Positions 1-63,711 of a DNA stretch of 63,711 nt are shown piece after piece. A program made the position numbers and the translations under genes. The stretch is from Pseudomonadota bacterium (lineage in GTDB: Bacteria; Pseudomonadota; Gammaproteobacteria; Burkholderiales; JABEVD01), in NCBI GenBank assembly GCA_021806605.1, contig JAJZQY010000007.1, forward strand, positions 1-63,711, in the 5' to 3' direction. The notes under the pieces were generated by a model that had not been told where the DNA came from, did not search any database, and saw only the letters and a list, made by a program, of their open reading frames with translations. Numbering within the stretch: position 1 is the first letter of the stretch; each line of letters opens with the position of its first letter.

Positions 1-135
1 GATGCCACCATGGGATCGGTGCGCAGCCTCGCCATTACTGCTGCAACGCCCGTGGTGCTTCCCGTGCTGACGGCTGCTTCGCCGGCCGCCTACGTCTCCG
101 GCAGCAGTTATGTGATGTGCCGTTCGATCCTCTGA
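1..135 (+). CDS. C-terminal end of an unknown protein (5' truncated)
   Basis: Frame 1 is open from the window edge to a TGA at 133-135, giving 44 residues that end in SYVMCRSIL. The segment is rich in Ala, Val and Thr. No domain can be recognised. It stops 3 nt before the ATG of the prepilin-like gene on the same strand, so the two are probably co-transcribed and this may be another pseudopilin or surface protein; that is inference from position only. The start lies outside the window. Confidence 0.45.
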   Translation, partial: DATMGSVRSLAITAATPVVLPVLTAASPAAYVSGSSYVMCRSIL

Positions 136-138
136 AGC

Positions 139-822
139 ATGCAAACCAGGCATTCGGGTTTCACGCTGGTCGAGATCGCGATTGTCCTCGTGATCATCGG
201 TCTGCTGCTCGGGGGCGTCTTGAAGGGACAGGAAATGATCACGCAGGGCAGGATCAAGAACGCGATCATCGATTTTTCCGGCATCACTGCAGCCTATTAT
301 GCCTATCTGGACAGGTACAGGGCGCTACCCGGGGACGATAGCCAGGCAGCCACCCGATGGGGAACATCGATTCTTCCCGGCGGAGAAAAGGGCGACGGCA
401 ACGGCGTGATCACCGGTCTCTACAATGCAACCGGCACCCCGCTCGCAGAATCGCAGATTTTCTGGATGCATCTCCGGGCGGCGGGACTCGTGACGGGGTC
501 CGCAGCTTCTCCCAAACAGCCCATCAATTCGGCAGGCGGCATAATCGGGGTGCAAACCGGGGATGGCTCGGCTTCGCCGACCGAAGTCCTGACCACCGAC
601 AGCCTCGCCGGAACGGGGATTTCGAGACTCATGATCTGCTCGTCGGGGCTTGCGGACAGGGTGGCTGCCGCAGTGGATGCGCAGCTCGATGACGGCATTC
701 CCAAGACCGGGAGCCTCCGGGCGCAAAAAACCAAGTCCCTGGACACGATAGAAAGCGCAGCCTATGCGCAGCCCTATTCGGATACGGGATCGACCCCGTT
801 CACGATCTGCAAGACGCTCTAG
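139..822 (+). CDS. Type IV prepilin-like protein (N-terminal methylation motif)
   Basis: The 227-residue product begins MQTRHSG then FTLVE, a class III prepilin leader: a 7-residue basic leader ending in Gly for PilD cleavage, Phe at mature +1 and Glu at mature +5, followed by a hydrophobic helix to about residue 30. The family is cleaved and methylated by the prepilin peptidase and assembled into type IV pili or type II secretion pseudopili. The rest is a Gly/Ser/Thr-rich globular domain with two Cys residues (in MICSS and FTICKTL) that could form a C-terminal loop. It is longer than a typical major pilin, so a minor pilin or pseudopilin is more likely. It follows the truncated upstream gene by 3 nt and overlaps the end of the convergent antiporter gene by 4 nt. 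Confidence 0.8.
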   Translation: MQTRHSGFTLVEIAIVLVIIGLLLGGVLKGQEMITQGRIKNAIIDFSGITAAYYAYLDRYRALPGDDSQAATRWGTSILPGGEKGDGNGVITGLYNATGTPLAESQIFWMHLRAAGLVTGSAASPKQPINSAGGIIGVQTGDGSASPTEVLTTDSLAGTGISRLMICSSGLADRVAAAVDAQLDDGIPKTGSLRAQKTKSLDTIESAAYAQPYSDTGSTPFTICKTL

Positions 823-2789
823 CCCTGGAGCAGCCTGATTTCGGCTGCGGCAAGTCCAGCAGGCGTTCCCCTCAGGACAACGACATCCCCCGCTTCGAGG
901 ACGGTTTCCGGAGAAGGGGCGAGCCCCCGGATGTTGCGTCTCCTGACGGCAGTGATGTCGACCGAGAAGCGGCCGAGATCGATTTCGGCAAGCGATTTTC
1001 CGACGCATGCCGCCCCTTCGGGGATCATGATGCTGCGCAGGCGCAACTGCAGTGCTTCGCCTTGCTCGGAGGCCTGGTCGGTGGTGCCTCTGAAGTAGCC
1101 GCGGAATCCGCTGTAACGTTCTTCACGGGTATCCCTGATGCGCTTTAGCACCCTGTTGAGCGGCACGCCCAACAGGAGCAGGGCATGGGAGGCGAGCATC
1201 ATGCTGCCTTCCATGATTTCGGCAACGACTTCGGCGGCCCCCGCCCGTTTCAACTGATCCATTTCGGAATCATCCAATGTTCTCACGATGACGGGAAGGT
1301 CCGGGCGCAGTTCGCGAGCATGATTCAGGATGACGAGCGCCGAGTGCGCATCGGAATAGGCGACGACCAGCGCCTTTACTCGAAGCAGCCCTGCGGCGAG
1401 CAGCACTTCCCTGCGGCTTGCATCCCCATAGACCACGTTCTCCCCCGCAGCTGCAGCTTCCCTGACGCGCTGCGGATCGTGGTCGAGGGCGATGAAGGGG
1501 ATCGATTCCTGTTCCAGAAACCGTGCCAGAGTCTGGCCGCTGCGCCCGTAGCCGCAGATGATGATCTGGGCGTCCGTCGCCATGGTCTGGACTGCGATGG
1601 TATGCAGTTGCAGTGCGCGGTGCATCCATTCACCGGCGGAATAGCGTCTGACGACCTGATCGGATCGATCGATCAGGAAGGGAGCGGCGAGCATGGAAAT
1701 CAGCATGGCGGCGAGGACGATCTGCAGGATGGATTCGTTCACGAGGTGGAGATTGCCTGCCTGGGCAAGAAGCACGAAACCGAACTCCCCTGCCTGGGCA
1801 AGATGAAGCCCGGTGCGCAATGCCACGCTCCAGTCGCGGTCGAAAAAATAGCTGAGCCCAGACACCAGGGCGAGCTTGAGGATGAAAAGCGCGGCAAGCA
1901 TCAGCAGCACCCAGGGCAGTTCGCTCCACACCACCTTCAGATTGAGGAGCATGCCGATAGTGATGAAGAAAAGTCCGAGCAGGACATCCCTGAACGGTTT
2001 GATGTCGTTCTCGACCTGATAGCGGTATTCCGTTTCGGAAATGAGCATGCCGGCAAGAAAGGCGCCGAGGGCAAGAGACAGTCCTGCGGCATTGGTGACA
2101 TAGGCAAGTCCAAGCGTGATGAAGAGCACGTTGAGCATGAAAAGCTCGGACGATTTCTGCCTTGCGACCAGATGGAACCAGGGGCGCATCATTCTCTGCC
2201 CGAGGAAAAGCAGGGCGGCGAGAACCAGCGCGCCTTTCAGCAGGGCCATGCCGAGTTCCAGGGGAAGGTTCTGCGCCGGATGCGAAAGTGCCGGAATGAT
2301 GAGCAGGAGCGGAACGACTGCGAGATCCTGGAAGAGCAGGATGCCGAAGATTTTCCTGCCGTGGGCCGAATGAAGCTCCTGTCTTTCGGCCATCAGCTTG
2401 CTGACGATCGCGGTCGAGGACATCGACAGCGCACCGCCCAGGGCCAGTCCGACGCGCCAGTCGATTCCGAGGGAAAGGGCTGCGAGCAAGGTGGCGACAA
2501 TGGCCAGCATGACCTGACCGAATCCAAGCCCGAAAACGATGCGCCTCATGGTGAGCAGTTTGGGCAGGCTGAATTCGAGTCCGATGCTGAACATCAGGAA
2601 GACGATGCCGAATTCGGCAAGGTAGCGGGTTTCGGCTGTGTCCGGAATCAGGCCCAGGGCATGGGGACCTGCCAGAATGCCGACCAGCAGGTAGGCGAGC
2701 ATCTGCGGCAGATGCGCGATGCGGAAAAGCGCCACGACCAGAACGCTGGATGCCAATAGCACGATAACGAGCGGCAGGGTGTCATGCAT
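819..2789 (-). CDS. CPA2-family monovalent cation:proton antiporter (KefB/YbaL-like) with RCK domain
   Basis: The product has about 656 residues. Roughly the first 375 are hydrophobic and form the Na/H-exchanger-type membrane domain of the CPA2 family. A Rossmann TrkA-N domain starts near residue 408 with GYGRSGQTLARFLE, and a TrkA-C-like domain fills the last 85 residues. The family exchanges K+ or Na+ for H+ across the inner membrane, gated by nucleotide binding to the RCK part. The upstream ATG at 2831 would add 14 residues, but the ATG at 2789 has AAAGGAGG 11 nt before it and puts the first helix at the N-terminus, so it was chosen. Whether this is a glutathione-gated Kef system cannot be decided; no KefF/KefG partner is adjacent. 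Confidence 0.85.
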   Translation of the reverse strand: MHDTLPLVIVLLASSVLVVALFRIAHLPQMLAYLLVGILAGPHALGLIPDTAETRYLAEFGIVFLMFSIGLEFSLPKLLTMRRIVFGLGFGQVMLAIVATLLAALSLGIDWRVGLALGGALSMSSTAIVSKLMAERQELHSAHGRKIFGILLFQDLAVVPLLLIIPALSHPAQNLPLELGMALLKGALVLAALLFLGQRMMRPWFHLVARQKSSELFMLNVLFITLGLAYVTNAAGLSLALGAFLAGMLISETEYRYQVENDIKPFRDVLLGLFFITIGMLLNLKVVWSELPWVLLMLAALFILKLALVSGLSYFFDRDWSVALRTGLHLAQAGEFGFVLLAQAGNLHLVNESILQIVLAAMLISMLAAPFLIDRSDQVVRRYSAGEWMHRALQLHTIAVQTMATDAQIIICGYGRSGQTLARFLEQESIPFIALDHDPQRVREAAAAGENVVYGDASRREVLLAAGLLRVKALVVAYSDAHSALVILNHARELRPDLPVIVRTLDDSEMDQLKRAGAAEVVAEIMEGSMMLASHALLLLGVPLNRVLKRIRDTREERYSGFRGYFRGTTDQASEQGEALQLRLRSIMIPEGAACVGKSLAEIDLGRFSVDITAVRRRNIRGLAPSPETVLEAGDVVVLRGTPAGLAAAEIRLLQG

Positions 2790-2868
2790 GGCGAGAACAG
2801 CCTCCTTTGCCGAGGGATGGCGGACAATCAATCTGGATTTTGCTCAAACCTTTTCCCCATGCGACTTC

Positions 2869-2877
2869 TGGTATAAT
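2869..2877 (+). promoter_or_regulatory. Extended -10 promoter of kdsD (leaderless position)
   Basis: TGGTATAAT is a perfect extended -10 (TGnTATAAT). It ends 7 nt before the kdsD ATG at 2885, so transcription would be expected to begin at or within a base of the start codon. No Shine-Dalgarno sequence lies in between, and no good -35 is seen, which an extended -10 does not strictly need. Confidence 0.65.
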
Positions 2878-2884
2878 TCCCTAC

Positions 2885-3871
2885 ATGATACCTCAATCCA
2901 ACAGAGACTTTTCGGTGCTCGAGATCGCCGCAGAAGTGCTGGAAATAGAATCGAAGGCGGTGATGGGCCTGGCAGAGCGACTGGATCACCGTTTCGTCCA
3001 GGCGGTGGACATGATCCTCGGCTGCAGCGGGCGGGTCGTGGTGAGCGGGATGGGGAAATCGGGGCATGTCGGACGGAAGATCGCCGCTACCCTTGCCAGC
3101 ACGGGAACGCCGGCTTTTTTCGTGCATCCTGCGGAAGCGAGCCACGGCGATCTCGGCATGATCACGAAGCAGGATGTTTTCGTCGCGCTTTCCAACTCGG
3201 GTGAAAGCGCAGAACTGCTTTCCATCATTCCCCTCATCAAGCGCCAGGGCGCGAAATTGATATCCATGACGGGAAACCCGGCTTCTTCCCTGGCGGTCGA
3301 GGCGGATATCCATCTCGATGCCGGGGTCGACAAGGAGGCCTGTCCTTTGGGGCTTGCCCCGACGGCGAGCACTACCGCGGCGCTGGCCCTGGGCGATGCG
3401 CTGGCCGTGACGCTGCTGGTGGAGCGTGGATTCAGCGCAGAGGATTTCGCCATGTCGCATCCGGGCGGCTCGCTCGGAATCAGGCTTCTGACCCATGTCA
3501 GGGATGTCATGCGCAAGGACGGGGCCGTTCCGGTCGTGTCAAGCAGCGCCTTTTTGTCGGAGGCGCTTCTGGAGATGTCGAAAAAGGGAATGGGGATGAC
3601 GGCGATCGTCGATGACCAGAATCGCGTGGCTGGAATTTATACGGACGGCGACCTGAGGCGTACCCTTGAAAACGAAGTGGATTTCAGGAAGACCCCGGTC
3701 GCATCGATCATGACGAGAAACCCCAAGACGATTTCTGCCGACCGCCTTGCGGCGGAAGCGGTGCAGTTCATGGAGCAATTCAAGATTACGCAGCTTCTTG
3801 TCGTCGATTCGGATGCGAAGCTGGTCGGTGCGCTCAACATGCACGATCTGCTGCGTGCCAAGGTGATCTGA
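2885..3871 (+). CDS. kdsD: D-arabinose 5-phosphate isomerase KdsD
   Basis: KdsD interconverts ribulose 5-phosphate and arabinose 5-phosphate, the first step of Kdo synthesis for lipopolysaccharide. The 328-residue product has a SIS sugar-isomerase domain (GMGKSGHVG near residue 55, SNSGESAE near 105, KEACPLGLAPT) followed by two CBS domains from about residues 205 and 274. It aligns end to end with the E. coli family from MIPQSNRDF onward, which fixes the ATG at 2885; the longer frame start at 2807 would add 26 residues unlike the family. The stop codon is immediately followed, in the same frame, by the kdsC start. It is the first gene of the kdsD-kdsC-lptCAB-rpoN block. Confidence 0.95.
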   Translation: MIPQSNRDFSVLEIAAEVLEIESKAVMGLAERLDHRFVQAVDMILGCSGRVVVSGMGKSGHVGRKIAATLASTGTPAFFVHPAEASHGDLGMITKQDVFVALSNSGESAELLSIIPLIKRQGAKLISMTGNPASSLAVEADIHLDAGVDKEACPLGLAPTASTTAALALGDALAVTLLVERGFSAEDFAMSHPGGSLGIRLLTHVRDVMRKDGAVPVVSSSAFLSEALLEMSKKGMGMTAIVDDQNRVAGIYTDGDLRRTLENEVDFRKTPVASIMTRNPKTISADRLAAEAVQFMEQFKITQLLVVDSDAKLVGALNMHDLLRAKVI

Positions 3872-4393
3872 TTGGACGATATCCTGGCAAGGGCGAAGCG
3901 GATTCGCCTGGCGATATTCGACGTGGACGGCGTGCTGACCGACGGCAGGCTGTACCTTTCCGACTCGGGGGAAGAAATGAAGGCGTTCGACACCCAGGAC
4001 GGGCATGGCATGAAAATGCTGCAGGCTTGCGGGGTGAATATCGCCATCATCACGGGAAGAAATTCGCGCTGCGTCGAGCTGCGCGCAAAGAATCTGGGGA
4101 TTTCCCTGCTTTTTCAGGGAGCATCCGACAAGCTCTCCGTCTATCGGGATTTGGTGGCGTCCCTGGGGCTCGATCCTGCTGAAACCGCATACATGGGAGA
4201 CGATCTCGTCGACTTGCCGGTGCTGAGGCGATGCGGGTTCGCGCTTGCAGTGCCGGATGCCCCGGAGATCGTCAGGCAGCATGCGCATTATGTGACGAGA
4301 AGACGGGGAGGGCGTGGCGCCGTGCGCGAGGTCTGCGAATTCCTGATGCGGGTGCAGGGCAAGTTCGACGAGCAGCTTGCAGGGTATTTGTGA
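3872..4393 (+). CDS. kdsC: 3-deoxy-D-manno-octulosonate 8-phosphate phosphatase KdsC
   Basis: KdsC is a HAD-superfamily phosphatase that removes phosphate from Kdo 8-phosphate. The 173-residue product shows the HAD motif I FDVDGVLTDG (nucleophile Asp17, Asp19), an ITGRNS motif II region and MGDDLVDLP as motif IV, in the short form without a cap domain that acts as a tetramer. The start is TTG directly abutting the kdsD TGA in the same frame, with AAGGTG 6 nt upstream as ribosome-binding site; no ATG or GTG lies before motif I. The stop overlaps the lptC ATG as TGATG. Confidence 0.93.
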   Translation: MDDILARAKRIRLAIFDVDGVLTDGRLYLSDSGEEMKAFDTQDGHGMKMLQACGVNIAIITGRNSRCVELRAKNLGISLLFQGASDKLSVYRDLVASLGLDPAETAYMGDDLVDLPVLRRCGFALAVPDAPEIVRQHAHYVTRRRGGRGAVREVCEFLMRVQGKFDEQLAGYL

Positions 4394-4956
4394 TGTCCGA
4401 TCAGATCAGGAAATGGTTCCCGGTCCTGTTTCTCCTGCTGTTGGCGGCGCTTTCCTACTGGCTGGAGAACAAGGTCAAATTTGCTGCATTGTCCGAAGCT
4501 TCCAAAAGGCATGTGCCGGACGCCATTGTGGAAAATTTCACGGCGACGAAATTCGATATCGATGGCAAGCCGCGTCAAACCCTTTCGGCGCAGGCGTTGT
4601 TTCATTATCTGGACGATAGCAGTTCCAAATTGATCGAACCCCGTCTTTTGCTGGTTTCCCCGGGACGGGCGAATGTTCATGTAAGCTCAAAATGGGCGTG
4701 GCTCTCCGAAAACGGCGAAGATGTCTACTTGCACGACAAGGTGGAGGTGATTCGAGATGCCTATGGCGTGCACAGCAAAATGGACATGAAAACGGAATAT
4801 CTGCACCTGAATGCCGACAAGCATGAGGGAGAGACGAGTCTGCCGGTCAGAATACAGGATCCGAAAACGGACGTTCATGCCGTCGGCATGACTTTCAACG
4901 ACGAGACGAGAGTGGTCAATCTGCTTTCCCGGGTGCACGTGGATTATGAAAAATAG
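4393..4956 (+). CDS. lptC: LPS export ABC transporter periplasmic protein LptC
   Basis: LptC is the bitopic inner-membrane component that passes lipopolysaccharide from LptB2FG to LptA. The 187-residue product has a short cytoplasmic start, one membrane helix at about residues 8-22 (FPVLFLLLLAALSYWL) and a periplasmic beta-jellyroll with alternating hydrophobic strands. The TGATG overlap with kdsC fixes the start, and the length agrees with the family. Sequence conservation in LptC is low, so the call leans on position between kdsC and lptA as well as topology. Its 3' end overlaps lptA by 11 nt. Confidence 0.9.
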   Translation: MSDQIRKWFPVLFLLLLAALSYWLENKVKFAALSEASKRHVPDAIVENFTATKFDIDGKPRQTLSAQALFHYLDDSSSKLIEPRLLLVSPGRANVHVSSKWAWLSENGEDVYLHDKVEVIRDAYGVHSKMDMKTEYLHLNADKHEGETSLPVRIQDPKTDVHAVGMTFNDETRVVNLLSRVHVDYEK

Positions 4957-5533
4957 GCATCTGTTCGTGGCGCTCGCGCTTCTTTTGCAGGCGGTGCCCG
5001 CCATTGCCGAGAAGGCTGACAGGGACAAGCCGATCCACATTGATGCCGACAGGGTCGAGATCGATGATGCGAAAAAGATCAATACCTTCTACGGCAATGT
5101 CATCCTGACGCAGGGAACCCTGATCATCAAGGCAGACAAGGCCGTCGTGACCCAGGATGCTGCAGGAAACCGGCATGCCACCGCCTATTCCGGGGCACAT
5201 CCTGTTTATTTCAGGCAGAAGCGCGAAGGCTACGATGAATATATCGAAGGGGAAGGCGACAGAGGCGAGTACGACAGCAAAACCGATACCGTCGAGCTGT
5301 TCGGCAATGCTCACGTCAAACGGGGAAAGGATACCGTGAAGGGGAACTATATTTCATACAATTCGAACACCGACTTTTTCCGGAGCGAAGGGGGGGCGAA
5401 GACGCCGACGGGAAGAGTGCATGCCGTGATTCAGCCCAAGAAGAAGGAAGGGCAAAAGGCATCAGCGCCAGTTTCGGCGCCCCCTGCCATGATCCGGCCT
5501 TCCGAAACGCTCGCAAGCCCCCCACAGCAATGA
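4946..5533 (+). CDS. lptA: LPS transport periplasmic bridge protein LptA
   Basis: LptA forms the periplasmic beta-jellyroll bridge that carries LPS from LptC to LptD. The 195-residue product has a signal peptide ([21 protein letters not shown]), then an OstA-like domain with [35 protein letters not shown] and a matching repeat [15 protein letters not shown]. The last 40 residues are Lys/Pro/Ala/Ser-rich and probably disordered. The gene overlaps lptC by 11 nt and lptB by 4 nt (ATGA), showing translational coupling. Confidence 0.93.
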
Positions 5534-6252
5534 GTTGTCTCAAGGCGGAAAATCTGAGAAAGCGCTACAAGTCGCGAACTGTCCTGCAGGATGTTTCGCT
5601 CGAGGTGAGCAGCGGGGAAGTCGTCGGATTGCTCGGACCGAACGGGGCGGGGAAAACGACCTGCTTTTACATGATGGTCGGGCTCGTGCCGCTGGATGGC
5701 GGAGACATCTACCTCGACGGAGAGAAGCTGTCGCGCATGCCCATTCATTTGCGCGCGCGCCTGGGGCTCTCCTACTTGCCGCAGGAAGCTTCCGTATTCA
5801 GGAAACTCAACGTTGCGCAGAATATCCAGGCTGTTCTGGAATTGCAGCGCCATCCGGACGGGGAGATACCCAAGCTTCTCGAAAATCTGCTCGAAGACCT
5901 GAACATAGCCCATCTGAGGCATAGTCCCGCGGCCAGCCTGTCGGGCGGCGAAAGGCGGCGGGTCGAGATCGCGCGTGCGCTGGCTACCAATCCCCGTTTC
6001 ATCCTGCTCGATGAACCCTTCGCCGGCGTCGACCCGATTGCCGTTCTCGATATTCAGAAAATCATCCATTTCCTGAAGGACCGCGGCATAGGGGTATTGA
6101 TCACGGATCACAATGTGAGAGAGATGCTCGGCATATGCGACCGGGCGTACATCATCAACGAAGGGGTCGTCCTGGCTTACGGAAAGCCCGATGAAATCAT
6201 TTATAATGAAAATGTCAGGAAAGTCTATCTGGGCGAGCATTTCCGCATGTAA
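5530..6252 (+). CDS. lptB: LPS export ABC transporter ATPase LptB
   Basis: LptB is the cytoplasmic ATPase of the LptB2FGC exporter. The 240-residue product carries Walker [10 protein letters not shown] (36-44), Q-loop in YLPQEASVF, the signature [15 protein letters not shown] near 136-150, Walker B FILLDEP and an H-loop in LITDHNVRE, all typical of LptB. It ends with LGEHFRM, a C-terminal tail like that of LptB. The ATG overlaps the lptA stop. LptF and LptG are not in the window, as usual in this group. Confidence 0.96.
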
Positions 6253-6272
6253 CGGAAAATTGAATTGAGTCG

Positions 6273-7679
6273 ATGAAACCTACGCTACAGCTCAAGTTAT
6301 CTCAGCAACTGACGCTGACCCCCCAACTGCAGCAGGCGATCCGGTTGCTGCAGCTTTCCACCCTGGAAATGAATCAGGAGGTGGAGCGCTTCCTGCTTGA
6401 AAATCCCCTGCTCGAACGCGAAGAGCCATCGGATGAGGAGCCGGCGGCTGTTTTTCAGCCTGGAGAGGCTGTCGTCGAGAAACCGGAATCTCCCGAAGTT
6501 CAGCAGGAGATCGACTGGTTCGACAACGATGGCCCCTCCTATACGGCTTCAGAGGCTTCCGGGGACGACGATGTTCACGACTACCAGCAGGCGCAGAGTC
6601 CCAGTCTGAGGGATCACCTGAACTGGCAGTTGGGCATGACCCAGCTTACCGACAGGGACAAGAAAATCGTATCCCTGTTGATCGACGCGCTCGACGACAA
6701 CGGCTACCTGTCGCAGGATCTGGAAGAGCTTGCCGCCATGTTGCCGGCCGAGCTGGAAATCGACGCCGAGGATTTGGGCATTGCGCTGCAGCATTTGCAG
6801 CATATGGATCCGATAGGAGTCGGGGCGAGAAACCTTTCCGAATGCCTGGCGCTTCAACTGAAGGCGATGCCGCCGGATACCCCTTTTCGCGAAGAAGCCC
6901 TGCAAATCGTGGATCACCATCTGGCGAGTCTTGCGGCTCACGACTTTGCCAGGCTGAAAAAAAGCCTGAACTGCAATGATGCCGTATTGCGCGCCGCACA
7001 ACAGCTCATCACGCACCTCAATCCGCGGCCGGGGAGCGAGTATTCGAATCAGGTGGCGCGCTACATCATTCCGGACGTCATCGTTCGAAAAATCAAGGGG
7101 GAATGGATCGTTTCCCTGAATCCGGATGCCATTCCGCGCCTCAAGGTGAACAAGCTGTATGCCGATATCCTGCAGCGCGGACAGGACTCCGGTCAGCAAC
7201 AGATCGGCCAGCAATTGCAGGAGGCGAAATGGCTGATCAAGAATGTGCAGCAGCGCTTCGAAACCATACAGAGGGTGTCGAAGGCGATCGTGGAGCGGCA
7301 GCACAATTTTCTGGAGCATGGGGAAGTCGCGATGCGGCCCCTGGTGTTGCGCGAGATCGCGGAAGAAATCGGGCTGCACGAGTCCACCGTGTCCCGCGTC
7401 ACCACCCAGAAGTTCATGCTCACCCCTCGCGGCATTTTCGAGCTGAAATATTTTTTCGGCAGCCATGTTTCGACAGAGGCGGGGGGGGCCTGCTCTTCGA
7501 CTGCCATCAGGGCGCTGATACGTCAGCTCGTCAATGCGGAAGATGCCAAGAGTCCGCTCAGCGACAGCCAGATTTCTGAAATGCTGGGGAAGCAGGGTAT
7601 TGTGGTCGCCCGCCGAACCATTGCAAAATACCGGGAATCCCTGAAAATACCCCCGGTCAATCTTCGTAAGTCACTATAA
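6273..7679 (+). CDS. rpoN: RNA polymerase sigma-54 factor RpoN
   Basis: RpoN directs RNA polymerase to -24/-12 promoters and needs AAA+ activators. The 468-residue product has the Gln/Leu-rich activator-interacting region I (residues 1-50), an acidic region II (about 50-105), the core-binding region, a helix-turn-helix near 367-385 (HESTVSRVTTQKF) and the RpoN box ARRTIAKYRE near 445-454. All expected parts are present. It follows lptB by 20 nt. A strong sigma-54 promoter lies in the same window before the pilin gene at 20380. Confidence 0.97.
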   Translation: MKPTLQLKLSQQLTLTPQLQQAIRLLQLSTLEMNQEVERFLLENPLLEREEPSDEEPAAVFQPGEAVVEKPESPEVQQEIDWFDNDGPSYTASEASGDDDVHDYQQAQSPSLRDHLNWQLGMTQLTDRDKKIVSLLIDALDDNGYLSQDLEELAAMLPAELEIDAEDLGIALQHLQHMDPIGVGARNLSECLALQLKAMPPDTPFREEALQIVDHHLASLAAHDFARLKKSLNCNDAVLRAAQQLITHLNPRPGSEYSNQVARYIIPDVIVRKIKGEWIVSLNPDAIPRLKVNKLYADILQRGQDSGQQQIGQQLQEAKWLIKNVQQRFETIQRVSKAIVERQHNFLEHGEVAMRPLVLREIAEEIGLHESTVSRVTTQKFMLTPRGIFELKYFFGSHVSTEAGGACSSTAIRALIRQLVNAEDAKSPLSDSQISEMLGKQGIVVARRTIAKYRESLKIPPVNLRKSL

Positions 7680-7697
7680 CCAAAAAGGAGTTCTTCG

Positions 7698-8024
7698 ATG
7701 AATATCAAGCTCAGCGGGCACCATGTGGAAATCACCCCGGCAATCCGCGATTACGTGCAGGCGAAGCTGGGGCGCGTGGCCAATCATTTCGATCATGTGA
7801 TCGACATCAGCGCCATTCTGTCGGTCGAGAAGCTCAAGCAGAAGGTGGAGGCGACTGTTCACCTGCCTGGAAAGGACTTTTTCGCCGAATGCAGCGATGC
7901 GAACATGTATGCGGCAATCGACAATCTCGCCGACAAGCTGGACAGGCAAATCATGAAGCACAAGGAAAAAACGATCGAGCGTCGCCTCGACGGCGAAGGG
8001 CTGAAGGCTCAGGCAGCCGAATAA
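7698..8024 (+). CDS. hpf: Ribosome hibernation promoting factor (short HPF)
   Basis: The 108-residue product belongs to the HPF/YfiA family, which binds the 30S decoding region and promotes 100S ribosome dimers in stationary phase. It starts MNIKLSGHHVEITPAIRDYV, typical of the fold, and ends soon after the single domain, so it is the short form that would need RMF-like help or acts alone. A clear AAAGGAG lies 8 nt before the ATG. Placement after rpoN is conserved in proteobacteria. Confidence 0.95.
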   Translation: MNIKLSGHHVEITPAIRDYVQAKLGRVANHFDHVIDISAILSVEKLKQKVEATVHLPGKDFFAECSDANMYAAIDNLADKLDRQIMKHKEKTIERRLDGEGLKAQAAE

Positions 8025-8027
8025 GCC

Positions 8028-8495
8028 GTGAACCTGATCGCCAAACTGCTCTCTCCCGGGCATGTCCTGATCGATCTCGATGCGGGGAGCAAGAAGCGGG
8101 TTTTCGAGCAGGTCGGGATTCTGTTCGAGAACAGCCTGGGGATTGCCAGAAGCGAAGTTTTCGACAGTCTCTTCGGGCGCGAGAGGCTAGGCTCTACCGG
8201 CCTCGGGCAGGGAGTGGCGATTCCCCACGGCAGGATAAAGGGGCTGCGCGAGGCCGCCGGCGCTTTCGTCAAGCTGTCCTCGCCGATTCCTTTTGACGCG
8301 CCGGATGCAAAGCCGGTCGGCCTGATATTCGTGCTGCTGGTGCCGGAGCGGGCAACGGATCTCCATTTGCAAATTCTGGGCGAACTGGCACAGATGTTCA
8401 GCGACAAGGATTTCAGGGAGAGTCTGCTGAATGCTTCCGATGCGGATACGGTCATTCGCCTAGTCACCGAGTGGAAGGCGCATGCAGCAGATTAG
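8028..8495 (+). CDS. ptsN: PTS IIA-like nitrogen regulatory protein PtsN
   Basis: EIIA-Ntr accepts phosphate from NPr in the nitrogen-related PTS and regulates potassium uptake and other targets by protein contact. The 155-residue product has the active-site histidine in AIPHGR (His67) and the fold-typical LGSTGLGQGVAIP segment. It starts at GTG 8028, 3 nt after the hpf stop. Its 3' end overlaps hprK by 14 nt. No EI-Ntr or NPr gene is present nearby. Confidence 0.93.
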   Translation: MNLIAKLLSPGHVLIDLDAGSKKRVFEQVGILFENSLGIARSEVFDSLFGRERLGSTGLGQGVAIPHGRIKGLREAAGAFVKLSSPIPFDAPDAKPVGLIFVLLVPERATDLHLQILGELAQMFSDKDFRESLLNASDADTVIRLVTEWKAHAAD

Positions 8496-9426
8496 CATCG
8501 CAGCGCTTTTTGATGAGCAGAGGGAGAAGCTCGCGCTCGAGTGGGTTTCAGGGAGAGGCGGGAGCGAAAGAATCCTGGATAGCGACAAAATAGGAGAGTC
8601 GCCCCAGGGATTGATCGGGCATCTCAACTTCATCCACCCCAATTGGGTTCAGGTCGTGAGCCGCGTCGAGAACGACTACCTCGATGCGTTCGACCTCGGC
8701 GCGCAAAGAAGCATGCTCGAACCGATTTTCCGGGGGGACATTGCCTGCATGATCGTCGCAGAAGGCGAGCCCGTATCTGCCGTACTCGCTGAAATGGCCG
8801 ACTCCTTCGGCGTTCCTCTGCTACGCTCGCCACAGCAGAGCGTGCACTTGATGTGGCTGCTGCGCCATTATTTGACAAGAAATCTCGCGATATCGACTTC
8901 CCTGCACGGCGTGTTTATCGATGTGCTGGGGTTGGGCGTGCTGATTACCGGCGAGAGCGGAGTGGGAAAAAGCGAGCTTGCCCTGGAGCTCATCAGCCGA
9001 GGAAGCGGACTCATTGCCGACGACTCGGTGGAGTTCTACAGAATTGCGCCCGAGACGCTCGAGGGGCGCTGCCCCGCCATGCTCAGGGACTTCCTGGAAG
9101 TGCGCGGCATCGGTCTGCTCAACATCAGGACCATCTTCGGCGAGAATGCGATGCGGCCGAAGAAGAATCTGAAGCTGATCGTCAATCTGAAGCGTTCGAA
9201 CGAATCGGAGCTGGTGGAAATCGAGAGGCTGCCGCTGGATCGCGGAAAGCGCGAAATCATGGGGGTCGAGGTATCCGAGGTGACGCTTCCCGTTGCGGTT
9301 GGGCGCAACCTTGCCGTTCTCGTCGAAGTCGCCGTGAGGAATCATATTCTCCTGATGCGAGGGATAGACAGCACCCGGGACTTCGTCGAGCGGCAGAGGG
9401 CGCATATGCAAAGCGGCGGCTCCTGA
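8482..9426 (+). CDS. hprK: HPr kinase/phosphorylase HprK
   Basis: HprK phosphorylates or dephosphorylates a serine of HPr-type proteins. The 314-residue product has an N-terminal MurF-like regulatory domain and a C-terminal kinase domain with the P-loop GESGVGKS (about 157-164) and the family signature [11 protein letters not shown]. It is full length. The gene sits between ptsN and rapZ as in many Betaproteobacteria, but the HPr and EI genes that often follow rapZ are absent here. Confidence 0.94.
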
Positions 9427-9427
9427 C

Positions 9428-10267
9428 ATGCAGGTTATCCTGATCAGCGGCCTTTCCGGTTCCGGCAAGAGTATCGCGCTCAATGTGCTCGAGGATTGCG
9501 GCTATTACTGCGTCGACAATCTTCCCGTCAGGCTGCTTTCCGATCTGACGCGGATTCTGCTCGAGTCGGGGAGCGAACGCATCGCGGTGAGCGTCGACGT
9601 CAGAAACGTCAGTTCGCTTTCCCAGTTGCCCCAGCATATCCAGGCATTGCGACAGGGCGAAATGGATGTCCGCCTGCTGTTTCTCGAGGCCAAGACCGAA
9701 ACGCTGGTCAAGCGTTTTTCGGAGACGAGGCGCAAGCACCCCCTTTCCGACGACAAACTTACGCTTCCGGAATGCATCGAATCCGAGCGCGAAATGCTTT
9801 CCGAGATCAGGGAGATCGCCCACAAGATCGACACCTCGGACCTGAGTCCCAATGTGCTGAGAAGCTGGATTCAGGATTTCATCCAGATCGATCGCTCCAG
9901 GCTGACCCTGCTTTTCCAGTCTTTCGGATTCAAGCATGGTCTGCCGCTCGATTCGGACATGGTTTTCGACGTGCGTTGTCTGCCCAACCCCTTCTATGAT
10001 CCGAAGCTTCGTCCGTTGACCGGCAGGGAGCCAGCGGTCGTTCGTTTTCTCGAAAGCGATGAAAGCGTCGGCCGCATGCTTGACGACATCAGGCGCTTTG
10101 TGGAAACCTGGCTGCCGAGCTTTATCCGGGACAACCGCAACTACCTTTCGATTTCGATAGGCTGCACCGGCGGCCAGCACCGATCGGTCTACATGGTCGA
10201 AAAGCTCGCGGGGCATTTTTCATCCCTGAACAGCCAGGTGCTGGTGAGACACAGGGAACTGAAGTGA
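9428..10267 (+). CDS. rapZ: RNase adapter protein / nucleotide-binding protein RapZ
   Basis: The 279-residue product has the N-terminal P-loop GLSGSGKS (residues 8-15) and the conserved C-terminal half ([26 protein letters not shown]). In enterobacteria RapZ delivers small RNA GlmZ to RNase E and senses glucosamine 6-phosphate; the role in this lineage is not established. It follows hprK by 1 nt. The TGA overlaps the ATG of the next gene by one base. Confidence 0.94.
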
Positions 10268-10632
10268 TGCGCCTGATCAGGATTGGAGACTGGCTGGTGA
10301 TCCTGCTCGCCCTGGTTGTCGTGGGCTTGCTTTTTTCGGAAACGGGGCATGCGGGTCGGCCGCAGAAGGTGCTGATCAGGAAGGGCGGGGAAATATTCAC
10401 GGAAGTCAGTCTGTTCAAGGACAGGAAGGTCGAGGTGCCGGGGCCGCTCGGCGTGAGCCTCGTCGTGATTTCCGGAGGCGCTGCGCGCGTGGCGAAAGAT
10501 CCCGGCCCGCGCCAGTATTGCGTCAGGCAGGGTTGGCTGAGGAATTCGGGGGATGCCGCAATCTGCCTGCCGAACCAGGTGAGCGTCGAACTTTTGGGCG
10601 GAAACAAGCGCTATGATTCGCTCAACTATTGA
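10267..10632 (+). CDS. NusG domain II-containing membrane-anchored protein
   Basis: The 121-residue product has an N-terminal hydrophobic segment (about residues 8-25, LVILLALVVVGLLF) followed by a small beta-rich domain containing EVPGPLGVSLVVISGGAARV and CVRQGWL...CLPNQVSVEL. This arrangement matches the NusG_II family of extracytoplasmic proteins, which are often encoded beside Gx transporters. The ATG at 10267 overlaps the rapZ stop; a GTG one codon earlier is possible. Two Cys residues in the C-terminal half are typical of the family. Its function is not known. The 3' end overlaps the Gx transporter gene by 20 nt, so the pair is co-translated. Confidence 0.75.
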   Translation: MRLIRIGDWLVILLALVVVGLLFSETGHAGRPQKVLIRKGGEIFTEVSLFKDRKVEVPGPLGVSLVVISGGAARVAKDPGPRQYCVRQGWLRNSGDAAICLPNQVSVELLGGNKRYDSLNY

Positions 10633-11158
10633 AATTCCTGCGACCAGGGAAGACCATCATGTCTCCCGCATGGCGGCCCTTGCAATAGGGCTTTCCTTCG
10701 TGGATGCCGCGATTCCGCTTCCAGTGCCGGGAGTCAAGCCCGGATTTGCGAATATCGTGGTATTGATCGTGCTCGCGCGCTACGGACTGCGCACTGCGAT
10801 ATGGGTATCGCTGTTGCGCGTGCTGGCGGGCAGCCTGCTGTTCGGGTCCTTCCTCTCTCCCGGGTTCTTTCTCGGCCTTTGCGGTGCGCTTTGCAGCCTT
10901 GCCGCCCTGTTTCTGGCCAGTGCGCTTCCGGAAAAATTTTTCGGTGCAGTGAGCCGCAGCGTCATTGCGGCTTTCGCGCATATTTCCGGGCAACTGATGC
11001 TGGCCTATTTCTGGCTGATTCCCCATGTCGGGCTGTTTTCGCTCGCGCCCTTCTTCGCAGCCGCCGCGCTCCTTTTCGGCACGGTCAACGGTCTGGTCGC
11101 TGCGCATTTCCTGGAATGCGAAAAAGTTGAGGCGGTTCCTCAAGTTCCCATACAATGA
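10613..11158 (+). CDS. Gx transporter family membrane protein
   Basis: The 181-residue product is almost wholly hydrophobic, with five or six membrane helices. It has the pattern AALAIGLSFVDAAIPLPVPGVKPGFANIV cut here into the recognisable parts PLPVPGVKPGFANI and VLIVLARYGL, typical of the family once annotated as heptaprenyl diphosphate synthase component I and now placed with Gx transporters, a clan that includes ECF-transporter S components. No ATPase or T component is adjacent. The substrate is unknown. It is coupled to the NusG_II gene by a 20-nt overlap, and the ubiX promoter lies in its last codons. Confidence 0.78.
   Translation: MIRSTIEIPATREDHHVSRMAALAIGLSFVDAAIPLPVPGVKPGFANIVVLIVLARYGLRTAIWVSLLRVLAGSLLFGSFLSPGFFLGLCGALCSLAALFLASALPEKFFGAVSRSVIAAFAHISGQLMLAYFWLIPHVGLFSLAPFFAAAALLFGTVNGLVAAHFLECEKVEAVPQVPIQ
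11127..11156 (+). promoter_or_regulatory. Predicted sigma-70 promoter of ubiX (leaderless position)
   Basis: TTGAGG (11127-11132) and TACAAT (11151-11156) are separated by 18 nt. The -10 ends 6 nt before the ubiX ATG at 11163, so the start codon would be at or next to the transcription start. There is no Shine-Dalgarno sequence before this ATG. The promoter lies inside the end of the Gx transporter gene. Confidence 0.5.
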
Positions 11159-11162
11159 CCGG

Positions 11163-11786
11163 ATGAACAAGGAAAAAACCATCGCGCTGGCGCTGACGGG
11201 AGCATCGGGCATGCCCTACGCCATCAGGCTGATCGAGAAAATCCTGGAAAGCGGGGCGCGCCTCTATCTCGTTTATTCCCCGGTGGCGCAGATCGTCATC
11301 AAGCAGGAAATGGGGTTTGCCCTGCCATCCAGGGCGAGCGAGGCGGAAGAGTATTTGATCGAACGCTTCAGGCCGGAACCGGGCAGGCTCCGTGTGTTCG
11401 GGCGCGAGGAATGGTTCGCCCCGGTAACCTCGGGCTCCAATCCGCCGGACGCGATGGTGGTTTGCCCCTGCACGATGGGAAGCCTTGCGGCATTTGCCGC
11501 CGGCATGAGCCAGAATGTCATCGAGCGCGCAGTCGACGTGATGCTGAAGGAGCGCAAGAAGCTCATCATCGTGCCGAGAGAGACCCCGTTTTCGACGATC
11601 CACCTCGAGAACATGTTGAGGCTTGCCCAGGCAGGGGCGGTCATACTGCCGGCGAACCCCGGTTTCTACCAGCATCCGCAATCCGTGGACGATCTGGTGG
11701 ATTACATCGTCGCGAGGATACTGGATCATCTCGACATACCGCAGAATATTTCCGCCAGATGGGGCGAGATCGAAGGAGAGGCATGA
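11163..11786 (+). CDS. ubiX: Flavin prenyltransferase UbiX
   Basis: UbiX joins dimethylallyl phosphate to FMN to make the prenylated flavin cofactor of UbiD-type decarboxylases, needed for ubiquinone synthesis. The 207-residue product begins [19 protein letters not shown], the flavoprotein nucleotide-binding start of the family, and contains the [20 protein letters not shown] region and [15 protein letters not shown], cut here at family-typical points. Family alignment fixes the ATG at 11163. The 3' end overlaps sucC by 4 nt, so it heads an unusual ubiX-sucC-sucD transcript. Confidence 0.94.
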
Positions 11787-12949
11787 AAATACACGAATAC
11801 CAGGCGAAGGAAATTTTGCGGGAATACGGCGTTCCGACTCCCCGGGGTTTCCCCGCCTTCAGCGTGATGGATGCGGTAGAAAATGCGCAAAGGCTGGGCG
11901 GCGATACCTGGGTGGTGAAGGCGCAGATCCATGCGGGGGGGCGCGGCAAGGCAGGCGGGGTGAAGGTCGCAAGATCCGGCGGCGAGCTCGAAAAATTTGC
12001 CGGCGAGATGCTCGGCAAGCCTCTCGTGACGCCCCAGACAGGGGATGAGGGGCGGATCGTCAAGCGCCTCCTGATCGAGGAGGGCGCGCAGATAGCAGCC
12101 GAATATTATGCGGGACTTGTCGTGGACAGGGGATCGCAGCGCGTGGTGCTGATCGCCAGCCGGGAAGGCGGAACGGAAATCGAGGAAGTCGCGAGGGATG
12201 CGCCCGAGAAAATACACAAGGTTGCCATCGACCCGGGCAAAGGGCTGCTCCGGCAGGATGCCGGGGACGTCGCGCGCAAGATAGGCATTCCCGAAAGCGC
12301 CGTGGACGCCGCGGGTGAATTCTTCATGGCGCTTTACAGGGCCTTTGTCGAAAAGGACGCCATGCTGCTTGAAGTCAATCCCATGATCCTGGACAGGAGC
12401 GGCAGGCTGCTCGCTTTGGATGCCAAGATCAATTTCGATGACAATGCGCTTTATCGGCATCCTGAAATACTGGCGCTGCGCGACCTGGACGAGGAAGATC
12501 CTGCGGAGATCGAGGCGTCCAGGTTCGGACTTTCCTATATTTCGCTGGACGGGAACATCGGCTGTCTCGTCAACGGGGCCGGGCTCGCGATGGCAACCAT
12601 GGATATCGTGAAGCTCTACGGCGCCTCCCCCGCCAACTTTCTGGATGTGGGAGGGGGGGCCTCGGTCGAGAAAGTCACGGAGGCTTTCAAGCTGATGTTG
12701 GCGAATCCCAAGGTCGAGGTGATCCTCGTCAACATATTCGGCGGAATCATGAAATGCGATGTGATCGCACAGGGCATCGTCGGGGCGGCAAGGCAGGTTG
12801 CACTCAATGTGCCGCTGGTGGTCAGGCTGGAGGGCACCCATGTGGAGCTCGGCAAGAAAATCCTGGCGGAATCGGGGTTGCCGATCATTTCCGCGAATAC
12901 CATGATGGATGCTGCGAAAAAGGCGGTCGATGCCGCGAAAGGCCACTGA
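11783..12949 (+). CDS. sucC: Succinyl-CoA synthetase beta subunit (ADP-forming)
   Basis: SucC binds succinate and nucleotide in the TCA-cycle enzyme that makes ATP or GTP from succinyl-CoA. The 388-residue product starts [17 protein letters not shown], has the ATP-grasp features [17 protein letters not shown] and LEVNPM, and the C-terminal ligase-CoA domain with [26 protein letters not shown] just before the ATG is a good ribosome-binding site, and the ATG overlaps the ubiX stop. Its TGA overlaps the sucD ATG by one base. Confidence 0.96.
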
Positions 12950-13824
12950 TGTCCATACTCGTCGACAGGAACACCAAAGTGATGACGCAGGGCATGACCG
13001 GGAAAACCGGCATGTTCCACACATTGCAATGCAAAAATTATGCGAACGGGGCTAGCTGCTTCGTCGCCGGGGTGACTCCCGGAAAGGGCGGGCAGAACTT
13101 CGAGGGCATTCCCGTGTTCGACACGGTGCAGGAAGCGAAGCATTCGACGGGCGCCACCGTTTCGGTGATCTACGTCCCGCCCCCTTTCGCCGCTGCGGCG
13201 ATTTTGGAGGCGGTCGAGGCGGAGCTCGATCTCGTGATCTGCATCACCGAAGGGATTCCGGTCCATGACATGATCAATGTCAGGTATCGGATGGAAGGGA
13301 AAAAGACGCTCCTCATCGGGCCGAACTGCCCCGGGATCATCACTCCGGACGAAATCAAGATCGGGATCATGCCCGGGCATATCCACAAGAAGGGCAGGAT
13401 AGGCGTGGTGTCGAGATCGGGAACGCTGACTTATGAAGCTGTCGGGCAATTGATGGAAGTCGGCCTTGGCCAGTCTTCCTGCGTCGGCATAGGCGGAGAC
13501 CCGGTCAACGGGCTCAAGCATGTCGATGTGATGAAGCGCTTCAACGAAGATCCCGAAACCGATGCGGTCATCATGGTCGGGGAAATAGGCGGAAACGACG
13601 AGGAAATCTGCGCGAAGTGGATCAGGGACAATATGCAAAAACCGGTGGTCGGATTCGTTGCCGGGCTCACCGCCCCGCCAGGCAAGCGCATGGGGCATGC
13701 CGGCGCGATCATCTCGGGTGGGGAAGGCGGAGCCGAGGAAAAGCTCGGGGTCATGGAAGAATGCGGCATCAGGGTGACGCGCAATCCTTCCGAAATCGGC
13801 AGGCTGCTGAAGTCGGTTTTATGA
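12949..13824 (+). CDS. sucD: Succinyl-CoA synthetase alpha subunit
   Basis: SucD binds CoA and carries the phosphohistidine intermediate. The 291-residue product begins [18 protein letters not shown], with a Rossmann CoA-binding domain ([10 protein letters not shown]) and the active-site histidine in MGHAGAI (about His250). It pairs with the upstream sucC and the two start/stop codons overlap, ensuring stoichiometric synthesis. Confidence 0.96.
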
Positions 13825-13898
13825 CTTCCGGTCTGAGCTGCTCCATCAATCCTGCCTGATGGTGCATAATTGCCGGGGATGAATTCATTTAATCTGAC

Positions 13899-14708
13899 AT
13901 GGATTTAAGCCGCGCTCTCGAAATCGCCTGCCGCTCCGACACGGGACGGGTGCGGTCTCACAACGAGGACAGCATCGCTTGCGATGCGGCAGACGGCCTT
14001 GCCGTTCTGGCGGACGGCATGGGCGGATACAATGCCGGGGAAGTGGCGAGCGGGATCGCAGTGACATTGATGGCTGCAGGCGTGAAGGAAGCGCTGGCGC
14101 AGGCTGAAGAGCGGGACGTCAAAAGCTGCGAGAGCCTGCTGCGCGATCAGGTGATTGCGGCGAACAGCGCGATTTACGAGGCTGCGCACGGCAGGGCGGA
14201 CTATGCGGGAATGGGCACGACGGTGGTTGCCGCACTCTTTTACGATGACAGGGTGAGCGTCGCGCATCTCGGGGACTCCCGGCTGTACAGGCTGCGCGAC
14301 GAGAAGCTGGAGCTCCTGACTCGCGACCATTCGCTGCTTCAGGAGCAACTGGACAGGGGCATGCTTACCCCGGAAGAGGCCAAGGTTTCGCGGCACAGAA
14401 ATATCGTGACGCGTGCGCTTGGCGTCGAGCGGGAGGCAGATGTGGAGGTCGGGAGCTTCGCTGTCCTGCCGGACGACATTTACCTGCTATGTTCGGACGG
14501 GTTGAACGACATGCTCGATGACGAGGAAATCCGGCTTGCTGTGCAGACATCGAATCCGAACATGAAGCTGGCGGCGGATCAGCTTGTCGAGCTTGCCAAT
14601 CAGAATGGCGGGCGCGACAATATCTCGGTGATCCTGGTCAAGGTGAAGCAGAGTTTCGCTGTCCGCAAGGGACTGATTGCAAAACTCAGGTCGTCTTTCG
14701 GAAAATGA
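13899..14708 (+). CDS. PP2C-family protein serine/threonine phosphatase
   Basis: The 269-residue product is a bacterial Stp-type phosphatase. It shows the metal-binding and family motifs RSHNEDS, LADGMGGYNAGEVAS, GMGTTVVAAL, HLGDSRLYRL, LLCSDGLNDML and GGRDNISVILV in order, so the catalytic Asp residues for two Mn/Mg ions are intact. About 20 Lys/Arg-rich residues follow the domain. No Ser/Thr kinase gene is found in the window, so its partner must lie elsewhere. It is followed after 13 nt by a double-FHA gene, the usual reader of phosphothreonine. The 74-nt gap before it contains a 10-bp palindrome ATGAATTCAT (13879-13888), and TTTAAT 5 nt before the ATG. Confidence 0.92.
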   Translation: MDLSRALEIACRSDTGRVRSHNEDSIACDAADGLAVLADGMGGYNAGEVASGIAVTLMAAGVKEALAQAEERDVKSCESLLRDQVIAANSAIYEAAHGRADYAGMGTTVVAALFYDDRVSVAHLGDSRLYRLRDEKLELLTRDHSLLQEQLDRGMLTPEEAKVSRHRNIVTRALGVEREADVEVGSFAVLPDDIYLLCSDGLNDMLDDEEIRLAVQTSNPNMKLAADQLVELANQNGGRDNISVILVKVKQSFAVRKGLIAKLRSSFGK

Positions 14709-14721
14709 GGGGGCAGCTTTT

Positions 14722-15393
14722 ATGTCGAAATTGATCCTCAGCCTTGAAGACGGAACACGCAAGGAATACCTGCTCGACAGGGAACGCATCCGGATCGGGC
14801 GGAAATCCGGCAACGACATTCAGCTGACCGATGCCGCAGTGAGCGGGGAGCACGCCCTCATCATCACGATACTCAACGATTCCTTCCTGGAGGACCTGGC
14901 AAGCACGAACGGCACGAAAGTGAACGGAAAGCCTGTCAAGAAGTGCTTCCTTCAGCAGGAGGACATCATCGAAATCGGAAAATTCAAGCTGGCCTATGTT
15001 CGCGGAGATGCGCCTGTACGGGATTTCGAAAAAACCGTCATGCTGCGTCCGAAGGCCCCGCCCGCCATGCTGCCTGCCGCCGTTGCAACTCCGAACGACA
15101 CGCCGCTGCCGCGATCGGCCCAAGCCGGCCGGGCCATGGCGGCGATGCGGCTGCTTACCGGGCCGGGTACGGGAAGGGAACTCGATCTTGTCAAGAACCT
15201 GACCACGCTCGGCAAGCCCGGGGTGCAGGTCGCGATGATCACGAGAAAGCCGCAGGGATTTTTCGTCGCCCATGTGGATGGGGACAGATCGCCGCTCCTG
15301 AACGGGCAGGCAATCGGCTTTCAGTCGCATCCATTGCAAAATCACGATATCCTGGAACTGGCCGGAATCAGAATGGAATTTTTTCTCAGGTAG
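14722..15393 (+). CDS. FHA-domain protein with a second, degenerate FHA-like domain
   Basis: The 223-residue product has a good N-terminal FHA domain (about 1-90) with IRIGRKSGNDIQL, VSGEHALI and STNGTKVNG, the residues that bind phosphothreonine peptides. A linker with FEKTVMLRP follows; a TVML-like threonine is a common phosphorylation site in FHA signalling proteins. The last 95 residues look like a second FHA fold (TLGKPGVQVAMITRK, PLLNGQAIG, LQNHDILELAG) that lacks the Arg-Ser-His binding set. The ATG at 14722 has GAGGGGG upstream; a longer frame from 14677 would overlap the phosphatase gene. Gene order suggests it reads substrates controlled by the upstream PP2C phosphatase. Confidence 0.85.
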   Translation: MSKLILSLEDGTRKEYLLDRERIRIGRKSGNDIQLTDAAVSGEHALIITILNDSFLEDLASTNGTKVNGKPVKKCFLQQEDIIEIGKFKLAYVRGDAPVRDFEKTVMLRPKAPPAMLPAAVATPNDTPLPRSAQAGRAMAAMRLLTGPGTGRELDLVKNLTTLGKPGVQVAMITRKPQGFFVAHVDGDRSPLLNGQAIGFQSHPLQNHDILELAGIRMEFFLR

Positions 15394-15406
15394 GCGGACT
15401 CGAATA

Positions 15407-16171
15407 GTGAAGCTCAGAATTCTTGGGTGCAGCGGGGGAATCGGCGGCGCATTGCGGACCACCTCCTTTCTGCTGGACCACGATGTGCTGATCGATGCCG
15501 GCACCGGCGTGGGCAATCTCTCTCTTGAGGAGATGCGTCTGGTCGACCATGTATTCCTGACGCATGCCCACCTTGACCATATCGCCGCCATTCCCCTTCT
15601 TGTGGACAGCGTCGGCTATCTGAGAGGAAAGCCGGTCACCATCCATGCGATTCCCGAGACGATAGCTGCCTTGCAGCAGCATATCTTCAACGACGTGATA
15701 TGGCCGGATTTCGGCAGGATTCCCACGCCGGGTTCCCCTTATTTGCGTTACGAGGCTGTCGCCCCCGGAAAGGCGACGGATCTTGCGGGACGCAGCATCA
15801 CCCCGCTGCCTGCGAACCATACGGTTCCTGCGGTGGGTTATCATCTGGACAGCGGGGAAGGAAGCCTGGTGTTCAGCGGCGACACGACGACCTGCGATGC
15901 ACTCTGGGATGCGGTCAACTGCATTTCGAATCTGAAATATCTGATCGTCGAGACGGCCTTTTCGGACAAGGAGCGCGAGGTCGCCGTGCTATCCAAGCAT
16001 CTCTGCCCCAGCCTGCTGCGGATCGAGCTCAGGAAATTCAGTGGGAATGTGCCGATCTACATCACCCATCTCAAACCCGGCGAGATGGGCCTCATTATGC
16101 AGGAAATCGAACAAAACGCGGAGGGCGTGAAGCCCCGGATGCTGGTAAACGATCAGGTTTTCGAATTTTGA
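15407..16171 (+). CDS. Metallo-beta-lactamase-fold cyclic-nucleotide phosphodiesterase (class II PDE-like)
   Basis: The 254-residue product has the metal-binding motif THAHLDHIAAIPLL (His53, His55, Asp57, His58), further ligands in ANHTVPAVGYHL, SGDTTTCDALW and THLKPGEMG, and the overall layout of the PDEase_II family, which hydrolyses 3',5'-cAMP. The GTG at 15407 is the start; it lies 13 nt after the FHA gene. The GspE-type gene follows after one base. cAMP specificity is inferred from the family; other MBL hydrolases share the motif. Confidence 0.75.
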   Translation: MKLRILGCSGGIGGALRTTSFLLDHDVLIDAGTGVGNLSLEEMRLVDHVFLTHAHLDHIAAIPLLVDSVGYLRGKPVTIHAIPETIAALQQHIFNDVIWPDFGRIPTPGSPYLRYEAVAPGKATDLAGRSITPLPANHTVPAVGYHLDSGEGSLVFSGDTTTCDALWDAVNCISNLKYLIVETAFSDKEREVAVLSKHLCPSLLRIELRKFSGNVPIYITHLKPGEMGLIMQEIEQNAEGVKPRMLVNDQVFEF

Positions 16172-16172
16172 C

Positions 16173-18557
16173 ATGACCAGAGCGACAGAGAGGAACAGCG
16201 ACACCATGCCTGCAGTTCAGGAGAGCCTTGCCGATGTCAGCATCAAGCTGAATTTTTCCAGGTCGCTCCAGGCGCTGACCAACCGCATCCATGCCACAAG
16301 CAATATCGACGAGATCATATTCGATCTCGGCAACGACATCTGCACGCTTTTCAACGCCGACAGGCTCACGATTTACGTGATCGGCGAGGATAAGACTTCG
16401 ATCGTCTCGAAGGTCAAGACCGGCCTGTCCTCTTTCAAGGACTTGAAGCTGCCGATCTCCGAGCAGAGCATTGCAGGCTATGCGGCATTCCACAAGAAGG
16501 TGTTGAATCTGAAGGATGTGTACGACGAGAAGGAGCTTCAGTCCTTCAGCCCCCACCTTCATTTCATGCGCGAGGTCGACAAGAGAACAGGCTACAGGAC
16601 CAAACAGATGCTCGTCGCGCCCATCATCGATGCCGCCGACAAGGAACTGGTCGGGGTGCTGCAGGTCATCAACAACAAGTTGGGCCTGCCTTTTCAGCCC
16701 ATGGCGGAAGAGGGAATGGTCGAACTTGCCAAGACCCTGGCCATCGCTCTCAAGCAGCGGCAGCGTTCCCACCAGCTCGTCAGGACCCGCTTCGATCTGT
16801 TGATCGCTGACGGCGTGATTTCGGCAGTCGAGTTCGACCTTGCTTCGCGTTCGGCAAGAAGGCGAGGGGTGTCGATCGAGGACGTGCTTATCGAAGAATT
16901 TCAGGTCAAGTTGTCCGATCTAGGGAAGTCGCTTGCCCATTTCTTCCGGGTGGAATACGAGCCGTTCAGGCCCGACAGGATCAGGCCATCTGATCTTCTG
17001 AAGAACATCAAGCGCGATTATGTCGAGACGAACCAATGGCTTCCCGTGGATGAAACGAAGGATGGGCTGATCGTCATCAGCCCGGACCCGGAGAGAGTGC
17101 AGGCCTCGCGCATCGTCAACAATGTGTTTCCCAAGCACAAGCTGACTTACAGGGTCTGTACGCTGCGGGAATTTGCGCAGACCGTCGAGCAGTTCTACGG
17201 CAGCGGGGAAGGCAGCTCTTCCATAGGGGAATTGCTTTCTTCCATGGATGGGGAGAGCGAAAGCGAGGACATTTCAGACGAGATATCCGCTGCTGCAGAC
17301 AACGAACTGGTCAAGCTCGTCAACAAGATCATCATCGATGCGCACAAGATGGGCGCTTCGGACATCCACATCGAACCTTATCCCGGCAAGGGGAAAATCC
17401 AGGTCCGCTTTCGCAAGGATGGCACGCTGCTGCCCTACGTCGAGATTCCTTCGACCTACCGTAATGCCATCGTGGCCCGCATCAAGATCATGTGCGATCT
17501 GGACATTTCGGAAAAGAGACGCCCGCAGGACGGCAAGATCCAGTTCAGGAAATTCGGGCCGCTCAACATCGAACTGAGGGTCGCCACCATTCCTTCGTCC
17601 GGGGGGATGGAGGATATCGTGATGCGCATACTGGCTTCCGGGGAACCCATCCCGATCGAGAAGATCGGCCTTTCGAAGCATGCCCTGGAAACGCTCAAGG
17701 GCATCGTCACCAAGCCTTACGGACTGTTCTTCGTTTGCGGACCGACGGGTTCCGGAAAAACGACGACGCTGCATTCGGTGCTGGGATTCATCAATACCCC
17801 GCAGACCAAAATCTGGACTGCAGAAGATCCCGTTGAAATCACGCAGAAGGGATTGCGCCAGGTGCAGATGAATCCCAAGGCAGGATTCACTTTTGCAGTT
17901 GCAATGCGCGCTTTCCTGCGCGCCGACCCCGATGTGATCATGGTGGGCGAGATGCGCGATCAGGAGACCACTTCGGTCGGCATAGAGGCGTCCCTGACAG
18001 GGCACCTCGTCATGTCCACGCTGCACACCAACAGCGCGCCGGAGAGCATCGTCAGGCTTCTGGACATGGGAATGGATCCTTTCAACTTCGCCGATGCGAT
18101 TCTTGGCATACTGGCCCAGCGCCTGATCAAGCGCTTGTGCAAGCATTGCAAGCGCCCGGAAGTCGTCAGCGAAGAAGAAATAAAGCGGCTGCTCTCCGAA
18201 TATTGCGAAGAATTGAAGCATACCGAAGCCTGGAAGCGGGATTCCAACGCTGTGCTCAAGACGATATACGACGATTGGGTCAGGACACACGCGAACGGGA
18301 AGGGGGAGTTCACGCTCTATCGCCAGGCGGGATGCCCGGAATGCAGCGGGACGGGCTACAGCGGCCGTCTCGGCATATTCGAATTGCTCGAAGGGACGGA
18401 TGCCGTGAAGAAGAACATCCAGGAGCGCGCGCGCGTTTCCGAATTGCTCGCAACCGCGCTTTCGGAGGGGATGAGAACGCTGAAGCAGGACGGCATCGAG
18501 AAAGTGCTGCAGGGCATCACCGACATGCAGCAGGTGAGATCGGCATGCATAAAATAA
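16173..18557 (+). CDS. GAF-domain fused GspE/PilB-type secretion or pilus ATPase
   Basis: The 794-residue product starts with a GAF sensor domain (about 25-190, with EVDKRTGYRTKQMLVAP), then a GspE N-terminal-like helical domain (about 200-330) and a complete secretion ATPase: Walker A GPTGSGKTTT near 523-532, Asp box TAEDPVE, Walker B VIMVGEMRD, His box LTGHLVMSTLHTNS. The zinc-binding tetracysteine is CKHC (about 656-659) and CPEC (about 721-724), with about 60 residues between the pairs, longer than usual. Such hexameric ATPases power pilus extension or type II secretion at the inner membrane. A sensory GAF at the N-terminus suggests ligand control. ATG 16206 (12th codon) has AGAGGAA upstream and is an alternative start. 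It lies between a cyclic-nucleotide phosphodiesterase and a GAF-HD-GYP gene. Confidence 0.88.
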   Translation: MTRATERNSDTMPAVQESLADVSIKLNFSRSLQALTNRIHATSNIDEIIFDLGNDICTLFNADRLTIYVIGEDKTSIVSKVKTGLSSFKDLKLPISEQSIAGYAAFHKKVLNLKDVYDEKELQSFSPHLHFMREVDKRTGYRTKQMLVAPIIDAADKELVGVLQVINNKLGLPFQPMAEEGMVELAKTLAIALKQRQRSHQLVRTRFDLLIADGVISAVEFDLASRSARRRGVSIEDVLIEEFQVKLSDLGKSLAHFFRVEYEPFRPDRIRPSDLLKNIKRDYVETNQWLPVDETKDGLIVISPDPERVQASRIVNNVFPKHKLTYRVCTLREFAQTVEQFYGSGEGSSSIGELLSSMDGESESEDISDEISAAADNELVKLVNKIIIDAHKMGASDIHIEPYPGKGKIQVRFRKDGTLLPYVEIPSTYRNAIVARIKIMCDLDISEKRRPQDGKIQFRKFGPLNIELRVATIPSSGGMEDIVMRILASGEPIPIEKIGLSKHALETLKGIVTKPYGLFFVCGPTGSGKTTTLHSVLGFINTPQTKIWTAEDPVEITQKGLRQVQMNPKAGFTFAVAMRAFLRADPDVIMVGEMRDQETTSVGIEASLTGHLVMSTLHTNSAPESIVRLLDMGMDPFNFADAILGILAQRLIKRLCKHCKRPEVVSEEEIKRLLSEYCEELKHTEAWKRDSNAVLKTIYDDWVRTHANGKGEFTLYRQAGCPECSGTGYSGRLGIFELLEGTDAVKKNIQERARVSELLATALSEGMRTLKQDGIEKVLQGITDMQQVRSACIK

Positions 18558-18582
18558 CGAGGACGAAATGAAGGGAGATACC

Positions 18583-20208
18583 ATGCAGGAGAATCATGTT
18601 TCAGGGAAAAGTGTCCCGATTGCGGACATTTTCAGGTGGATCGAGGAGCTCAACCATATCGGCGCTGCGCTTTCGAGCCAGCGGGATATCGGCATGCTGC
18701 TCGAGACGATTCTGCTCGCGGCGATGAAGATCGTGAATGCCGACGGCGGCACGCTCTATCGCGTGGTGAATGGCAAATGGATCCAGTTCGAGACGCTCCG
18801 GACCGATTCCCTCGGAATCGCCATGGGCGGCACGACAGGGAAGGAAATCACTTTTCCGCCCATTCCCCTCTACAAGGACAATGGAGAGCCGAACGATTCC
18901 CTGGTGGTGGCTCATGCCGTGCTGGGCGGCAGCACGATCAACATCCGGGATGTTTACCAGGAAAAGGACTTCGATTTTTCCGGAACGCGAAAATTCGACG
19001 AGATGACCGGCTACCGGTCCCGATCCTTCCTTACCGTTCCGATGAAAAATCACGAGCAGGAAATCATCGGGGTGCTGCAGCTCATCAACGCCATGGACAG
19101 GGAAACTGGCGAGATCGTGGGCTTTTCGGAAGTGGACCAGAGCTTTGCCGAGTCGCTTGCCTCCCAGGCCGCGATTGCTTTGACGAACCGCCAGCTCATT
19201 CTTCAGCTGGAAGAACTGTTCGAATCCTTCATCAAGGTGATCAACTATGCCATTGAAAGGAAATCGGAATATACCGGAAAGCATCTGGAGCGCGTTCCCG
19301 AACTGACCATGATGCTGGCCGAAGCCGTCCACGCGGCGGACGAGGGGCCGCTCAGGGATTTCCAGATGACGGAAAGGGACAGGAAGGAACTGCGACTTGC
19401 CGGCCTGCTTCACGATTGCGGGAAAATCGTGACGCCCGTGCATGTCGTGGATAAATCGACCAAGCTGGAGACGATTTTCGACAGGATTCATACGGTCGAG
19501 GTCAAGTTCGGTGTCTTGAGGCGGGACGCCGAAATAGGCTACCTGAAAGGCATGATCGCCGCCCCTGAAAAAAAACCTGAACTGGAGCGGGACTATCGCG
19601 CGGCCCTTGCACAACTCGATGAAGATATGGCTTTCCTGAAAAAATGCAACATGGGCGGCGAATTCATGAGCGATGCAGACGTCGCTCGCGTCAAGGACTT
19701 GGCGGTACGGCACAAGGTGGACGGTGAGAATCTGTTGTCCGAGAACGAGGTCGACAATCTGACGATCAGGCGCGGCACGCTGAATGCCGCAGAGCGGCAG
19801 ATCATCAACGACCACATCAGGGATACGATAGATATGCTTGAAGCGCTGCCGTGGCCCAACCGCCTGAAGAACGTGCCCGAGTATGCCGGCGGACACCACG
19901 AGAAAATGGACGGGACGGGTTATCCGAAGGGCCTGAAGCGCGACGAGATGTCGGTGCAGGCGAGGATAATGGGAATTGCGGACATTTTCGAGGCGCTCAC
20001 GGCCAAGGATCGCCCCTACAAGAAAGGCAAGACCCTGAGCGAGTCGCTCGCCATTCTCGGCAAGTTCTGTCTCGACAATCATATCGACCCGGATCTTTTC
20101 GACATTTTCGTGAGCCGCAGAGTTTATCTCGATTATGCGAACCAGTTCATGAGCCCGGAGCAGATCGACGAAGTCGATCCCGCGAAAATTCCCGGCTACA
20201 GGATGTGA
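18583..20208 (+). CDS. GAF and HD-GYP domain protein (predicted c-di-GMP phosphodiesterase)
   Basis: The product of about 541 residues has a GAF domain (about 15-195, with KFDEMTGYRSRSFLTVP and GVLQLINA, clearly similar to the GAF of the upstream ATPase) and an HD-GYP domain with HDCGK near 277 and GGHHEKMDGTGYPKG near 435. HD-GYP proteins hydrolyse c-di-GMP. Between the HD and GYP motifs is an insert of well over 100 charged residues that is longer than usual. ATG 18568 is also possible, but AAGGGAG lies 5-6 nt before ATG 18583. It ends 171 nt before the pilin gene, and its stop lies within a GTGAC element of the pilin regulatory region. Confidence 0.88.
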   Translation: MQENHVSGKSVPIADIFRWIEELNHIGAALSSQRDIGMLLETILLAAMKIVNADGGTLYRVVNGKWIQFETLRTDSLGIAMGGTTGKEITFPPIPLYKDNGEPNDSLVVAHAVLGGSTINIRDVYQEKDFDFSGTRKFDEMTGYRSRSFLTVPMKNHEQEIIGVLQLINAMDRETGEIVGFSEVDQSFAESLASQAAIALTNRQLILQLEELFESFIKVINYAIERKSEYTGKHLERVPELTMMLAEAVHAADEGPLRDFQMTERDRKELRLAGLLHDCGKIVTPVHVVDKSTKLETIFDRIHTVEVKFGVLRRDAEIGYLKGMIAAPEKKPELERDYRAALAQLDEDMAFLKKCNMGGEFMSDADVARVKDLAVRHKVDGENLLSENEVDNLTIRRGTLNAAERQIINDHIRDTIDMLEALPWPNRLKNVPEYAGGHHEKMDGTGYPKGLKRDEMSVQARIMGIADIFEALTAKDRPYKKGKTLSESLAILGKFCLDNHIDPDLFDIFVSRRVYLDYANQFMSPEQIDEVDPAKIPGYRM

Positions 20209-20229
20209 CGAAAAATGTCACTTTGTGAC
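20205..20229 (+). promoter_or_regulatory. GTGAC/GTCAC repeats, candidate enhancer for the sigma-54 activator (PilR-like)
   Basis: Three copies of one 5-mer are spaced closely: GTGAC at 20205-20209, GTCAC at 20217-20221 and GTGAC at 20225-20229. The last two form a perfect palindrome GTCAC-TTT-GTGAC. They lie about 75-100 nt upstream of the -24 element of the pilin promoter, the usual distance for an enhancer. PilR sites in other bacteria carry repeated TGTC cores, and TGTCAC here fits; the assignment is inference. Confidence 0.45.
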
Positions 20230-20304
20230 GGGAAATGGCGGCGCAATTATGCATGCTGCAGATTGTGATCAGCGAATTCAGGGGGTTCGGTGCTCCTTTT
20301 GTCC

Positions 20305-20319
20305 TGGCACGCCGCTTGC
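20305..20319 (+). promoter_or_regulatory. Sigma-54 (-24/-12) promoter of the pilin gene
   Basis: TGGCACGCCGCTTGC matches the sigma-54 consensus TGGCACG-N4-TTGC with GG (20306-20307) and GC (20318-20319) exactly 10 nt apart. Transcription should start near 20331, leaving a leader of about 50 nt with AGAGGG before the ATG at 20380. The rpoN gene is in the same window. Confidence 0.85.
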
Positions 20320-20379
20320 TTTTATGCTTCCAGGAGTTTCGCTCCCGGAAGTTTTTCAACCTTACATAGAGGGCTCATC

Positions 20380-20838
20380 ATGAAGCAAATGCAAAAAGGC
20401 TTTACCCTGATCGAATTGATGATCGTGGTCGCCATCATCGGCATCCTGGCGGCTGTCGCCATTCCGCAGTATCAGGATTATGTCACCCGCGCCAAGCTGT
20501 CGAGTGCGGCGAATTTCGCCAACCCGATCAAGACTGCCATTGCCGAGTATGCCCAGGAAAATGGCGCAACTGCGCTGGCTGCTCTGGCCTCGGCAGACTG
20601 GACGACCATCGGACTCAGCGCCACCCCGACCTTGCCTCCTGAAGTTTCTGCCGTGACCATTACCGGAGGTACGATCGCGATGACTCTGACCGTGCCGGTT
20701 ACGGTGAATGGCACCGTGACGGCCGCTCCGACGGTATCGATGACGCCGACGATAGGCTCGACCAGCGTGACCTGGGCCAACACCTGCACGCCTACCGGAA
20801 GCGCCAATATGATCAAGGTATTCCCCGGCTGCGTCTGA
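20380..20838 (+). CDS. pilA: Type IV major pilin (PilA-like)
   Basis: The 152-residue product starts MKQMQKG then [18 protein letters not shown], a short prepilin leader ending in Gly, Phe at mature +1 and Glu at mature +5. [13 protein letters not shown] completes the canonical alpha-1 helix. Two Cys near the C-terminus (in NTCTPT and FPGCV) would form the pilin disulfide loop. The body is rich in Thr, Val and Ala, offering many possible O-glycosylation sites. Length fits a type IVa pilin. It is transcribed from a near-perfect sigma-54 promoter and followed by a strong terminator, so it can be made as a monocistronic abundant message. Confidence 0.93.
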
Positions 20839-20857
20839 TGTCTGAAGCTTGACCTGG

Positions 20858-20887
20858 AAAACCCGCCACTCAGGTGGCGGGTTTTTT
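20858..20887 (+). terminator. Rho-independent terminator of the pilin gene
   Basis: ACCCGCCAC (20861-20869) pairs perfectly with GTGGCGGGT (20874-20882) around a 4-nt loop, extended by AA/TT pairs, and is followed by a run of six T. It ends 22 nt before the next ATG. Confidence 0.95.
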
Positions 20888-20909
20888 ATTGACGAGGAAA
20901 TGGAACCCC

Positions 20910-22562
20910 ATGCTTTTTTCCGGAAAACCCGTTTTCAGCCTGGATTTCCCCCTGCAGGGGAAGGCCCCTTTTTTGATTCTCGCTTTCTGCCTTCTCGTCG
21001 CCATCGACGCCCTTTACGGGAAGTTTCTTTGGAACCCCCTGGTTTTCGACGATCATAACTTCTTCAAGAAGGAACTCGTCGAGGGTTATGCCCATTCGAC
21101 CTTCGATTTCGGTCTGAGATGGTTTTCTTATGCCTCCCTGGGCTGGACCTACAGGCTTTTCGGCGAAAACCTGATCTGGTTCAGGATGGGGAACATGCTG
21201 CTGCATTTCGCGGCTTCCCTGTGCCTGTTTTTTTTCTTGCGACGCCTCTTCAACATCGTGCTGAAGGAGCCATCCGGGCTTTCGAACGACTGGCTGGCCT
21301 TTTTCGCCGCGCTGATTTTCGCGTTCGATCCGGTATCGGTCTATGCGGCAGGCTATCTCATCGAGCGCTCGATCGTGATGGCGGCGGGTTTCGGATTCCT
21401 GATGCTGCTCGCCTATATGGAAGGCGTGGCAAGGGGAAGAAAAATCTGGTTTTTCGTCTCCGCCCTTTTCTATTTCCTGGCCGTGTTTTCCAAGGAGCAT
21501 GCGGTGATGCTGCCCGCAGTTGCCCTGGCGCTTACCCCCCTCCTGAAGAAGCCTTCGAGGACCTGGCTGAAGGAATTCTGGCTGCCCTTTGCGCTGTTTG
21601 CCTGCATCGGCATTCTGGTGGTGCTCAAGGCGAAAGGCGTGCTCGGTTCTGCCTACGAAATCTACGGTGCAGCCATGATCGAGTCGGAAAAGATCGAGGC
21701 ATCGCATGCCTATGCCCTGAGCATGCTGACCCAGTCCGGGCTTTTCTTCAAGTATCTGTTCCTCTGGCTGTTTCCGGATCCGGCCATGATGTCGGTGGAC
21801 ATGAGGGAGCCTTTTGCGTTGAGCTATGCTTCGCCATTCAGGATGCTGGGGCTGATTGCGTTTCTGGCGTATCCGGTGGCCGCCTTGAAGCTTCTTCTGC
21901 AGGGCGGGAGAAGGGGGCTGGCAGGATTCGGCCTGCTTTTCCCATGGCTGCTGTTCATGACCGAGCTTTCGACAGTCAGGATACAGGAGTCCTTCGTGCT
22001 TTACCGCAGCTACCTCTGGATGGGCGGCTTTTTCTCGGTCCTGCCGTTCGTTGTTTCGAAATTTCCTGCGAAAGCCGCATTCATCCTGCTGTTCGCGGCA
22101 TCCATAGCGCTTTTTCCGTTGGCGAGGGAAGAGCTGGTTTCTTTTTCCAGCCCTGTGCTGTTGTGGGGCGATGCGGCGAAGCTGGTCGAAGGCAGGTCCG
22201 GTCTGGTGGGAATCGACAGGATCTACTACAACCTCGGGAAGGCGGAGCTGGACGAGGGGCGTTATCCTGACGCGATCCGGGATTTCACCAGAGTCGTCGG
22301 GATCAGCCCGAAAGTCTATCAGGCTTGGTATAGCCGAGGGTATGCCTATTATTCCGAGCAGAAACTCGAGCTTGCGATTCATGACTTCGACAGGGCCCTC
22401 GAATTAAGTCCGGACTATGCGCAAGGCTATTTCATGCGCGCGCTCGCCTATCGGCAGATGAAGCAGCAAGCCTCCGCGCTTGCCGATTTCAGGAAAAGCT
22501 GCGACCTCGGGTTTCAACGAGGCTGCGTCAAATGGAAGGAGATGGAGAAGCGTCCGTTCTGA
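20910..22562 (+). CDS. GT-C-like polytopic membrane protein with C-terminal TPR repeats
   Basis: The 550-residue product has about 10-12 membrane helices in residues 1-430 and an acidic VFDDHNFF motif in the first extracytoplasmic loop, the position of the catalytic acidic residues of GT-C glycosyltransferases. The last 110 residues hold about three tetratricopeptide repeats (YYNLGKAELDEGRYPDAI, AWYSRGYAYYSEQKLELAI, GYFMRALAYRQMKQQASAL). Such proteins transfer sugar from lipid carriers to proteins or glycans. Its place directly behind a Thr-rich pilin suggests pilin glycosylation, as for TfpO/TfpW elsewhere, but it is not clearly one of those families. ATG 20910 with GAGGAAATGG upstream was preferred to the in-frame codon at 20874, which lies inside the terminator. 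Confidence 0.72.
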   Translation: MLFSGKPVFSLDFPLQGKAPFLILAFCLLVAIDALYGKFLWNPLVFDDHNFFKKELVEGYAHSTFDFGLRWFSYASLGWTYRLFGENLIWFRMGNMLLHFAASLCLFFFLRRLFNIVLKEPSGLSNDWLAFFAALIFAFDPVSVYAAGYLIERSIVMAAGFGFLMLLAYMEGVARGRKIWFFVSALFYFLAVFSKEHAVMLPAVALALTPLLKKPSRTWLKEFWLPFALFACIGILVVLKAKGVLGSAYEIYGAAMIESEKIEASHAYALSMLTQSGLFFKYLFLWLFPDPAMMSVDMREPFALSYASPFRMLGLIAFLAYPVAALKLLLQGGRRGLAGFGLLFPWLLFMTELSTVRIQESFVLYRSYLWMGGFFSVLPFVVSKFPAKAAFILLFAASIALFPLAREELVSFSSPVLLWGDAAKLVEGRSGLVGIDRIYYNLGKAELDEGRYPDAIRDFTRVVGISPKVYQAWYSRGYAYYSEQKLELAIHDFDRALELSPDYAQGYFMRALAYRQMKQQASALADFRKSCDLGFQRGCVKWKEMEKRPF

Positions 22563-22646
22563 ACGGGAGCGCAGGCTTGATCCCTGCCTGATGGGAGATA
22601 TGGCAATTTCGACTATAGTGAGTCATGGACTGATGATCGAAATGCG

Positions 22647-24839
22647 ATGTCACTCAAATCCCAAAACTCGATTCAAGGCGTACTGCCTGCAGCTCCTTAC
22701 CGCATCCTCCTGGTCGACGACGATCCTGTCGTCCTGAAGGCGCTGCTGCATACTTTCCGCCGAGACAACTACCAGATCGTATCCGCCGTCAATGGCGAGG
22801 ATGCTATGGGGCAACTGAAGCGCTCGCGCTTTAACGTGCTGATTGCGGATTACCGGATGCCGGCGATGGACGGCCTGGAGTTGCTCTCGAAGGCGAGAAC
22901 GATCCAGCCCGACATGGTCAGGATTCTCCTGACCGTTCAGGGCGACATCGCTCCCGTGATGGGCGCGATCGGCGATGGGCTCGCCTTCAAGTTCGCGCTC
23001 AAGCCGTGGAAGGAAGACGAATTGCGCACCTTGGCGAATCTCGCCATCGAGCAATATGAAAAGGCCAAGGCGGAGCTTCCCGGGCAGAAATCGGCTGAGA
23101 TCGTAGCGCTTTCCAAGCTGATGGTGACGAACAGGAGCCAGCTTGCCGTGATGCTCAACAAGCATGGCTTGCTTTCCATGGGGCAGGTGCAGGAACTCAA
23201 TCGGCTCCAGATCGCGACAAAAGAGCCGCTCATCAAGGTGCTTCTGGAACAGGACTGGGTGACGGAAAAGGAAATCAGGGATCTGCTGCGCAGAGAACTC
23301 CAGATGGAGGAAGTCGCGCTTTCCGATTACCAGGTCGATTCGGCGGTGGCCTCCCTCGTGCCGATGAGCTTTTGCGAACGGCAGCTCGTCGTCCCGCTCA
23401 AGCTGGAAGGCAAGCGCTTCACGCTTGCGGTTGCAGATCCGCTCGATTTCGGTCTCATCGACGATCTGCGCTTCGTATCCGGACTCAACATCCATACCGT
23501 GGTGGCCGATATTGCCGCCATCCAGGCCAAGATGATCGAGATTTATCAGCCGGACAAGGTGATGGATTTCAGGGACCTGGAAACGCTGCTTGCCAGGGTT
23601 GATCCCTACGAGGGGATAGAGATCGTCATCGACGATGCCGATGAGCAGTCACTCGAAGAACTCCTGATCGGGGACGAGCCCCCTGCCATCAGGATCGTCA
23701 ATGCCATCATACTGGAGGCGATCCGGCTGGGGGCGAGCGATGTGCATGTCCAGCCCAGGTCGAAAAGCATCGTCGTGCGCTACCGCATAGACGGCGTTCT
23801 GATGGACAAGATCAATATCCCGTTGCAGCTGCTGCAATCGATCGTGTCCCGCATCAAGATCATGTCCGAGCTCGACATCAGCGAAAGGCGCAGGCCCCAG
23901 GACGGCAGGATCACCGCCAGAACGCCGATGCGCGTCGTTGATCTCAGGATTTCGACCCTTCCCACCGTCAACGGCGAGAAGGTGGTGATGCGCATCCTGG
24001 ACCGAAATTCAAGGATACACAGCCTGGAAGGATTGCGGTTTTCCCAGCCGGATCTTGCCAAGGTGCTCAATTTAGTCGACAAGCCACAGGGCATCATCCT
24101 TGCGACCGGCCCCACGGGGAGCGGCAAGACGACGACCCTGTACGCCCTCTTGCAGCACAATGCTTCCCCCGCCAAGAATTATGTCACGATCGAGGATCCT
24201 GTCGAATACTACATGGACATGGCAGGGCAGGTGTTGATCCGGGAAAAGATAGGACTGACCTTTCCGGTCGTGCTGCGCTCGATATTGAGGCAGGATCCCG
24301 ATGTCGTATTGCTCGGCGAGATAAGAGACTTCGAGACGGCGGAAGTCGCCTTCCATGCCGCCCTCACCGGGCATGTGGTCTTTTCCACGCTCCACACCAA
24401 TTCTGCTGTGGCGACGCTCTCCAGGCTTTTCGATCTGGGATTGAAGCCATTTGTCGTGGCTGCCGCACTGGAAGGCATCATCGCGCAGCGGCTGGTGAGG
24501 ATGATCTGCCCCGAGTGCAGGGAAGCCGATCGCATGGCTTCAGTTTTTTTGCCGAGGCTGGGCCCGGTCTTTCTCGGAAATGAAGTCAACGCCTGCAAGG
24601 GAAAGGGATGTGCGCACTGCAACGGAACGGGTTACAAGGGCAGGCTTGGCCTCTACGAGGTGCTCGCCCCCGATGAGGAAATGCGCCACCTCATCGCATC
24701 GGGTGCGAGCATTCTCGATATCTCGCGGGTTGCGCAGAAGATAGGCACTTCTTCGCTGCTGGAAGATGCGCTCGTCAAGGTCAATCAGGGGCTGACCAGC
24801 ATCGAGGAAGTGCTTCGCGTTCTGGGGCCGCAGATTTAG
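22647..24839 (+). CDS. Receiver-domain fused GspE/PilB-type ATPase
   Basis: The 730-residue product begins with a response-regulator receiver domain (about 18-140; VDDDP, phosphoacceptor Asp68 in LIADYRMPAMDG, Lys in ALKPW). A GspE N-terminal helical domain follows (about 150-330) with ML-N-KHGLLSMGQVQEL and LIKVLLEQ, a partly degenerate form of the c-di-GMP-binding MshEN motif. The ATPase has Walker A GPTGSGKTTT near 488-497, TIEDPVEYY, Walker B VVLLGEIRD and His box LTGHVVFSTLHTNS, then CPEC and a Cys cluster KGKGCAHC for zinc. Phosphorylation could control the motor directly. The stop TAG at 24837-24839 uses the first G of the inverted-repeat element. No kinase, pilC or secretin gene is adjacent. 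Confidence 0.88.
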   Translation: MSLKSQNSIQGVLPAAPYRILLVDDDPVVLKALLHTFRRDNYQIVSAVNGEDAMGQLKRSRFNVLIADYRMPAMDGLELLSKARTIQPDMVRILLTVQGDIAPVMGAIGDGLAFKFALKPWKEDELRTLANLAIEQYEKAKAELPGQKSAEIVALSKLMVTNRSQLAVMLNKHGLLSMGQVQELNRLQIATKEPLIKVLLEQDWVTEKEIRDLLRRELQMEEVALSDYQVDSAVASLVPMSFCERQLVVPLKLEGKRFTLAVADPLDFGLIDDLRFVSGLNIHTVVADIAAIQAKMIEIYQPDKVMDFRDLETLLARVDPYEGIEIVIDDADEQSLEELLIGDEPPAIRIVNAIILEAIRLGASDVHVQPRSKSIVVRYRIDGVLMDKINIPLQLLQSIVSRIKIMSELDISERRRPQDGRITARTPMRVVDLRISTLPTVNGEKVVMRILDRNSRIHSLEGLRFSQPDLAKVLNLVDKPQGIILATGPTGSGKTTTLYALLQHNASPAKNYVTIEDPVEYYMDMAGQVLIREKIGLTFPVVLRSILRQDPDVVLLGEIRDFETAEVAFHAALTGHVVFSTLHTNSAVATLSRLFDLGLKPFVVAAALEGIIAQRLVRMICPECREADRMASVFLPRLGPVFLGNEVNACKGKGCAHCNGTGYKGRLGLYEVLAPDEEMRHLIASGASILDISRVAQKIGTSSLLEDALVKVNQGLTSIEEVLRVLGPQI

Positions 24840-25143
24840 GAACCACTGATTTATTCCGCGCGGAGTGCGTTGCTGGGAAAACGGAGCGAAGCGTAGTTTC
24901 GAGATACGGCCAAATCGAGATGATCGCCAGACGCGCGACGCAGATCGTAGCTGGGTCTACGACATCAAGGAGCACGACAAAGCGAGCGCCCGATTTGCGC
25001 GCAACCCAATTGGGACGGGGCTTTGCGGGCGAGCTTCATTGTTGCCCGGCTCGCGAATGGAATAACCATTCGACATCGCCGCGCGCCTCGAATCTCATCC
25101 CGCAAAGCCGTGTCGCACCCGTGAGGAATAAATCAGTGGTTCC
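24839..25143. mobile_element. MITE-like non-autonomous element with 19-bp perfect terminal inverted repeats
   Basis: GGAACCACTGATTTATTCC at 24839-24857 is repeated as its exact reverse complement at 25125-25143. Similarity of the ends continues inward with mismatches for about ten more bases. The 305 bp between convergent genes hold no credible reading frame. An internal hairpin CGAATGG-AATAA-CCATTCG lies at 25054-25072. The flanks are TTA on the left and CTA on the right, a possible imperfect 3-bp target duplication. Size, ends and lack of coding suggest a MITE mobilised by a transposase elsewhere; the ends resemble those of IS5-type elements, which is only an impression. This is the only stretch over 300 bp without a gene. 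Confidence 0.75.
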
Positions 25144-25665
25144 CTAGGGTCTTCGGTATTTGCCGACGAGTTCTGCTTTTGCCAGGACATGCCCCGCCAT
25201 CGCCTTCTCGATGTCGCGCATGCCCGCCATGCCGAGATTCGGCAGAAGGACATCGAGCGCATAGAGCCTGTGGAAATAGCGGTGGTTGCCCACCGGAGGG
25301 CATGGCCCGCCGTATGTCGTGCGCCTGAAGTCCGTCCAGCCCGAGAGCGTCCCTTGCGGAAGCTTCCGGATTCCTTCGCCGAGCGAAACGGTTTCCGGAG
25401 GAAGGTTGTAGAGCAGCCAATGGGTCCAGTCCATCCTGGGATGTTCGGGATCCGGGGCATCCGGGTCGTCAATGAAAAGAACCAGGCTTTTTGCCCCCTT
25501 GGGAATGCCGCTGAAGGCGAGCGGCGGCGAAATGTTCAGGCCGTCGCAGGTGTATTTTGCAGGAATCTGCCCGCCATCCTGGAAGGCAGAAGAAGTCAGA
25601 ATCATGTTTCCTCCCGCCATGGCTGAAGGCATCGAAAAAAGCAATAGGATTGCGGCAAGTCTCAT
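25144..25665 (-). CDS. Periplasmic PEBP-family (YbhB/YbcL-like) protein
   Basis: The 173-residue product has a signal peptide (MRLAAILLLFSMPSAMAGG) and a phosphatidylethanolamine-binding-protein fold: SAFQDGGQIPAKYTCDG, DDPDAP, WTHWLLYNLP and GPCPPVGNHRYFHRLYALD contain the conserved ligand-site residues. The bacterial family has no firm function; some members affect kinases or bind small molecules. The stop codon abuts the inverted-repeat element. It is divergent from dnaE across 47 nt. TATTCT lies 6 nt before its ATG with no ribosome-binding site, so its message may be leaderless. Confidence 0.9.
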   Translation of the reverse strand: MRLAAILLLFSMPSAMAGGNMILTSSAFQDGGQIPAKYTCDGLNISPPLAFSGIPKGAKSLVLFIDDPDAPDPEHPRMDWTHWLLYNLPPETVSLGEGIRKLPQGTLSGWTDFRRTTYGGPCPPVGNHRYFHRLYALDVLLPNLGMAGMRDIEKAMAGHVLAKAELVGKYRRP

Positions 25666-25671
25666 TTTTGC

Positions 25672-25677
25672 AGAATA
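25672..25677 (-). promoter_or_regulatory. Candidate -10 of the PEBP gene (leaderless position)
   Basis: Read on the minus strand, TATTCT is followed by GCAAAA and the ATG at 25665. The 6-nt spacing matches that of the other leaderless candidates in the window. There is no well-spaced -35; TTAACA lies 20 nt upstream, which is too far for a standard promoter. Confidence 0.3.
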
Positions 25678-25697
25678 GACGAAATTCCCGGGGGCGG

Positions 25698-25706
25698 TGT
25701 TAAAAT
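25698..25706 (+). promoter_or_regulatory. Extended -10 promoter of dnaE (leaderless position)
   Basis: TGTTAAAAT fits an extended -10 (TGnTAnAAT). It ends 6 nt before the dnaE ATG at 25713, so the transcript should start on or beside the A of the start codon. The intervening GTCCCC is not a ribosome-binding site. The dnaE start itself is fixed by end-to-end similarity to E. coli DnaE. Confidence 0.6.
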
Positions 25707-25712
25707 GTCCCC

Positions 25713-28700
25713 ATGTCAGATCCTCGTTTCGTCCACCTCAGGCTGCACAGCGAATACTCCGTGTCGGACAGCATCGTCAGGCTGGACGATGCGCTGGAAG
25801 CCGCCCGGCAGGACGCCATGCCCGCGCTCGCGCTCACCGATCTGTCCAATGTGTTTGGCCTCGTGAAATTCTATCTTGCGGCGCGGCAGAAGGGCGTGAA
25901 GCCGATTGCGGGCTGCGATGTCTGGCTGGAAAATGGCTATCGCATGCTCCTGCTTTGCCAGTCCAGGACGGGTTACCTGAAACTTTGCGAAATACTGTCT
26001 CTCGCATACAGGAAGAACCAGAACCGGGGAAGGGCGGAGGTCAGGGCGCAATGGTTCGAGGAAATCGGCAGCGAAGGACTGATCGCCCTGTCAGGCGCGC
26101 ACCTCGGGGAAATCGGCCAGCTTCTGCTGCAGGGCGGCGATGCCGTCGATGCCGCAAAAAAATGGAGTTCGCTTTTTCCGGGGCGCTTCTACGTCGAGCT
26201 GCAGAGAGTCGATCAGCAGAGCGAGCTTTGCGTCCAGCATTCGATCAGGCTGGCTTCTATGCTGGGACTTCCCGTCGTCGCGACCCACCCCGTTCAGTTC
26301 ATGCGTCGCGAGGATTACAAGGCGCATGAAGCCAGGGTTTGCATCGCGGAAGGGTCGATACTGGGAGATCCGCGCAGGACCAGGCACTTCAGCGAAGAGC
26401 AGTATTTCAAGACCCAGGAGGAAATGGCCGGGCTGTATTCCGATATTCCGGAGGCACTCGAGAACGGCGTCGAAATCGCGAAGCGCTGCAATCTGACCCT
26501 CGAAATAGGCAACAACAAGCTTCCAGCGTTTCCCACGCCGGAAGGGCAGGGGCTTGACGAATATCTGCATGGACAGGCCGTCTCCGGCCTATCGAAGCGC
26601 ATGGCGATGCTCTATCCTGATCCGGAAGAGCGCGGGAAGCAGCATCCGGAGTACATGGAGCGGCTGGAATTCGAGGTCGCCATGATCATCAGGATGGGAT
26701 TTCCCGGCTATTTTCTGATCGTCGCCGATTTCATCAACTGGGCGAAAGAAAACGGCGTGCCGGTGGGTCCGGGAAGGGGCTCGGGAGCGGGCTCTCTCGT
26801 CGCCTATTGCCTCGGCATCACCGATCTCGATCCGCTCAGATACGATCTGCTGTTCGAGCGATTCCTGAACCCGGAGCGCGTTTCCATGCCCGACTTCGAC
26901 ATCGATTTCTGCCAAGACGGGCGGGAGCGCGTGATCGAATACGTCAGGCAGAAATACGGCGAGGAAAGCGTCTCGCAGATCGCGACTTTCGGCACCATGG
27001 CGGCGAAAGCCGTGGTGAGGGACGTGGGGCGCGTGCTCGATCTTCCCTACGGCTTCGTCGATTCGCTGGCGAAACTGATTCCTTTCGAGATCGGCATGAC
27101 GCTCAAAAAGGCTCGCGAGCAGGAGCCAGAAATCAACCTGAGGGCCGAGCAGGAAGAGGAGGTTTCCGAGCTTCTGGAACTTGCAACAGCGCTGGAAGGC
27201 CTGACCCGCAATGTCGGGATGCATGCGGGAGGAGTGCTGATCGCACCCGGCAGGCTGACGGATTTCTGTCCCGTCTATTGCACGGAAGGGAGCGAAGCGG
27301 TAGTCAGCCAGTTCGACAAGGACGATGTCGAGAAGGTGGGACTCGTCAAGTTCGACTTCCTGGGCCTGAGAACCCTGACCATCCTGGACTGGGCTGTGAG
27401 ATATCTCAGGATGCTCGACGGGAATGAAGCTGCCTTTTCCATCGAGGCCATTCCGCTCGACGACCCTGCCACGTATAAGCTGCTGAAAGCCTGCGACACG
27501 ACGGCTGTTTTTCAGCTCGAATCGAGGGGCATGAAGGATCTCGTGAGGCGTTTGCAGCCGGACTGCTTCGAGGACATCATCGCGCTGGTGGCGCTGTTCA
27601 GGCCGGGGCCGCTGCAGTCCGGCATGGTCGACGACTTCATCAATCGCAAGCACGGCAGGGCCAAGGTGGATTATTTCCATCCGGACCTCGAAGGGGTGCT
27701 GAAACCGACTTATGGCGTGATCGTTTATCAGGAACAGGTGATGCAGATCGCCCAGGTCCTGGGCGGCTATTCCCTGGGCGCAGCAGATCTTCTGCGGCGC
27801 GCGATGGGCAAGAAGAAACCCGAAGAAATGGCGAAGCATCGCAGCATCTTCGTCGGGGGAGCGCTCGAGCGCGGCGTGCCGGAATGGCAGGCGCAGCAGC
27901 TTTTCGATCTCATGGAAAAGTTCGCAGAATACGGCTTCAACAAGTCGCATTCGGCGGCCTATGCGCTGGTCGCCTATCAGACCGCCTATCTCAAGGCGCA
28001 TTATCCCGCTGCATTCATGGCCGCCACGCTTTCGGCCGACATGGACGACACCGACAAGGTGCACAATTTCCACGACGACTGCCTGGCGAACGGCCTCGAA
28101 ATGCTTCCCCCCGACATCAACAGGAGCGACTACCGCTTCTTTCCGGTGGATTTGAAGCGGATACGCTATGGCCTCGGAGCGGTGAAGGGGACGGGAGAGG
28201 CCGCGATTCTTGCCATCCTGGAAGCGCGCAAGGAAGGGGAGTTCAGGGACATTTTCGATTTTTGCAAGCGGGTGGACAGAAGGACGGTGAACCGTCGCGT
28301 GATCGAGTCGCTGGTACGGGCGGGCGCATTCGATGGCCTCAATCCGAACCGGAAGAGCCTGCTCGCGTCGGTCGGTCTGGCGATGGAAGGCGCCGAGCAA
28401 TCGAGCCGGGCTGCCAACCAGCATTCCCTTTTCGACGATGCGGAAGAAGAACTCGGCCATGTCGAAATCCCGGATTTCAGCATGAAGGAGCGGCTGAGGG
28501 AAGAAAAGGCCAGCCTCGGCTTTTATTTCAGCGGACATCCTTTCGATTCGGATCTCGAAGAGGTTTCGCATTTCTGCAAGATGCGCCTCAACCAGTTGAA
28601 TGTCGCGAAGGGGCCTGCAAAACCGGTGCTGCTGGCGGGGATCGTGCTGAACGCGAGAATCCAGCAAACGAAACGGGGCAGAATGGCGATAGTGACGCTT

Positions 28701-29099
28701 GACGACGGCAGCGCGCAGGTCGAGGTTTCCGTCTTTTCCGAATTATTCGAGGCGAGAAGGGATATGATCAAGGAGGATCGTATCCTGATCGTCGAAGGCA
28801 AGGCGAGCTTCGACGATTATTCGGGCGGGATCCGGGTCACCGCTGAAAATCTTTACGACATCGCCGGAGCCCGCTCGCGATATGCGAAAGCGCTGGAATT
28901 TCATTGCGACTCGGGATCGAACGTTGCGAGGCTGATGGATCTGATTTCCCCCTTCAGGGGCGAAGGCTGTCCCGCGCGAATCATTTACAGCAACGGAAGC
29001 GCGAGCTGCGAAGTCGAGCTCTGGCAGGTCAGGCCGGAGGATGCGCTGCTGGAGTCGCTCAAAAGCCATTTCGATAAAGTGAGGCTGGTTTATTCATGA
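25713..29099 (+). CDS. dnaE: DNA polymerase III alpha subunit DnaE
   Basis: DnaE is the replicative polymerase of the holoenzyme. The 1128-residue product starts MSDPRFVHLRLHSEYSVSD, the N-terminal PHP domain exactly as in E. coli (residue 1 fixed). The polymerase catalytic aspartates lie in PDFDIDF (Asp396 and Asp398 plus a third further on), preceded by GPGRGSGAGSLVAYCLGITDLDP, cut here within the palm. A helix-hairpin-helix, OB-fold (LLAGIVLNARIQQTKRG) and C-terminal tau-binding region follow. Length is normal. The end overlaps the cupin gene by 4 nt. Confidence 0.97.
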   Translation: MSDPRFVHLRLHSEYSVSDSIVRLDDALEAARQDAMPALALTDLSNVFGLVKFYLAARQKGVKPIAGCDVWLENGYRMLLLCQSRTGYLKLCEILSLAYRKNQNRGRAEVRAQWFEEIGSEGLIALSGAHLGEIGQLLLQGGDAVDAAKKWSSLFPGRFYVELQRVDQQSELCVQHSIRLASMLGLPVVATHPVQFMRREDYKAHEARVCIAEGSILGDPRRTRHFSEEQYFKTQEEMAGLYSDIPEALENGVEIAKRCNLTLEIGNNKLPAFPTPEGQGLDEYLHGQAVSGLSKRMAMLYPDPEERGKQHPEYMERLEFEVAMIIRMGFPGYFLIVADFINWAKENGVPVGPGRGSGAGSLVAYCLGITDLDPLRYDLLFERFLNPERVSMPDFDIDFCQDGRERVIEYVRQKYGEESVSQIATFGTMAAKAVVRDVGRVLDLPYGFVDSLAKLIPFEIGMTLKKAREQEPEINLRAEQEEEVSELLELATALEGLTRNVGMHAGGVLIAPGRLTDFCPVYCTEGSEAVVSQFDKDDVEKVGLVKFDFLGLRTLTILDWAVRYLRMLDGNEAAFSIEAIPLDDPATYKLLKACDTTAVFQLESRGMKDLVRRLQPDCFEDIIALVALFRPGPLQSGMVDDFINRKHGRAKVDYFHPDLEGVLKPTYGVIVYQEQVMQIAQVLGGYSLGAADLLRRAMGKKKPEEMAKHRSIFVGGALERGVPEWQAQQLFDLMEKFAEYGFNKSHSAAYALVAYQTAYLKAHYPAAFMAATLSADMDDTDKVHNFHDDCLANGLEMLPPDINRSDYRFFPVDLKRIRYGLGAVKGTGEAAILAILEARKEGEFRDIFDFCKRVDRRTVNRRVIESLVRAGAFDGLNPNRKSLLASVGLAMEGAEQSSRAANQHSLFDDAEEELGHVEIPDFSMKERLREEKASLGFYFSGHPFDSDLEEVSHFCKMRLNQLNVAKGPAKPVLLAGIVLNARIQQTKRGRMAIVTLDDGSAQVEVSVFSELFEARRDMIKEDRILIVEGKASFDDYSGGIRVTAENLYDIAGARSRYAKALEFHCDSGSNVARLMDLISPFRGEGCPARIIYSNGSASCEVELWQVRPEDALLESLKSHFDKVRLVYS

Positions 29100-29563
29100 T
29101 CATAGACACCGACATGCTCGATTCCCTGAGCCTTTCCGCTGCCGCGTCAGCGAGGAGAAGGAAGAACCTGAATTTTCATGCGGGCGAGCTTGCGCCATGC
29201 AACCGGCTTCTGAATGCGATCGAACCGGACTCCTATGTCCAGCCGCATTGCCACCTCGATCCCGCGAAGGACGAAACGATGATTCTCCTCAGGGGCAGGC
29301 TGGGCGTGCTTTATTTTTCGGAAAGCGGGGAAATCCTCATGAAAGCCGTACTGGATCCTGCATGCGGTGCTTATGGGGTCGACATCCCCCATGGCACGAT
29401 GCATGCCGTGGTTTCCCTGCAGCCCGGCACGGTTTTCTTCGAGGCGAAGGCGGGGCCCTACGTCCCCGTTGCGGATGCCGAGCGTGCGCCATGGGCTCCC
29501 CGGGAAGGCGCCCCCGATGCTTTCGTCTATCTGGAATCGCTGAAGCAGGCATTCGAAATCTAG
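29096..29563 (+). CDS. WbuC-family cupin-fold metalloprotein
   Basis: The 155-residue product has the WbuC-family core NRLLNAIEPDSYVQPHCH, then DETMILLRGRLGVLYFSESG and GTMHAVVSLQPGTVFFEAKAGP, with His residues in a cupin metal site. The family is often found in O-antigen clusters but its reaction is unknown. The ATG overlaps the dnaE stop (ATGA), so it is co-expressed with the polymerase; no functional link is evident. Confidence 0.82.
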   Translation: MIIDTDMLDSLSLSAAASARRRKNLNFHAGELAPCNRLLNAIEPDSYVQPHCHLDPAKDETMILLRGRLGVLYFSESGEILMKAVLDPACGAYGVDIPHGTMHAVVSLQPGTVFFEAKAGPYVPVADAERAPWAPREGAPDAFVYLESLKQAFEI

Positions 29564-29583
29564 GGCGGGAAGCTCGGGTTTGC

Positions 29584-29612
29584 TTGCGTCATGCCTATCC
29601 GATGCGTAGTAT
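29584..29612 (+). promoter_or_regulatory. Predicted sigma-70 promoter before a short leader ORF
   Basis: TTGCGT (29584-29589) and TAGTAT (29607-29612) are 17 nt apart. The -10 ends 6 nt before an ATG at 29619 that opens a 15-codon reading frame just upstream of the GGDEF-EAL gene. Confidence 0.5.
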
Positions 29613-29618
29613 GCATTT

Positions 29619-29666
29619 ATGAATCGTATCGGCATCACCGGATTCCGCTGCGTTGCTGCGGCCTGA
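29619..29666 (+). CDS. Possible 15-residue leader peptide (upstream ORF)
   Basis: ATG at 29619 begins MNRIGITGFRCVAAA followed by TGA at 29664-29666. It would be read from the very 5' end of the transcript predicted from the TTGCGT-17-TAGTAT promoter. Its stop is 4 nt before the ATG of the large GGDEF-EAL gene, which itself has no ribosome-binding site, so translational coupling is plausible. There is no proof that it is translated; it may also be chance. Confidence 0.3.
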   Translation: MNRIGITGFRCVAAA

Positions 29667-29670
29667 TCTT

Positions 29671-32600
29671 ATGAACGGAGCTATCGACCTGAAATACAGG
29701 GAGTTTCTTGAGGAAGCTCCCGACGCTTTCTTTGCCCACGATATGGAAGGCAGGATCAGCGACGTCAACCGCAAGGCCTGTGAAAGTCTCGGCTATTCCC
29801 GCGAGGAATTGCTGAGCATGACGGTCATGGACATCGAGCAGGATTTCGACATGGCCGCCGCGAGGGCGTTCTGGGAGAGCGCCCGACCCGGGGAAACCAT
29901 GGCGTTTTCTGGGCATCACCGGCACCGGGACGGAACGGTTTTTCCGGTGGAAATCCACCTCAGCGTATCCCTCGTCGGCGGCAGAAAGACCCTGCTGGCG
30001 CTGGCCCACGACATTACCGCACGCAAAAAGGCCGAGGGCCGTCAGGACAGGCTGACGAAGCTCTACAAGGCGCTCAGCGAAGTCAATCAGTCCATCGTGC
30101 GCATGGAGACGGAATCCGATCTGTTTCCCCTGGTTTGCAGGATGGCGGTCGATTTCGGCGGACTGAAGCTGGCCACGATCGGGCAGCTCAACGAAGCGAC
30201 GGGCCTGATCGAATCCGTGGTGACCTACGGGAGCGGGGCCGATTATCTGAAGGGCATTGCCATTTCGGCGAGCGAATCGCTGCCGGAGGGGCAGGGTCCC
30301 GCCGGGGTCGCATTCCGCGAAAATCGCATCGTGATCGTCAATGATTATCTGGGGAGCCCAATCACTCAGCCCTGGCACAGGCAGGCTCGCCGTTTCGGAT
30401 GGCAAAGCAGCGGCACTTTCCCGATTCGGCGGGGAGGCAAGCCTTTCGCCTTGCTGGGCGTTTACCATGATGTCCAGGAGGCTTTCGACGACGAAATCAT
30501 CGCGCTGCTGGACGAAATGACGCGGGACATTTCGTTCGCGCTGGACAATTTCGACCGCGAAAGGGAGCGCACATCGGCCATGGCCATGCGTTCGGAAAGC
30601 GAGCGCCATTTCCGCGCCTATTTCGAGCGTGCCATGGTCGGCATGGCCGCCACCAGCCCGGACATGCGGTGGCTGGAGATCAACGATGCAATGTGCGAAA
30701 TCCTGGGATATTCCTGCGACGAACTGTTACGCATGACCTGGGCCGAGGTGACTCACCCGGATGATCTGCCTGCCAATCTGGCCAAGTTCGATCTGCTGCT
30801 GAAAGGCAAGTTCGAGGGAGACGGCTACGTCCTGGAGAACCGCTTTGTTCGGAAGGATGGCAGCATAGTCTATGCTCGCCGCGCGGTACGCGCTTTGCGC
30901 AGGGCGGATGGCAGCGTCGACTACGTCGTTGCGATAGTGGAAGACATCACCGAGCGGGTGCTTGCCGAAGAAGCGGTGCGCAGGAGCGAGGAGAAATTTT
31001 CGACCATCTTCCGCAATTCCCCCAATCCCACATCGATCACCACTCTGAAGGACGGCACAATCATCGAGGTCAACGAGGCCTGGAGCCGCATTACAGGATA
31101 CTCGGCGCAGGAAGCCATCGGCAGGACAGCGCTCGAACTCGGCATATGGGAGCGGCCCGATGACAGGCGTGCCGTCGTCGAAGCGCTGAAGAAATCGGGA
31201 CGCATCAGCGCAATGGAATTCGTGTTCAAGAGTCGTGCCGGGGACGAGATTTTCTGCCTGATTTCCGCCGAGCGGGTCGACATGCAGGGCGAAGAATGCA
31301 TGATCTTCATCGCCCAGGACATCCGCGAACTCAGGCAGGCGATGGAAACCATTCGGGAGCAGAACAATTTCCTGAATGCCATTTTCGAAAGCGAGCCGCA
31401 TTGCGTGAAGGTGGTTTCGCCTGAAGGCAAGCTGATCCAGATGAACAGGGCGGGGCTTGCCATGCTCGAGGTCGGTAGTCTTGAAGAAGCGCAGCGTACC
31501 GAGTTGCAGGAATTCATCCAGCCGAATTACAGAAAGGCCTACCTGGAATTTCATGGAAGAATCTGCAGCGGAAGCAGCGGCATCCTGGAGTTTCCCGTCA
31601 CGGGCAGGAAGGGCGCGCAGCGCTGGCTGGAAACCCATGCAACCCCGCTGCGCAAATTGAACGGTGAGATCATCGGCCTGCTCGGCGTGACGCGCGATAT
31701 CACAGAGAAAAAGCGCACGGATGCGCTGATCTGGAAGCAGGCCAATTTCGATTTGCTGACCGATCTGCCGAACCGGCATATGTTCTACGACAGGCTGGAA
31801 CAGGAGATCAGGAAAGCGGAGGCCCTTGCGCTGCTCTTCATCGATCTCGACCAGTTCAAGGAAGTCAACGATACGCTGGGCCACCAGGCAGGAGATGCGC
31901 TTTTGGTGGAGGCGGCAAAACGGATATCCGCCTGCATCGGCGAATCCGATATCCTGGCCCGGCTGGGCGGGGACGAATTTGCCATCCTCTCCGGGATGCA
32001 CGAGACGATGCACATAGAGAATGTCTCGCAGCGCATACTGGATGCGCTTTCCGAGCCCTTCGCCATGGAAGGGAAGCCGGGCAGGATCTATGTTTCGGCG
32101 AGCATCGGCATCACGCTTTATCCCGAAGATGCCATGGATGCCGATCAGCTGCTCAAGAACGCGGATCAGGCGCTTTATGAGGCGAAGAATGCGGGGAGGA
32201 ACCGCTTCAGCTACTTCACCCAATCGCTGCAGGAAAAAGCCCAGGCCAGGCTCAGGCTGCTCAACGACTTGAGGGGGGCGCTTGTCGCAAACCAGTTCCT
32301 GCTCCATTTCCAGCCCATCATGGATCTTTCCTCGAATCGCATCGTCAAGGCGGAAGCCCTGCTGCGCTGGAAGCATCCGGAGCGGGGGATGGTGAGCCCG
32401 ATGGAGTTCATTCCGCTCGCAGAGGAGACGGGGCTGATCCTGCAAATAGGAGATTGGGTTTTCAGGGAAGCCGCGAAATGGGCGAGCATGTGGGTCAGGC
32501 AGCATCCCGATCTGGTGATCGGCGTGAATATGTCTCCGCTGCAGTTCAGAAATGATGGCGCAAACATCGGTGAATGGCTCGGCTATCTGCGGAGTTTGGG

Positions 32601-33024
32601 CCTGCACGGGAAGAATCTGGTGGTCGAGATTACCGAGAGCCTGCTTCTCGATGCCGATTCAGAGGTCAAGGACAAGCTGATCGAGTTTCAGGATGCCGGC
32701 ATCCGGGTGGCGATAGACGATTTCGGGACAGGCTATTCGGCGCTTTCCTACCTGAAGAAATTCCGCATCGATTATCTGAAGATAGATCGCGCATTCATCA
32801 GCAACCTGGCGCGCGATTCGAGCGACATGGCCCTGTCCGAGGCGATTATCGTGATGGCGCACAAGCTCGGCCTCGAAGTCATCGCCGAGGGAGTGGAAAC
32901 AGCAAAGCAGCGCGATCTGCTTCTTCAGGCAGGCTGCGATTATGCCCAGGGCTATCTGTTCTCCAGGCCGATTCCTCCGGAGGAATTCGAGGCCCGCCTG
33001 AATGACGCCGTCGGCGTTTCCTAG
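29671..33024 (+). CDS. PAS-GAF-PAS-PAS-PAS-GGDEF-EAL signalling protein
   Basis: The product of about 1117 residues is cytoplasmic, with no membrane segment. In order: a PAS domain (about 5-120), GAF (about 145-295), three PAS domains (about 310-430, 440-560, 565-690), GGDEF (about 695-860) and EAL (about 870-1110). The cyclase motif GGDEF (766-770) and the phosphodiesterase motif EAL (895-897), DDFGTGYS and EVIAEGVET are intact, so both c-di-GMP synthesis and breakdown are possible. The inhibitory RxxD site before GGDEF is changed to GESD. ATG 29671 is used; TTG 29653 in the same frame would add 6 residues. The 3' end overlaps the convergent permease gene by 4 nt. Confidence 0.88.
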   Translation: MNGAIDLKYREFLEEAPDAFFAHDMEGRISDVNRKACESLGYSREELLSMTVMDIEQDFDMAAARAFWESARPGETMAFSGHHRHRDGTVFPVEIHLSVSLVGGRKTLLALAHDITARKKAEGRQDRLTKLYKALSEVNQSIVRMETESDLFPLVCRMAVDFGGLKLATIGQLNEATGLIESVVTYGSGADYLKGIAISASESLPEGQGPAGVAFRENRIVIVNDYLGSPITQPWHRQARRFGWQSSGTFPIRRGGKPFALLGVYHDVQEAFDDEIIALLDEMTRDISFALDNFDRERERTSAMAMRSESERHFRAYFERAMVGMAATSPDMRWLEINDAMCEILGYSCDELLRMTWAEVTHPDDLPANLAKFDLLLKGKFEGDGYVLENRFVRKDGSIVYARRAVRALRRADGSVDYVVAIVEDITERVLAEEAVRRSEEKFSTIFRNSPNPTSITTLKDGTIIEVNEAWSRITGYSAQEAIGRTALELGIWERPDDRRAVVEALKKSGRISAMEFVFKSRAGDEIFCLISAERVDMQGEECMIFIAQDIRELRQAMETIREQNNFLNAIFESEPHCVKVVSPEGKLIQMNRAGLAMLEVGSLEEAQRTELQEFIQPNYRKAYLEFHGRICSGSSGILEFPVTGRKGAQRWLETHATPLRKLNGEIIGLLGVTRDITEKKRTDALIWKQANFDLLTDLPNRHMFYDRLEQEIRKAEALALLFIDLDQFKEVNDTLGHQAGDALLVEAAKRISACIGESDILARLGGDEFAILSGMHETMHIENVSQRILDALSEPFAMEGKPGRIYVSASIGITLYPEDAMDADQLLKNADQALYEAKNAGRNRFSYFTQSLQEKAQARLRLLNDLRGALVANQFLLHFQPIMDLSSNRIVKAEALLRWKHPERGMVSPMEFIPLAEETGLILQIGDWVFREAAKWASMWVRQHPDLVIGVNMSPLQFRNDGANIGEWLGYLRSLGLHGKNLVVEITESLLLDADSEVKDKLIEFQDAGIRVAIDDFGTGYSALSYLKKFRIDYLKIDRAFISNLARDSSDMALSEAIIVMAHKLGLEVIAEGVETAKQRDLLLQAGCDYAQGYLFSRPIPPEEFEARLNDAVGVS

Positions 33025-34052
33025 AACAGGGCCATCGCGAAGATTCCCGCCGCAATCCCCGAAAGTACGACGCTTGAAGCGATCACGAGCCTGGTGCGCA
33101 GGCTGAAAACCCGGCCCAGCATGGCAAGCGAGGGCAGGCTGACGGCGGGCAGCGTCATGACGAGCGCCCCTGCAGGGCCCGCGCCCAGTCCCAGCGCTAG
33201 CATCGCCTGCACGATGGGCACTTCTCCTGCCGTGGGGATGACGAACAGGGTGCCGGCAAGCGCCATGGCGACGATCCACAACAAGCCGTCATGCGCGCCG
33301 AGCACCGGGAAAAGCCAGGCGCGGGCTGCGCCGAGGAGCAGCACGAGCACGAAATATTCCGGCACGAGGCCGATGGCGAGGGTGGCAAATTCTTTGATCC
33401 AGCGCGAGAGGAATCCCCCTTCCTGGGTTTCAGGCAGGAAATCCGCTTCGACTGCAGAGGGTTCTGCGCCATAACGCTCGGCGATATGGGCGATTCCGAC
33501 TACCATCGCCAGGCCGAATGCCAGCCTGAAGAGGGACCAGCCCCAGCCCAGCACGAACCCCATGAATATCAGGGTGGCCGGATTCAGCACCGGGTTGGAA
33601 AGCCACCACGCCACCACGCTTCCGACCGATGCCCGGCTTTGGCGCATGCCGACCGCAACGGGCGCCGCGCAGCAGGTGCACATCATGGAAGGCAAGCCGA
33701 ACAGGCCGCCGAGGGCGACATTTTTGAAGCCCATGCGGCCGAGCGCCTGGCCAAGCCATTTTCCGGGCAGCAGCACCTTGATGCCGGAGCCGAGCAAGAG
33801 GCCCAGAACCAGCGCCTGCCAGATCGACTTGATGTAGATCACGGCATAATCGAGAGCCGCGCTCCATGAAGGCGGGGGCACTGCTGCCGCTTTCCCCGAG
33901 AGTATCGAGTCGCCTATGGCATGATGGCTCTGCGCCACGAACGCCTTGGCATAGTAGGGAATCCATTTGACATAGGCGACACCGACGAGGGCGACGAGAG
34001 CGAAGAGCATCGCCTTGGCATAATACGATCTTTCTTCCGATTTGGTCTGCAT
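33021..34052 (-). CDS. Permease of the ArsP/DUF318 (SO_0444-like) family
   Basis: The product of about 343 residues has 8-10 membrane helices in two repeated halves and the motif PSMMCTCCAAPVAVGMRQ in the first half, with SNPVLNPATLIFMG and PTAGEVPIVQAML typical of the family. Some members export organoarsenicals (ArsP) or are linked to copper or arsenic resistance; the CTCC motif suggests thiol-mediated metal or metalloid handling. ATG 34052 has AAAGG 7 nt upstream; ATG 34079 would add 9 residues. It lies downstream of dacB on the same strand. Substrate unknown. Confidence 0.78.
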   Translation of the reverse strand: MQTKSEERSYYAKAMLFALVALVGVAYVKWIPYYAKAFVAQSHHAIGDSILSGKAAAVPPPSWSAALDYAVIYIKSIWQALVLGLLLGSGIKVLLPGKWLGQALGRMGFKNVALGGLFGLPSMMCTCCAAPVAVGMRQSRASVGSVVAWWLSNPVLNPATLIFMGFVLGWGWSLFRLAFGLAMVVGIAHIAERYGAEPSAVEADFLPETQEGGFLSRWIKEFATLAIGLVPEYFVLVLLLGAARAWLFPVLGAHDGLLWIVAMALAGTLFVIPTAGEVPIVQAMLALGLGAGPAGALVMTLPAVSLPSLAMLGRVFSLRTRLVIASSVVLSGIAAGIFAMALF

Positions 34053-34103
34053 GACAACGCCTTTCATTTTTGACGCCATTTTGCCAGCGGAGGAACGTTT
34101 CCG

Positions 34104-35501
34104 CTAGCCGTTCCGCTCTATCCATTCCAGAAGCGCGTCTTCGAAGGGCTTCGCCCTTTTCGCTTCCGGGTCTTCGACGATGCATACCACGACGTACCTT
34201 TTACCGGATTTCGCCTGGACGAGTCCCGCTATCGCCCTGATATTTTCCAATGACCCCGTCTTGATGTAGGCGCGCCCCTTGACCTGCGTTTTCCCGAGCC
34301 GCTTCTTCATGGTGCCGTCGATTCCGGCTATGGGAAGGGATGAAAAGAAGGTCGGCATGAGGGGGCCTGCATAGGCATCCAGCAGCAACTGGCCGAGATG
34401 CATCGGACTGATCGCAGCTTGCCTGGAAAGCCCCGAGCCGTTGTCCAGAATCAGTTCGGGGAAGGAAAGCCCCTTCTCTTCCAGCCAGGTTCTGACCTGG
34501 GAGCGGGCGGATTCTTCCGTGCCGGGAAGGCTTTTCAGCGCTCCCAGGGTGAGGAAGATTTGCCTCGCCATCACGTTGTTGCTGTACTTGTTCATGTCGG
34601 TGACGAGGGAAGACAGCGGAGGAGAGCGGGTTGCGGCGAGCAGCTTTGCATCGGGCGGAACGGCGCCTTCGCGCCAGCCCCCATCGATTTTTCCGCCTGA
34701 TTCGCTCCAGAGCTTGGAGAAGAGTTGGAAGAGATATTCGGAATGATCGTACGCGGCGATTTCGTCTTCCTTCTCTCCGCAAGAGGCCGGGAATTGGCCG
34801 CTATAGGCCAGCTTCGCGCTTTTTCCGTCGCTTTCTACCTGCTCGGCAATTCCGTCTTCCCAGTCGCCGCAAGGGCCTGCCGTGCGCTTCAGATGGTTGG
34901 AAACGGAAAGACTGGAGAAGTCCGGAAGCGCGATCAGCCTGACCGAATTGCCATCCGGAACGAAGCGGATGCTGTTCGCTTCGAAATTGACCAGGAGCGC
35001 ATCGGGAAGCGCATTGTAGGGACGGTAGGGTTTGCCGTCGAATTTTCCGGGATCTCCCGAGACCTGAAAATAGCTCCTGTCGAAAACCAGCCCGCCTTCG
35101 ATCTCCTTCAATCCCATCGCCCTCAAATCGTTGACGAAAAGCCAGAGGCGCCCGATGTCGAGCTTCGGGTCCCCATAGCCTTTCAGGATCAGCGGGCCTT
35201 TCAATCTGCCGTTCTCGATGCTTCCTGGAATGTAAGCCTCCGTTTTCCAGGCATGGGCGGGTCCGAGCAGGGAAAGCGCGGCGTAGGTCGTGACCAGCTT
35301 CATGGTCGAAGCCGGGCTCATCGGCTCTTCAGCATGCCACGAAATCAGGGGCTTCTTCTCCGAAACTTCCCTGACGTAGATCCCGGCATGAGCGGATGAA
35401 ATGCCGGCTTTCGCGAGTGCATTGCCCAGTTCTTCAGGCAGCCCGGATGCGGGGGCAGGAAGGGAGACGATCAGGAGCAGGAAAAAGGCCGGGATTTTCA
35501 T
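34104..35501 (-). CDS. dacB: D-alanyl-D-alanine carboxypeptidase/endopeptidase (PBP4, DacB)
   Basis: DacB is a periplasmic class C low-molecular-weight penicillin-binding protein that trims or opens peptidoglycan crosslinks. The 465-residue product has a signal peptide (about 1-19), the active-site STMK tetrad (Ser65-Lys68), the SxN motif in YSNNVMARQ and the KTG triad in YIKTGSLENI, with the extra domains typical of PBP4 inserted between the first two. The ATG overlaps the bioA stop (ATGA), an operon arrangement without evident functional link. Confidence 0.93.
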   Translation of the reverse strand: MKIPAFFLLLIVSLPAPASGLPEELGNALAKAGISSAHAGIYVREVSEKKPLISWHAEEPMSPASTMKLVTTYAALSLLGPAHAWKTEAYIPGSIENGRLKGPLILKGYGDPKLDIGRLWLFVNDLRAMGLKEIEGGLVFDRSYFQVSGDPGKFDGKPYRPYNALPDALLVNFEANSIRFVPDGNSVRLIALPDFSSLSVSNHLKRTAGPCGDWEDGIAEQVESDGKSAKLAYSGQFPASCGEKEDEIAAYDHSEYLFQLFSKLWSESGGKIDGGWREGAVPPDAKLLAATRSPPLSSLVTDMNKYSNNVMARQIFLTLGALKSLPGTEESARSQVRTWLEEKGLSFPELILDNGSGLSRQAAISPMHLGQLLLDAYAGPLMPTFFSSLPIAGIDGTMKKRLGKTQVKGRAYIKTGSLENIRAIAGLVQAKSGKRYVVVCIVEDPEAKRAKPFEDALLEWIERNG

Positions 35502-36793
35502 AACAGCTCCAGCGTTCCCTGAACCAGGAAATCCATTTCTTCCTCCTCGATCACATAGGGCGGCATGAAATAGACGGTGTTGCCGATCGGCCTCAGCAGC
35601 AGCCCCTTCTCCAGTGCGGCGAGATGGAATCGCCTGGAGAAATCGTGCGATGGATCCGCCACGTCGAAAGCCCAGATCATCCCGGTGTTCCTGAAATGTT
35701 CGACTTTGGGGTGCGCTGCGAGAACTTCCATTTTTTCGTTCATGAGATTCGCCTTCTCCCGGTTTTTTGCGATCACGCCGTCGCTTTCGAAAATGTCGAG
35801 CACGGCAAGCGCAGCCCTGCAGGCGAGGGCGTTTCCCGTATAGGAATGGGAATGCAGGAAAGCCTTGGAGAGGCTGTCGTCATAGAAGGCTTCGAATATG
35901 GCTGGCCTGCACAGGACTGCAGACAAGGGGAGGTAGCCCCCGGTGATGCCTTTGGAGAGGCAGAGGAAATCAGGCAGGATGCCGCCCTGTTCGCAGGCGA
36001 AAAGGGTCCCCGTCCTGCCGAATCCGACGGCGATTTCGTCCGCGATGAGGTGGACGCCGTATCTGTCGCACAACTGCCGCGCCTTCGCAAGATAGGCCGG
36101 GTGGTGCATGCCCATTCCGGCCGCGCCCTGCACCAGGGGTTCGAGTATCAGGGCCGCGATGCTTGGATGATGGATTTCGAGCAGATTTTCGAGTTTTTCG
36201 GCGCAGCGCAATGCAAAATCGCAAGGGGATTCACCCTGTTCGGCATGGCGCCAGTCCGGGGTGTCGATGCGCAGCCCTTTCGAAATCAGCGGGGAATAGG
36301 TGTCGCTGAAGATCGCGACATCGGTCACGGAAAGCGCGCCCAGCGTTTCGCCATGGTAGCCGTTTTCGAGGCTCACGAAATGCTTCTTTTCGGGCTTTCC
36401 CATGTTCTTCCAGTAATGGAAGCTCATCTTGAGCGCGATTTCCACCGCGGAGGCGCCGTCGCTTGCATAGAAGGCGTGTCCCAGTTTCGAGAGCCTGGCC
36501 AGCCTCTCGGAGAGTTCGACCACGGGCTCATGGGTGCATCCTGCCAGAATGACATGCTCGAGCTTTTCGAGCTGGTCGGTAATGGCGGAATTGATGACGG
36601 GATTGCAGTGCCCGAACAGGTTGACCCACCAGGAGCTGATTGCGTCGAGATGGCGCTTCCCCTCGAAATCGTAAAGCCACATGCCTTCTCCCCGCGAAAA
36701 AGGGACGAGCGGGACGGTCTCGTGCCGTTTCATCTGGGTGCAGGGATGCCATACTGATTGCAGGCTCCTCGAAATCAACTCGCTGTTTTTCAT
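35498..36793 (-). CDS. bioA: Adenosylmethionine-8-amino-7-oxononanoate aminotransferase BioA
   Basis: BioA makes 7,8-diaminopelargonate in biotin synthesis using S-adenosylmethionine as amino donor and PLP as cofactor. The 431-residue product begins with VWHPCTQMK, typical of BioA, has ISSWWVNLFGHCNP, and the PLP lysine in LSKGITGGYLPL. SHSYTGNALACRAAL and RPIGNTVYFMPPY are also family hallmarks. It is full length. It is divergent from the J-like/BPSS1780 gene, with a palindromic -10 between them; AGAGGCGG precedes its ATG. Confidence 0.95.
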   Translation of the reverse strand: MKNSELISRSLQSVWHPCTQMKRHETVPLVPFSRGEGMWLYDFEGKRHLDAISSWWVNLFGHCNPVINSAITDQLEKLEHVILAGCTHEPVVELSERLARLSKLGHAFYASDGASAVEIALKMSFHYWKNMGKPEKKHFVSLENGYHGETLGALSVTDVAIFSDTYSPLISKGLRIDTPDWRHAEQGESPCDFALRCAEKLENLLEIHHPSIAALILEPLVQGAAGMGMHHPAYLAKARQLCDRYGVHLIADEIAVGFGRTGTLFACEQGGILPDFLCLSKGITGGYLPLSAVLCRPAIFEAFYDDSLSKAFLHSHSYTGNALACRAALAVLDIFESDGVIAKNREKANLMNEKMEVLAAHPKVEHFRNTGMIWAFDVADPSHDFSRRFHLAALEKGLLLRPIGNTVYFMPPYVIEEEEMDFLVQGTLELL

Positions 36794-36819
36794 GCCGGAT
36801 GCCGCCTCTGCGCTTCTCT

Positions 36820-36827
36820 AGTATACT
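36820..36827. promoter_or_regulatory. Palindromic -10 (AGTATACT) between divergent genes
   Basis: The 8-bp palindrome AGTATACT gives TATACT on both strands (36822-36827 plus, 36820-36825 minus). It is placed to start bioA with a leader of about 20 nt and the plus-strand gene at 36863 with one of about 30 nt. Neither direction has a good -35, so strength is uncertain. Confidence 0.45.
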
Positions 36828-36862
36828 TTGAGTCTGGATTTTAACCGTTTTTGGAAAAGAAC

Positions 36863-37999
36863 ATGGCCGAAGAATCACTCTATGCCGTTCTCGGCGTATC
36901 GGGCGAATCCCTTCAGGAGGATATCGTGCAGGCTTTTCGCGCCCGTTCTTTCGACCGGGATGCGCTGGAAAAGGGGGGCGGGGAGGAAAGGTTGCGCTTT
37001 ACCGCATGGGCCCATGCCTATGCAGTGCTTTCCGATTCCGGTTTGAGGGCGAAATACGACGCATCCGGGCTGGACGAATCCTTCAGGGAAAAATTCGCTC
37101 TTGCGCTGGGCTTGGCGCTCAAGGGCTATGACGACGAAATGCTTGCCGAATACCTGAGCAGGCTTTCCTTCGACGAAAAAACCATAGCGGAATTGATGGC
37201 TGCGGTTTCCCGCGTCAGGGAAGTTCCGCAGGCCCCTTCCCCCGGGCGCCAGGAGGATTTCGCAGGATACCGGAAACTCAGGGCAGGGCAGGGCTGGCAA
37301 TGGGTAAAGGAAGGCTTTCTCCTCTTCAGGAAAAGCCCGCTGATCTGGATCGTGCTTTGCATGATCCTGACCGGAATAGGGCTGACGCTTTCCCTGATCC
37401 CGGTAGCCGGGGAAATCGTTCTCTATCTCGCCTCCCCGCTTTTCGCGGCGGGATTGATGCAGGGCTGCAGGGATCTCGAGGGGGGCGGCGAGCTGGAGCT
37501 CGCGCATCTCTTCCTGGGATTCAGGAAGGATGCCAGCCAGCTCGTGAGGATAGGCGGGGTCTATCTCTTCGGGCAGATCCTGATTCTGGGGATCATGGTC
37601 GCTTTCGGAGGCGACCCCATGGAGAAGCTCTTTTTCGGGACAGCCGACATCGATCCTGCGACGCTGCCTCCTGCCGAGACGAGCCGCGTGATGCTCGCGC
37701 TTTTCGTCGGGATGGCGGTATCCGTTCCGCTCATGATGATGATCTGGTTCGCTCCCCTGCTCGTGATTTTCAGGAGGCTTCAGGCGAAGGACGCGATGCA
37801 GTTGAGCTTCGTGGCGTGCCTCGGAAACATGAGGCCTTTCCTGGTGTTCGGCAGCGTTTTCCTTTTTCTGGCATTTTTGTCCGGCATCACTTTCGGACTC
37901 GGGCTGCTTCTGATGATCCCGCTGATCTTTACCTCGACCTACGCGAGCTACCGGGACATCTTCGAAGGCAGTCCGCATGTCGACATAGAGGTGGAATGA
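36863..37999 (+). CDS. J-domain-like region fused to BPSS1780-family membrane domain
   Basis: The 378-residue product opens with [21 protein letters not shown] and ends this part with [21 protein letters not shown], the outline of a J domain, but the HPD tripeptide that activates DnaK is replaced by SFD. From about residue 150 it has a six-helix membrane domain starting [19 protein letters not shown], the mark of the BPSS1780 family of unknown function. TTG 36851 would add 4 residues; ATG 36863 was chosen. It precedes hslV by 1 nt, so it is probably co-transcribed with the hslVU protease. Confidence 0.72.
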
Positions 38000-38000
38000 G

Positions 38001-38537
38001 ATGGAACAATATCACGGCACGACGATACTTTCCGTGAGGCGCGGCAGCAGCGTCGCGCTCGGGGGGGACGGGCAGGTGACGCTCGGCAACATCATCGTCA
38101 AGGCAGGCGCGAGGAAGGTGAGAAGGCTCTTTCATGACAACATCCTGGCGGGGTTTGCTGGCGGAACGGCGGATGCCTTCACCCTTTTCGAGCGATTCGA
38201 GGCGAAGCTCGAAAAGCATCAGGGGAATCTCCTGCGCTCTGCGGTGGAGCTTGCCAAGGACTGGCGCACCGACAGGATGCTGAGAAGGCTGGAAGCGATG
38301 CTTGCGGTGGCGGATGCGCACTCCTCCCTCATCATCACCGGGAACGGCGATGTGCTGGAGCCGGAATACGGCATCATCGCGATAGGAAGCGGCGGCCCCT
38401 ATGCCCAGTCGGCGGCGCGCGCGCTGCTGGAAAACACCGAATTCTCTCCGCAGGAGATCGTCAAGAAGTCGCTGGAAATTGCGGGGGATCTCTGCATCTA
38501 TACCAACCAGCAGCACAGAATAGAAGTTTTGGAGTAA
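38001..38537 (+). CDS. hslV: ATP-dependent protease subunit HslV
   Basis: HslV is the threonine peptidase of the HslUV protease. The 178-residue product starts MEQYHG then TTILSVRR; Thr7 becomes the N-terminal nucleophile after processing. GGDGQVTLG and [17 protein letters not shown] are typical. It is followed by hslU after 2 nt. Confidence 0.96.
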
Positions 38538-38539
38538 GC

Positions 38540-39844
38540 ATGTCGCAGATGACGCCCCAGGAAATCGTCCACGAACTCGACAAGCACATCATCGGCCAGA
38601 AGGATGCCAAGCGGGCGGTTGCGATTGCGCTCAGGAACCGCTGGCGCAGGCAGCAGGTGCCCGAGCTGCTGCGCCAGGAGATCACCCCGAAGAACATTCT
38701 GATGATCGGCCCCACCGGGGTGGGAAAGACAGAAATTGCAAGGCGCCTTGCCAAGCTCGCCGACGCTCCCTTCATCAAGGTCGAGGCGACCAAGTTCACC
38801 GAGGTGGGATATGTGGGGCGGGATGTCGATTCGATCATCAGGGACCTCGTCGAGACCGCGATCAAGGATGCTCGCCTGAACGAGACGAAAAAGGTGAGAT
38901 TCAGGGCGGCGGACATTGCCGAAGAGCGCATCCTGGATATTCTCCTGCCTGGGGCCGATTCGGGAGAAGGCGCCACGCGCCAGAAATTCAGGAAGATGCT
39001 GAGGGAAGGGCAGCTCGACGACAGGGAAATCGAGATCGAGGTCGCTGCAATCCAGAGCTCGATGGAAATATTCGGCCCGCCCGGCATGGAGGATCTCACC
39101 TCCCAGATACAGGGCATGTTCCAGAACATCGGCAGCACGAAGAAAAAGGTGAGGAAGCTCAAGATTGCCGAAGCGATGAAGCTGCTCACCGAGGAGGAAG
39201 CGGGAAAGCTCGTCAACGACGAGGAACTGAAGCTTTCCGCACTCGGGAACGTCGAGCAGAACGGCATCGTCTTTCTCGACGAGATCGACAAGATTGCGAG
39301 CCGCTCCGAGGCCGTCGGTTCCGACGTTTCGCGCCAGGGGGTGCAGCGCGATCTGCTTCCCCTTGTCGAAGGGACCACCGTTTCGACCAAGTACGGCATG
39401 GTGAAGACAGATCACATCCTGTTCATTGCGAGCGGGGCATTCCATCTGGCCAAGCCTTCCGATCTCGTTCCCGAGCTCCAGGGACGGTTTCCCATCAGGG
39501 TGGAGCTCGATTCGCTCTCGGTGTCCGACTTCGAGCAGATATTGACCAATACCGATGCCTGCCTCACCGTGCAGTACCAGGCGCTTCTGGAAACCGAAGG
39601 GGTGAAGCTGGAATTTCGTTCGGACGGGATTACCGAGCTTGCGCAAATCGCCTATTCGGTCAACGAGAAGACCGAGAATATCGGCGCAAGGCGCCTCTAT
39701 ACCGTGATGGAGCGGCTGCTCGAGGAAATTTCCTTCGACGCCGCGAAGCTGTCGGGGCAGACCGTGACCGTCGATTCTGAATTCGTCAGGCAGCGCCTTG
39801 CCGACCTGGCGCAGAGCGAGGACCTTTCGCGGTACGTCCTTTGA
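38540..39844 (+). CDS. hslU: ATP-dependent protease ATPase subunit HslU
   Basis: HslU is the AAA+ unfoldase that feeds HslV. The 434-residue product has Walker A GPTGVGKT (57-64), pore motif [12 protein letters not shown], the intermediate I domain, and Walker [12 protein letters not shown]; it ends DLSRYVL, the C-terminal peptide that inserts into HslV. Full length. Confidence 0.97.
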
Positions 39845-39890
39845 CAGGATTTTGTCCGAACTCTCGAGCGGTTTTTCTGGTCACACTTAC

Positions 39891-40445
39891 ATGAACCCCG
39901 AACGGAACAAGCTCTCTGCACTCGTTATTGCGGCATCCATCGCTGCGGCATGGCCCGCTTTCGCTCGGTCGGAAAGCCTAGGGCAGCCCCTGAAACCGGC
40001 CGAAAGGCACGCCGCCATTCATGCGAAGAAAAAGCCTGCCGCAGCGGCGTCAGGGACTGCTCTTGCCGCCAGGCCTCCTGCTGCAAAAGGGAAGAAGAGC
40101 AAGACCCACAAGATTCTGCTGCCCATCCGGATAAGCGAACTGCTGCCCGAGGAGGGGAAGCCAGAGAGTGTCGTCCGCTCCAAATCCGCGATTTCCAAGG
40201 TGATGACTGACAAAAAGGCGGTCGATCTCGATATGGGGGGCGACCTGCCATGGCCGGTTCCCGACAGCCCCCTGCTTTCTCCCAGGAACAGGGATATCGG
40301 ATTCCATGTCGGCGTGAACTACCATCTGGATCAGAAGTGGGATTTGACCGGGCTTGCCGGCATGGGTGTGGTCGGGAACGTCGACGCATACCCGCTTAAG
40401 CCGAATGTCGAGCAGATCGGCATTCGAGCCAAATACCGCTTCTGA
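39891..40445 (+). CDS. Secreted hypothetical protein with outer-membrane-like C-terminus
   Basis: The 184-residue product has a signal peptide (about 1-28, LSALVIAASIAAAWPAFA), then a Lys/Ala/Pro-rich low-complexity stretch (about 40-75) and a C-terminal part with amphipathic beta-like segments ending EQIGIRAKYRF. A final aromatic residue after alternating residues is typical of beta-strands recognised by the BAM complex. No family is recognised. It follows hslU by 46 nt; the ATG was taken over longer frame starts because it opens the signal peptide. Confidence 0.55.
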   Translation: MNPERNKLSALVIAASIAAAWPAFARSESLGQPLKPAERHAAIHAKKKPAAAASGTALAARPPAAKGKKSKTHKILLPIRISELLPEEGKPESVVRSKSAISKVMTDKKAVDLDMGGDLPWPVPDSPLLSPRNRDIGFHVGVNYHLDQKWDLTGLAGMGVVGNVDAYPLKPNVEQIGIRAKYRF

Positions 40446-40446
40446 A

Positions 40447-40473
40447 GGCAAGGGGTCCGGAGGAACCCTTGCC
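40447..40473. terminator. Hairpin between convergent genes (possible bidirectional terminator)
   Basis: GGCAAGGGGTCC and GGAACCCTTGCC form a 12-bp stem with one mismatch around a 3-nt loop. It lies 2 nt after the secreted-protein gene and 9 nt after the stop of the minus-strand microprotein. Neither side has a long T run, so it may act only as a weak terminator or RNA-end stabiliser. Confidence 0.45.
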
Positions 40474-40481
40474 CTTGTCGC

Positions 40482-40583
40482 CTAGCCGTGCTTGTGCTGA
40501 TTCATGTAGCAGCTGATCAGGATGATTCCGTCGACCACGACCAGCGCGACGACTCCGAATAACATATAGCCCATGTAGTCCAT
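40482..40583 (-). CDS. 33-residue single-pass membrane microprotein
   Basis: Reads MDYMGYMLFGVVALVVVDG then a second part IILISCYMNQHKHG: a short start, one hydrophobic helix of about 20 residues and a His/Lys tail. AAGGAG lies 8 nt before the ATG on the minus strand, a near-ideal ribosome-binding site, which is the main reason to believe it. A hairpin follows its stop. Size resembles accessory subunits of respiratory oxidases or transporters, but no family is recognised. It is divergent from the radical SAM gene. Confidence 0.6.
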   Translation of the reverse strand: MDYMGYMLFGVVALVVVDGIILISCYMNQHKHG

Positions 40584-40680
40584 TTCAGTCTCCTTGGGGT
40601 CGGCTCTCCTTTTCGATCCGGGAATGTCCCTGTCGGGATGAGTCGGCAGATGGAATCCCTGCCTGGTAGAAGTATAGACC

Positions 40681-41793
40681 ATGCCCTTCCCGATGCGCTC
40701 CCCGGGGAGGATAATCCAATTTTTGAGGAACGAGAAATTGAAGCGGCAACTCATCAAGGGTCGCGGGGCGACCCTGAAAATCGAGGGAAGGTTCGAGAGC
40801 AGGGCCAGGGAGGCTTGCGATGACGGCTGGGTGCAGGAGGATTTGCCCCCTCTCGCAACGACGGTGACCGTCGAGAAGGCGAAGAGCGTGATCCAGCGAC
40901 AGGACTCCCCCGATCTGCCATTTGCACAGTCCATGAATGCCTACCGCGGCTGCGAGCATGGCTGCATCTATTGCTATGCGCGGCCGTCGCATGGCTATCT
41001 CGACCTCTCGCCCGGACTCGACTTCGAGACCCAGCTGTTTGCAAAACCGGACGCTCCGGAGCTGCTGCGCGCCGAGCTTGGAAAAAGGAACTATCGCTGC
41101 GAAGTCCTCGCGCTGGGCACCAATACCGACCCTTACCAGCCGATAGAGCGGGAATGGCAGATCACGAGGCGGATACTGGCGCTGCTCGAAGAATGCTCCC
41201 ATCCGGTGTCCATCGTCACGAAATCGGCAATGATCGAGCGGGATATCGACCTCCTCGCGGCGCTTTCCGAGAAGAATCTGGTTCAGGTGTTCATTTCGGT
41301 GACGACGCTCGATGCCGCTCTGGCGAGAAAAATGGAGCCGCGCGCGTCTTCTCCGAAAAGGCGGCTGGAAGCCATGAGAAGGCTCAACGATGCCGGCGTT
41401 CCCTGCGGGGTGATGGCAACCCCTGTCATTCCCTTTCTTACCGACTCCGAACTCGAAGCTATTTTGCAGGCCGCGAACCAATCCGGGGCGAAAGCGGCCG
41501 GTTATGCCCTCCTGAGATTGCCCCATGAATTGAAAATGCTTTTTTCGGACTGGCTGCAAACCCATTATCCCCTGAAGGCCTCCCATGTGATGAGCCGCCT
41601 GAGGGAGATGCGCGGAGGGCGGGAGAGCGATCCCGGTTTCGGCAGCAGGATGAGGGGAGAAGGCCTTTTTTCCGACCTGCTGGAGAAGCGCTTCGAGATG
41701 GCCTCTTCCAGGCTCGGCTTCAACCGCGAAAGAATCTCTCTCGACACTGGCCGCTTCAGACCGCCTCGTCGCCAGATGGACCTGTTTTATTGA
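40681..41793 (+). CDS. PA0069-family radical SAM protein
   Basis: The product has up to 370 residues and the radical SAM cluster motif CEHGCIYCY (Cys91, Cys95, Cys98 from the first ATG), preceded by the family start KGRGATLKIEGRFES and followed by LALGTNTDPYQPIER and LVQVFISVTTLD. These proteins bind a 4Fe-4S cluster and SAM; the reaction is unknown, and some relatives are described as spore photoproduct lyase-like. The start is uncertain: ATG 40681, ATG 40693, or TTG 40738, which has GAGGAA 7 nt upstream and sits closest to the family N-terminus. The end overlaps the convergent GGDEF gene by 7 nt. Confidence 0.85.
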   Translation: MPFPMRSPGRIIQFLRNEKLKRQLIKGRGATLKIEGRFESRAREACDDGWVQEDLPPLATTVTVEKAKSVIQRQDSPDLPFAQSMNAYRGCEHGCIYCYARPSHGYLDLSPGLDFETQLFAKPDAPELLRAELGKRNYRCEVLALGTNTDPYQPIEREWQITRRILALLEECSHPVSIVTKSAMIERDIDLLAALSEKNLVQVFISVTTLDAALARKMEPRASSPKRRLEAMRRLNDAGVPCGVMATPVIPFLTDSELEAILQAANQSGAKAAGYALLRLPHELKMLFSDWLQTHYPLKASHVMSRLREMRGGRESDPGFGSRMRGEGLFSDLLEKRFEMASSRLGFNRERISLDTGRFRPPRRQMDLFY

Positions 41794-42656
41794 TTGTGGG
41801 CGGATTGCACCCTGCCGCGCCCCTGTCGCTTGGCTTCGTAGAGCGCTTCGTCCGCCCGACGGAAGAAGGCTTCCCGATCGATGTCGGGTGTTGGGGTTCC
41901 TTCAAGGGTGGCGACCCCGATGCTGACCTTGCCTTGCATGTCATCCAGGATCTGGTGGGCTTTTTCGCAGGCGATGCGGTGGTCGGCGAAAATCATGACG
42001 GCGAACTCGTCTCCTCCGAAACGGAAGGCAAGGTCGACGCCTTCCCGGATAATGCCTGAAATCGTTCTGGCCGTTTCGACGAGATGGTTGTCGCCCGCCT
42101 GATGGCCCATTTCGTCGTTGATGGCCTTGAAATTGTCGAGATCGATGAGCAGCAGGGAGAGCGGTTCGCTTTTCTGCCTCACGGCATGGCGGAATGCCTG
42201 TTCCAGACGGTCATCGAAGGCGCGCCGGTTCAGGAGTCCGGTAAGCGGATCCTGCAGGGAAATTTTCCTTATCTTTTCTTCATGCAGCCTGCGTTGGGTA
42301 ATGTTGTGATGGGAAACCACGAACAGGCCTTTCGCAGCGACAGGGGCGACGCGCATCATGAACCAGCGTTTTTCTTTGGGGCTGTGGCAGGGGTATTCCC
42401 TGGAAAAATGAGGCAGATTGCCGTCGAGGACATCCCGGATGCCTTTTGCGGTATCCGGGGCTTCTCCCCGGCTGGTTTCCAGGGGGGAAAGGTAGTTCCT
42501 GCCTATCCATTCGATGCCGGATGGCATGCCGTTCTCCCTGCCGAATTCGATCCATGCCCGGTTGACGTAGAGTATGGTTCCGTTGCGATCGATCAGGGCG
42601 ATTTGATCGTCGAGCGAATCGAGCACGAGGTCGAAGGGGATGTCCTGTTGGTCCAT
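41787..42656 (-). CDS. PAS-GGDEF diguanylate cyclase
   Basis: The product of about 289 residues has a PAS domain (about 5-120; VLDSLDDQIALIDRNGTILYVN) and a GGDEF domain (about 130-285) with DPLTGLLNRRAFDD and FRFGGDEFAVM intact, so it should make c-di-GMP. A possible inhibitory site reads REGVD, one residue longer than the RxxD spacing, so product inhibition is doubtful. No membrane segment. ATG 42656 was chosen; a TTG at 42686 would add 10 residues. Confidence 0.87.
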   Translation of the reverse strand: MDQQDIPFDLVLDSLDDQIALIDRNGTILYVNRAWIEFGRENGMPSGIEWIGRNYLSPLETSRGEAPDTAKGIRDVLDGNLPHFSREYPCHSPKEKRWFMMRVAPVAAKGLFVVSHHNITQRRLHEEKIRKISLQDPLTGLLNRRAFDDRLEQAFRHAVRQKSEPLSLLLIDLDNFKAINDEMGHQAGDNHLVETARTISGIIREGVDLAFRFGGDEFAVMIFADHRIACEKAHQILDDMQGKVSIGVATLEGTPTPDIDREAFFRRADEALYEAKRQGRGRVQSAHNQ

Positions 42657-42754
42657 CGTGACGATGGTAGCGCATTTTCCTGCCAAGGGACAGATTCATG
42701 GAATGGTGTGGCAACGCATCACCATCCTCTTTATCCATGTTGTCGCGATGCAGT

Positions 42755-42892
42755 TCACCCAATGATGTCTCGAAGCGCTTCCAGAAAGCGCACATTGTCG
42801 GGGGGAAGGGCCGTCGTTATTCTCATGAATCCGCCTCCGAGCAAGGGATCGTCCAGAGGTCCGTGTCGTCCCGGTTTCGTATAGGCGGATTT
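42755..42892 (-). pseudogene. Possible remnant of an aminotransferase C-terminus (HisC-like)
   Basis: On the minus strand an open stretch without a proper start reads HGPLDDPLLGGGFMRIT followed by TALPPDNVRFLEALRDIIG and TGA at 42755-42757. The pattern RIT-xx-LPxDNxRFLEAL resembles the end of class I/II aminotransferases such as HisC. No upstream part of such an enzyme is present; the neighbouring gene on that side is unrelated. It may be a gene remnant or chance; the upstream border is arbitrary. Confidence 0.3.
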
Positions 42893-42914
42893 GTGTGCGA
42901 GGCTTTCCCGATTG

Positions 42915-43403
42915 TTACCTTTTCCGGGAAGGCGGAACGAGCGAACTCGACTTCTCGGCGACGAGATCCTTCACTTCGCCTGAGGTCACGATGCCGCTCT
43001 TCGAAAGGCAATTCATGCGGGCCAGGAAAGGATTCCTGCTCCTGACGTCGTCGCATTCCTTGATCACCACGCCTATTTCGTCGAAGACGTTCCCCATTTC
43101 GCCCTTCCTGATGCACATCGCGGCAACCAGGGGCGCGAACCAGTCCGACAGGAAGGGGCTTTCCTCAATCAGGTTCCGGTACAGGATGGAAAGATCGGTG
43201 TACTGCTTGCGGCCCATCCCTTCGATGTGGCTTCCGACATGTCCTGCCTTGGGAATGAGGGCTTCCGGGATTCCTCCCCTGTTGGAAGCGATGGTCTCGG
43301 CTGCTTCCGTGTAGGCCCCGCAGGTGATGTCGCCGGCCCGAACGGCAGGCGCGCAGGCGATTGCGGCAGTCAGGCCCAAGACAAGCAGATGAAAGATGCG
43401 CAT
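42915..43403 (-). CDS. Secreted hypothetical protein with four cysteines
   Basis: The 162-residue product has a signal peptide (about 1-24, MRIFHLLVLGLTAAIACAP) and four Cys in the mature part (ITCGAY, AAMCIRKG, IKECDDV, RMNCLSK), likely two disulfides in a helical periplasmic protein. AAAGGGG lies about 6 nt before ATG 43403. No family is recognised. It lies downstream of the regA-like gene on the same strand with a 108-nt gap. Confidence 0.65.
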   Translation of the reverse strand: MRIFHLLVLGLTAAIACAPAVRAGDITCGAYTEAAETIASNRGGIPEALIPKAGHVGSHIEGMGRKQYTDLSILYRNLIEESPFLSDWFAPLVAAMCIRKGEMGNVFDEIGVVIKECDDVRSRNPFLARMNCLSKSGIVTSGEVKDLVAEKSSSLVPPSRKR

Positions 43404-43511
43404 GGATCCCCTTTCAGGTTTTTGCGGCAATTTTCCTCTTTTATCGGAATGCGTGCTGAACTTTTTCCGAAGAGTCCGGCTTTGGCAAACCGGGTCGCGA
43501 ATAAAACAAGC

Positions 43512-44057
43512 TCAATTCCTTGCGGGTTTCTTGGCGAGTTTCCTTTGCAGCGTCCTCCTGTGCATGTTGAGGCTTCTTGCGGTTGCCGAGATGTTTCCGC
43601 CGTGCTCCGCGAGAACGCTCTGGATATGTTCCCATTCCAGCCGGTCCACCGACATGGGGTTCGTGCTGACCGATGCCGAGGCATTGCCTTCGCCGTCCCG
43701 CTGCAGGGCGGCCGCGATTTCATCCGCTTTCGCCGGCTTGGCGAGATAGTGGGTCGCGCCGAGCTTGACGGCTTCCACAGCGGTGGCGATGCTGGCGTAG
43801 CCGGTGAGAACGACTATTCTCGTGGCCTCGTCGATCTCCTTCAGCTTCTTGATCAGGACGAGCCCGGAGTCTCCCGGCATCTTGAGGTCGATCACGGCGT
43901 ATTCCGGGGAATTTTCTGCTGCCAGAAGCAGTGCGTTTTCGACGCAATTCGCGCACTGCACTGAAAAGCCGCGCTTTTCCATCGCTCTAGACAGCACGGA
44001 AAGAAACGTCTCGTCGTCGTCCACGAGGAGCAGGCCGGGTTTGTCGAGTTCGCTCAT
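43512..44057 (-). CDS. RegA/PrrA/ActR-type redox response regulator
   Basis: The 181-residue product has a receiver domain (LLLVDDDETF, phosphoacceptor Asp57 in VIDLKMPGDSG, Lys in LAKPAK) and a C-terminal Fis-type helix-turn-helix (GGNISATARSLNMHRRTLQRKL), the compact layout of the RegA family, global regulators of respiration and energy genes. The ATG overlaps the kinase stop. The linker between the domains is Ser/Ala-rich and longer than in many RegA proteins. Confidence 0.88.
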   Translation of the reverse strand: MSELDKPGLLLVDDDETFLSVLSRAMEKRGFSVQCANCVENALLLAAENSPEYAVIDLKMPGDSGLVLIKKLKEIDEATRIVVLTGYASIATAVEAVKLGATHYLAKPAKADEIAAALQRDGEGNASASVSTNPMSVDRLEWEHIQSVLAEHGGNISATARSLNMHRRTLQRKLAKKPARN

Positions 44058-45280
44058 TTTACCGCCGGAAGGATGACACGGGTGACCGCCCCCCCGCCTT
44101 CCCTGTTGAAAAGATGCACGCGCCCTCCCATCCGCTCTATGCTCGCATTGGCGAGAAACAGGCCGATGCCGAAGCCTTCCTTGGTCGAGAAGAACGGCTC
44201 CCCGATACGGGCTGCGACTTCCGGAGCGAGCCCCGGCCCCCTGTCCCGGATTTCGATGGAAATTTCGGATTCTTCCCAGTCGAGCGCTATTTCGACGTTT
44301 TGAGGGGAGGCGTCTGCCGCATTGTTGAGGAGGTTGAGGATGGCCTGGGAAAGCGTCTGCTCGGCGAGAATCAGGGGTGCGGGCTTTTCCGGTTTTCTGC
44401 ACGATGGGGAAGCCGAGGGGCGCATCAGCTGCCATTGATCCAGGATGCCCTCCAGAAATTCGTCCGCAGGGCCCATTCTGCCGCCTTCCGCCCGTGCGTC
44501 CCCTGCGCTTGCGAGAAGCCCTGTCAGGATGCGCTTGCAGGCCCCGATCTGGGCTGAAAGGATGGCAAGATCGCGTCCCAGCGCCGCGTCGCCGGCATGT
44601 TCCGATTCGATTTCCTCGCAGATCAGGGCCATCGTGGCGAGCGGGGTGCCGAGCTCGTGGGCCGCTCCCGCCGCGAGCGTGCCGAGCGCGACGATGCGCT
44701 CGCCCCTGAGCGCCTCCTCGCGCGCTTTGGCCAGCAGCCTGTCCCGCTCCCGGATGGATTCCCCCATCCTGACGACGAAAGAGGCGATGAGGAAGGTCGA
44801 GAAAGCGAAAGTCATCCACATCGCGTAAACGTGGAGCATGAAGGTCTGCTGGTGAAGTGGCACGAAATGCTGCATCAGGAGCGTGTAGCAGGTGGCCGTG
44901 ATCGCAGCCATGGCCCAGGTATAGCGCCGGGAGAGCGCAGCTGCCGAGATGATGAGCGGAATGAGATAGAGAGAGACGAAGGGATTGGTCGAACCGCCGC
45001 TGAAATAGAGCAGGAGGGTGAGCATGCTCACGTCGAAAAGCAGCTGGAAGAAGAATTCGATCTCGGTGACGGGATAAGCCACGGTCAGGCGATATCTCGT
45101 CCCCAGATTGACGAGGACGGAAAGCAGGATGGCGATCCCCATCGGCAGCAGGGGAAGCGGGATGGCCAGAATCCGGTGCACGAAGGCGATCACGAGGCAT
45201 TGGGCGAGAATCGCGATGTTGCGCATCACGAAAATGCGTTCGAGATTTCCGCCCAGCGGCCCGGTATGGGGATTTTGCAT
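44054..45280 (-). CDS. RegB/PrrB-type redox sensor histidine kinase
   Basis: The 408-residue product has about six membrane helices in residues 20-185, with the quinone-site motif GGSTNPFVSLYLIPL near residue 93 as in RegB, then an H-box AAHELGTPLATM near 206. A cysteine in ACKRIL near 246 matches the redox-active Cys of RegB that inactivates the kinase when oxidised. N, G1 and G2 boxes follow (LLNNAADAS, DRGPGLAP, GFGIGLFLA). ATG 45280 opens the family-like start; a longer frame would add 57 residues. It is divergent from a copper chaperone gene. Confidence 0.88.
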   Translation of the reverse strand: MQNPHTGPLGGNLERIFVMRNIAILAQCLVIAFVHRILAIPLPLLPMGIAILLSVLVNLGTRYRLTVAYPVTEIEFFFQLLFDVSMLTLLLYFSGGSTNPFVSLYLIPLIISAAALSRRYTWAMAAITATCYTLLMQHFVPLHQQTFMLHVYAMWMTFAFSTFLIASFVVRMGESIRERDRLLAKAREEALRGERIVALGTLAAGAAHELGTPLATMALICEEIESEHAGDAALGRDLAILSAQIGACKRILTGLLASAGDARAEGGRMGPADEFLEGILDQWQLMRPSASPSCRKPEKPAPLILAEQTLSQAILNLLNNAADASPQNVEIALDWEESEISIEIRDRGPGLAPEVAARIGEPFFSTKEGFGIGLFLANASIERMGGRVHLFNREGGGAVTRVILPAVK

Positions 45281-45367
45281 CTGAGATCCGGTCAAAACGG
45301 CAATTCTGAACGATAACCGATAATGGCTTGATGAGACAAATTGTCGCGCCTCGGTTTTGCGCCATGG

Positions 45368-45376
45368 TGATATGAT
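45368..45376 (+). promoter_or_regulatory. Extended -10 before the PCu(A)C gene
   Basis: TGATATGAT fits an extended -10. Transcription from about 45383 would give a leader of about 25 nt that contains GGAGGAG just before the TTG start. This is an ordinary leadered promoter, in contrast to the leaderless ones elsewhere in the window. Confidence 0.4.
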
Positions 45377-45407
45377 TGGCACCTGATGTTCATTCGGAGG
45401 AGCGATT

Positions 45408-45851
45408 TTGAAAGCATTGATCGGAGCAATTCTCTGCCTGTCTTGCGGCATGGCCTACGCGGCCGACCCGATTGCGGTGACGCATGCGTGGGCGGCGGCC
45501 ACCGCCCCCGGGCAGCAGGTGGGCGGGGCCTACATGGACATATCGAGCCGGAAGGATGCCAGGCTCGTCAGGGCGGAAAGTCCTGTCGCCGGGAAGGTGA
45601 TGATCCATTCCATGACCATGAAGAACGGCATCATGGAGATGCGAAAGGTGGACGCGCTGGACATTCCGGCAGGCAAGACGGTCAGCCTGGAGCCCGGAAA
45701 GATGCACCTGATGCTGATGGATCTCAAGAAGCGCCTCGTCCCGGGAGAGCAGGTGCCGCTCAGGCTCACCTTCGTGCAGGATGGCAAGGAAACCGGAATC
45801 GACGTCGATGCCGCAGTGACGGGCATGTCCCGCCACATGGAAATGCCCTAG
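45408..45851 (+). CDS. Periplasmic copper chaperone PCu(A)C
   Basis: The 147-residue product has a signal peptide (about 1-18) and the PCu(A)C motif: [13 protein letters not shown] then GKMHLMLM, the H(M)X10MX21HXM Cu(I) site. The family delivers copper to the CuA or CuB site of cytochrome oxidases. The start is TTG 45408 with GGAGGAG about 6 nt upstream; no ATG in frame precedes the signal peptide. It is divergent from the redox kinase gene across 127 nt, so control by that system is plausible. It overlaps the end of thiG by 4 nt. Confidence 0.88.
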
Positions 45852-46624
45852 ATCAACCCGGTGGTCGGTGAGCTGGGAGTTGCGCTGTAGCGTTTTTTCG
45901 GCATCCTTCCGGCGAGATAGGCTTCGCGTCCCGCGATGACCGCCTTTTTCATGGCGGAAGCCATGAGGACCGGATGCTTCGCCGCTGCGATCGCGGTATT
46001 CATCAGTATCCCGTCGCATCCCAGCTCCATCGCGATTGCCGCATCCGATGCGGTCCCCACTCCCGCATCGACGAGAACCGGAACTTTTGCGTTTTCGATG
46101 ATGATGGCGAGGTTCCATGGATTCAGAATCCCCATTCCGGAGCCGATCAGGGATGCGAGCGGCATGACCGCAACGCAGCCGATTTCTTCCAGCTGCTTCG
46201 CCACGATGGGATCGTCGGAAGTGTAAACCATCACCTTGAAGCCTTCCTTCACCAGGGTTTTCGCCGCATCCAGCGTTTCGACGACGTTGGGATAAAGGGT
46301 CTTCGGATCTCCGAGAACTTCCAGCTTGACGAGGTCGTGGCCGTCGAGCAGCTCCCGGGCCAGCATCAGGGTGCGCACCGCCTCCTTCGCGTCATAGCAG
46401 CCCGCCGTATTGGGGAGATAGGTATATTGCGAGGGCGGCAGGATGTCGAGCAGGCTGGGCTCGTCCTTGTTTTGTCCGATGTTGGTGCGGCGGATCGCAA
46501 CGGTGACGATCTCGGCCCCGCTCTCGGCGACGGCAAGACGGGTCTCCTCGAAGTCCCGGTACTTTCCGGTTCCCACCAGAAGGCGGGAGGAATAGGCCTT
46601 CCCCGCGATGACCAGTTCGTCCAT
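45848..46624 (-). CDS. thiG: Thiazole synthase ThiG
   Basis: ThiG forms the thiazole ring of thiamine from 1-deoxyxylulose 5-phosphate, dehydroglycine and ThiS thiocarboxylate. The 258-residue product has a TIM-barrel layout with [12 protein letters not shown], the Schiff-base Lys in LVKLEVLGD, and [16 protein letters not shown] and [11 protein letters not shown] for phosphate binding. GGAGG precedes the ATG. It follows thiS by 1 nt. Confidence 0.95.
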
Positions 46625-46625
46625 G

Positions 46626-46835
46626 TCAGCCTCCTCCCACTGCAGTCACGATTTCCATCCTGTCCCCGTTAGAGAGCAGCGTGGACTCGAACCGGCTCCT
46701 CGGCACGATTTCGCCGTTGAGCTCCACCGCGATGCGGCGGTTGGCAAGGGAAAGCTCGGATATCAGGGCGGATACGGAAAGCGGCGCACCGAATCGCTTC
46801 GGTTCTCCGCCGATCAGGAGTTCTATGGTTTCCAA
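46626..46835 (-). CDS. thiS: Sulfur carrier protein ThiS
   Basis: ThiS carries sulfur as a C-terminal thiocarboxylate to ThiG. The 69-residue product has the ubiquitin-like fold pattern [14 protein letters not shown] and ends VTAVGGG with the required Gly-Gly end. The TTG at 46835 gives the family N-terminus ([10 protein letters not shown]); an ATG at 46871 would add 12 residues and overlap the tRNA gene. It is divergent from tRNA-Gly. Confidence 0.9.
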
Positions 46836-46857
46836 ATCAGGGCTAATCGGATAAAAT
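46829..46857 (+). promoter_or_regulatory. Promoter of tRNA-Gly
   Basis: TTTCCA (46829-46834) and TAAAAT (46852-46857) are 17 nt apart and end 14 nt before the mature tRNA start. It overlaps the beginning of thiS on the other strand. Confidence 0.55.
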
Positions 46858-46871
46858 GCCAAGTCTACCAT

Positions 46872-46945
46872 GCGGGTGTAGCTCAATGGTAGAGCAGAAG
46901 CTTCCCAAGCTTAAGACGAGGGTTCGATTCCCTTCACCCGCTCCA
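46872..46945 (+). tRNA. tRNA-Gly (anticodon CCC)
   Basis: A 74-nt cloverleaf with acceptor GCGGGTG/CACCCGC, D arm GCTC/GAGC, anticodon loop TTCCCAA (anticodon CCC), T loop TTCGATT and encoded CCA. One mismatch occurs at the base of the anticodon stem (G27-A43). It closely matches E. coli tRNA-Gly(CCC). mutY begins 8 nt later, so the tRNA is probably processed from the mutY transcript. Confidence 0.96.
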
Positions 46946-46953
46946 GGCCCCAA

Positions 46954-47958
46954 ATGACCCAGGAATTTTCCGCGATCCTCATCGAGTGGCAAAAACGGCA
47001 CGGGCGCAGGGACCTGCCCTGGCAGATATCGAACGATCCTTATGCGATATGGGTTTCCGAGATCATGCTGCAGCAGACCCAGGTCGTCACGGTGATTCCC
47101 TATTACGAGAGATTTCTTTCCGCATTTCCAAATCTTGAAGCCCTCGCTTCCGCCTCCCTGGACGACGTGCTTTCCCTCTGGAGCGGCCTGGGCTACTACT
47201 CCAGGGCGAGAAACTTGCACAAGGCTGCGAAAATGCTTTCGAATCTCGGGAAATTTCCTGACAGTCCGGAAGCCCTTTCCGGACTTCCCGGAATAGGGCG
47301 CTCCACCGCCGCTGCGATTGCCGCATTCGCCTTCTCCAGGCGCGCCGCGATTCTGGACGGCAACGTGAAGCGGGTGTTTGCCAGATTCTTCGGCATCGAA
47401 GGCCATCCCGGCGAAAAAGGCGTCGAGAATCGGATGTGGGAAAAGGCCGAATCGCTCCTTCCCGAATCCGAAATCGGCTGCTACACGCAGGCTCTGATGG
47501 ATTTGGGCGCCGGCCTTTGTTCGAGGAGAAATCCGGACTGCGCAAAATGCCCCCTCAATTCGGGCTGCATCGCCCGTCTTTCTGGCAGGGTGCATGAACT
47601 TCCTCAGCCCGCGCCGAAAAAGGCGTTGCCGCTCAGGGAGACCACCTTTCTCGTTCTGGCGAGGGAGGGCCGGCTGCTTTTCGAGAGGCGCCCCGGAAAA
47701 GGAATATGGGCCGAACTGCTGTGCTTTCCCGAGCTTGCGCAGGGACAGGACCTGTCCGTTTTCGATCCGTCGAATACGGAATGCCTGCCTTCCTTTACCC
47801 ATGCCTTCACCCATTTCAGGCTGAAAATAGAAGCTGTCCTGATCGAGACGGGGAAGCATCGGGAAGGAATCTGGCTGAGCATGGAAGAGGCGCTCGCTTC
47901 TCCCATACCGAATCCTGTCAGGAAGATACTGGGTCGAATCCGACAGCCTTTCCCTTGA
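46954..47958 (+). CDS. mutY: A/G-specific adenine DNA glycosylase MutY
   Basis: MutY removes adenine mispaired with 8-oxoguanine. The 334-residue product has a helix-hairpin-helix with [12 protein letters not shown], catalytic Asp in ILDGNVKRV, Glu in [10 protein letters not shown], and the 4Fe-4S cluster [17 protein letters not shown] (Cys189, 196, 199, 205). A NUDIX-like C-terminal domain for 8-oxoG recognition follows. The 3' end overlaps parC by 41 nt tail to tail. Confidence 0.95.
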
Positions 47959-50212
47959 AGGGAACGGGCTTGCCCTTTCTGGCGCGTTTGCCGATGTAGG
48001 CGAGCATGTCCTTCTCCGAGATCGGGTTGGACGACTCCTTTCCGCCCCGCCCGGAAATCCTGACGCCGACGCCGTCATGCCGGGTCACGACGGCCGCCTT
48101 CAACTCCTCGCCGGCATCGAGCGCCATGACGAGAATGCCCCTTCCGCCGTTTGCGAGCACCTTCATCTCTTCCAGGGGGAACAGCAACAGCCTGGATGCG
48201 CTGGAAAGCGCAGCTATCAAGAGATCGTCGTTCGGGTCGAACAGCGCCGGAGCGAGAAGTTTTTCGCCTGCTTCGAGCGTGACGAACTGCTTCCCCGATT
48301 TGGTGCGGGTCAGCAGGTCTTCGAAGCCGCAAAGGAATCCGTAGCCTCCCGTCTGGGAAATGAGTACGGACTGGCCCGGCTTGCCGCTTGTCATGTGCAG
48401 GATCTTTCCGGATAGGTCGATGAGGGTTGCGATCGGCACGCCGTTTCCGCGCCCCCCGGGAACCTGGGAGGCGGGCAGGGTATAGACTTTCCCGGTGGAA
48501 GAGAACAGGATGATCTGGTCCACGGTCCTGCATTCCAGCGTGCAGAGCAGCTCGTCTCCTTCCTTGAAGGCGGGCGCATCCAGATTGTGCCCGGATCTCG
48601 CCCTGATCCAGCCCTTTTCGGAAAGCGTCACGGTGACGGCTTCGTCGACGACCTGGGCGGCGAGGGCCGACTGGCTTGCAGCTTCGATCAGGGTGCGCCG
48701 CTCGTCCCCGTAGGCTTTCGCATCCGACTCGATTTCCCGGATTATTTTCTTCTTCATGTGGGACGGGTCGGAAAGGAGCTTCTCCAGCTCTTCCCTTTCG
48801 CTCTTGAGCTTTTCGAGTTCCTGCTCGATCTTGATGCCTTCGAGCTTTGCGAGCTGCCTCAGCCTGATTTCCAGGATGTCTTCCGCCTGGCGCTCGGAGA
48901 GCGTGAACCTTTCCATGAGGTCGGTTTTCGGTTCGTCGGAACCCCTGATGATGCGGATCACTTCGTCGATATTGAGGAATACGGCCAGCCTGCCTTCCAG
49001 GATGTGCATCCTGTCGAGAACTTCCCCGAGCCTGTGGTTCGTCCTTCTCTTCACCGTCGCGAGCCGGTAGTCTGTCCATTCCCGGAGGATTTCGTGGATG
49101 CCCTTCTGGCGCGGCCTGCCGTCGAGGCCTATCATCACCATGTTGACGGGATGGGAGGACTCCATGCTGGTTCGGGAGAAAAGCAGGGTGGCGAATTCTT
49201 CCGCATTCTGGCGCGAGGATTTCGGCTCGAAGACGAGCCTGACCGGCTCGCCCTTGCCCGATTCGTCGCGCACGGCATCGAGCTGGGACAGGAAGAGCTG
49301 CTTCAGCTGCACCTGCTCCTGGGAAAGCGCCTTTTTCCCCGCCCTGATCTTGGGATTGGTGATTTCCTCGATTTCTTCGAGGACCTTCTGGCTGGAAGTC
49401 ATGGGGGGAAGCTCGAATATCACGAGCTGCCACTGTCCCCTTGCGAGTTCCTCGACCTTCCATCTTGCCCGCACTTTCAGGGAACCCCGCCCGGTTTTGT
49501 AGGCTTCCAGGAAATCGGTGGAGATGATTTGCCCGCCTCCCGGGAAATCCGGTCCCTTGATGTGCGTCAGGAGCTCCTCTGCGGAGATGTCGGGTTTTTT
49601 GATGAGGGCGATTGCGGCGTCAGACACTTCCCTCAGGTTGTGGGGCGGGATTTCCGTCGCCATTCCGACGGCGATGCCCGATGCCCCGTTGAGCAGCACC
49701 ATGGGGAGCCTTGCTGGAAGCAGATCGGGCTCGTCGAAGGCACCGTCGTAATTCGGCGAAAAGTCCACCGTCCCCATGTCGATTTCGGAGAGCAGCAGGC
49801 TCGCGATCGGGGTGAGACGCGCTTCCGTGTAGCGCATCGCGGCGGCGCCGTCCCCATCGCGGCTGCCAAAATTGCCGTGGCCGTCGACGAGCGGATAGCG
49901 CATCGAGAAATCCTGGGCGAGGCGCACCATGGCGTCATAAGCGGACTGGTCGCCGTGCGGATGGAATTTGCCCAGCACGTCCCCCACGACGCGCGCGGAT
50001 TTGACAGGCTTCGCCGCAGGATTTAGGCCCATTTCGTTCATGGCGTAGAGGATGCGGCGCTGAACCGGCTTCTGTCCGTCCCTGAGATCGGGCAGGGCCC
50101 GTCCCTTGACTACCGATATCGCGTAGTCGAGATAGGCTTTTTCGGCGAACCTGCCGAGATCCAGCGTATCTTCTGCCTGGGAGGGGGGCTGGAAAAGGTC
50201 GATCTGGTCCAT
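47918..50212 (-). CDS. parC: DNA topoisomerase IV subunit A ParC
   Basis: ParC cleaves and rejoins DNA during decatenation. The 764-residue product has [13 protein letters not shown] in the quinolone-determining region, with Gln at the position of E. coli Ser80, and the catalytic Tyr in [12 protein letters not shown]. The C-terminal beta-propeller is short, as expected for ParC rather than GyrA. Its ATG abuts the parE stop with no gap. Confidence 0.93.
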
Positions 50213-52162
50213 CTAGATATCCGCCTCAGCTTCGTCGCCGTGCTCTTCTATCCATGAGCGCCGAGCCTGGCTCTCGTGCTTGGACATCAGCATGTTCATC
50301 CTCGCAGTCGTGTCATCCGACATTTCCGCGCCGACAGAGATTTTCATCAGGCGCCGGGTGTCGGGATTCATGGTGGTGTCCCACAGCTGTTCCGGGCTCA
50401 TTTCGCCGAGTCCCTTGAACCTCGAAATGCTCCAGTTCCTGAAGCCTTCCTTGGCGAGCCGGTCTTCTATTCCGGCGAGTTCGGATTCGTCGAGCGCGTA
50501 GTGTTTTTTCGGCGGCTTCGATTTCCCCTGGCCCTGGGTGTCTATCCTGAAAAGCGGGGGCTGGGCGACGTAAATGTGGCCTTTCTCGATCAGCTTCGGG
50601 AAATGCCTGAAGAACAGGGTTAGGAGCAGCACCTGGATATGCGCGCCGTCCACGTCCGCATCCGCCATGATGCAGATTTTCGAATATCTCAGGGAGGAAA
50701 GATCGATCCCGGCATTCGCTTCGTGCGGATCCACGCCGATCGCGACGGCGATGTCGTGGATCTCGTTGTTGGCGAAAAGGCGGGAGGCCTCCTGCTCCCA
50801 GGTATTCAACACCTTGCCCCGCAGGGGCAAAATGGCCTGGAATTCCTTGTCGCGCCCCATTTTCGCCGATCCGCCCGCGGAATCTCCCTCGACCAGGAAA
50901 AGCTCGGTCCGCGAGGCATCCTTCGATTCGCAGTCCGTCAGCTTTCCGGGCAATACGGCGACCCCGGAGCCCTTCTTCTTTTCGACCTTCTGGGCGGATT
51001 TCAGCCTGTTCTGCGCCTGGCGGATGGCGAGTTCGGCGAGCTTCTTGCCGTATTCCACATGCTCGTTGAGCCATAGCTCGAAGGGGTCGGCTATCATGGA
51101 AGATACCAGCTTCACCGCTTCCCGGCTGGAAAGTCTTTCCTTGGTCTGGCCCTGGAACTGCGGGTCGAGCACCTTGGCGGAAAGCACGAAGCTCGCGCGG
51201 CTGAAAAGATCTTCGGAAATCAGCTTCACCCCTTTGGGGAGCAGTCCGTGATGCTCGACGAAATTCTTCACCGCCTGGAAAACGCCTTCCCTGAGTCCCG
51301 ATTCGTGGGTTCCTCCCGCCGGGGTCGGGATCAGGTTGACATAGGATTCTCGGCAGACCTGCCCTTCCTCGCTCCAGGCGATCGCCCAGGCTGCGCCCTC
51401 TCCTTCGGAGAAGTCGGAAGATTTTCCGGATATCCTTTCCCCGCTGAAGAAGGGAATGACAGGCTCGTATCCTCCCAGCATTTCCCCGAGATAGCCTTTC
51501 AGCCCTTCCGGATAGTGCCAGGATTTCGTCTCCCCGGTCTTCTGCACCGTGAGGAAAACGCTCACGTTGGGAAGCAGCACGGCCTTGGAGCGCAGCAGGC
51601 GTTCCAGTTCGTTCAGGGGGATGGCGGGGGAGTCGAAATACGCCGGATTGGGATGCACGTGAAGGAATGTGCCGGTTTTCCTGCCGCAGCTGCCGGTTTT
51701 GGCGAGCGGCCTTGCGACTTCGCCATTCTCGAACGCCATCTCGAAGATGCCGCCTTCGCGCATCACCGCGACTTCCAGGCGCGACGAGAGCGCATTGGTC
51801 ACCGAAACCCCGACCCCGTGCAGTCCTCCGGAGAAGCTGTAGGCTCCCCCCGCCTTCTTGTCGAATTTTCCGCCTGCGTGCAGCCGGGTGAAGACGATTT
51901 CGACGGTGGGGACGCCTTCTTCCGGATGGATGCCGACGGGAATTCCCCGACCGTTGTCGGAGATCGAGACGGAATTGTCTTCGAACAGGGTGACTTCGAT
52001 CTTGTCGGCAAATCCCGCGAGCGCCTCGTCGGATGCGTTGTCTATCGCCTCCTGGACGATATGGCAGGGGTTTTCCGTGCGCGTGTACATGCCGGGGCGC
52101 TGCCTGACCGGCTCAAGCCCCTTCAGGACCTTGATCGACGCTTCGCTGTACTTTTCGGCCAT
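50213..52162 (-). CDS. parE: DNA topoisomerase IV subunit B ParE
   Basis: ParE is the ATPase subunit of topoisomerase IV. The 649-residue product begins KVLKGLEPVRQRPGMYTRTE, has DNGRGIPVGIHPEEGVPTVE in the ATP site, and the TOPRIM segment ELFLVEGDSAGGSAKMGRD with MADADVDGAHIQ. AAAGGAA precedes the ATG. It follows prfC by 8 nt, forming a prfC-parE-parC operon. Confidence 0.95.
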   Translation of the reverse strand: MAEKYSEASIKVLKGLEPVRQRPGMYTRTENPCHIVQEAIDNASDEALAGFADKIEVTLFEDNSVSISDNGRGIPVGIHPEEGVPTVEIVFTRLHAGGKFDKKAGGAYSFSGGLHGVGVSVTNALSSRLEVAVMREGGIFEMAFENGEVARPLAKTGSCGRKTGTFLHVHPNPAYFDSPAIPLNELERLLRSKAVLLPNVSVFLTVQKTGETKSWHYPEGLKGYLGEMLGGYEPVIPFFSGERISGKSSDFSEGEGAAWAIAWSEEGQVCRESYVNLIPTPAGGTHESGLREGVFQAVKNFVEHHGLLPKGVKLISEDLFSRASFVLSAKVLDPQFQGQTKERLSSREAVKLVSSMIADPFELWLNEHVEYGKKLAELAIRQAQNRLKSAQKVEKKKGSGVAVLPGKLTDCESKDASRTELFLVEGDSAGGSAKMGRDKEFQAILPLRGKVLNTWEQEASRLFANNEIHDIAVAIGVDPHEANAGIDLSSLRYSKICIMADADVDGAHIQVLLLTLFFRHFPKLIEKGHIYVAQPPLFRIDTQGQGKSKPPKKHYALDESELAGIEDRLAKEGFRNWSISRFKGLGEMSPEQLWDTTMNPDTRRLMKISVGAEMSDDTTARMNMLMSKHESQARRSWIEEHGDEAEADI

Positions 52163-52170
52163 GATTCCTT

Positions 52171-53781
52171 TCAGCCCGGTTCAGACGCATGTTCCCTGGT
52201 GGCATGGAAGGCTATGTCCGGCCAGCGTTCCATGGCGAGCTCCAGATTCACCCGGGAAGTGGCGAAATAGGCAAGGCTTCCCGCTGCATCCCGGGCAACC
52301 TGGTTCGCCAGAGACTTCTCGAATTCCTCGAGCTTCTTCGCATTGCCTGAGGTGACCCAGCGCGCGCAGTGGATGGAGACCGGCTCGAAAACCGCATCCA
52401 CGCCGTATTCGGATTCCAGCCTGTGCGCCACGACTTCGAATTGAAGCACGCCTACCGCGCCGAGCACAAGGTCGCCCCCCGAAACCGGCTTGAAAACCTG
52501 AACCGCGCCTTCTTCCCCGAGCTGCTGCAGCCCCTTGTGCAGCTGCTTGATCTTGAGCGGATTTCTGATTCTCGCGATCCTGAAGAGTTCCGGGGCGAAA
52601 TAGGGAATGCCCGTGAACCGGAGCGCTTCTCCCTCGCTGAAGCTGTCCCCGATCTGGACATTGCCGTGGTTGTGCAGCCCGATGATGTCCCCCGCATAGG
52701 CTTCCTCGACCTGCTCCCGCTGGTGCGCCATGAAGGTGATCACGTTGGATACCTTGAGGTCGCGTCCCAGCCTCAGGTGGCGTATCTTCATGCCGCGCTC
52801 GAAGCGCCCCGAGCATACCCTCAGAAAGGCGATCCTGTCCCGGTGCATGGGGTCCATGTTGGCCTGAATCTTGAAGACGAATCCTGAAAATGCCGGCTCC
52901 AGGGGGGAGACTTCCCGCGAAGTCGCGTCCCTTGAGAGCGGGGAGGGCGCCCAATCGACCAGGGCGTTGAGTATTTCCCGGACGCCGAAATTGTTGATGG
53001 CCGAGCCGAAGAATACCGGGGACTGGCGTCCTTCAAGGAAGGCTTCGAGGTCGAAGGGGGGGGATGCGCCTCTCACCAGTTCCACTTCCGCCCTGAGCTG
53101 GGCGACTTCCATGGGAAACAGTTCGTCGAGCCTCGGATTGTCGAGTCCTTTCAGGGTTTCGAAAGACTGCTTGGCATCTTCCCTTCCGGCCTCGAAAAGC
53201 AGGATTTCGTCGTTCATCAGGTGATAGACGCCCCTGAAAAACTTGCCCATGCCGATCGGCCAGGTCACCGGCGCGCACTGGATCTTGAGCACCGATTCGA
53301 CTTCGTCGAGCAGGGAGACGGGGTCCCGCGCTTCCCGGTCCATCTTGTTCATGAAGGTGAGGATGGGCGTGTTTCGCATCCTGCAGACATTGAGCAGCTT
53401 GATCGTCTGTTCTTCCACGCCCTTTGCCGCGTCGATCACCATCAGGGCGGAATCGACGGCGGTGAGCACCCGGTAGGTGTCCTCGGAGAAATCCTCGTGG
53501 CCCGGAGTGTCGAGCAGGTTGACGATATGCTCGCGGTAGTCGAACTGCATGACCGAGCTTGCGACCGAAATCCCCCGCTGCTTCTCGATGTCCATCCAGT
53601 CCGAAGTCGCATGCCTGCCGCTTTTCCTGCCCTTGACGGTTCCGGCGAGCTGGATCGCGCCGGAAAAAAGCAGGAGCTTTTCGGTGAGCGTGGTTTTCCC
53701 CGCGTCGGGGTGGGAAATGATGGCGAAAGTGCGCCGCTTCCCGACCTCGCGCGCTATCGACTTGGCAAGTTCAGTGGTCAT
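52171..53781 (-). CDS. prfC: Peptide chain release factor 3 (PrfC)
   Basis: RF3 is a GTPase that recycles RF1/RF2 from ribosomes. The 536-residue product has the G1 motif [17 protein letters not shown]3 [12 protein letters not shown] and G4 [10 protein letters not shown], followed by beta-barrel domain II and the RF3-specific domain III. It is divergent from nadE across 88 nt. Confidence 0.96.
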
Positions 53782-53854
53782 TTAAGGCATTTCAGAAACG
53801 CGATAGTCTAATCAAAATCGGGCGGGAAGTCTCTACCAATCGAATCATCGGCAA

Positions 53855-53863
53855 TGCTATGAT
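53855..53863 (+). promoter_or_regulatory. Extended -10 promoter of nadE (leaderless position)
   Basis: TGCTATGAT fits an extended -10 (TGnTATGAT). It ends 6 nt before the nadE ATG at 53870, so transcription should begin at the start codon. There is no credible -35 at 17 nt and no ribosome-binding site between. Confidence 0.6.
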
Positions 53864-53869
53864 TCGGGA

Positions 53870-55844
<1,975 letters not shown>

Positions 55845-55890
55845 GACCTTGGCACTTGCCCGTATCGCACTGAATAAGTGTTAAGAGGCC

Positions 55891-56382
55891 CTAGCGGTAT
55901 TCCACGAGATCGGAAAGCGGCATGTACTGCTTCGGGGGCTGCGGCTTGATCCGGTAGCCCAGAGGAAGAATCAGCGCCACTTCGTATTCTCCGCTTTCGA
56001 TCCCGAGCGCATTTTTCGCCCTGCCCTGATCGAATCCGGTGACTGGGCACGAATCTATCCCGATCGCTGCGGCCGCCGTCATCATGTTGGCTGCGGCGAT
56101 ATGGTGCTGCGAGGCTCCGGGCTCGGATCTGAAGGCGAGGATTGCGATAGCGGCGCTGCTCGACGAGATCTGCTGCGGATTGGTGCAGGCTTGCCGGAGC
56201 GCGCTTTTTGCTTCCGGATTCCTGGCGACGACGAATTTCCAGCGTGCCCCGCCCTTCGACGAAGAAAGGCGGCCTGCGTCCAGAATGAATTCGAGATCGG
56301 CCTTGGGTATTTTTCTGGATTCGTCGAAAAGCTGGCAGTCGTGCCTGAAATAGAGCGCCCACATGAAATCTTCTTTTAGCAT
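55891..56382 (-). CDS. Nitroreductase-family protein (short form)
   Basis: The 163-residue product resembles FMN-dependent nitroreductases: ILDAGRLSSSKGGARWKFVVARN, ANMMTAAAAIGIDSCPVTGF and a C-terminal ALILPLGYRIKPQP. It is shorter than the usual 180-220 residues, mainly near the N-terminus and middle, but has no frameshift. Substrate unknown. It is convergent with glnB. Confidence 0.78.
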   Translation of the reverse strand: MLKEDFMWALYFRHDCQLFDESRKIPKADLEFILDAGRLSSSKGGARWKFVVARNPEAKSALRQACTNPQQISSSSAAIAILAFRSEPGASQHHIAAANMMTAAAAIGIDSCPVTGFDQGRAKNALGIESGEYEVALILPLGYRIKPQPPKQYMPLSDLVEYR

Positions 56383-56446
56383 GATCGAAATCCTGTCCAG
56401 TTGATTTCAGCGTAGACGGGAAGGATGCAAATGCAAGCTGACAAGC

Positions 56447-56470
56447 GAGGGGGCCGGTCAAGGCCCCCTC
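56447..56470. terminator. GC-rich hairpin after the MXKDX gene
   Basis: GAGGGGGCC (56447-56455) pairs perfectly with GGCCCCCTC (56462-56470) around a 6-nt loop. It starts 4 nt after the stop of the minus-strand MXKDX gene. No T run follows, so termination may be partly factor-dependent. Confidence 0.55.
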
Positions 56471-56474
56471 CGGC

Positions 56475-56672
56475 TCACTTCATGCCGGTCGACATGACCT
56501 GCTTCTTGTCCTGTTTCATCTTCATGTGCGCTCCCTTGTGCTTCATGCGCTTCATGGCCGGTTTTTGCATGCTGTCCTGCTTCTGCGTCATGCTGCCCGC
56601 CTTAGGCATGTCGGTTGCGAAGGCGGTGCCTGCTGCGAGAAGCAAGCAGGCGGTCAGTGCGGCTTTTTTCAT
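56475..56672 (-). CDS. Secreted pentapeptide MXKDX-repeat protein
   Basis: The 65-residue product has a signal peptide (MKKAALTACLLLAAGTAFA) and a mature part very rich in Met and Lys with His (MKRMKHKGAHMKMKQDKKQV), matching the MXKDX-repeat family. Such Met/His-rich periplasmic peptides are suggested to bind metals such as copper; function is unproven. AGGAGAAATTAA before the ATG gives a good ribosome-binding site. It lies downstream of dipZ on the same strand, near an ECF sigma factor linked elsewhere to metal stress. Confidence 0.8.
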   Translation of the reverse strand: MKKAALTACLLLAAGTAFATDMPKAGSMTQKQDSMQKPAMKRMKHKGAHMKMKQDKKQVMSTGMK

Positions 56673-56772
56673 TTAATTTCTCCTGGGTGGTTGAGCGGCA
56701 ACAAAGCCGCGGTATCGATGCCGCATGGCACCGAATCTGGGCGGAAAATCGCTTCCCGCATGTCCGGTTGAT

Positions 56773-58395
56773 TCATCCGAAGGTGAAGGCGTAGGCTTCC
56801 AGCCCCGGTTCGGTAGACCTGATTTCTATCGTTCCCCTGGCGGGTGTTTTCTGATCGATCAGCTCGTACAACGCATTGCGCCGGATCGTCAGGCTTCCTC
56901 CAGGCGCATCGCTGCCCGAGTTACCTCCGGGGAGGGTCCCGTTCAACAGGACGGTCGCATGCACAGGGCGGCCGTCGTGGGTTCCCAGCACGAGAAAGAC
57001 GCGGCTTGCCTTGAATTCGAGCCTGAGCGCTGCGCCTTTCGATTTGGAGACGATCTGTTGCGGCGCGACTTCCCATTGTCCGGAAAGCGCCCAGGCATCC
57101 GCCGGCAGAGAGCCCGGGAAGCGGTAGTTCGCAGCTCTCTGCCGGGAAATGCTTTTCGACCCGGCAAAACTGTCGGCCCTGGCGTAGCCGAGATAAGTCT
57201 CGGGCGTCTGGTCAGGGGCGTGGAAGGCTTCGGCAGCCGGTGGCGCAGCCTTGCCCTTGATTCCCAGGAGGAACCGGATGTTGTTCTCCGTCACGTCGTA
57301 ATCGCCTTCCCCGAAATGCGTATAGACGACGCGTCCTTCCCTGTCGATGAGATAATGCGCGGGCCAGTAGAGGTTGCTGAAGTTCTGCCAGGTGGCAAGA
57401 TCGCTGTCGAGCGCGACAGGATAATGGATGCCGTAGCGCGACAGCGCCGCTTCCACGTTCTCCGGCTTTTTTTCGAACTCGAATTCGGGCGAATGCACGC
57501 CGACGATCACCAATCCGTCTTTCCTGTATTTTCTGTCCCATGCAGTCACATAGGGGAGGGTGCGCACGCAGTTGACGCAGGAATAGGTCCAGAAATCGAC
57601 CAGCACGACCTTGCCTTTCAGGCTTTTCATGGTGAGCGGCGGGGAATTGAGCCAGGCTTTGATTCCGGAAAATTCGGGTGCGGGATAGGGAGAGGGCAGT
57701 CCGTCTTCAAGCGTCGATCCGGCAACCGGACTCGCCTGGGAAACCGGCATGGACGCATCGTAACCCGAGAAGATGAAGGCAACCGATGCGAAGATGACGA
57801 GGGCGACCCCCTTTCGCAAGGCGTTCGCGTGACGGGAGAGGAAAGCGGTTTTCTTCAGTATCGTTCTTCCGGCGAGCGAGATGGCGAGCATGGGAAGCGC
57901 TGCGCCTGCAGCGAAGAAGAGAATGACGAGATAGCTGTCGACGTCGGTTTTCTGACGGATCACTTCGACCAGAGCGGCGGCCAGTATCGGGCCCGCGCAA
58001 GGCGTCCAGACGAGGCCGATCAGCGAGCCGACAAGGATGCCGCCCGGCAGTCCTCCCCTGCTTGTTCCGGCGAGACGATTGCCGAGATTCGACATGCCCT
58101 GCGTCAGTTCACCGAATTTTTCGGAAAGCTTCCCTGAGAACAGGATCAGTCCGAACAGCAGCAGGAGGACGAGCGATGCGTTCTTGACCGAATCGAGGTC
58201 GATGCCCAGGACTCCGACCAGCTTCCTCGACAGGAGAGCGAACAGGCTGAAGGACAGAACGAATCCGAAAATGATGCCGTAGGGGCGCCCCTTTTCGCCT
58301 TCGACGGAGGTCGACAATACCAGGGGCAGCACGGGCAGGATGCAGGGGGAGGCGATCAGCGCCAGTCCCTCGATGAATGCCAGGCCTTCGTTCAT
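56773..58395 (-). CDS. DipZ-like protein: CcdA membrane domain, thioredoxin-like domain and C-terminal beta domain
   Basis: The 540-residue product has a CcdA/DsbD-type membrane domain (about 1-225; ASPCILPVLPLVLS and VWTPCAGPIL contain its reactive Cys), a periplasmic thioredoxin-like domain (about 250-390) with active site WTYSCVNCVRTLP, and a C-terminal beta-rich domain as in mycobacterial DipZ. It moves electrons from the cytoplasm to the periplasm for disulfide reduction. AAAGGAC precedes its ATG. It is divergent from an ECF sigma gene across 62 nt. Confidence 0.9.
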   Translation of the reverse strand: MNEGLAFIEGLALIASPCILPVLPLVLSTSVEGEKGRPYGIIFGFVLSFSLFALLSRKLVGVLGIDLDSVKNASLVLLLLFGLILFSGKLSEKFGELTQGMSNLGNRLAGTSRGGLPGGILVGSLIGLVWTPCAGPILAAALVEVIRQKTDVDSYLVILFFAAGAALPMLAISLAGRTILKKTAFLSRHANALRKGVALVIFASVAFIFSGYDASMPVSQASPVAGSTLEDGLPSPYPAPEFSGIKAWLNSPPLTMKSLKGKVVLVDFWTYSCVNCVRTLPYVTAWDRKYRKDGLVIVGVHSPEFEFEKKPENVEAALSRYGIHYPVALDSDLATWQNFSNLYWPAHYLIDREGRVVYTHFGEGDYDVTENNIRFLLGIKGKAAPPAAEAFHAPDQTPETYLGYARADSFAGSKSISRQRAANYRFPGSLPADAWALSGQWEVAPQQIVSKSKGAALRLEFKASRVFLVLGTHDGRPVHATVLLNGTLPGGNSGSDAPGGSLTIRRNALYELIDQKTPARGTIEIRSTEPGLEAYAFTFG

Positions 58396-58457
58396 GATCC
58401 GTCCTTTCTGTTAACATGTGGAAATGGCATGCCCCCGGATTCGGGTGAATCGGAAAA

Positions 58458-59006
58458 ATGGTTACATCCAGGAAAGAAAATCCGGATTGCGAAGCGCTGA
58501 TGCGGCAGTCGCTCGAAGGCGACAGGCAGGCGTATGCCGAATTGCTGCGCGAGACCGCACGCATGTTGCGCCCCTATCTGAGCGCCCGTCTGCAAAGCGA
58601 TGCCGAAATCGACGATCTGATGCAGGAGATCCTGCTGTCGATTCACAAGGCGAAGCACACCTATGACGGGAAGCGGCCCTTCAAGCCATGGGCCTATGCG
58701 ATAGCGAAATACAGGCTCCAGGATCATTTCAGGTCCTATTACAGCGACCGGCTGCGCCATGCGGTCGACATTTCCGAAATCGATCTGCTTGAACCTGTAA
58801 CCGAAAGCGGATTCAACTACGAATCCATCAGAGGGGAAATAGAGATGCTCCCGGAAAAGCAGGCGGACATACTCAGGATGATGCACAAGGAAGGGTACAC
58901 CGCGAGAGAAGTGGCGCAAAGGTTGGGCATGGGGGAATCCGCCGTGAAGGTCGCCGCGCACAGGGCCTACAAGGCATTGAGGAAGAAGCTCGATGGAAGA
59001 CATTGA
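58458..59006 (+). CDS. ECF sigma factor (SigF/NrsF-linked type)
   Basis: The 182-residue product has sigma region 2 (about 20-90; DIDDLMQEILLSIHKAK-like segment, FKPWAYAIAKYRLQDHFR) and region 4 (about 125-180; GYTAREVAQRLGMGESAVKVAAHRAY). It overlaps a DUF1109/NrsF-like gene by 14 nt, the arrangement of the metal- and oxidant-responsive SigF group studied in Caulobacter. Only a weak ribosome-binding site precedes the ATG. Confidence 0.88.
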   Translation: MVTSRKENPDCEALMRQSLEGDRQAYAELLRETARMLRPYLSARLQSDAEIDDLMQEILLSIHKAKHTYDGKRPFKPWAYAIAKYRLQDHFRSYYSDRLRHAVDISEIDLLEPVTESGFNYESIRGEIEMLPEKQADILRMMHKEGYTAREVAQRLGMGESAVKVAAHRAYKALRKKLDGRH

Positions 59007-59628
59007 AAATCTGATCGAATCGCTGGCAGGAGAGATCGGGCCGGTGAAGCAGGGGCCGCATCCCGCCCTGATCTGGATCAAATGGGTCGGCGGGGCGGCA
59101 GCCTATGTCGTCGCAGCACTCCTCGTCTCCGGGCATCGCGCCGATCTGGCAATGAGGCTCCATTCGCCGCTTTTCCTGGCGGAAATCGCGCTGCTCGTCC
59201 TCATCGTCTGCACGACAGCCTTGAGCGCATCCCTGCTCGCCTTTCCCGATCTGTACCAGAGAAGCGGAGCCGTTGCGCTCCCTGCTGCCGCCTTCGCGCT
59301 GTTCGCGCTGACGATGGCGATCTCCTTTGCAGCCGACAATCCACCTTCGCCCGCCCCCATGCACAGCTACCAGTGCACGCTCAGCATCCTCATGCTCTCC
59401 TTGCTGCCGATGTTCTGGGCGTTTCATACCATGCGGAAACTGGCAAGCACCCACTTCCGGTTCGCTGGGGCCATCGTTTCGCTGTATGCCTTCGGAATCG
59501 GGGCATTGTGGCTGAGGCTGGAAGAACAGACCGACTCGATAGTGCATGTCCTCGAGTGGCATTACCTGCCCATGCTGGGCGTCGGCATCCTGGGCGTCCT
59601 CGCCGGCAGGGTGCTCTTGAAATGGTGA
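58993..59628 (+). CDS. NrsF/DUF1109-family membrane anti-sigma factor
   Basis: The 211-residue product has a short cytoplasmic N-terminus (about 1-25) and six membrane helices. Layout and position after the ECF gene match NrsF, which holds SigF inactive until a stress signal. Cys residues lie in VCTTALS and YQCTLSI; paired Cys in this family are involved in sensing, but the spacing here was not compared in detail. Confidence 0.82.
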   Translation: MEDIENLIESLAGEIGPVKQGPHPALIWIKWVGGAAAYVVAALLVSGHRADLAMRLHSPLFLAEIALLVLIVCTTALSASLLAFPDLYQRSGAVALPAAAFALFALTMAISFAADNPPSPAPMHSYQCTLSILMLSLLPMFWAFHTMRKLASTHFRFAGAIVSLYAFGIGALWLRLEEQTDSIVHVLEWHYLPMLGVGILGVLAGRVLLKW

Positions 59629-59638
59629 TATGCTTCTG

Positions 59639-60256
59639 CTAAGGCAGGTTCCGCAGCATGGGGGCAAGACCGTTCCAGATGTTCGACAGGACCTTGTTCT
59701 GGGCTTTCTCGGATGGGTGCATGCCGTCCGACTGGAAGTCTCCGAGGTTTCCGGCAAAGCCTTCCAGCATGAAAGGGACGAAGCCGAGCCCGCGGTGCTT
59801 CGCCAGTTTCGGAAAGACCGCGGCGAAATCGGCGGCGTATTTCGGACCGTAGTTGGGCGGGAGGCGCATGCCGACGAGCAGCACGCGGGCATGATGCTTC
59901 TTGCAGGCGAGCACGATGGCATCGAGATTCTTTTTCGTGAACTCGACCGGCTCGCCGCGCAATCCGTCGTTCGCGCCGAGTTCGAGAATGACGATTTCGG
60001 GCTTGAATCTTGCCAGAGCGGGTTCGATTCGCGTCAGCCCTCCCGAAGTGGTTTCGCCGCTGATGCTGGCGTTGACGATCCGGTAGGGGGTTTTCGCGAG
60101 CTTTCGCTGCAGCAGGTCGACCCAGCTTTTGCCTGCCGGCAAGCCGTATCCGGCGGAGAGGCTGTCGCCGAAAACCAGTATGGTGGCGGCATGGGCGAGC
60201 TGCGGAATCAGGGCGAAAAGGATCAAAAGAATGGCTGTGTTACGGAGCTGAATCAT
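59639..60256 (-). CDS. tesA: Periplasmic GDSL esterase/lysophospholipase (TesA-like)
   Basis: The 205-residue product has a signal peptide (about 1-23) and SGNH-hydrolase blocks: VFGDSLSAGYG (Ser32), GGL near block II, GANDGLRG (block III) and SDGMHPSEKAQ (catalytic Asp/His). E. coli TesA cleaves thioesters and lysophospholipids. ATG 60256 is the only codon that opens the signal peptide; GAGG lies about 12 nt upstream. This ATG shares two bases with the ATG of the divergent ybbA-like gene. Confidence 0.9.
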   Translation of the reverse strand: MIQLRNTAILLILFALIPQLAHAATILVFGDSLSAGYGLPAGKSWVDLLQRKLAKTPYRIVNASISGETTSGGLTRIEPALARFKPEIVILELGANDGLRGEPVEFTKKNLDAIVLACKKHHARVLLVGMRLPPNYGPKYAADFAAVFPKLAKHRGLGFVPFMLEGFAGNLGDFQSDGMHPSEKAQNKVLSNIWNGLAPMLRNLP

Positions 60257-60917
60257 GGACAATCCCATCCTCAAGGTCGTCGATCTTAGCAAAAGGGTCG
60301 ATCCGGGTCTCACCATTTTGCGCAATATCCGCTTCGATATCAATTCGGGCGATGCCGTGGCCATCGTCGGGGCTTCCGGATCCGGGAAGTCCACCCTGCT
60401 GGGGCTGATGGCGGGGCTCGACAATCCGACCAGCGGCAAGATTTATGTCGAAGGCATCGATCTCTTTTCCCTGGACGAGGACGGTCGCGCGAAACTGAGG
60501 GGGGGGCGGATCGGATTCGTTTTCCAGTCTTTCCATCTGCTTCCGGCGCTCACCGCGCTCGAGAACGTGATGCTCCCCCTGGAGCTTTCCGGAAAGAGCA
60601 AAGCGAGGGAGAGTGCGCTCGATATCCTGGATCGGGTGGGACTGGGCGGACGGCTCGATCATTATCCCAGGCAGCTCTCGGGAGGGGAGCAGCAGCGGGT
60701 GGCGATTGCCCGGGCATTCGTTGCGAAGCCGAAGATACTTTTTGCTGACGAGCCCACGGGGAATCTCGACACGGCGACCGGGGAAACAATCATCGAACTG
60801 ATGTTCGATCTCAATCGGGAGCACGGCACCACCCTGGTATTAGTGACGCACGATGCGGAAATCGCGAAGCGCTGCGGATCGAGAATCGCTCTGAAGATGG
60901 GGGAACAGGTTGAATGA
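60255..60917 (+). CDS. ybbA: ABC exporter ATP-binding protein (YbbA/LolD-like)
   Basis: The 220-residue product has Walker A GASGSGKST (39-47), Q-loop FVFQSFHLLP, signature LSGGEQQRVAIARAF and Walker B ILFADEPTGNLD, the MacB/LolD class of ABC ATPases. It is followed by the large FtsX-like permease gene. GGAG lies 8 nt before the ATG. YbbA-YbbP beside TesA is conserved in proteobacteria. Confidence 0.92.
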   Translation: MDNPILKVVDLSKRVDPGLTILRNIRFDINSGDAVAIVGASGSGKSTLLGLMAGLDNPTSGKIYVEGIDLFSLDEDGRAKLRGGRIGFVFQSFHLLPALTALENVMLPLELSGKSKARESALDILDRVGLGGRLDHYPRQLSGGEQQRVAIARAFVAKPKILFADEPTGNLDTATGETIIELMFDLNREHGTTLVLVTHDAEIAKRCGSRIALKMGEQVE

Positions 60918-63354
60918 CTTCCTGATCTCGATGAGGTTCTTGCGGCGCGACTGGCGTTCGGGAGAATTGACCGTGCTTTTCCTGGCCCTGCTCGTCGCCG
61001 TATCTTCGATGACGACGGTGGAATTCTTTGCTGACAGAGTGCAGGGGGCGCTGCAGAGCCAGGCGGAAAAGATGCTGGGCGCCGATCTGGTTCTGATCTC
61101 GGACCATCCCCTGGATGATTCCTTCGCGTCCATGGCGAAGAAACGGGGAATTGCGACGACCCTTGCCGTGAAATTCCCGAGCATGGTGAGCTTCGGGTCA
61201 GGCAGCGTCCTTGCCGAAATCAAGGCGGTCGGCGCCGGCTATCCCTTGCGCGGGAAGCTGCGCCTCTCCAACGGATCGAAAGGCATCCCGGAACGGGGAA
61301 CCGTATGGGTGGACAGGAAGCTTCTGAGCAGGCTGAATTTGCCGGCGGGAAGCAGGGTGGAGATAGGGGAATCGGATTTTGCCGTGGCAGCGGTGGTGGA
61401 GGAGGAGCCGGAGGCCGCCTTTTCCTTCATGAGCCTGGGGCCCGGCCTCATCATGAACGCGCTCGACCTGCCTTCGACCCGATTGATCCAGGAGGGGAGT
61501 CGGGTTCACTACGTCTTCTATGCCGCAGGCGGCACCTCTGCGATTGCTTCCTACCGGGGATGGGCGAAATCGCGGCTGGGGCTCGGGCAGAGCCTGGAAG
61601 ATGCGAGGGAAGGCAGCCCCCAGGTCAAGGCCATGCTCGACCGCTCGGAAGTTTTTCTCGGCATGGCTGCGCTGCTCAGCGTCGTCCTCTCCGCCGTTGC
61701 GATTGCGCTTTCTGCGAGACGATTCGTGGAACGCCATCTCGACGGATGCGCAGTCATGCGCGTCATGGGCGCGACAAGCGTGCGCCTTTTTCGCCTGCAC
61801 TTCTATGAATTTTTTATGCTTGGATTGCTTTCCGGGCTGATCGGCGCGGCTATCGGCTTCATTGCCCAGAACCTGCTCGCGGCAGGGCTTGCCAGCTTCA
61901 TCGGGGTGGAGCTGCCCCTGCCGTCCCTGCGTCCCCTGGTCGCAGGCGGCGCGACCGCGATGCTGCTCCTGCTCGGATTCGCCCTGCCGCCTGTGCTCGC
62001 TCTTGCCAAGGTTCCTGCGCTTCGTGTGATGCGGCGAGAAATTGCGCCGCCCAGGGCGGGCTATGCCCTGGGCGCGGTTGCGCTTGCGGTTCTTTTCCTG
62101 TGGCAGGCCGACGATGCGAAGCTGGGGCTGATCCTTTTCGGTGCATTCGGCGGCATGCTGGCCCTATCGGCGTTTCTCACGAGGCTTTTGCTGCGGAACC
62201 TGAAAATCGAGGGCATGGGCTGGAAATACGGACTCGCCAATCTCAAGCGGCGCAGCGCAGCCAGCGTCGCCCAGATCATCGCATTCGGCCTCGGCCTGAT
62301 GGCGATTCTCGTCCTGACCCTGGTCAGGGGGAATCTCCTCGAAGCGTGGCAGGAGAGCCTGCCGCCGAACGCCCCGAATCGTTTCGTGCTCAACATCCAG
62401 CCGAACCAACTCGATGCGTTGTCGGGATATTTCGATGCCAAGGGATTGGCAAAGCCTGAATGCTTTCCGATGGTGAAGGGCAGGCTCACCGGGATCAACG
62501 GCAAAAGCGTTTCCTCGGAGAATTACCGGGAATTGCGCGCAAAGCGCCTCGTCGACCGCGAATTCAATCTTTCATGGGCAGGGAGGCTGCAGCCCGGCAA
62601 TGACATCGTTTCGGGGAAATGGTGGGGAAGAAATGGCCAGGGCAGGCCGGAGTTGTCCGTCGAGGAAGGGCTTGCCGAGACGCTTTCGATCCACATGGGG
62701 GATGTTCTGACATTCGAAGTCGCGGGCCGCCGTTTTTCGGGGAAAGTCACGAGCTTGCGCAAGGTGAACTGGAATTCCTTCAGGGTCAACTTCTTCGTCC
62801 TGACCCCGCCGGGCTTGCTGGAAGATTATCCCACAAGCTATATCACGAGCTTCTATCTTCCGCCCGCAAACCGCGCTGCCATGAACGATCTTGCCAGGGA
62901 TTATCCCAACCTGCTCGTCATCGACGTTTCATCCATACTGGCGAAGATGCGGAAAATGACGAACCAGGCTGCGCTCGCGCTGGAATTCGTTTTCCTTTAC
63001 AGCCTCGCCGCAGGGGGGATGGTGCTGATCGCGGCCTTTTCGTCGACCCAGGACGAGAGGATGCGGGAGGCCGCGATCTTGCGCACTCTGGGGGCGAGCA
63101 GGCGCCAGGTTCTGGCTGCGAACGCATCGGAGTTTCTGATTCTGGGAGGGCTTTCAGGCCTGTTCGGCGCAATGGGGGCGACCGGGGTGGACTATCTTGC
63201 GTCCAGGAAGCTGCTCGATCTTTCCTTCCACTTCGATGCGACTGTCGTCCTGGCGGGCATTGCGCTGGGTTCGCTCGCCATCCTGCTGATGGGGCTCGTC
63301 TGGGCCAGGAAGGCGCTGGCGGTGCCGCCTTCCGTTTTGCTCCGCTCGCTCTAG
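60910..63354 (+). CDS. ybbP: FtsX-like ABC permease (YbbP-like)
   Basis: The 814-residue product has an N-terminal helix, a long periplasmic domain, an FtsX bundle (about 245-375), a second periplasmic domain and a final FtsX bundle (about 690-805; AAILRTLGASRRQVLAAN), the duplicated YbbP layout with 10 helices. The start is TTG 60910, inside the ybbA 3' end; ATG 60931 is an alternative. With YbbA it would form a mechanotransmission-type ABC exporter; substrate unknown. Confidence 0.9.
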   Translation: MNDFLISMRFLRRDWRSGELTVLFLALLVAVSSMTTVEFFADRVQGALQSQAEKMLGADLVLISDHPLDDSFASMAKKRGIATTLAVKFPSMVSFGSGSVLAEIKAVGAGYPLRGKLRLSNGSKGIPERGTVWVDRKLLSRLNLPAGSRVEIGESDFAVAAVVEEEPEAAFSFMSLGPGLIMNALDLPSTRLIQEGSRVHYVFYAAGGTSAIASYRGWAKSRLGLGQSLEDAREGSPQVKAMLDRSEVFLGMAALLSVVLSAVAIALSARRFVERHLDGCAVMRVMGATSVRLFRLHFYEFFMLGLLSGLIGAAIGFIAQNLLAAGLASFIGVELPLPSLRPLVAGGATAMLLLLGFALPPVLALAKVPALRVMRREIAPPRAGYALGAVALAVLFLWQADDAKLGLILFGAFGGMLALSAFLTRLLLRNLKIEGMGWKYGLANLKRRSAASVAQIIAFGLGLMAILVLTLVRGNLLEAWQESLPPNAPNRFVLNIQPNQLDALSGYFDAKGLAKPECFPMVKGRLTGINGKSVSSENYRELRAKRLVDREFNLSWAGRLQPGNDIVSGKWWGRNGQGRPELSVEEGLAETLSIHMGDVLTFEVAGRRFSGKVTSLRKVNWNSFRVNFFVLTPPGLLEDYPTSYITSFYLPPANRAAMNDLARDYPNLLVIDVSSILAKMRKMTNQAALALEFVFLYSLAAGGMVLIAAFSSTQDERMREAAILRTLGASRRQVLAANASEFLILGGLSGLFGAMGATGVDYLASRKLLDLSFHFDATVVLAGIALGSLAILLMGLVWARKALAVPPSVLLRSL

Positions 63355-63358
63355 ATGC

Positions 63359-63711
63359 TCAACGGGCGCAAAGCGCGCCCGGATCGTTCTCGCCGCTGGC
63401 GGCCATTTTTTCGAGGTTGTCGAGCACGCTCATGCTCGCTTCTTCCATCTGGGCGATGGCCTGGACTCCCTTATCGTAGTCTCCGGCGTAGAAATGACGG
63501 ATCGCATCCTGGCCTGCCTTGTGCACCAGGATGTGGGGCGATTCGATTTCCCGGTATCCGGGGAGTGCAGAGAAGCATTCCTTGCCGTCGCCTTCGTAAT
63601 ACCATTTCCCCAGTCGGCAAAGGGTGTGGCTGCTGAAATCCTCTTCCTTCTTTTCGGAAAGGCCCATGAAAACCTTGTAGATTTCGAACTTGAACACGCG
63701 CTGGTAGCCAT
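63359..63711 (-). CDS. CZB-domain protein, C-terminal part (5' end outside window)
   Basis: Residues GYQRVFKFEIYKVFMG run in from the window edge without a start. The chemoreceptor zinc-binding motif SSHTLCRLGKWYYEG is followed by ESPHILVHKAGQDAI, giving the His/Cys/His ligand set. CZB domains sit at the end of chemoreceptors or diguanylate cyclases and sense zinc or hypochlorous acid. A GTG at 63697 is not believed to be the start because the frame continues upstream. Confidence 0.82.
   Translation of the reverse strand, partial: GYQRVFKFEIYKVFMGLSEKKEEDFSSHTLCRLGKWYYEGDGKECFSALPGYREIESPHILVHKAGQDAIRHFYAGDYDKGVQAIAQMEEASMSVLDNLEKMAASGENDPGALCAR

Follow-up and report, generated by a model that had tools for sequence, protein, structure and literature searches.

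Between two convergent genes in the stretch of DNA analysed here (the window, 63,711 nt) lies a 305-bp sequence with inverted ends, and the stop codons of both genes sit exactly at its borders, of which the preliminary description had given the left one only. What is this sequence, how did it come to lie there, and do the two genes owe their ends to it? The features of the locus are as follows.

22647–24839, plus strand: gene in which a response-regulator receiver domain is fused with MshEN and a type II/IV secretion ATPase (GspE/PilB-like), flanking the element on the left.
24836–24839, no strand: left target-site copy TTAG, which holds the TAG stop of the plus-strand gene; the empty site in locus L173 is TTAG.
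24839–25143, no strand: whole 305-bp element (MITE), with the same borders in the copies on contigs C56 and C27 of the same genome (G000).
24839–24863, plus strand: left terminal inverted repeat (TIR), its first 19 bp perfect (GGAACCACTGATTTATTCC); the same 19-mer stands before an IS5-type transposase in locus L138.
24882–24911, plus strand: 30-bp module, missing from most 274-bp copies in relatives.
25119–25143, minus strand: right TIR, from the inverted-repeat comparison of the two ends.
25144–25147, no strand: right target-site copy CTAG, which holds the stop of the minus-strand gene.
25144–25665, minus strand: gene of a YbhB/PEBP family protein, flanking the element on the right.

The perfect 19-bp inverted repeats at 24839–25143 and the location between two convergent genes, both reported in the preliminary description, are present: the ATPase gene and the YbhB/PEBP gene converge on the element, whose first bases are GGAACC and whose two ends match perfectly over the first 19 bp and are 92% complementary over 25 nt. 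By our own estimate, the chance expectation for a perfect 19-bp pair within 305 bp is about 2e-7. Reading frames in the element are disrupted by single-base indels among copies, leaving no transposase gene or credible coding sequence, and no Rfam family matched the 305 bp at gathering score.

The genome of the window is an 82% complete MAG (105 contigs, 1.95 Mb) with three full 305-bp copies including that of the window, the other two (C56 and C27) at 96% identity, as well as contig-end pieces (C79, C87, and C11) and an internally deleted copy of 82 bp (C97). Two further elements in this genome have the same core and different ends, namely C82 (GGAAGCCCTGAACAAGTC) and C101 (GGGCCTGTTAACACTTGCCCG). 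Many copies were found in five other species of the genus, so that the search for the 305 bp and the 19-mer proposed earlier revealed a multi-copy sequence with related ends, rather than a single copy without them. The exact 19-mer also occurs in MAG contigs such as DS3.bin61, SKS3.bin83, SKS4.bin81, and DBS1-3.bin90, and in a Burkholderiales bacterium MAG, while a plasmid search with the window element gave no match. The 60 unique copies are 44 to 369 bp long, mostly 273–275 and 305–307 bp, and in most of them the flanks are YTAR (CTAG, TTAG, CTAA, or TTAA), often identical on both sides as in the 4-bp target duplications CTAG/CTAG and TTAG/TTAG.

Two observations on individual copies may be added. 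On a viral contig (IMGVR_UViG_640069307_000005; L136, 8642–8660) the exact 19-mer follows CTAG, the element being ended by the contig end. In some copies (L037, L070, L071, L073, L074, L098, L110, L123, L134, and L135) a segment like window 24867–24919 (query 29–81) lies inverted at another position inside the element, which suggests internal rearrangement between repeated motifs.

The perfect ends had been taken as a sign of recent movement. This does not hold up well, since the full copies of the genome are about 4% apart inside while their ends are nearly perfect, and since another insertion is common to two species (L002 in the genome of the window, L066 in species G006). Perfect ends are therefore no clock here.

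The stop codons can be judged from relatives that carry the same gene pair without the element, a comparison suggested earlier that defines both the target and the original stop. Here, base 24839 is the last of the plus-strand gene's TAG stop, and 25144–25146 hold the TAG of the minus-strand gene. The element-free site of G006 reads ...GGGCCGCAA GTT TAG CG TCTTCGG and that of G001 ...CCGCAG GTT TAA GC; in the former, the TAG of the plus strand and the TAA of the minus strand overlap within a TTAG (YTAR) site. The GspE-like protein ends VLGPQV-stop in both relatives and VLGPQI-stop in the window. Since the protein end is the same in the empty sites, it was the target, not the element, that supplied both stops, and the insertion duplicated them. 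The earlier proposals that the element supplies the stop codon of the gene and may have altered the end of the protein are thus not borne out, the left junction having kept the target's own TTAG. The G at 24839 is both the last base of this TTAG and the first base of the repeat, indicating that one G is shared or was lost, and the right copy CTAG differs from the TTAG of G006 by one T to C change. In a further species (G004; L175, contig C57, at about 1480–1500), CTAG-GTTCC-CTAA stands between the same two genes at the place of the element and, judged from its sequence, looks like what an excision or deletion would leave of an element end.

Nor does the element family favour stop codons as such. 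Of 59 family insertions, 24 have one or both flanking stop codons at the junction (8 with both), compared with 38 of 100 non-genic YTAR sites in the window and the 8-kb loci (6 with both), which gives no clear excess; the coincidence is explained by the YTAR target together with the avoidance of genes. Selection of the element as a module that provides stop codons or a terminator to the two convergent genes, as its exact placement between both stops might suggest, is very improbable, as the identical protein ends at the empty sites largely refute it, a terminator signature is lacking and the stop coincidence fits the null for YTAR sites. As a separate observation, YTAR is strongly avoided in the whole window (45 sites versus 288 in dinucleotide shuffles), and by a second-order Markov estimate no tetramers are more depleted than CTAA, TTAG, and CTAG; avoidance of CTAG is present in other genomes too.

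Which transposase could have moved the element? A species of the same genus (G007, L138) has a perfect copy of the 19-mer directly after a TTAG, followed at a distance of 75 bp by an ORF for an IS5-family transposase with PF05598 and PF01609 (NF033581, IS5_4) that ends early at 186 aa. Among nine genomes of the genus, the transposase gene behind this TIR is present as fragments only, while full-length relatives of this IS in the order have the same style of ends and YTAR-type borders. The element is multi-copy, it has TIRs and YTAR target duplications, empty sites exist, and an identical TIR precedes a transposase fragment in the genus, all of which agrees with the earlier designation as MITE-like. 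We therefore consider 24839–25143 to be, almost certainly, an IS5-group MITE inserted at a YTAR target in overlapping stops.

Experimental precedent comes from MITEPsy1 of Pseudomonas syringae pv. phaseolicola, a non-coding element with an IS5-type TIR (GGAAGGTCTGAAAAAGCC, ISPsy2/IS5-like) and a 4-bp CTAG/YTAA target duplication, whose transposition was observed and which, in the part of the report available, is presumed to be moved in trans by a resident IS5-family element (PMC3189936). By this description it resembles the window element in its IS5-type TIR, its 4-bp target duplication and its lack of coding sequence, but it is 100 nt long against 305 nt here, and a two-armed core is not mentioned in that part of the report (PMC3189936). 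This precedent and inference from the sequences lend good support to the reading that an IS5-family transposase recognising GGAACCACTGATTTATTCC would move the 305-bp MITE in trans and join it into a 4-bp palindromic YTAR target, duplicating the target. In the present case the target was TTAG with the overlapping stops of two convergent genes (TAG on plus, TAA on minus), and the duplication left each gene with its own copy of the stop, so that neither protein changed.

Some findings count against this explanation. A PF01609 profile search of the window's own genome, an 82%-complete MAG, found no transposase, and with fragments only in the genus, present-day mobility is unproven. The two target copies in the window are unequal (TTAG and CTAG), with the one G shared or lost. 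Moreover, the PF01609 elements of most other genomes checked lack the TIR of the MITEs in those genomes: in 16 other genomes, the two matched in G216 and G182 only. In G216, the TIR of an IS (IS5_4; GGAACCCCTGAACAAGT) is that of a core-bearing MITE, and in G182 an IS of about 860 bp, present in more than 10 copies and encoding a DUF4096-type transposase in two frames (NF033580, IS5_3), carries the same TIR as the core-bearing MITEs of that genome. Core-bearing MITEs and IS5-family elements thus match in their TIRs in three genomes (G007, G216, and G182) and two groups. In each case the IS (NF033581 in G007 and G216, NF033580 in G182) has a TIR identical to that of the MITEs and YTAR-type borders, but differs from them in encoding a transposase and lacking the core. 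The genome of G182 is complete, its core-bearing MITEs are identical to one another, and the same-TIR IS is present many times (L209–L212, L255–L273); this MITE/IS pair is probably currently active and the best experimental system.

The preliminary description had called the interior non-coding with a 7-bp hairpin. This is correct and yet understated, as the interior is a conserved, covarying structure of two arms, with these parts.

24912–25119, plus strand: conserved structured core, on which model R1 is based.
24915–24993, plus strand: arm A of the core; in helices 3–5, both sides changed in 13 of 24 pairs.
25005–25014, plus strand: central hairpin CCC-AATT-GGG, with the C and G of its stem nearly invariant across the wide set.
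25015–25113, plus strand: arm B of the core, whose conserved motifs roughly mirror those of arm A as reverse complements.
25054–25072, plus strand: 7-bp hairpin CGAATGG-AATAA-CCATTCG at the tip of arm B, part of a much larger fold.

The fold consists of an outer TIR stem, arm A, the small CCC/GGG hairpin and arm B, and on either strand folding is much stronger than in shuffled sequence (z −6.4 and −7.5). Predicted pairs lie mainly within the arms (671 within A and 840 within B) and only 118 between them, so that one global hairpin of arm A with arm B can be set aside. The structure of the core is kept with compensatory base-pair changes: when 27 full copies from several species were aligned, 45 of 84 pairs changed on both sides and 96.2% of cells pair, with a covariation score of 0.270 compared to 0.116 in shuffled controls (0 of 500) and at most 0.063 with partners slid. 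In the wide alignment the score was 0.666, against 0.180 shuffled and at most 0.184 slid. Divergent cores have in common CAAGGCGC, CGCAG, CAAG, GCAACGC and their reverse complements.

The same core of about 208 bp (about 205 nt) is found inside elements with other TIRs. With models built without TIRs from 30 cores (R1) and from 36 divergent cores (R2), and with six to eight candidates scored per genome and a rough calibration, so that copy counts are lower bounds and E-values approximate, R1 recovered the core from 116 of the 399 order genomes and 52 of the 274 class genomes (E ≤ 1e-5), and R2 from 119 of the 398 phylum genomes, some of them belonging to families beyond the class (E ≤ 1e-6). 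In 166 kb and 139 kb of locus sequence, no model match fell outside the elements; matches occur on both strands, since arms A and B are nearly reverse complements of each other. Inverted-repeat scores were at least 15 (median 23.5) around all 59 matches checked and at most 12.5 at 177 control positions, so that all checked matches lie inside long TIRs, although the models hold none. Elements of the wide set are mostly 262–287 bp long, and hosts named from plasmids are Azotobacter chroococcum, Halomonas, Pseudomonas aeruginosa, and Pseudoalteromonas. The window element itself combines a core-model match with bounding TIRs. The only Rfam match at gathering score among 12 wider loci was a glycine riboswitch, which is unrelated.

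We consider it very probable that the core-bearing elements are one superfamily, a homologous set extending through Pseudomonadota and bearing, in its various lineages, TIRs of different IS5-family groups; at least two such groups match core-bearing elements. A tree of 76 cores shows 14 changes of TIR class, compared to 38.5 in shuffles and a minimum of 6. Free swapping of TIRs between cores is thereby ruled out, TIR class mostly tracking the core tree, and ends and core have mostly diversified jointly with occasional class changes. The superfamily appears to be previously unrecognised: a literature search, with most subscription journals outside its reach, returned no description of such a shared core, and looking for the letters of the conserved motifs brought up unrelated papers only.

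Among known repeats, Correia/NEMIS and ERIC are likewise short, non-coding, TIR-bounded and strongly folding intergenic repeats, and Correia also exists with and without an internal module, as described in the available parts of the sources (PMC2229807, PMC10969869). As described there, however, they have TA termini and about 100–160 bp, in contrast to YTAR in the window family, and those descriptions mention no tie to IS5-family ends (PMC2229807, PMC10969869). Membership by TA termini was rejected for the window element, with its YTAR target and its GGAACC start. Stem-loop repeat families are also genome-specific with a shared predicted fold, some being double hairpins on both strands, but going by the part of their description available they are treated per genome, with no phylum-wide core, covariation analysis or alternative IS ends (PMC2267715).

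Why, then, does the core persist? Possibly the fold itself has a function, whether in RNA processing or as a DNA hairpin that serves transposition or is bound by a host protein. The quasi-palindromic two-armed structure of about 205 nt could, on a similarly tentative footing, be an unrecognised functional nucleic-acid class, kept across Pseudomonadota as the shared core of small mobile elements whose ends have changed to suit different IS5-family transposases. We prefer the reading that selection would keep the fold as it makes the element tolerable or mobile in either orientation.

The fold may act at the DNA level, by hairpin or cruciform extrusion or through a protein reading bulged motifs, and so help transposition or survival, which we regard as conceivable and somewhat doubtful. 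The quasi-palindromic layout lets both strands fold alike, an orientation bias is absent, and CAAGGCGC and GCAACGC, in inverted order, are common to lineages with unrelated TIRs. Internally deleted copies of 44–102 bp with intact TIRs exist, several with target duplications, and speak against it; each deleted copy, however, has its own junction, and they may never have moved in deleted form.

It is unlikely that the core is instead a structured RNA acting in cis on the transcripts of neighbouring genes, kept by selection for a role such as protecting 3'-ends or guiding RNase III/RNase E processing, in the manner of Correia/NEMIS and ERIC. The covariation is strong and the fold very stable on both strands, and in the genus, elements contact gene 3'-ends in 31 of 63 cases and 5'-ends in 2 of 45; RNA-level effects are known for Correia and ERIC from the available parts of their descriptions (PMC2229807, PMC10969869). 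The 3'-end contact is, however, accounted for by the YTAR target, G-U does not clearly outnumber A-C at paired positions when a single dominant pair is omitted, and no intrinsic terminator was found in the element. The orientation of the core to tandem genes is unbiased (16 same versus 26 opposite), which speaks against a strictly oriented RNA.

Equally doubtful is that the compensatory changes arise without function, by template switching or conversion between the arms, with the core an old passenger. Long inverted repeats are prone to such events, and the TIRs are nearly perfect while the interiors diverge. Against this, sequence motifs are conserved in addition to pairing, and unpaired motifs persist across the phylum, although conversion should erase bulges.

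MITEs are usually viewed as decayed insertion sequences with an irrelevant interior. In these elements it is the interior that is conserved, whereas the ends change. If selection, as in the reading we prefer, explains the core, repeats hitherto separate and known from single genomes would belong to a single superfamily whose shared function could be tested. The locus also points to a rule: an element inserting at YTAR can hit the overlapping stops of convergent genes and leave both proteins intact.
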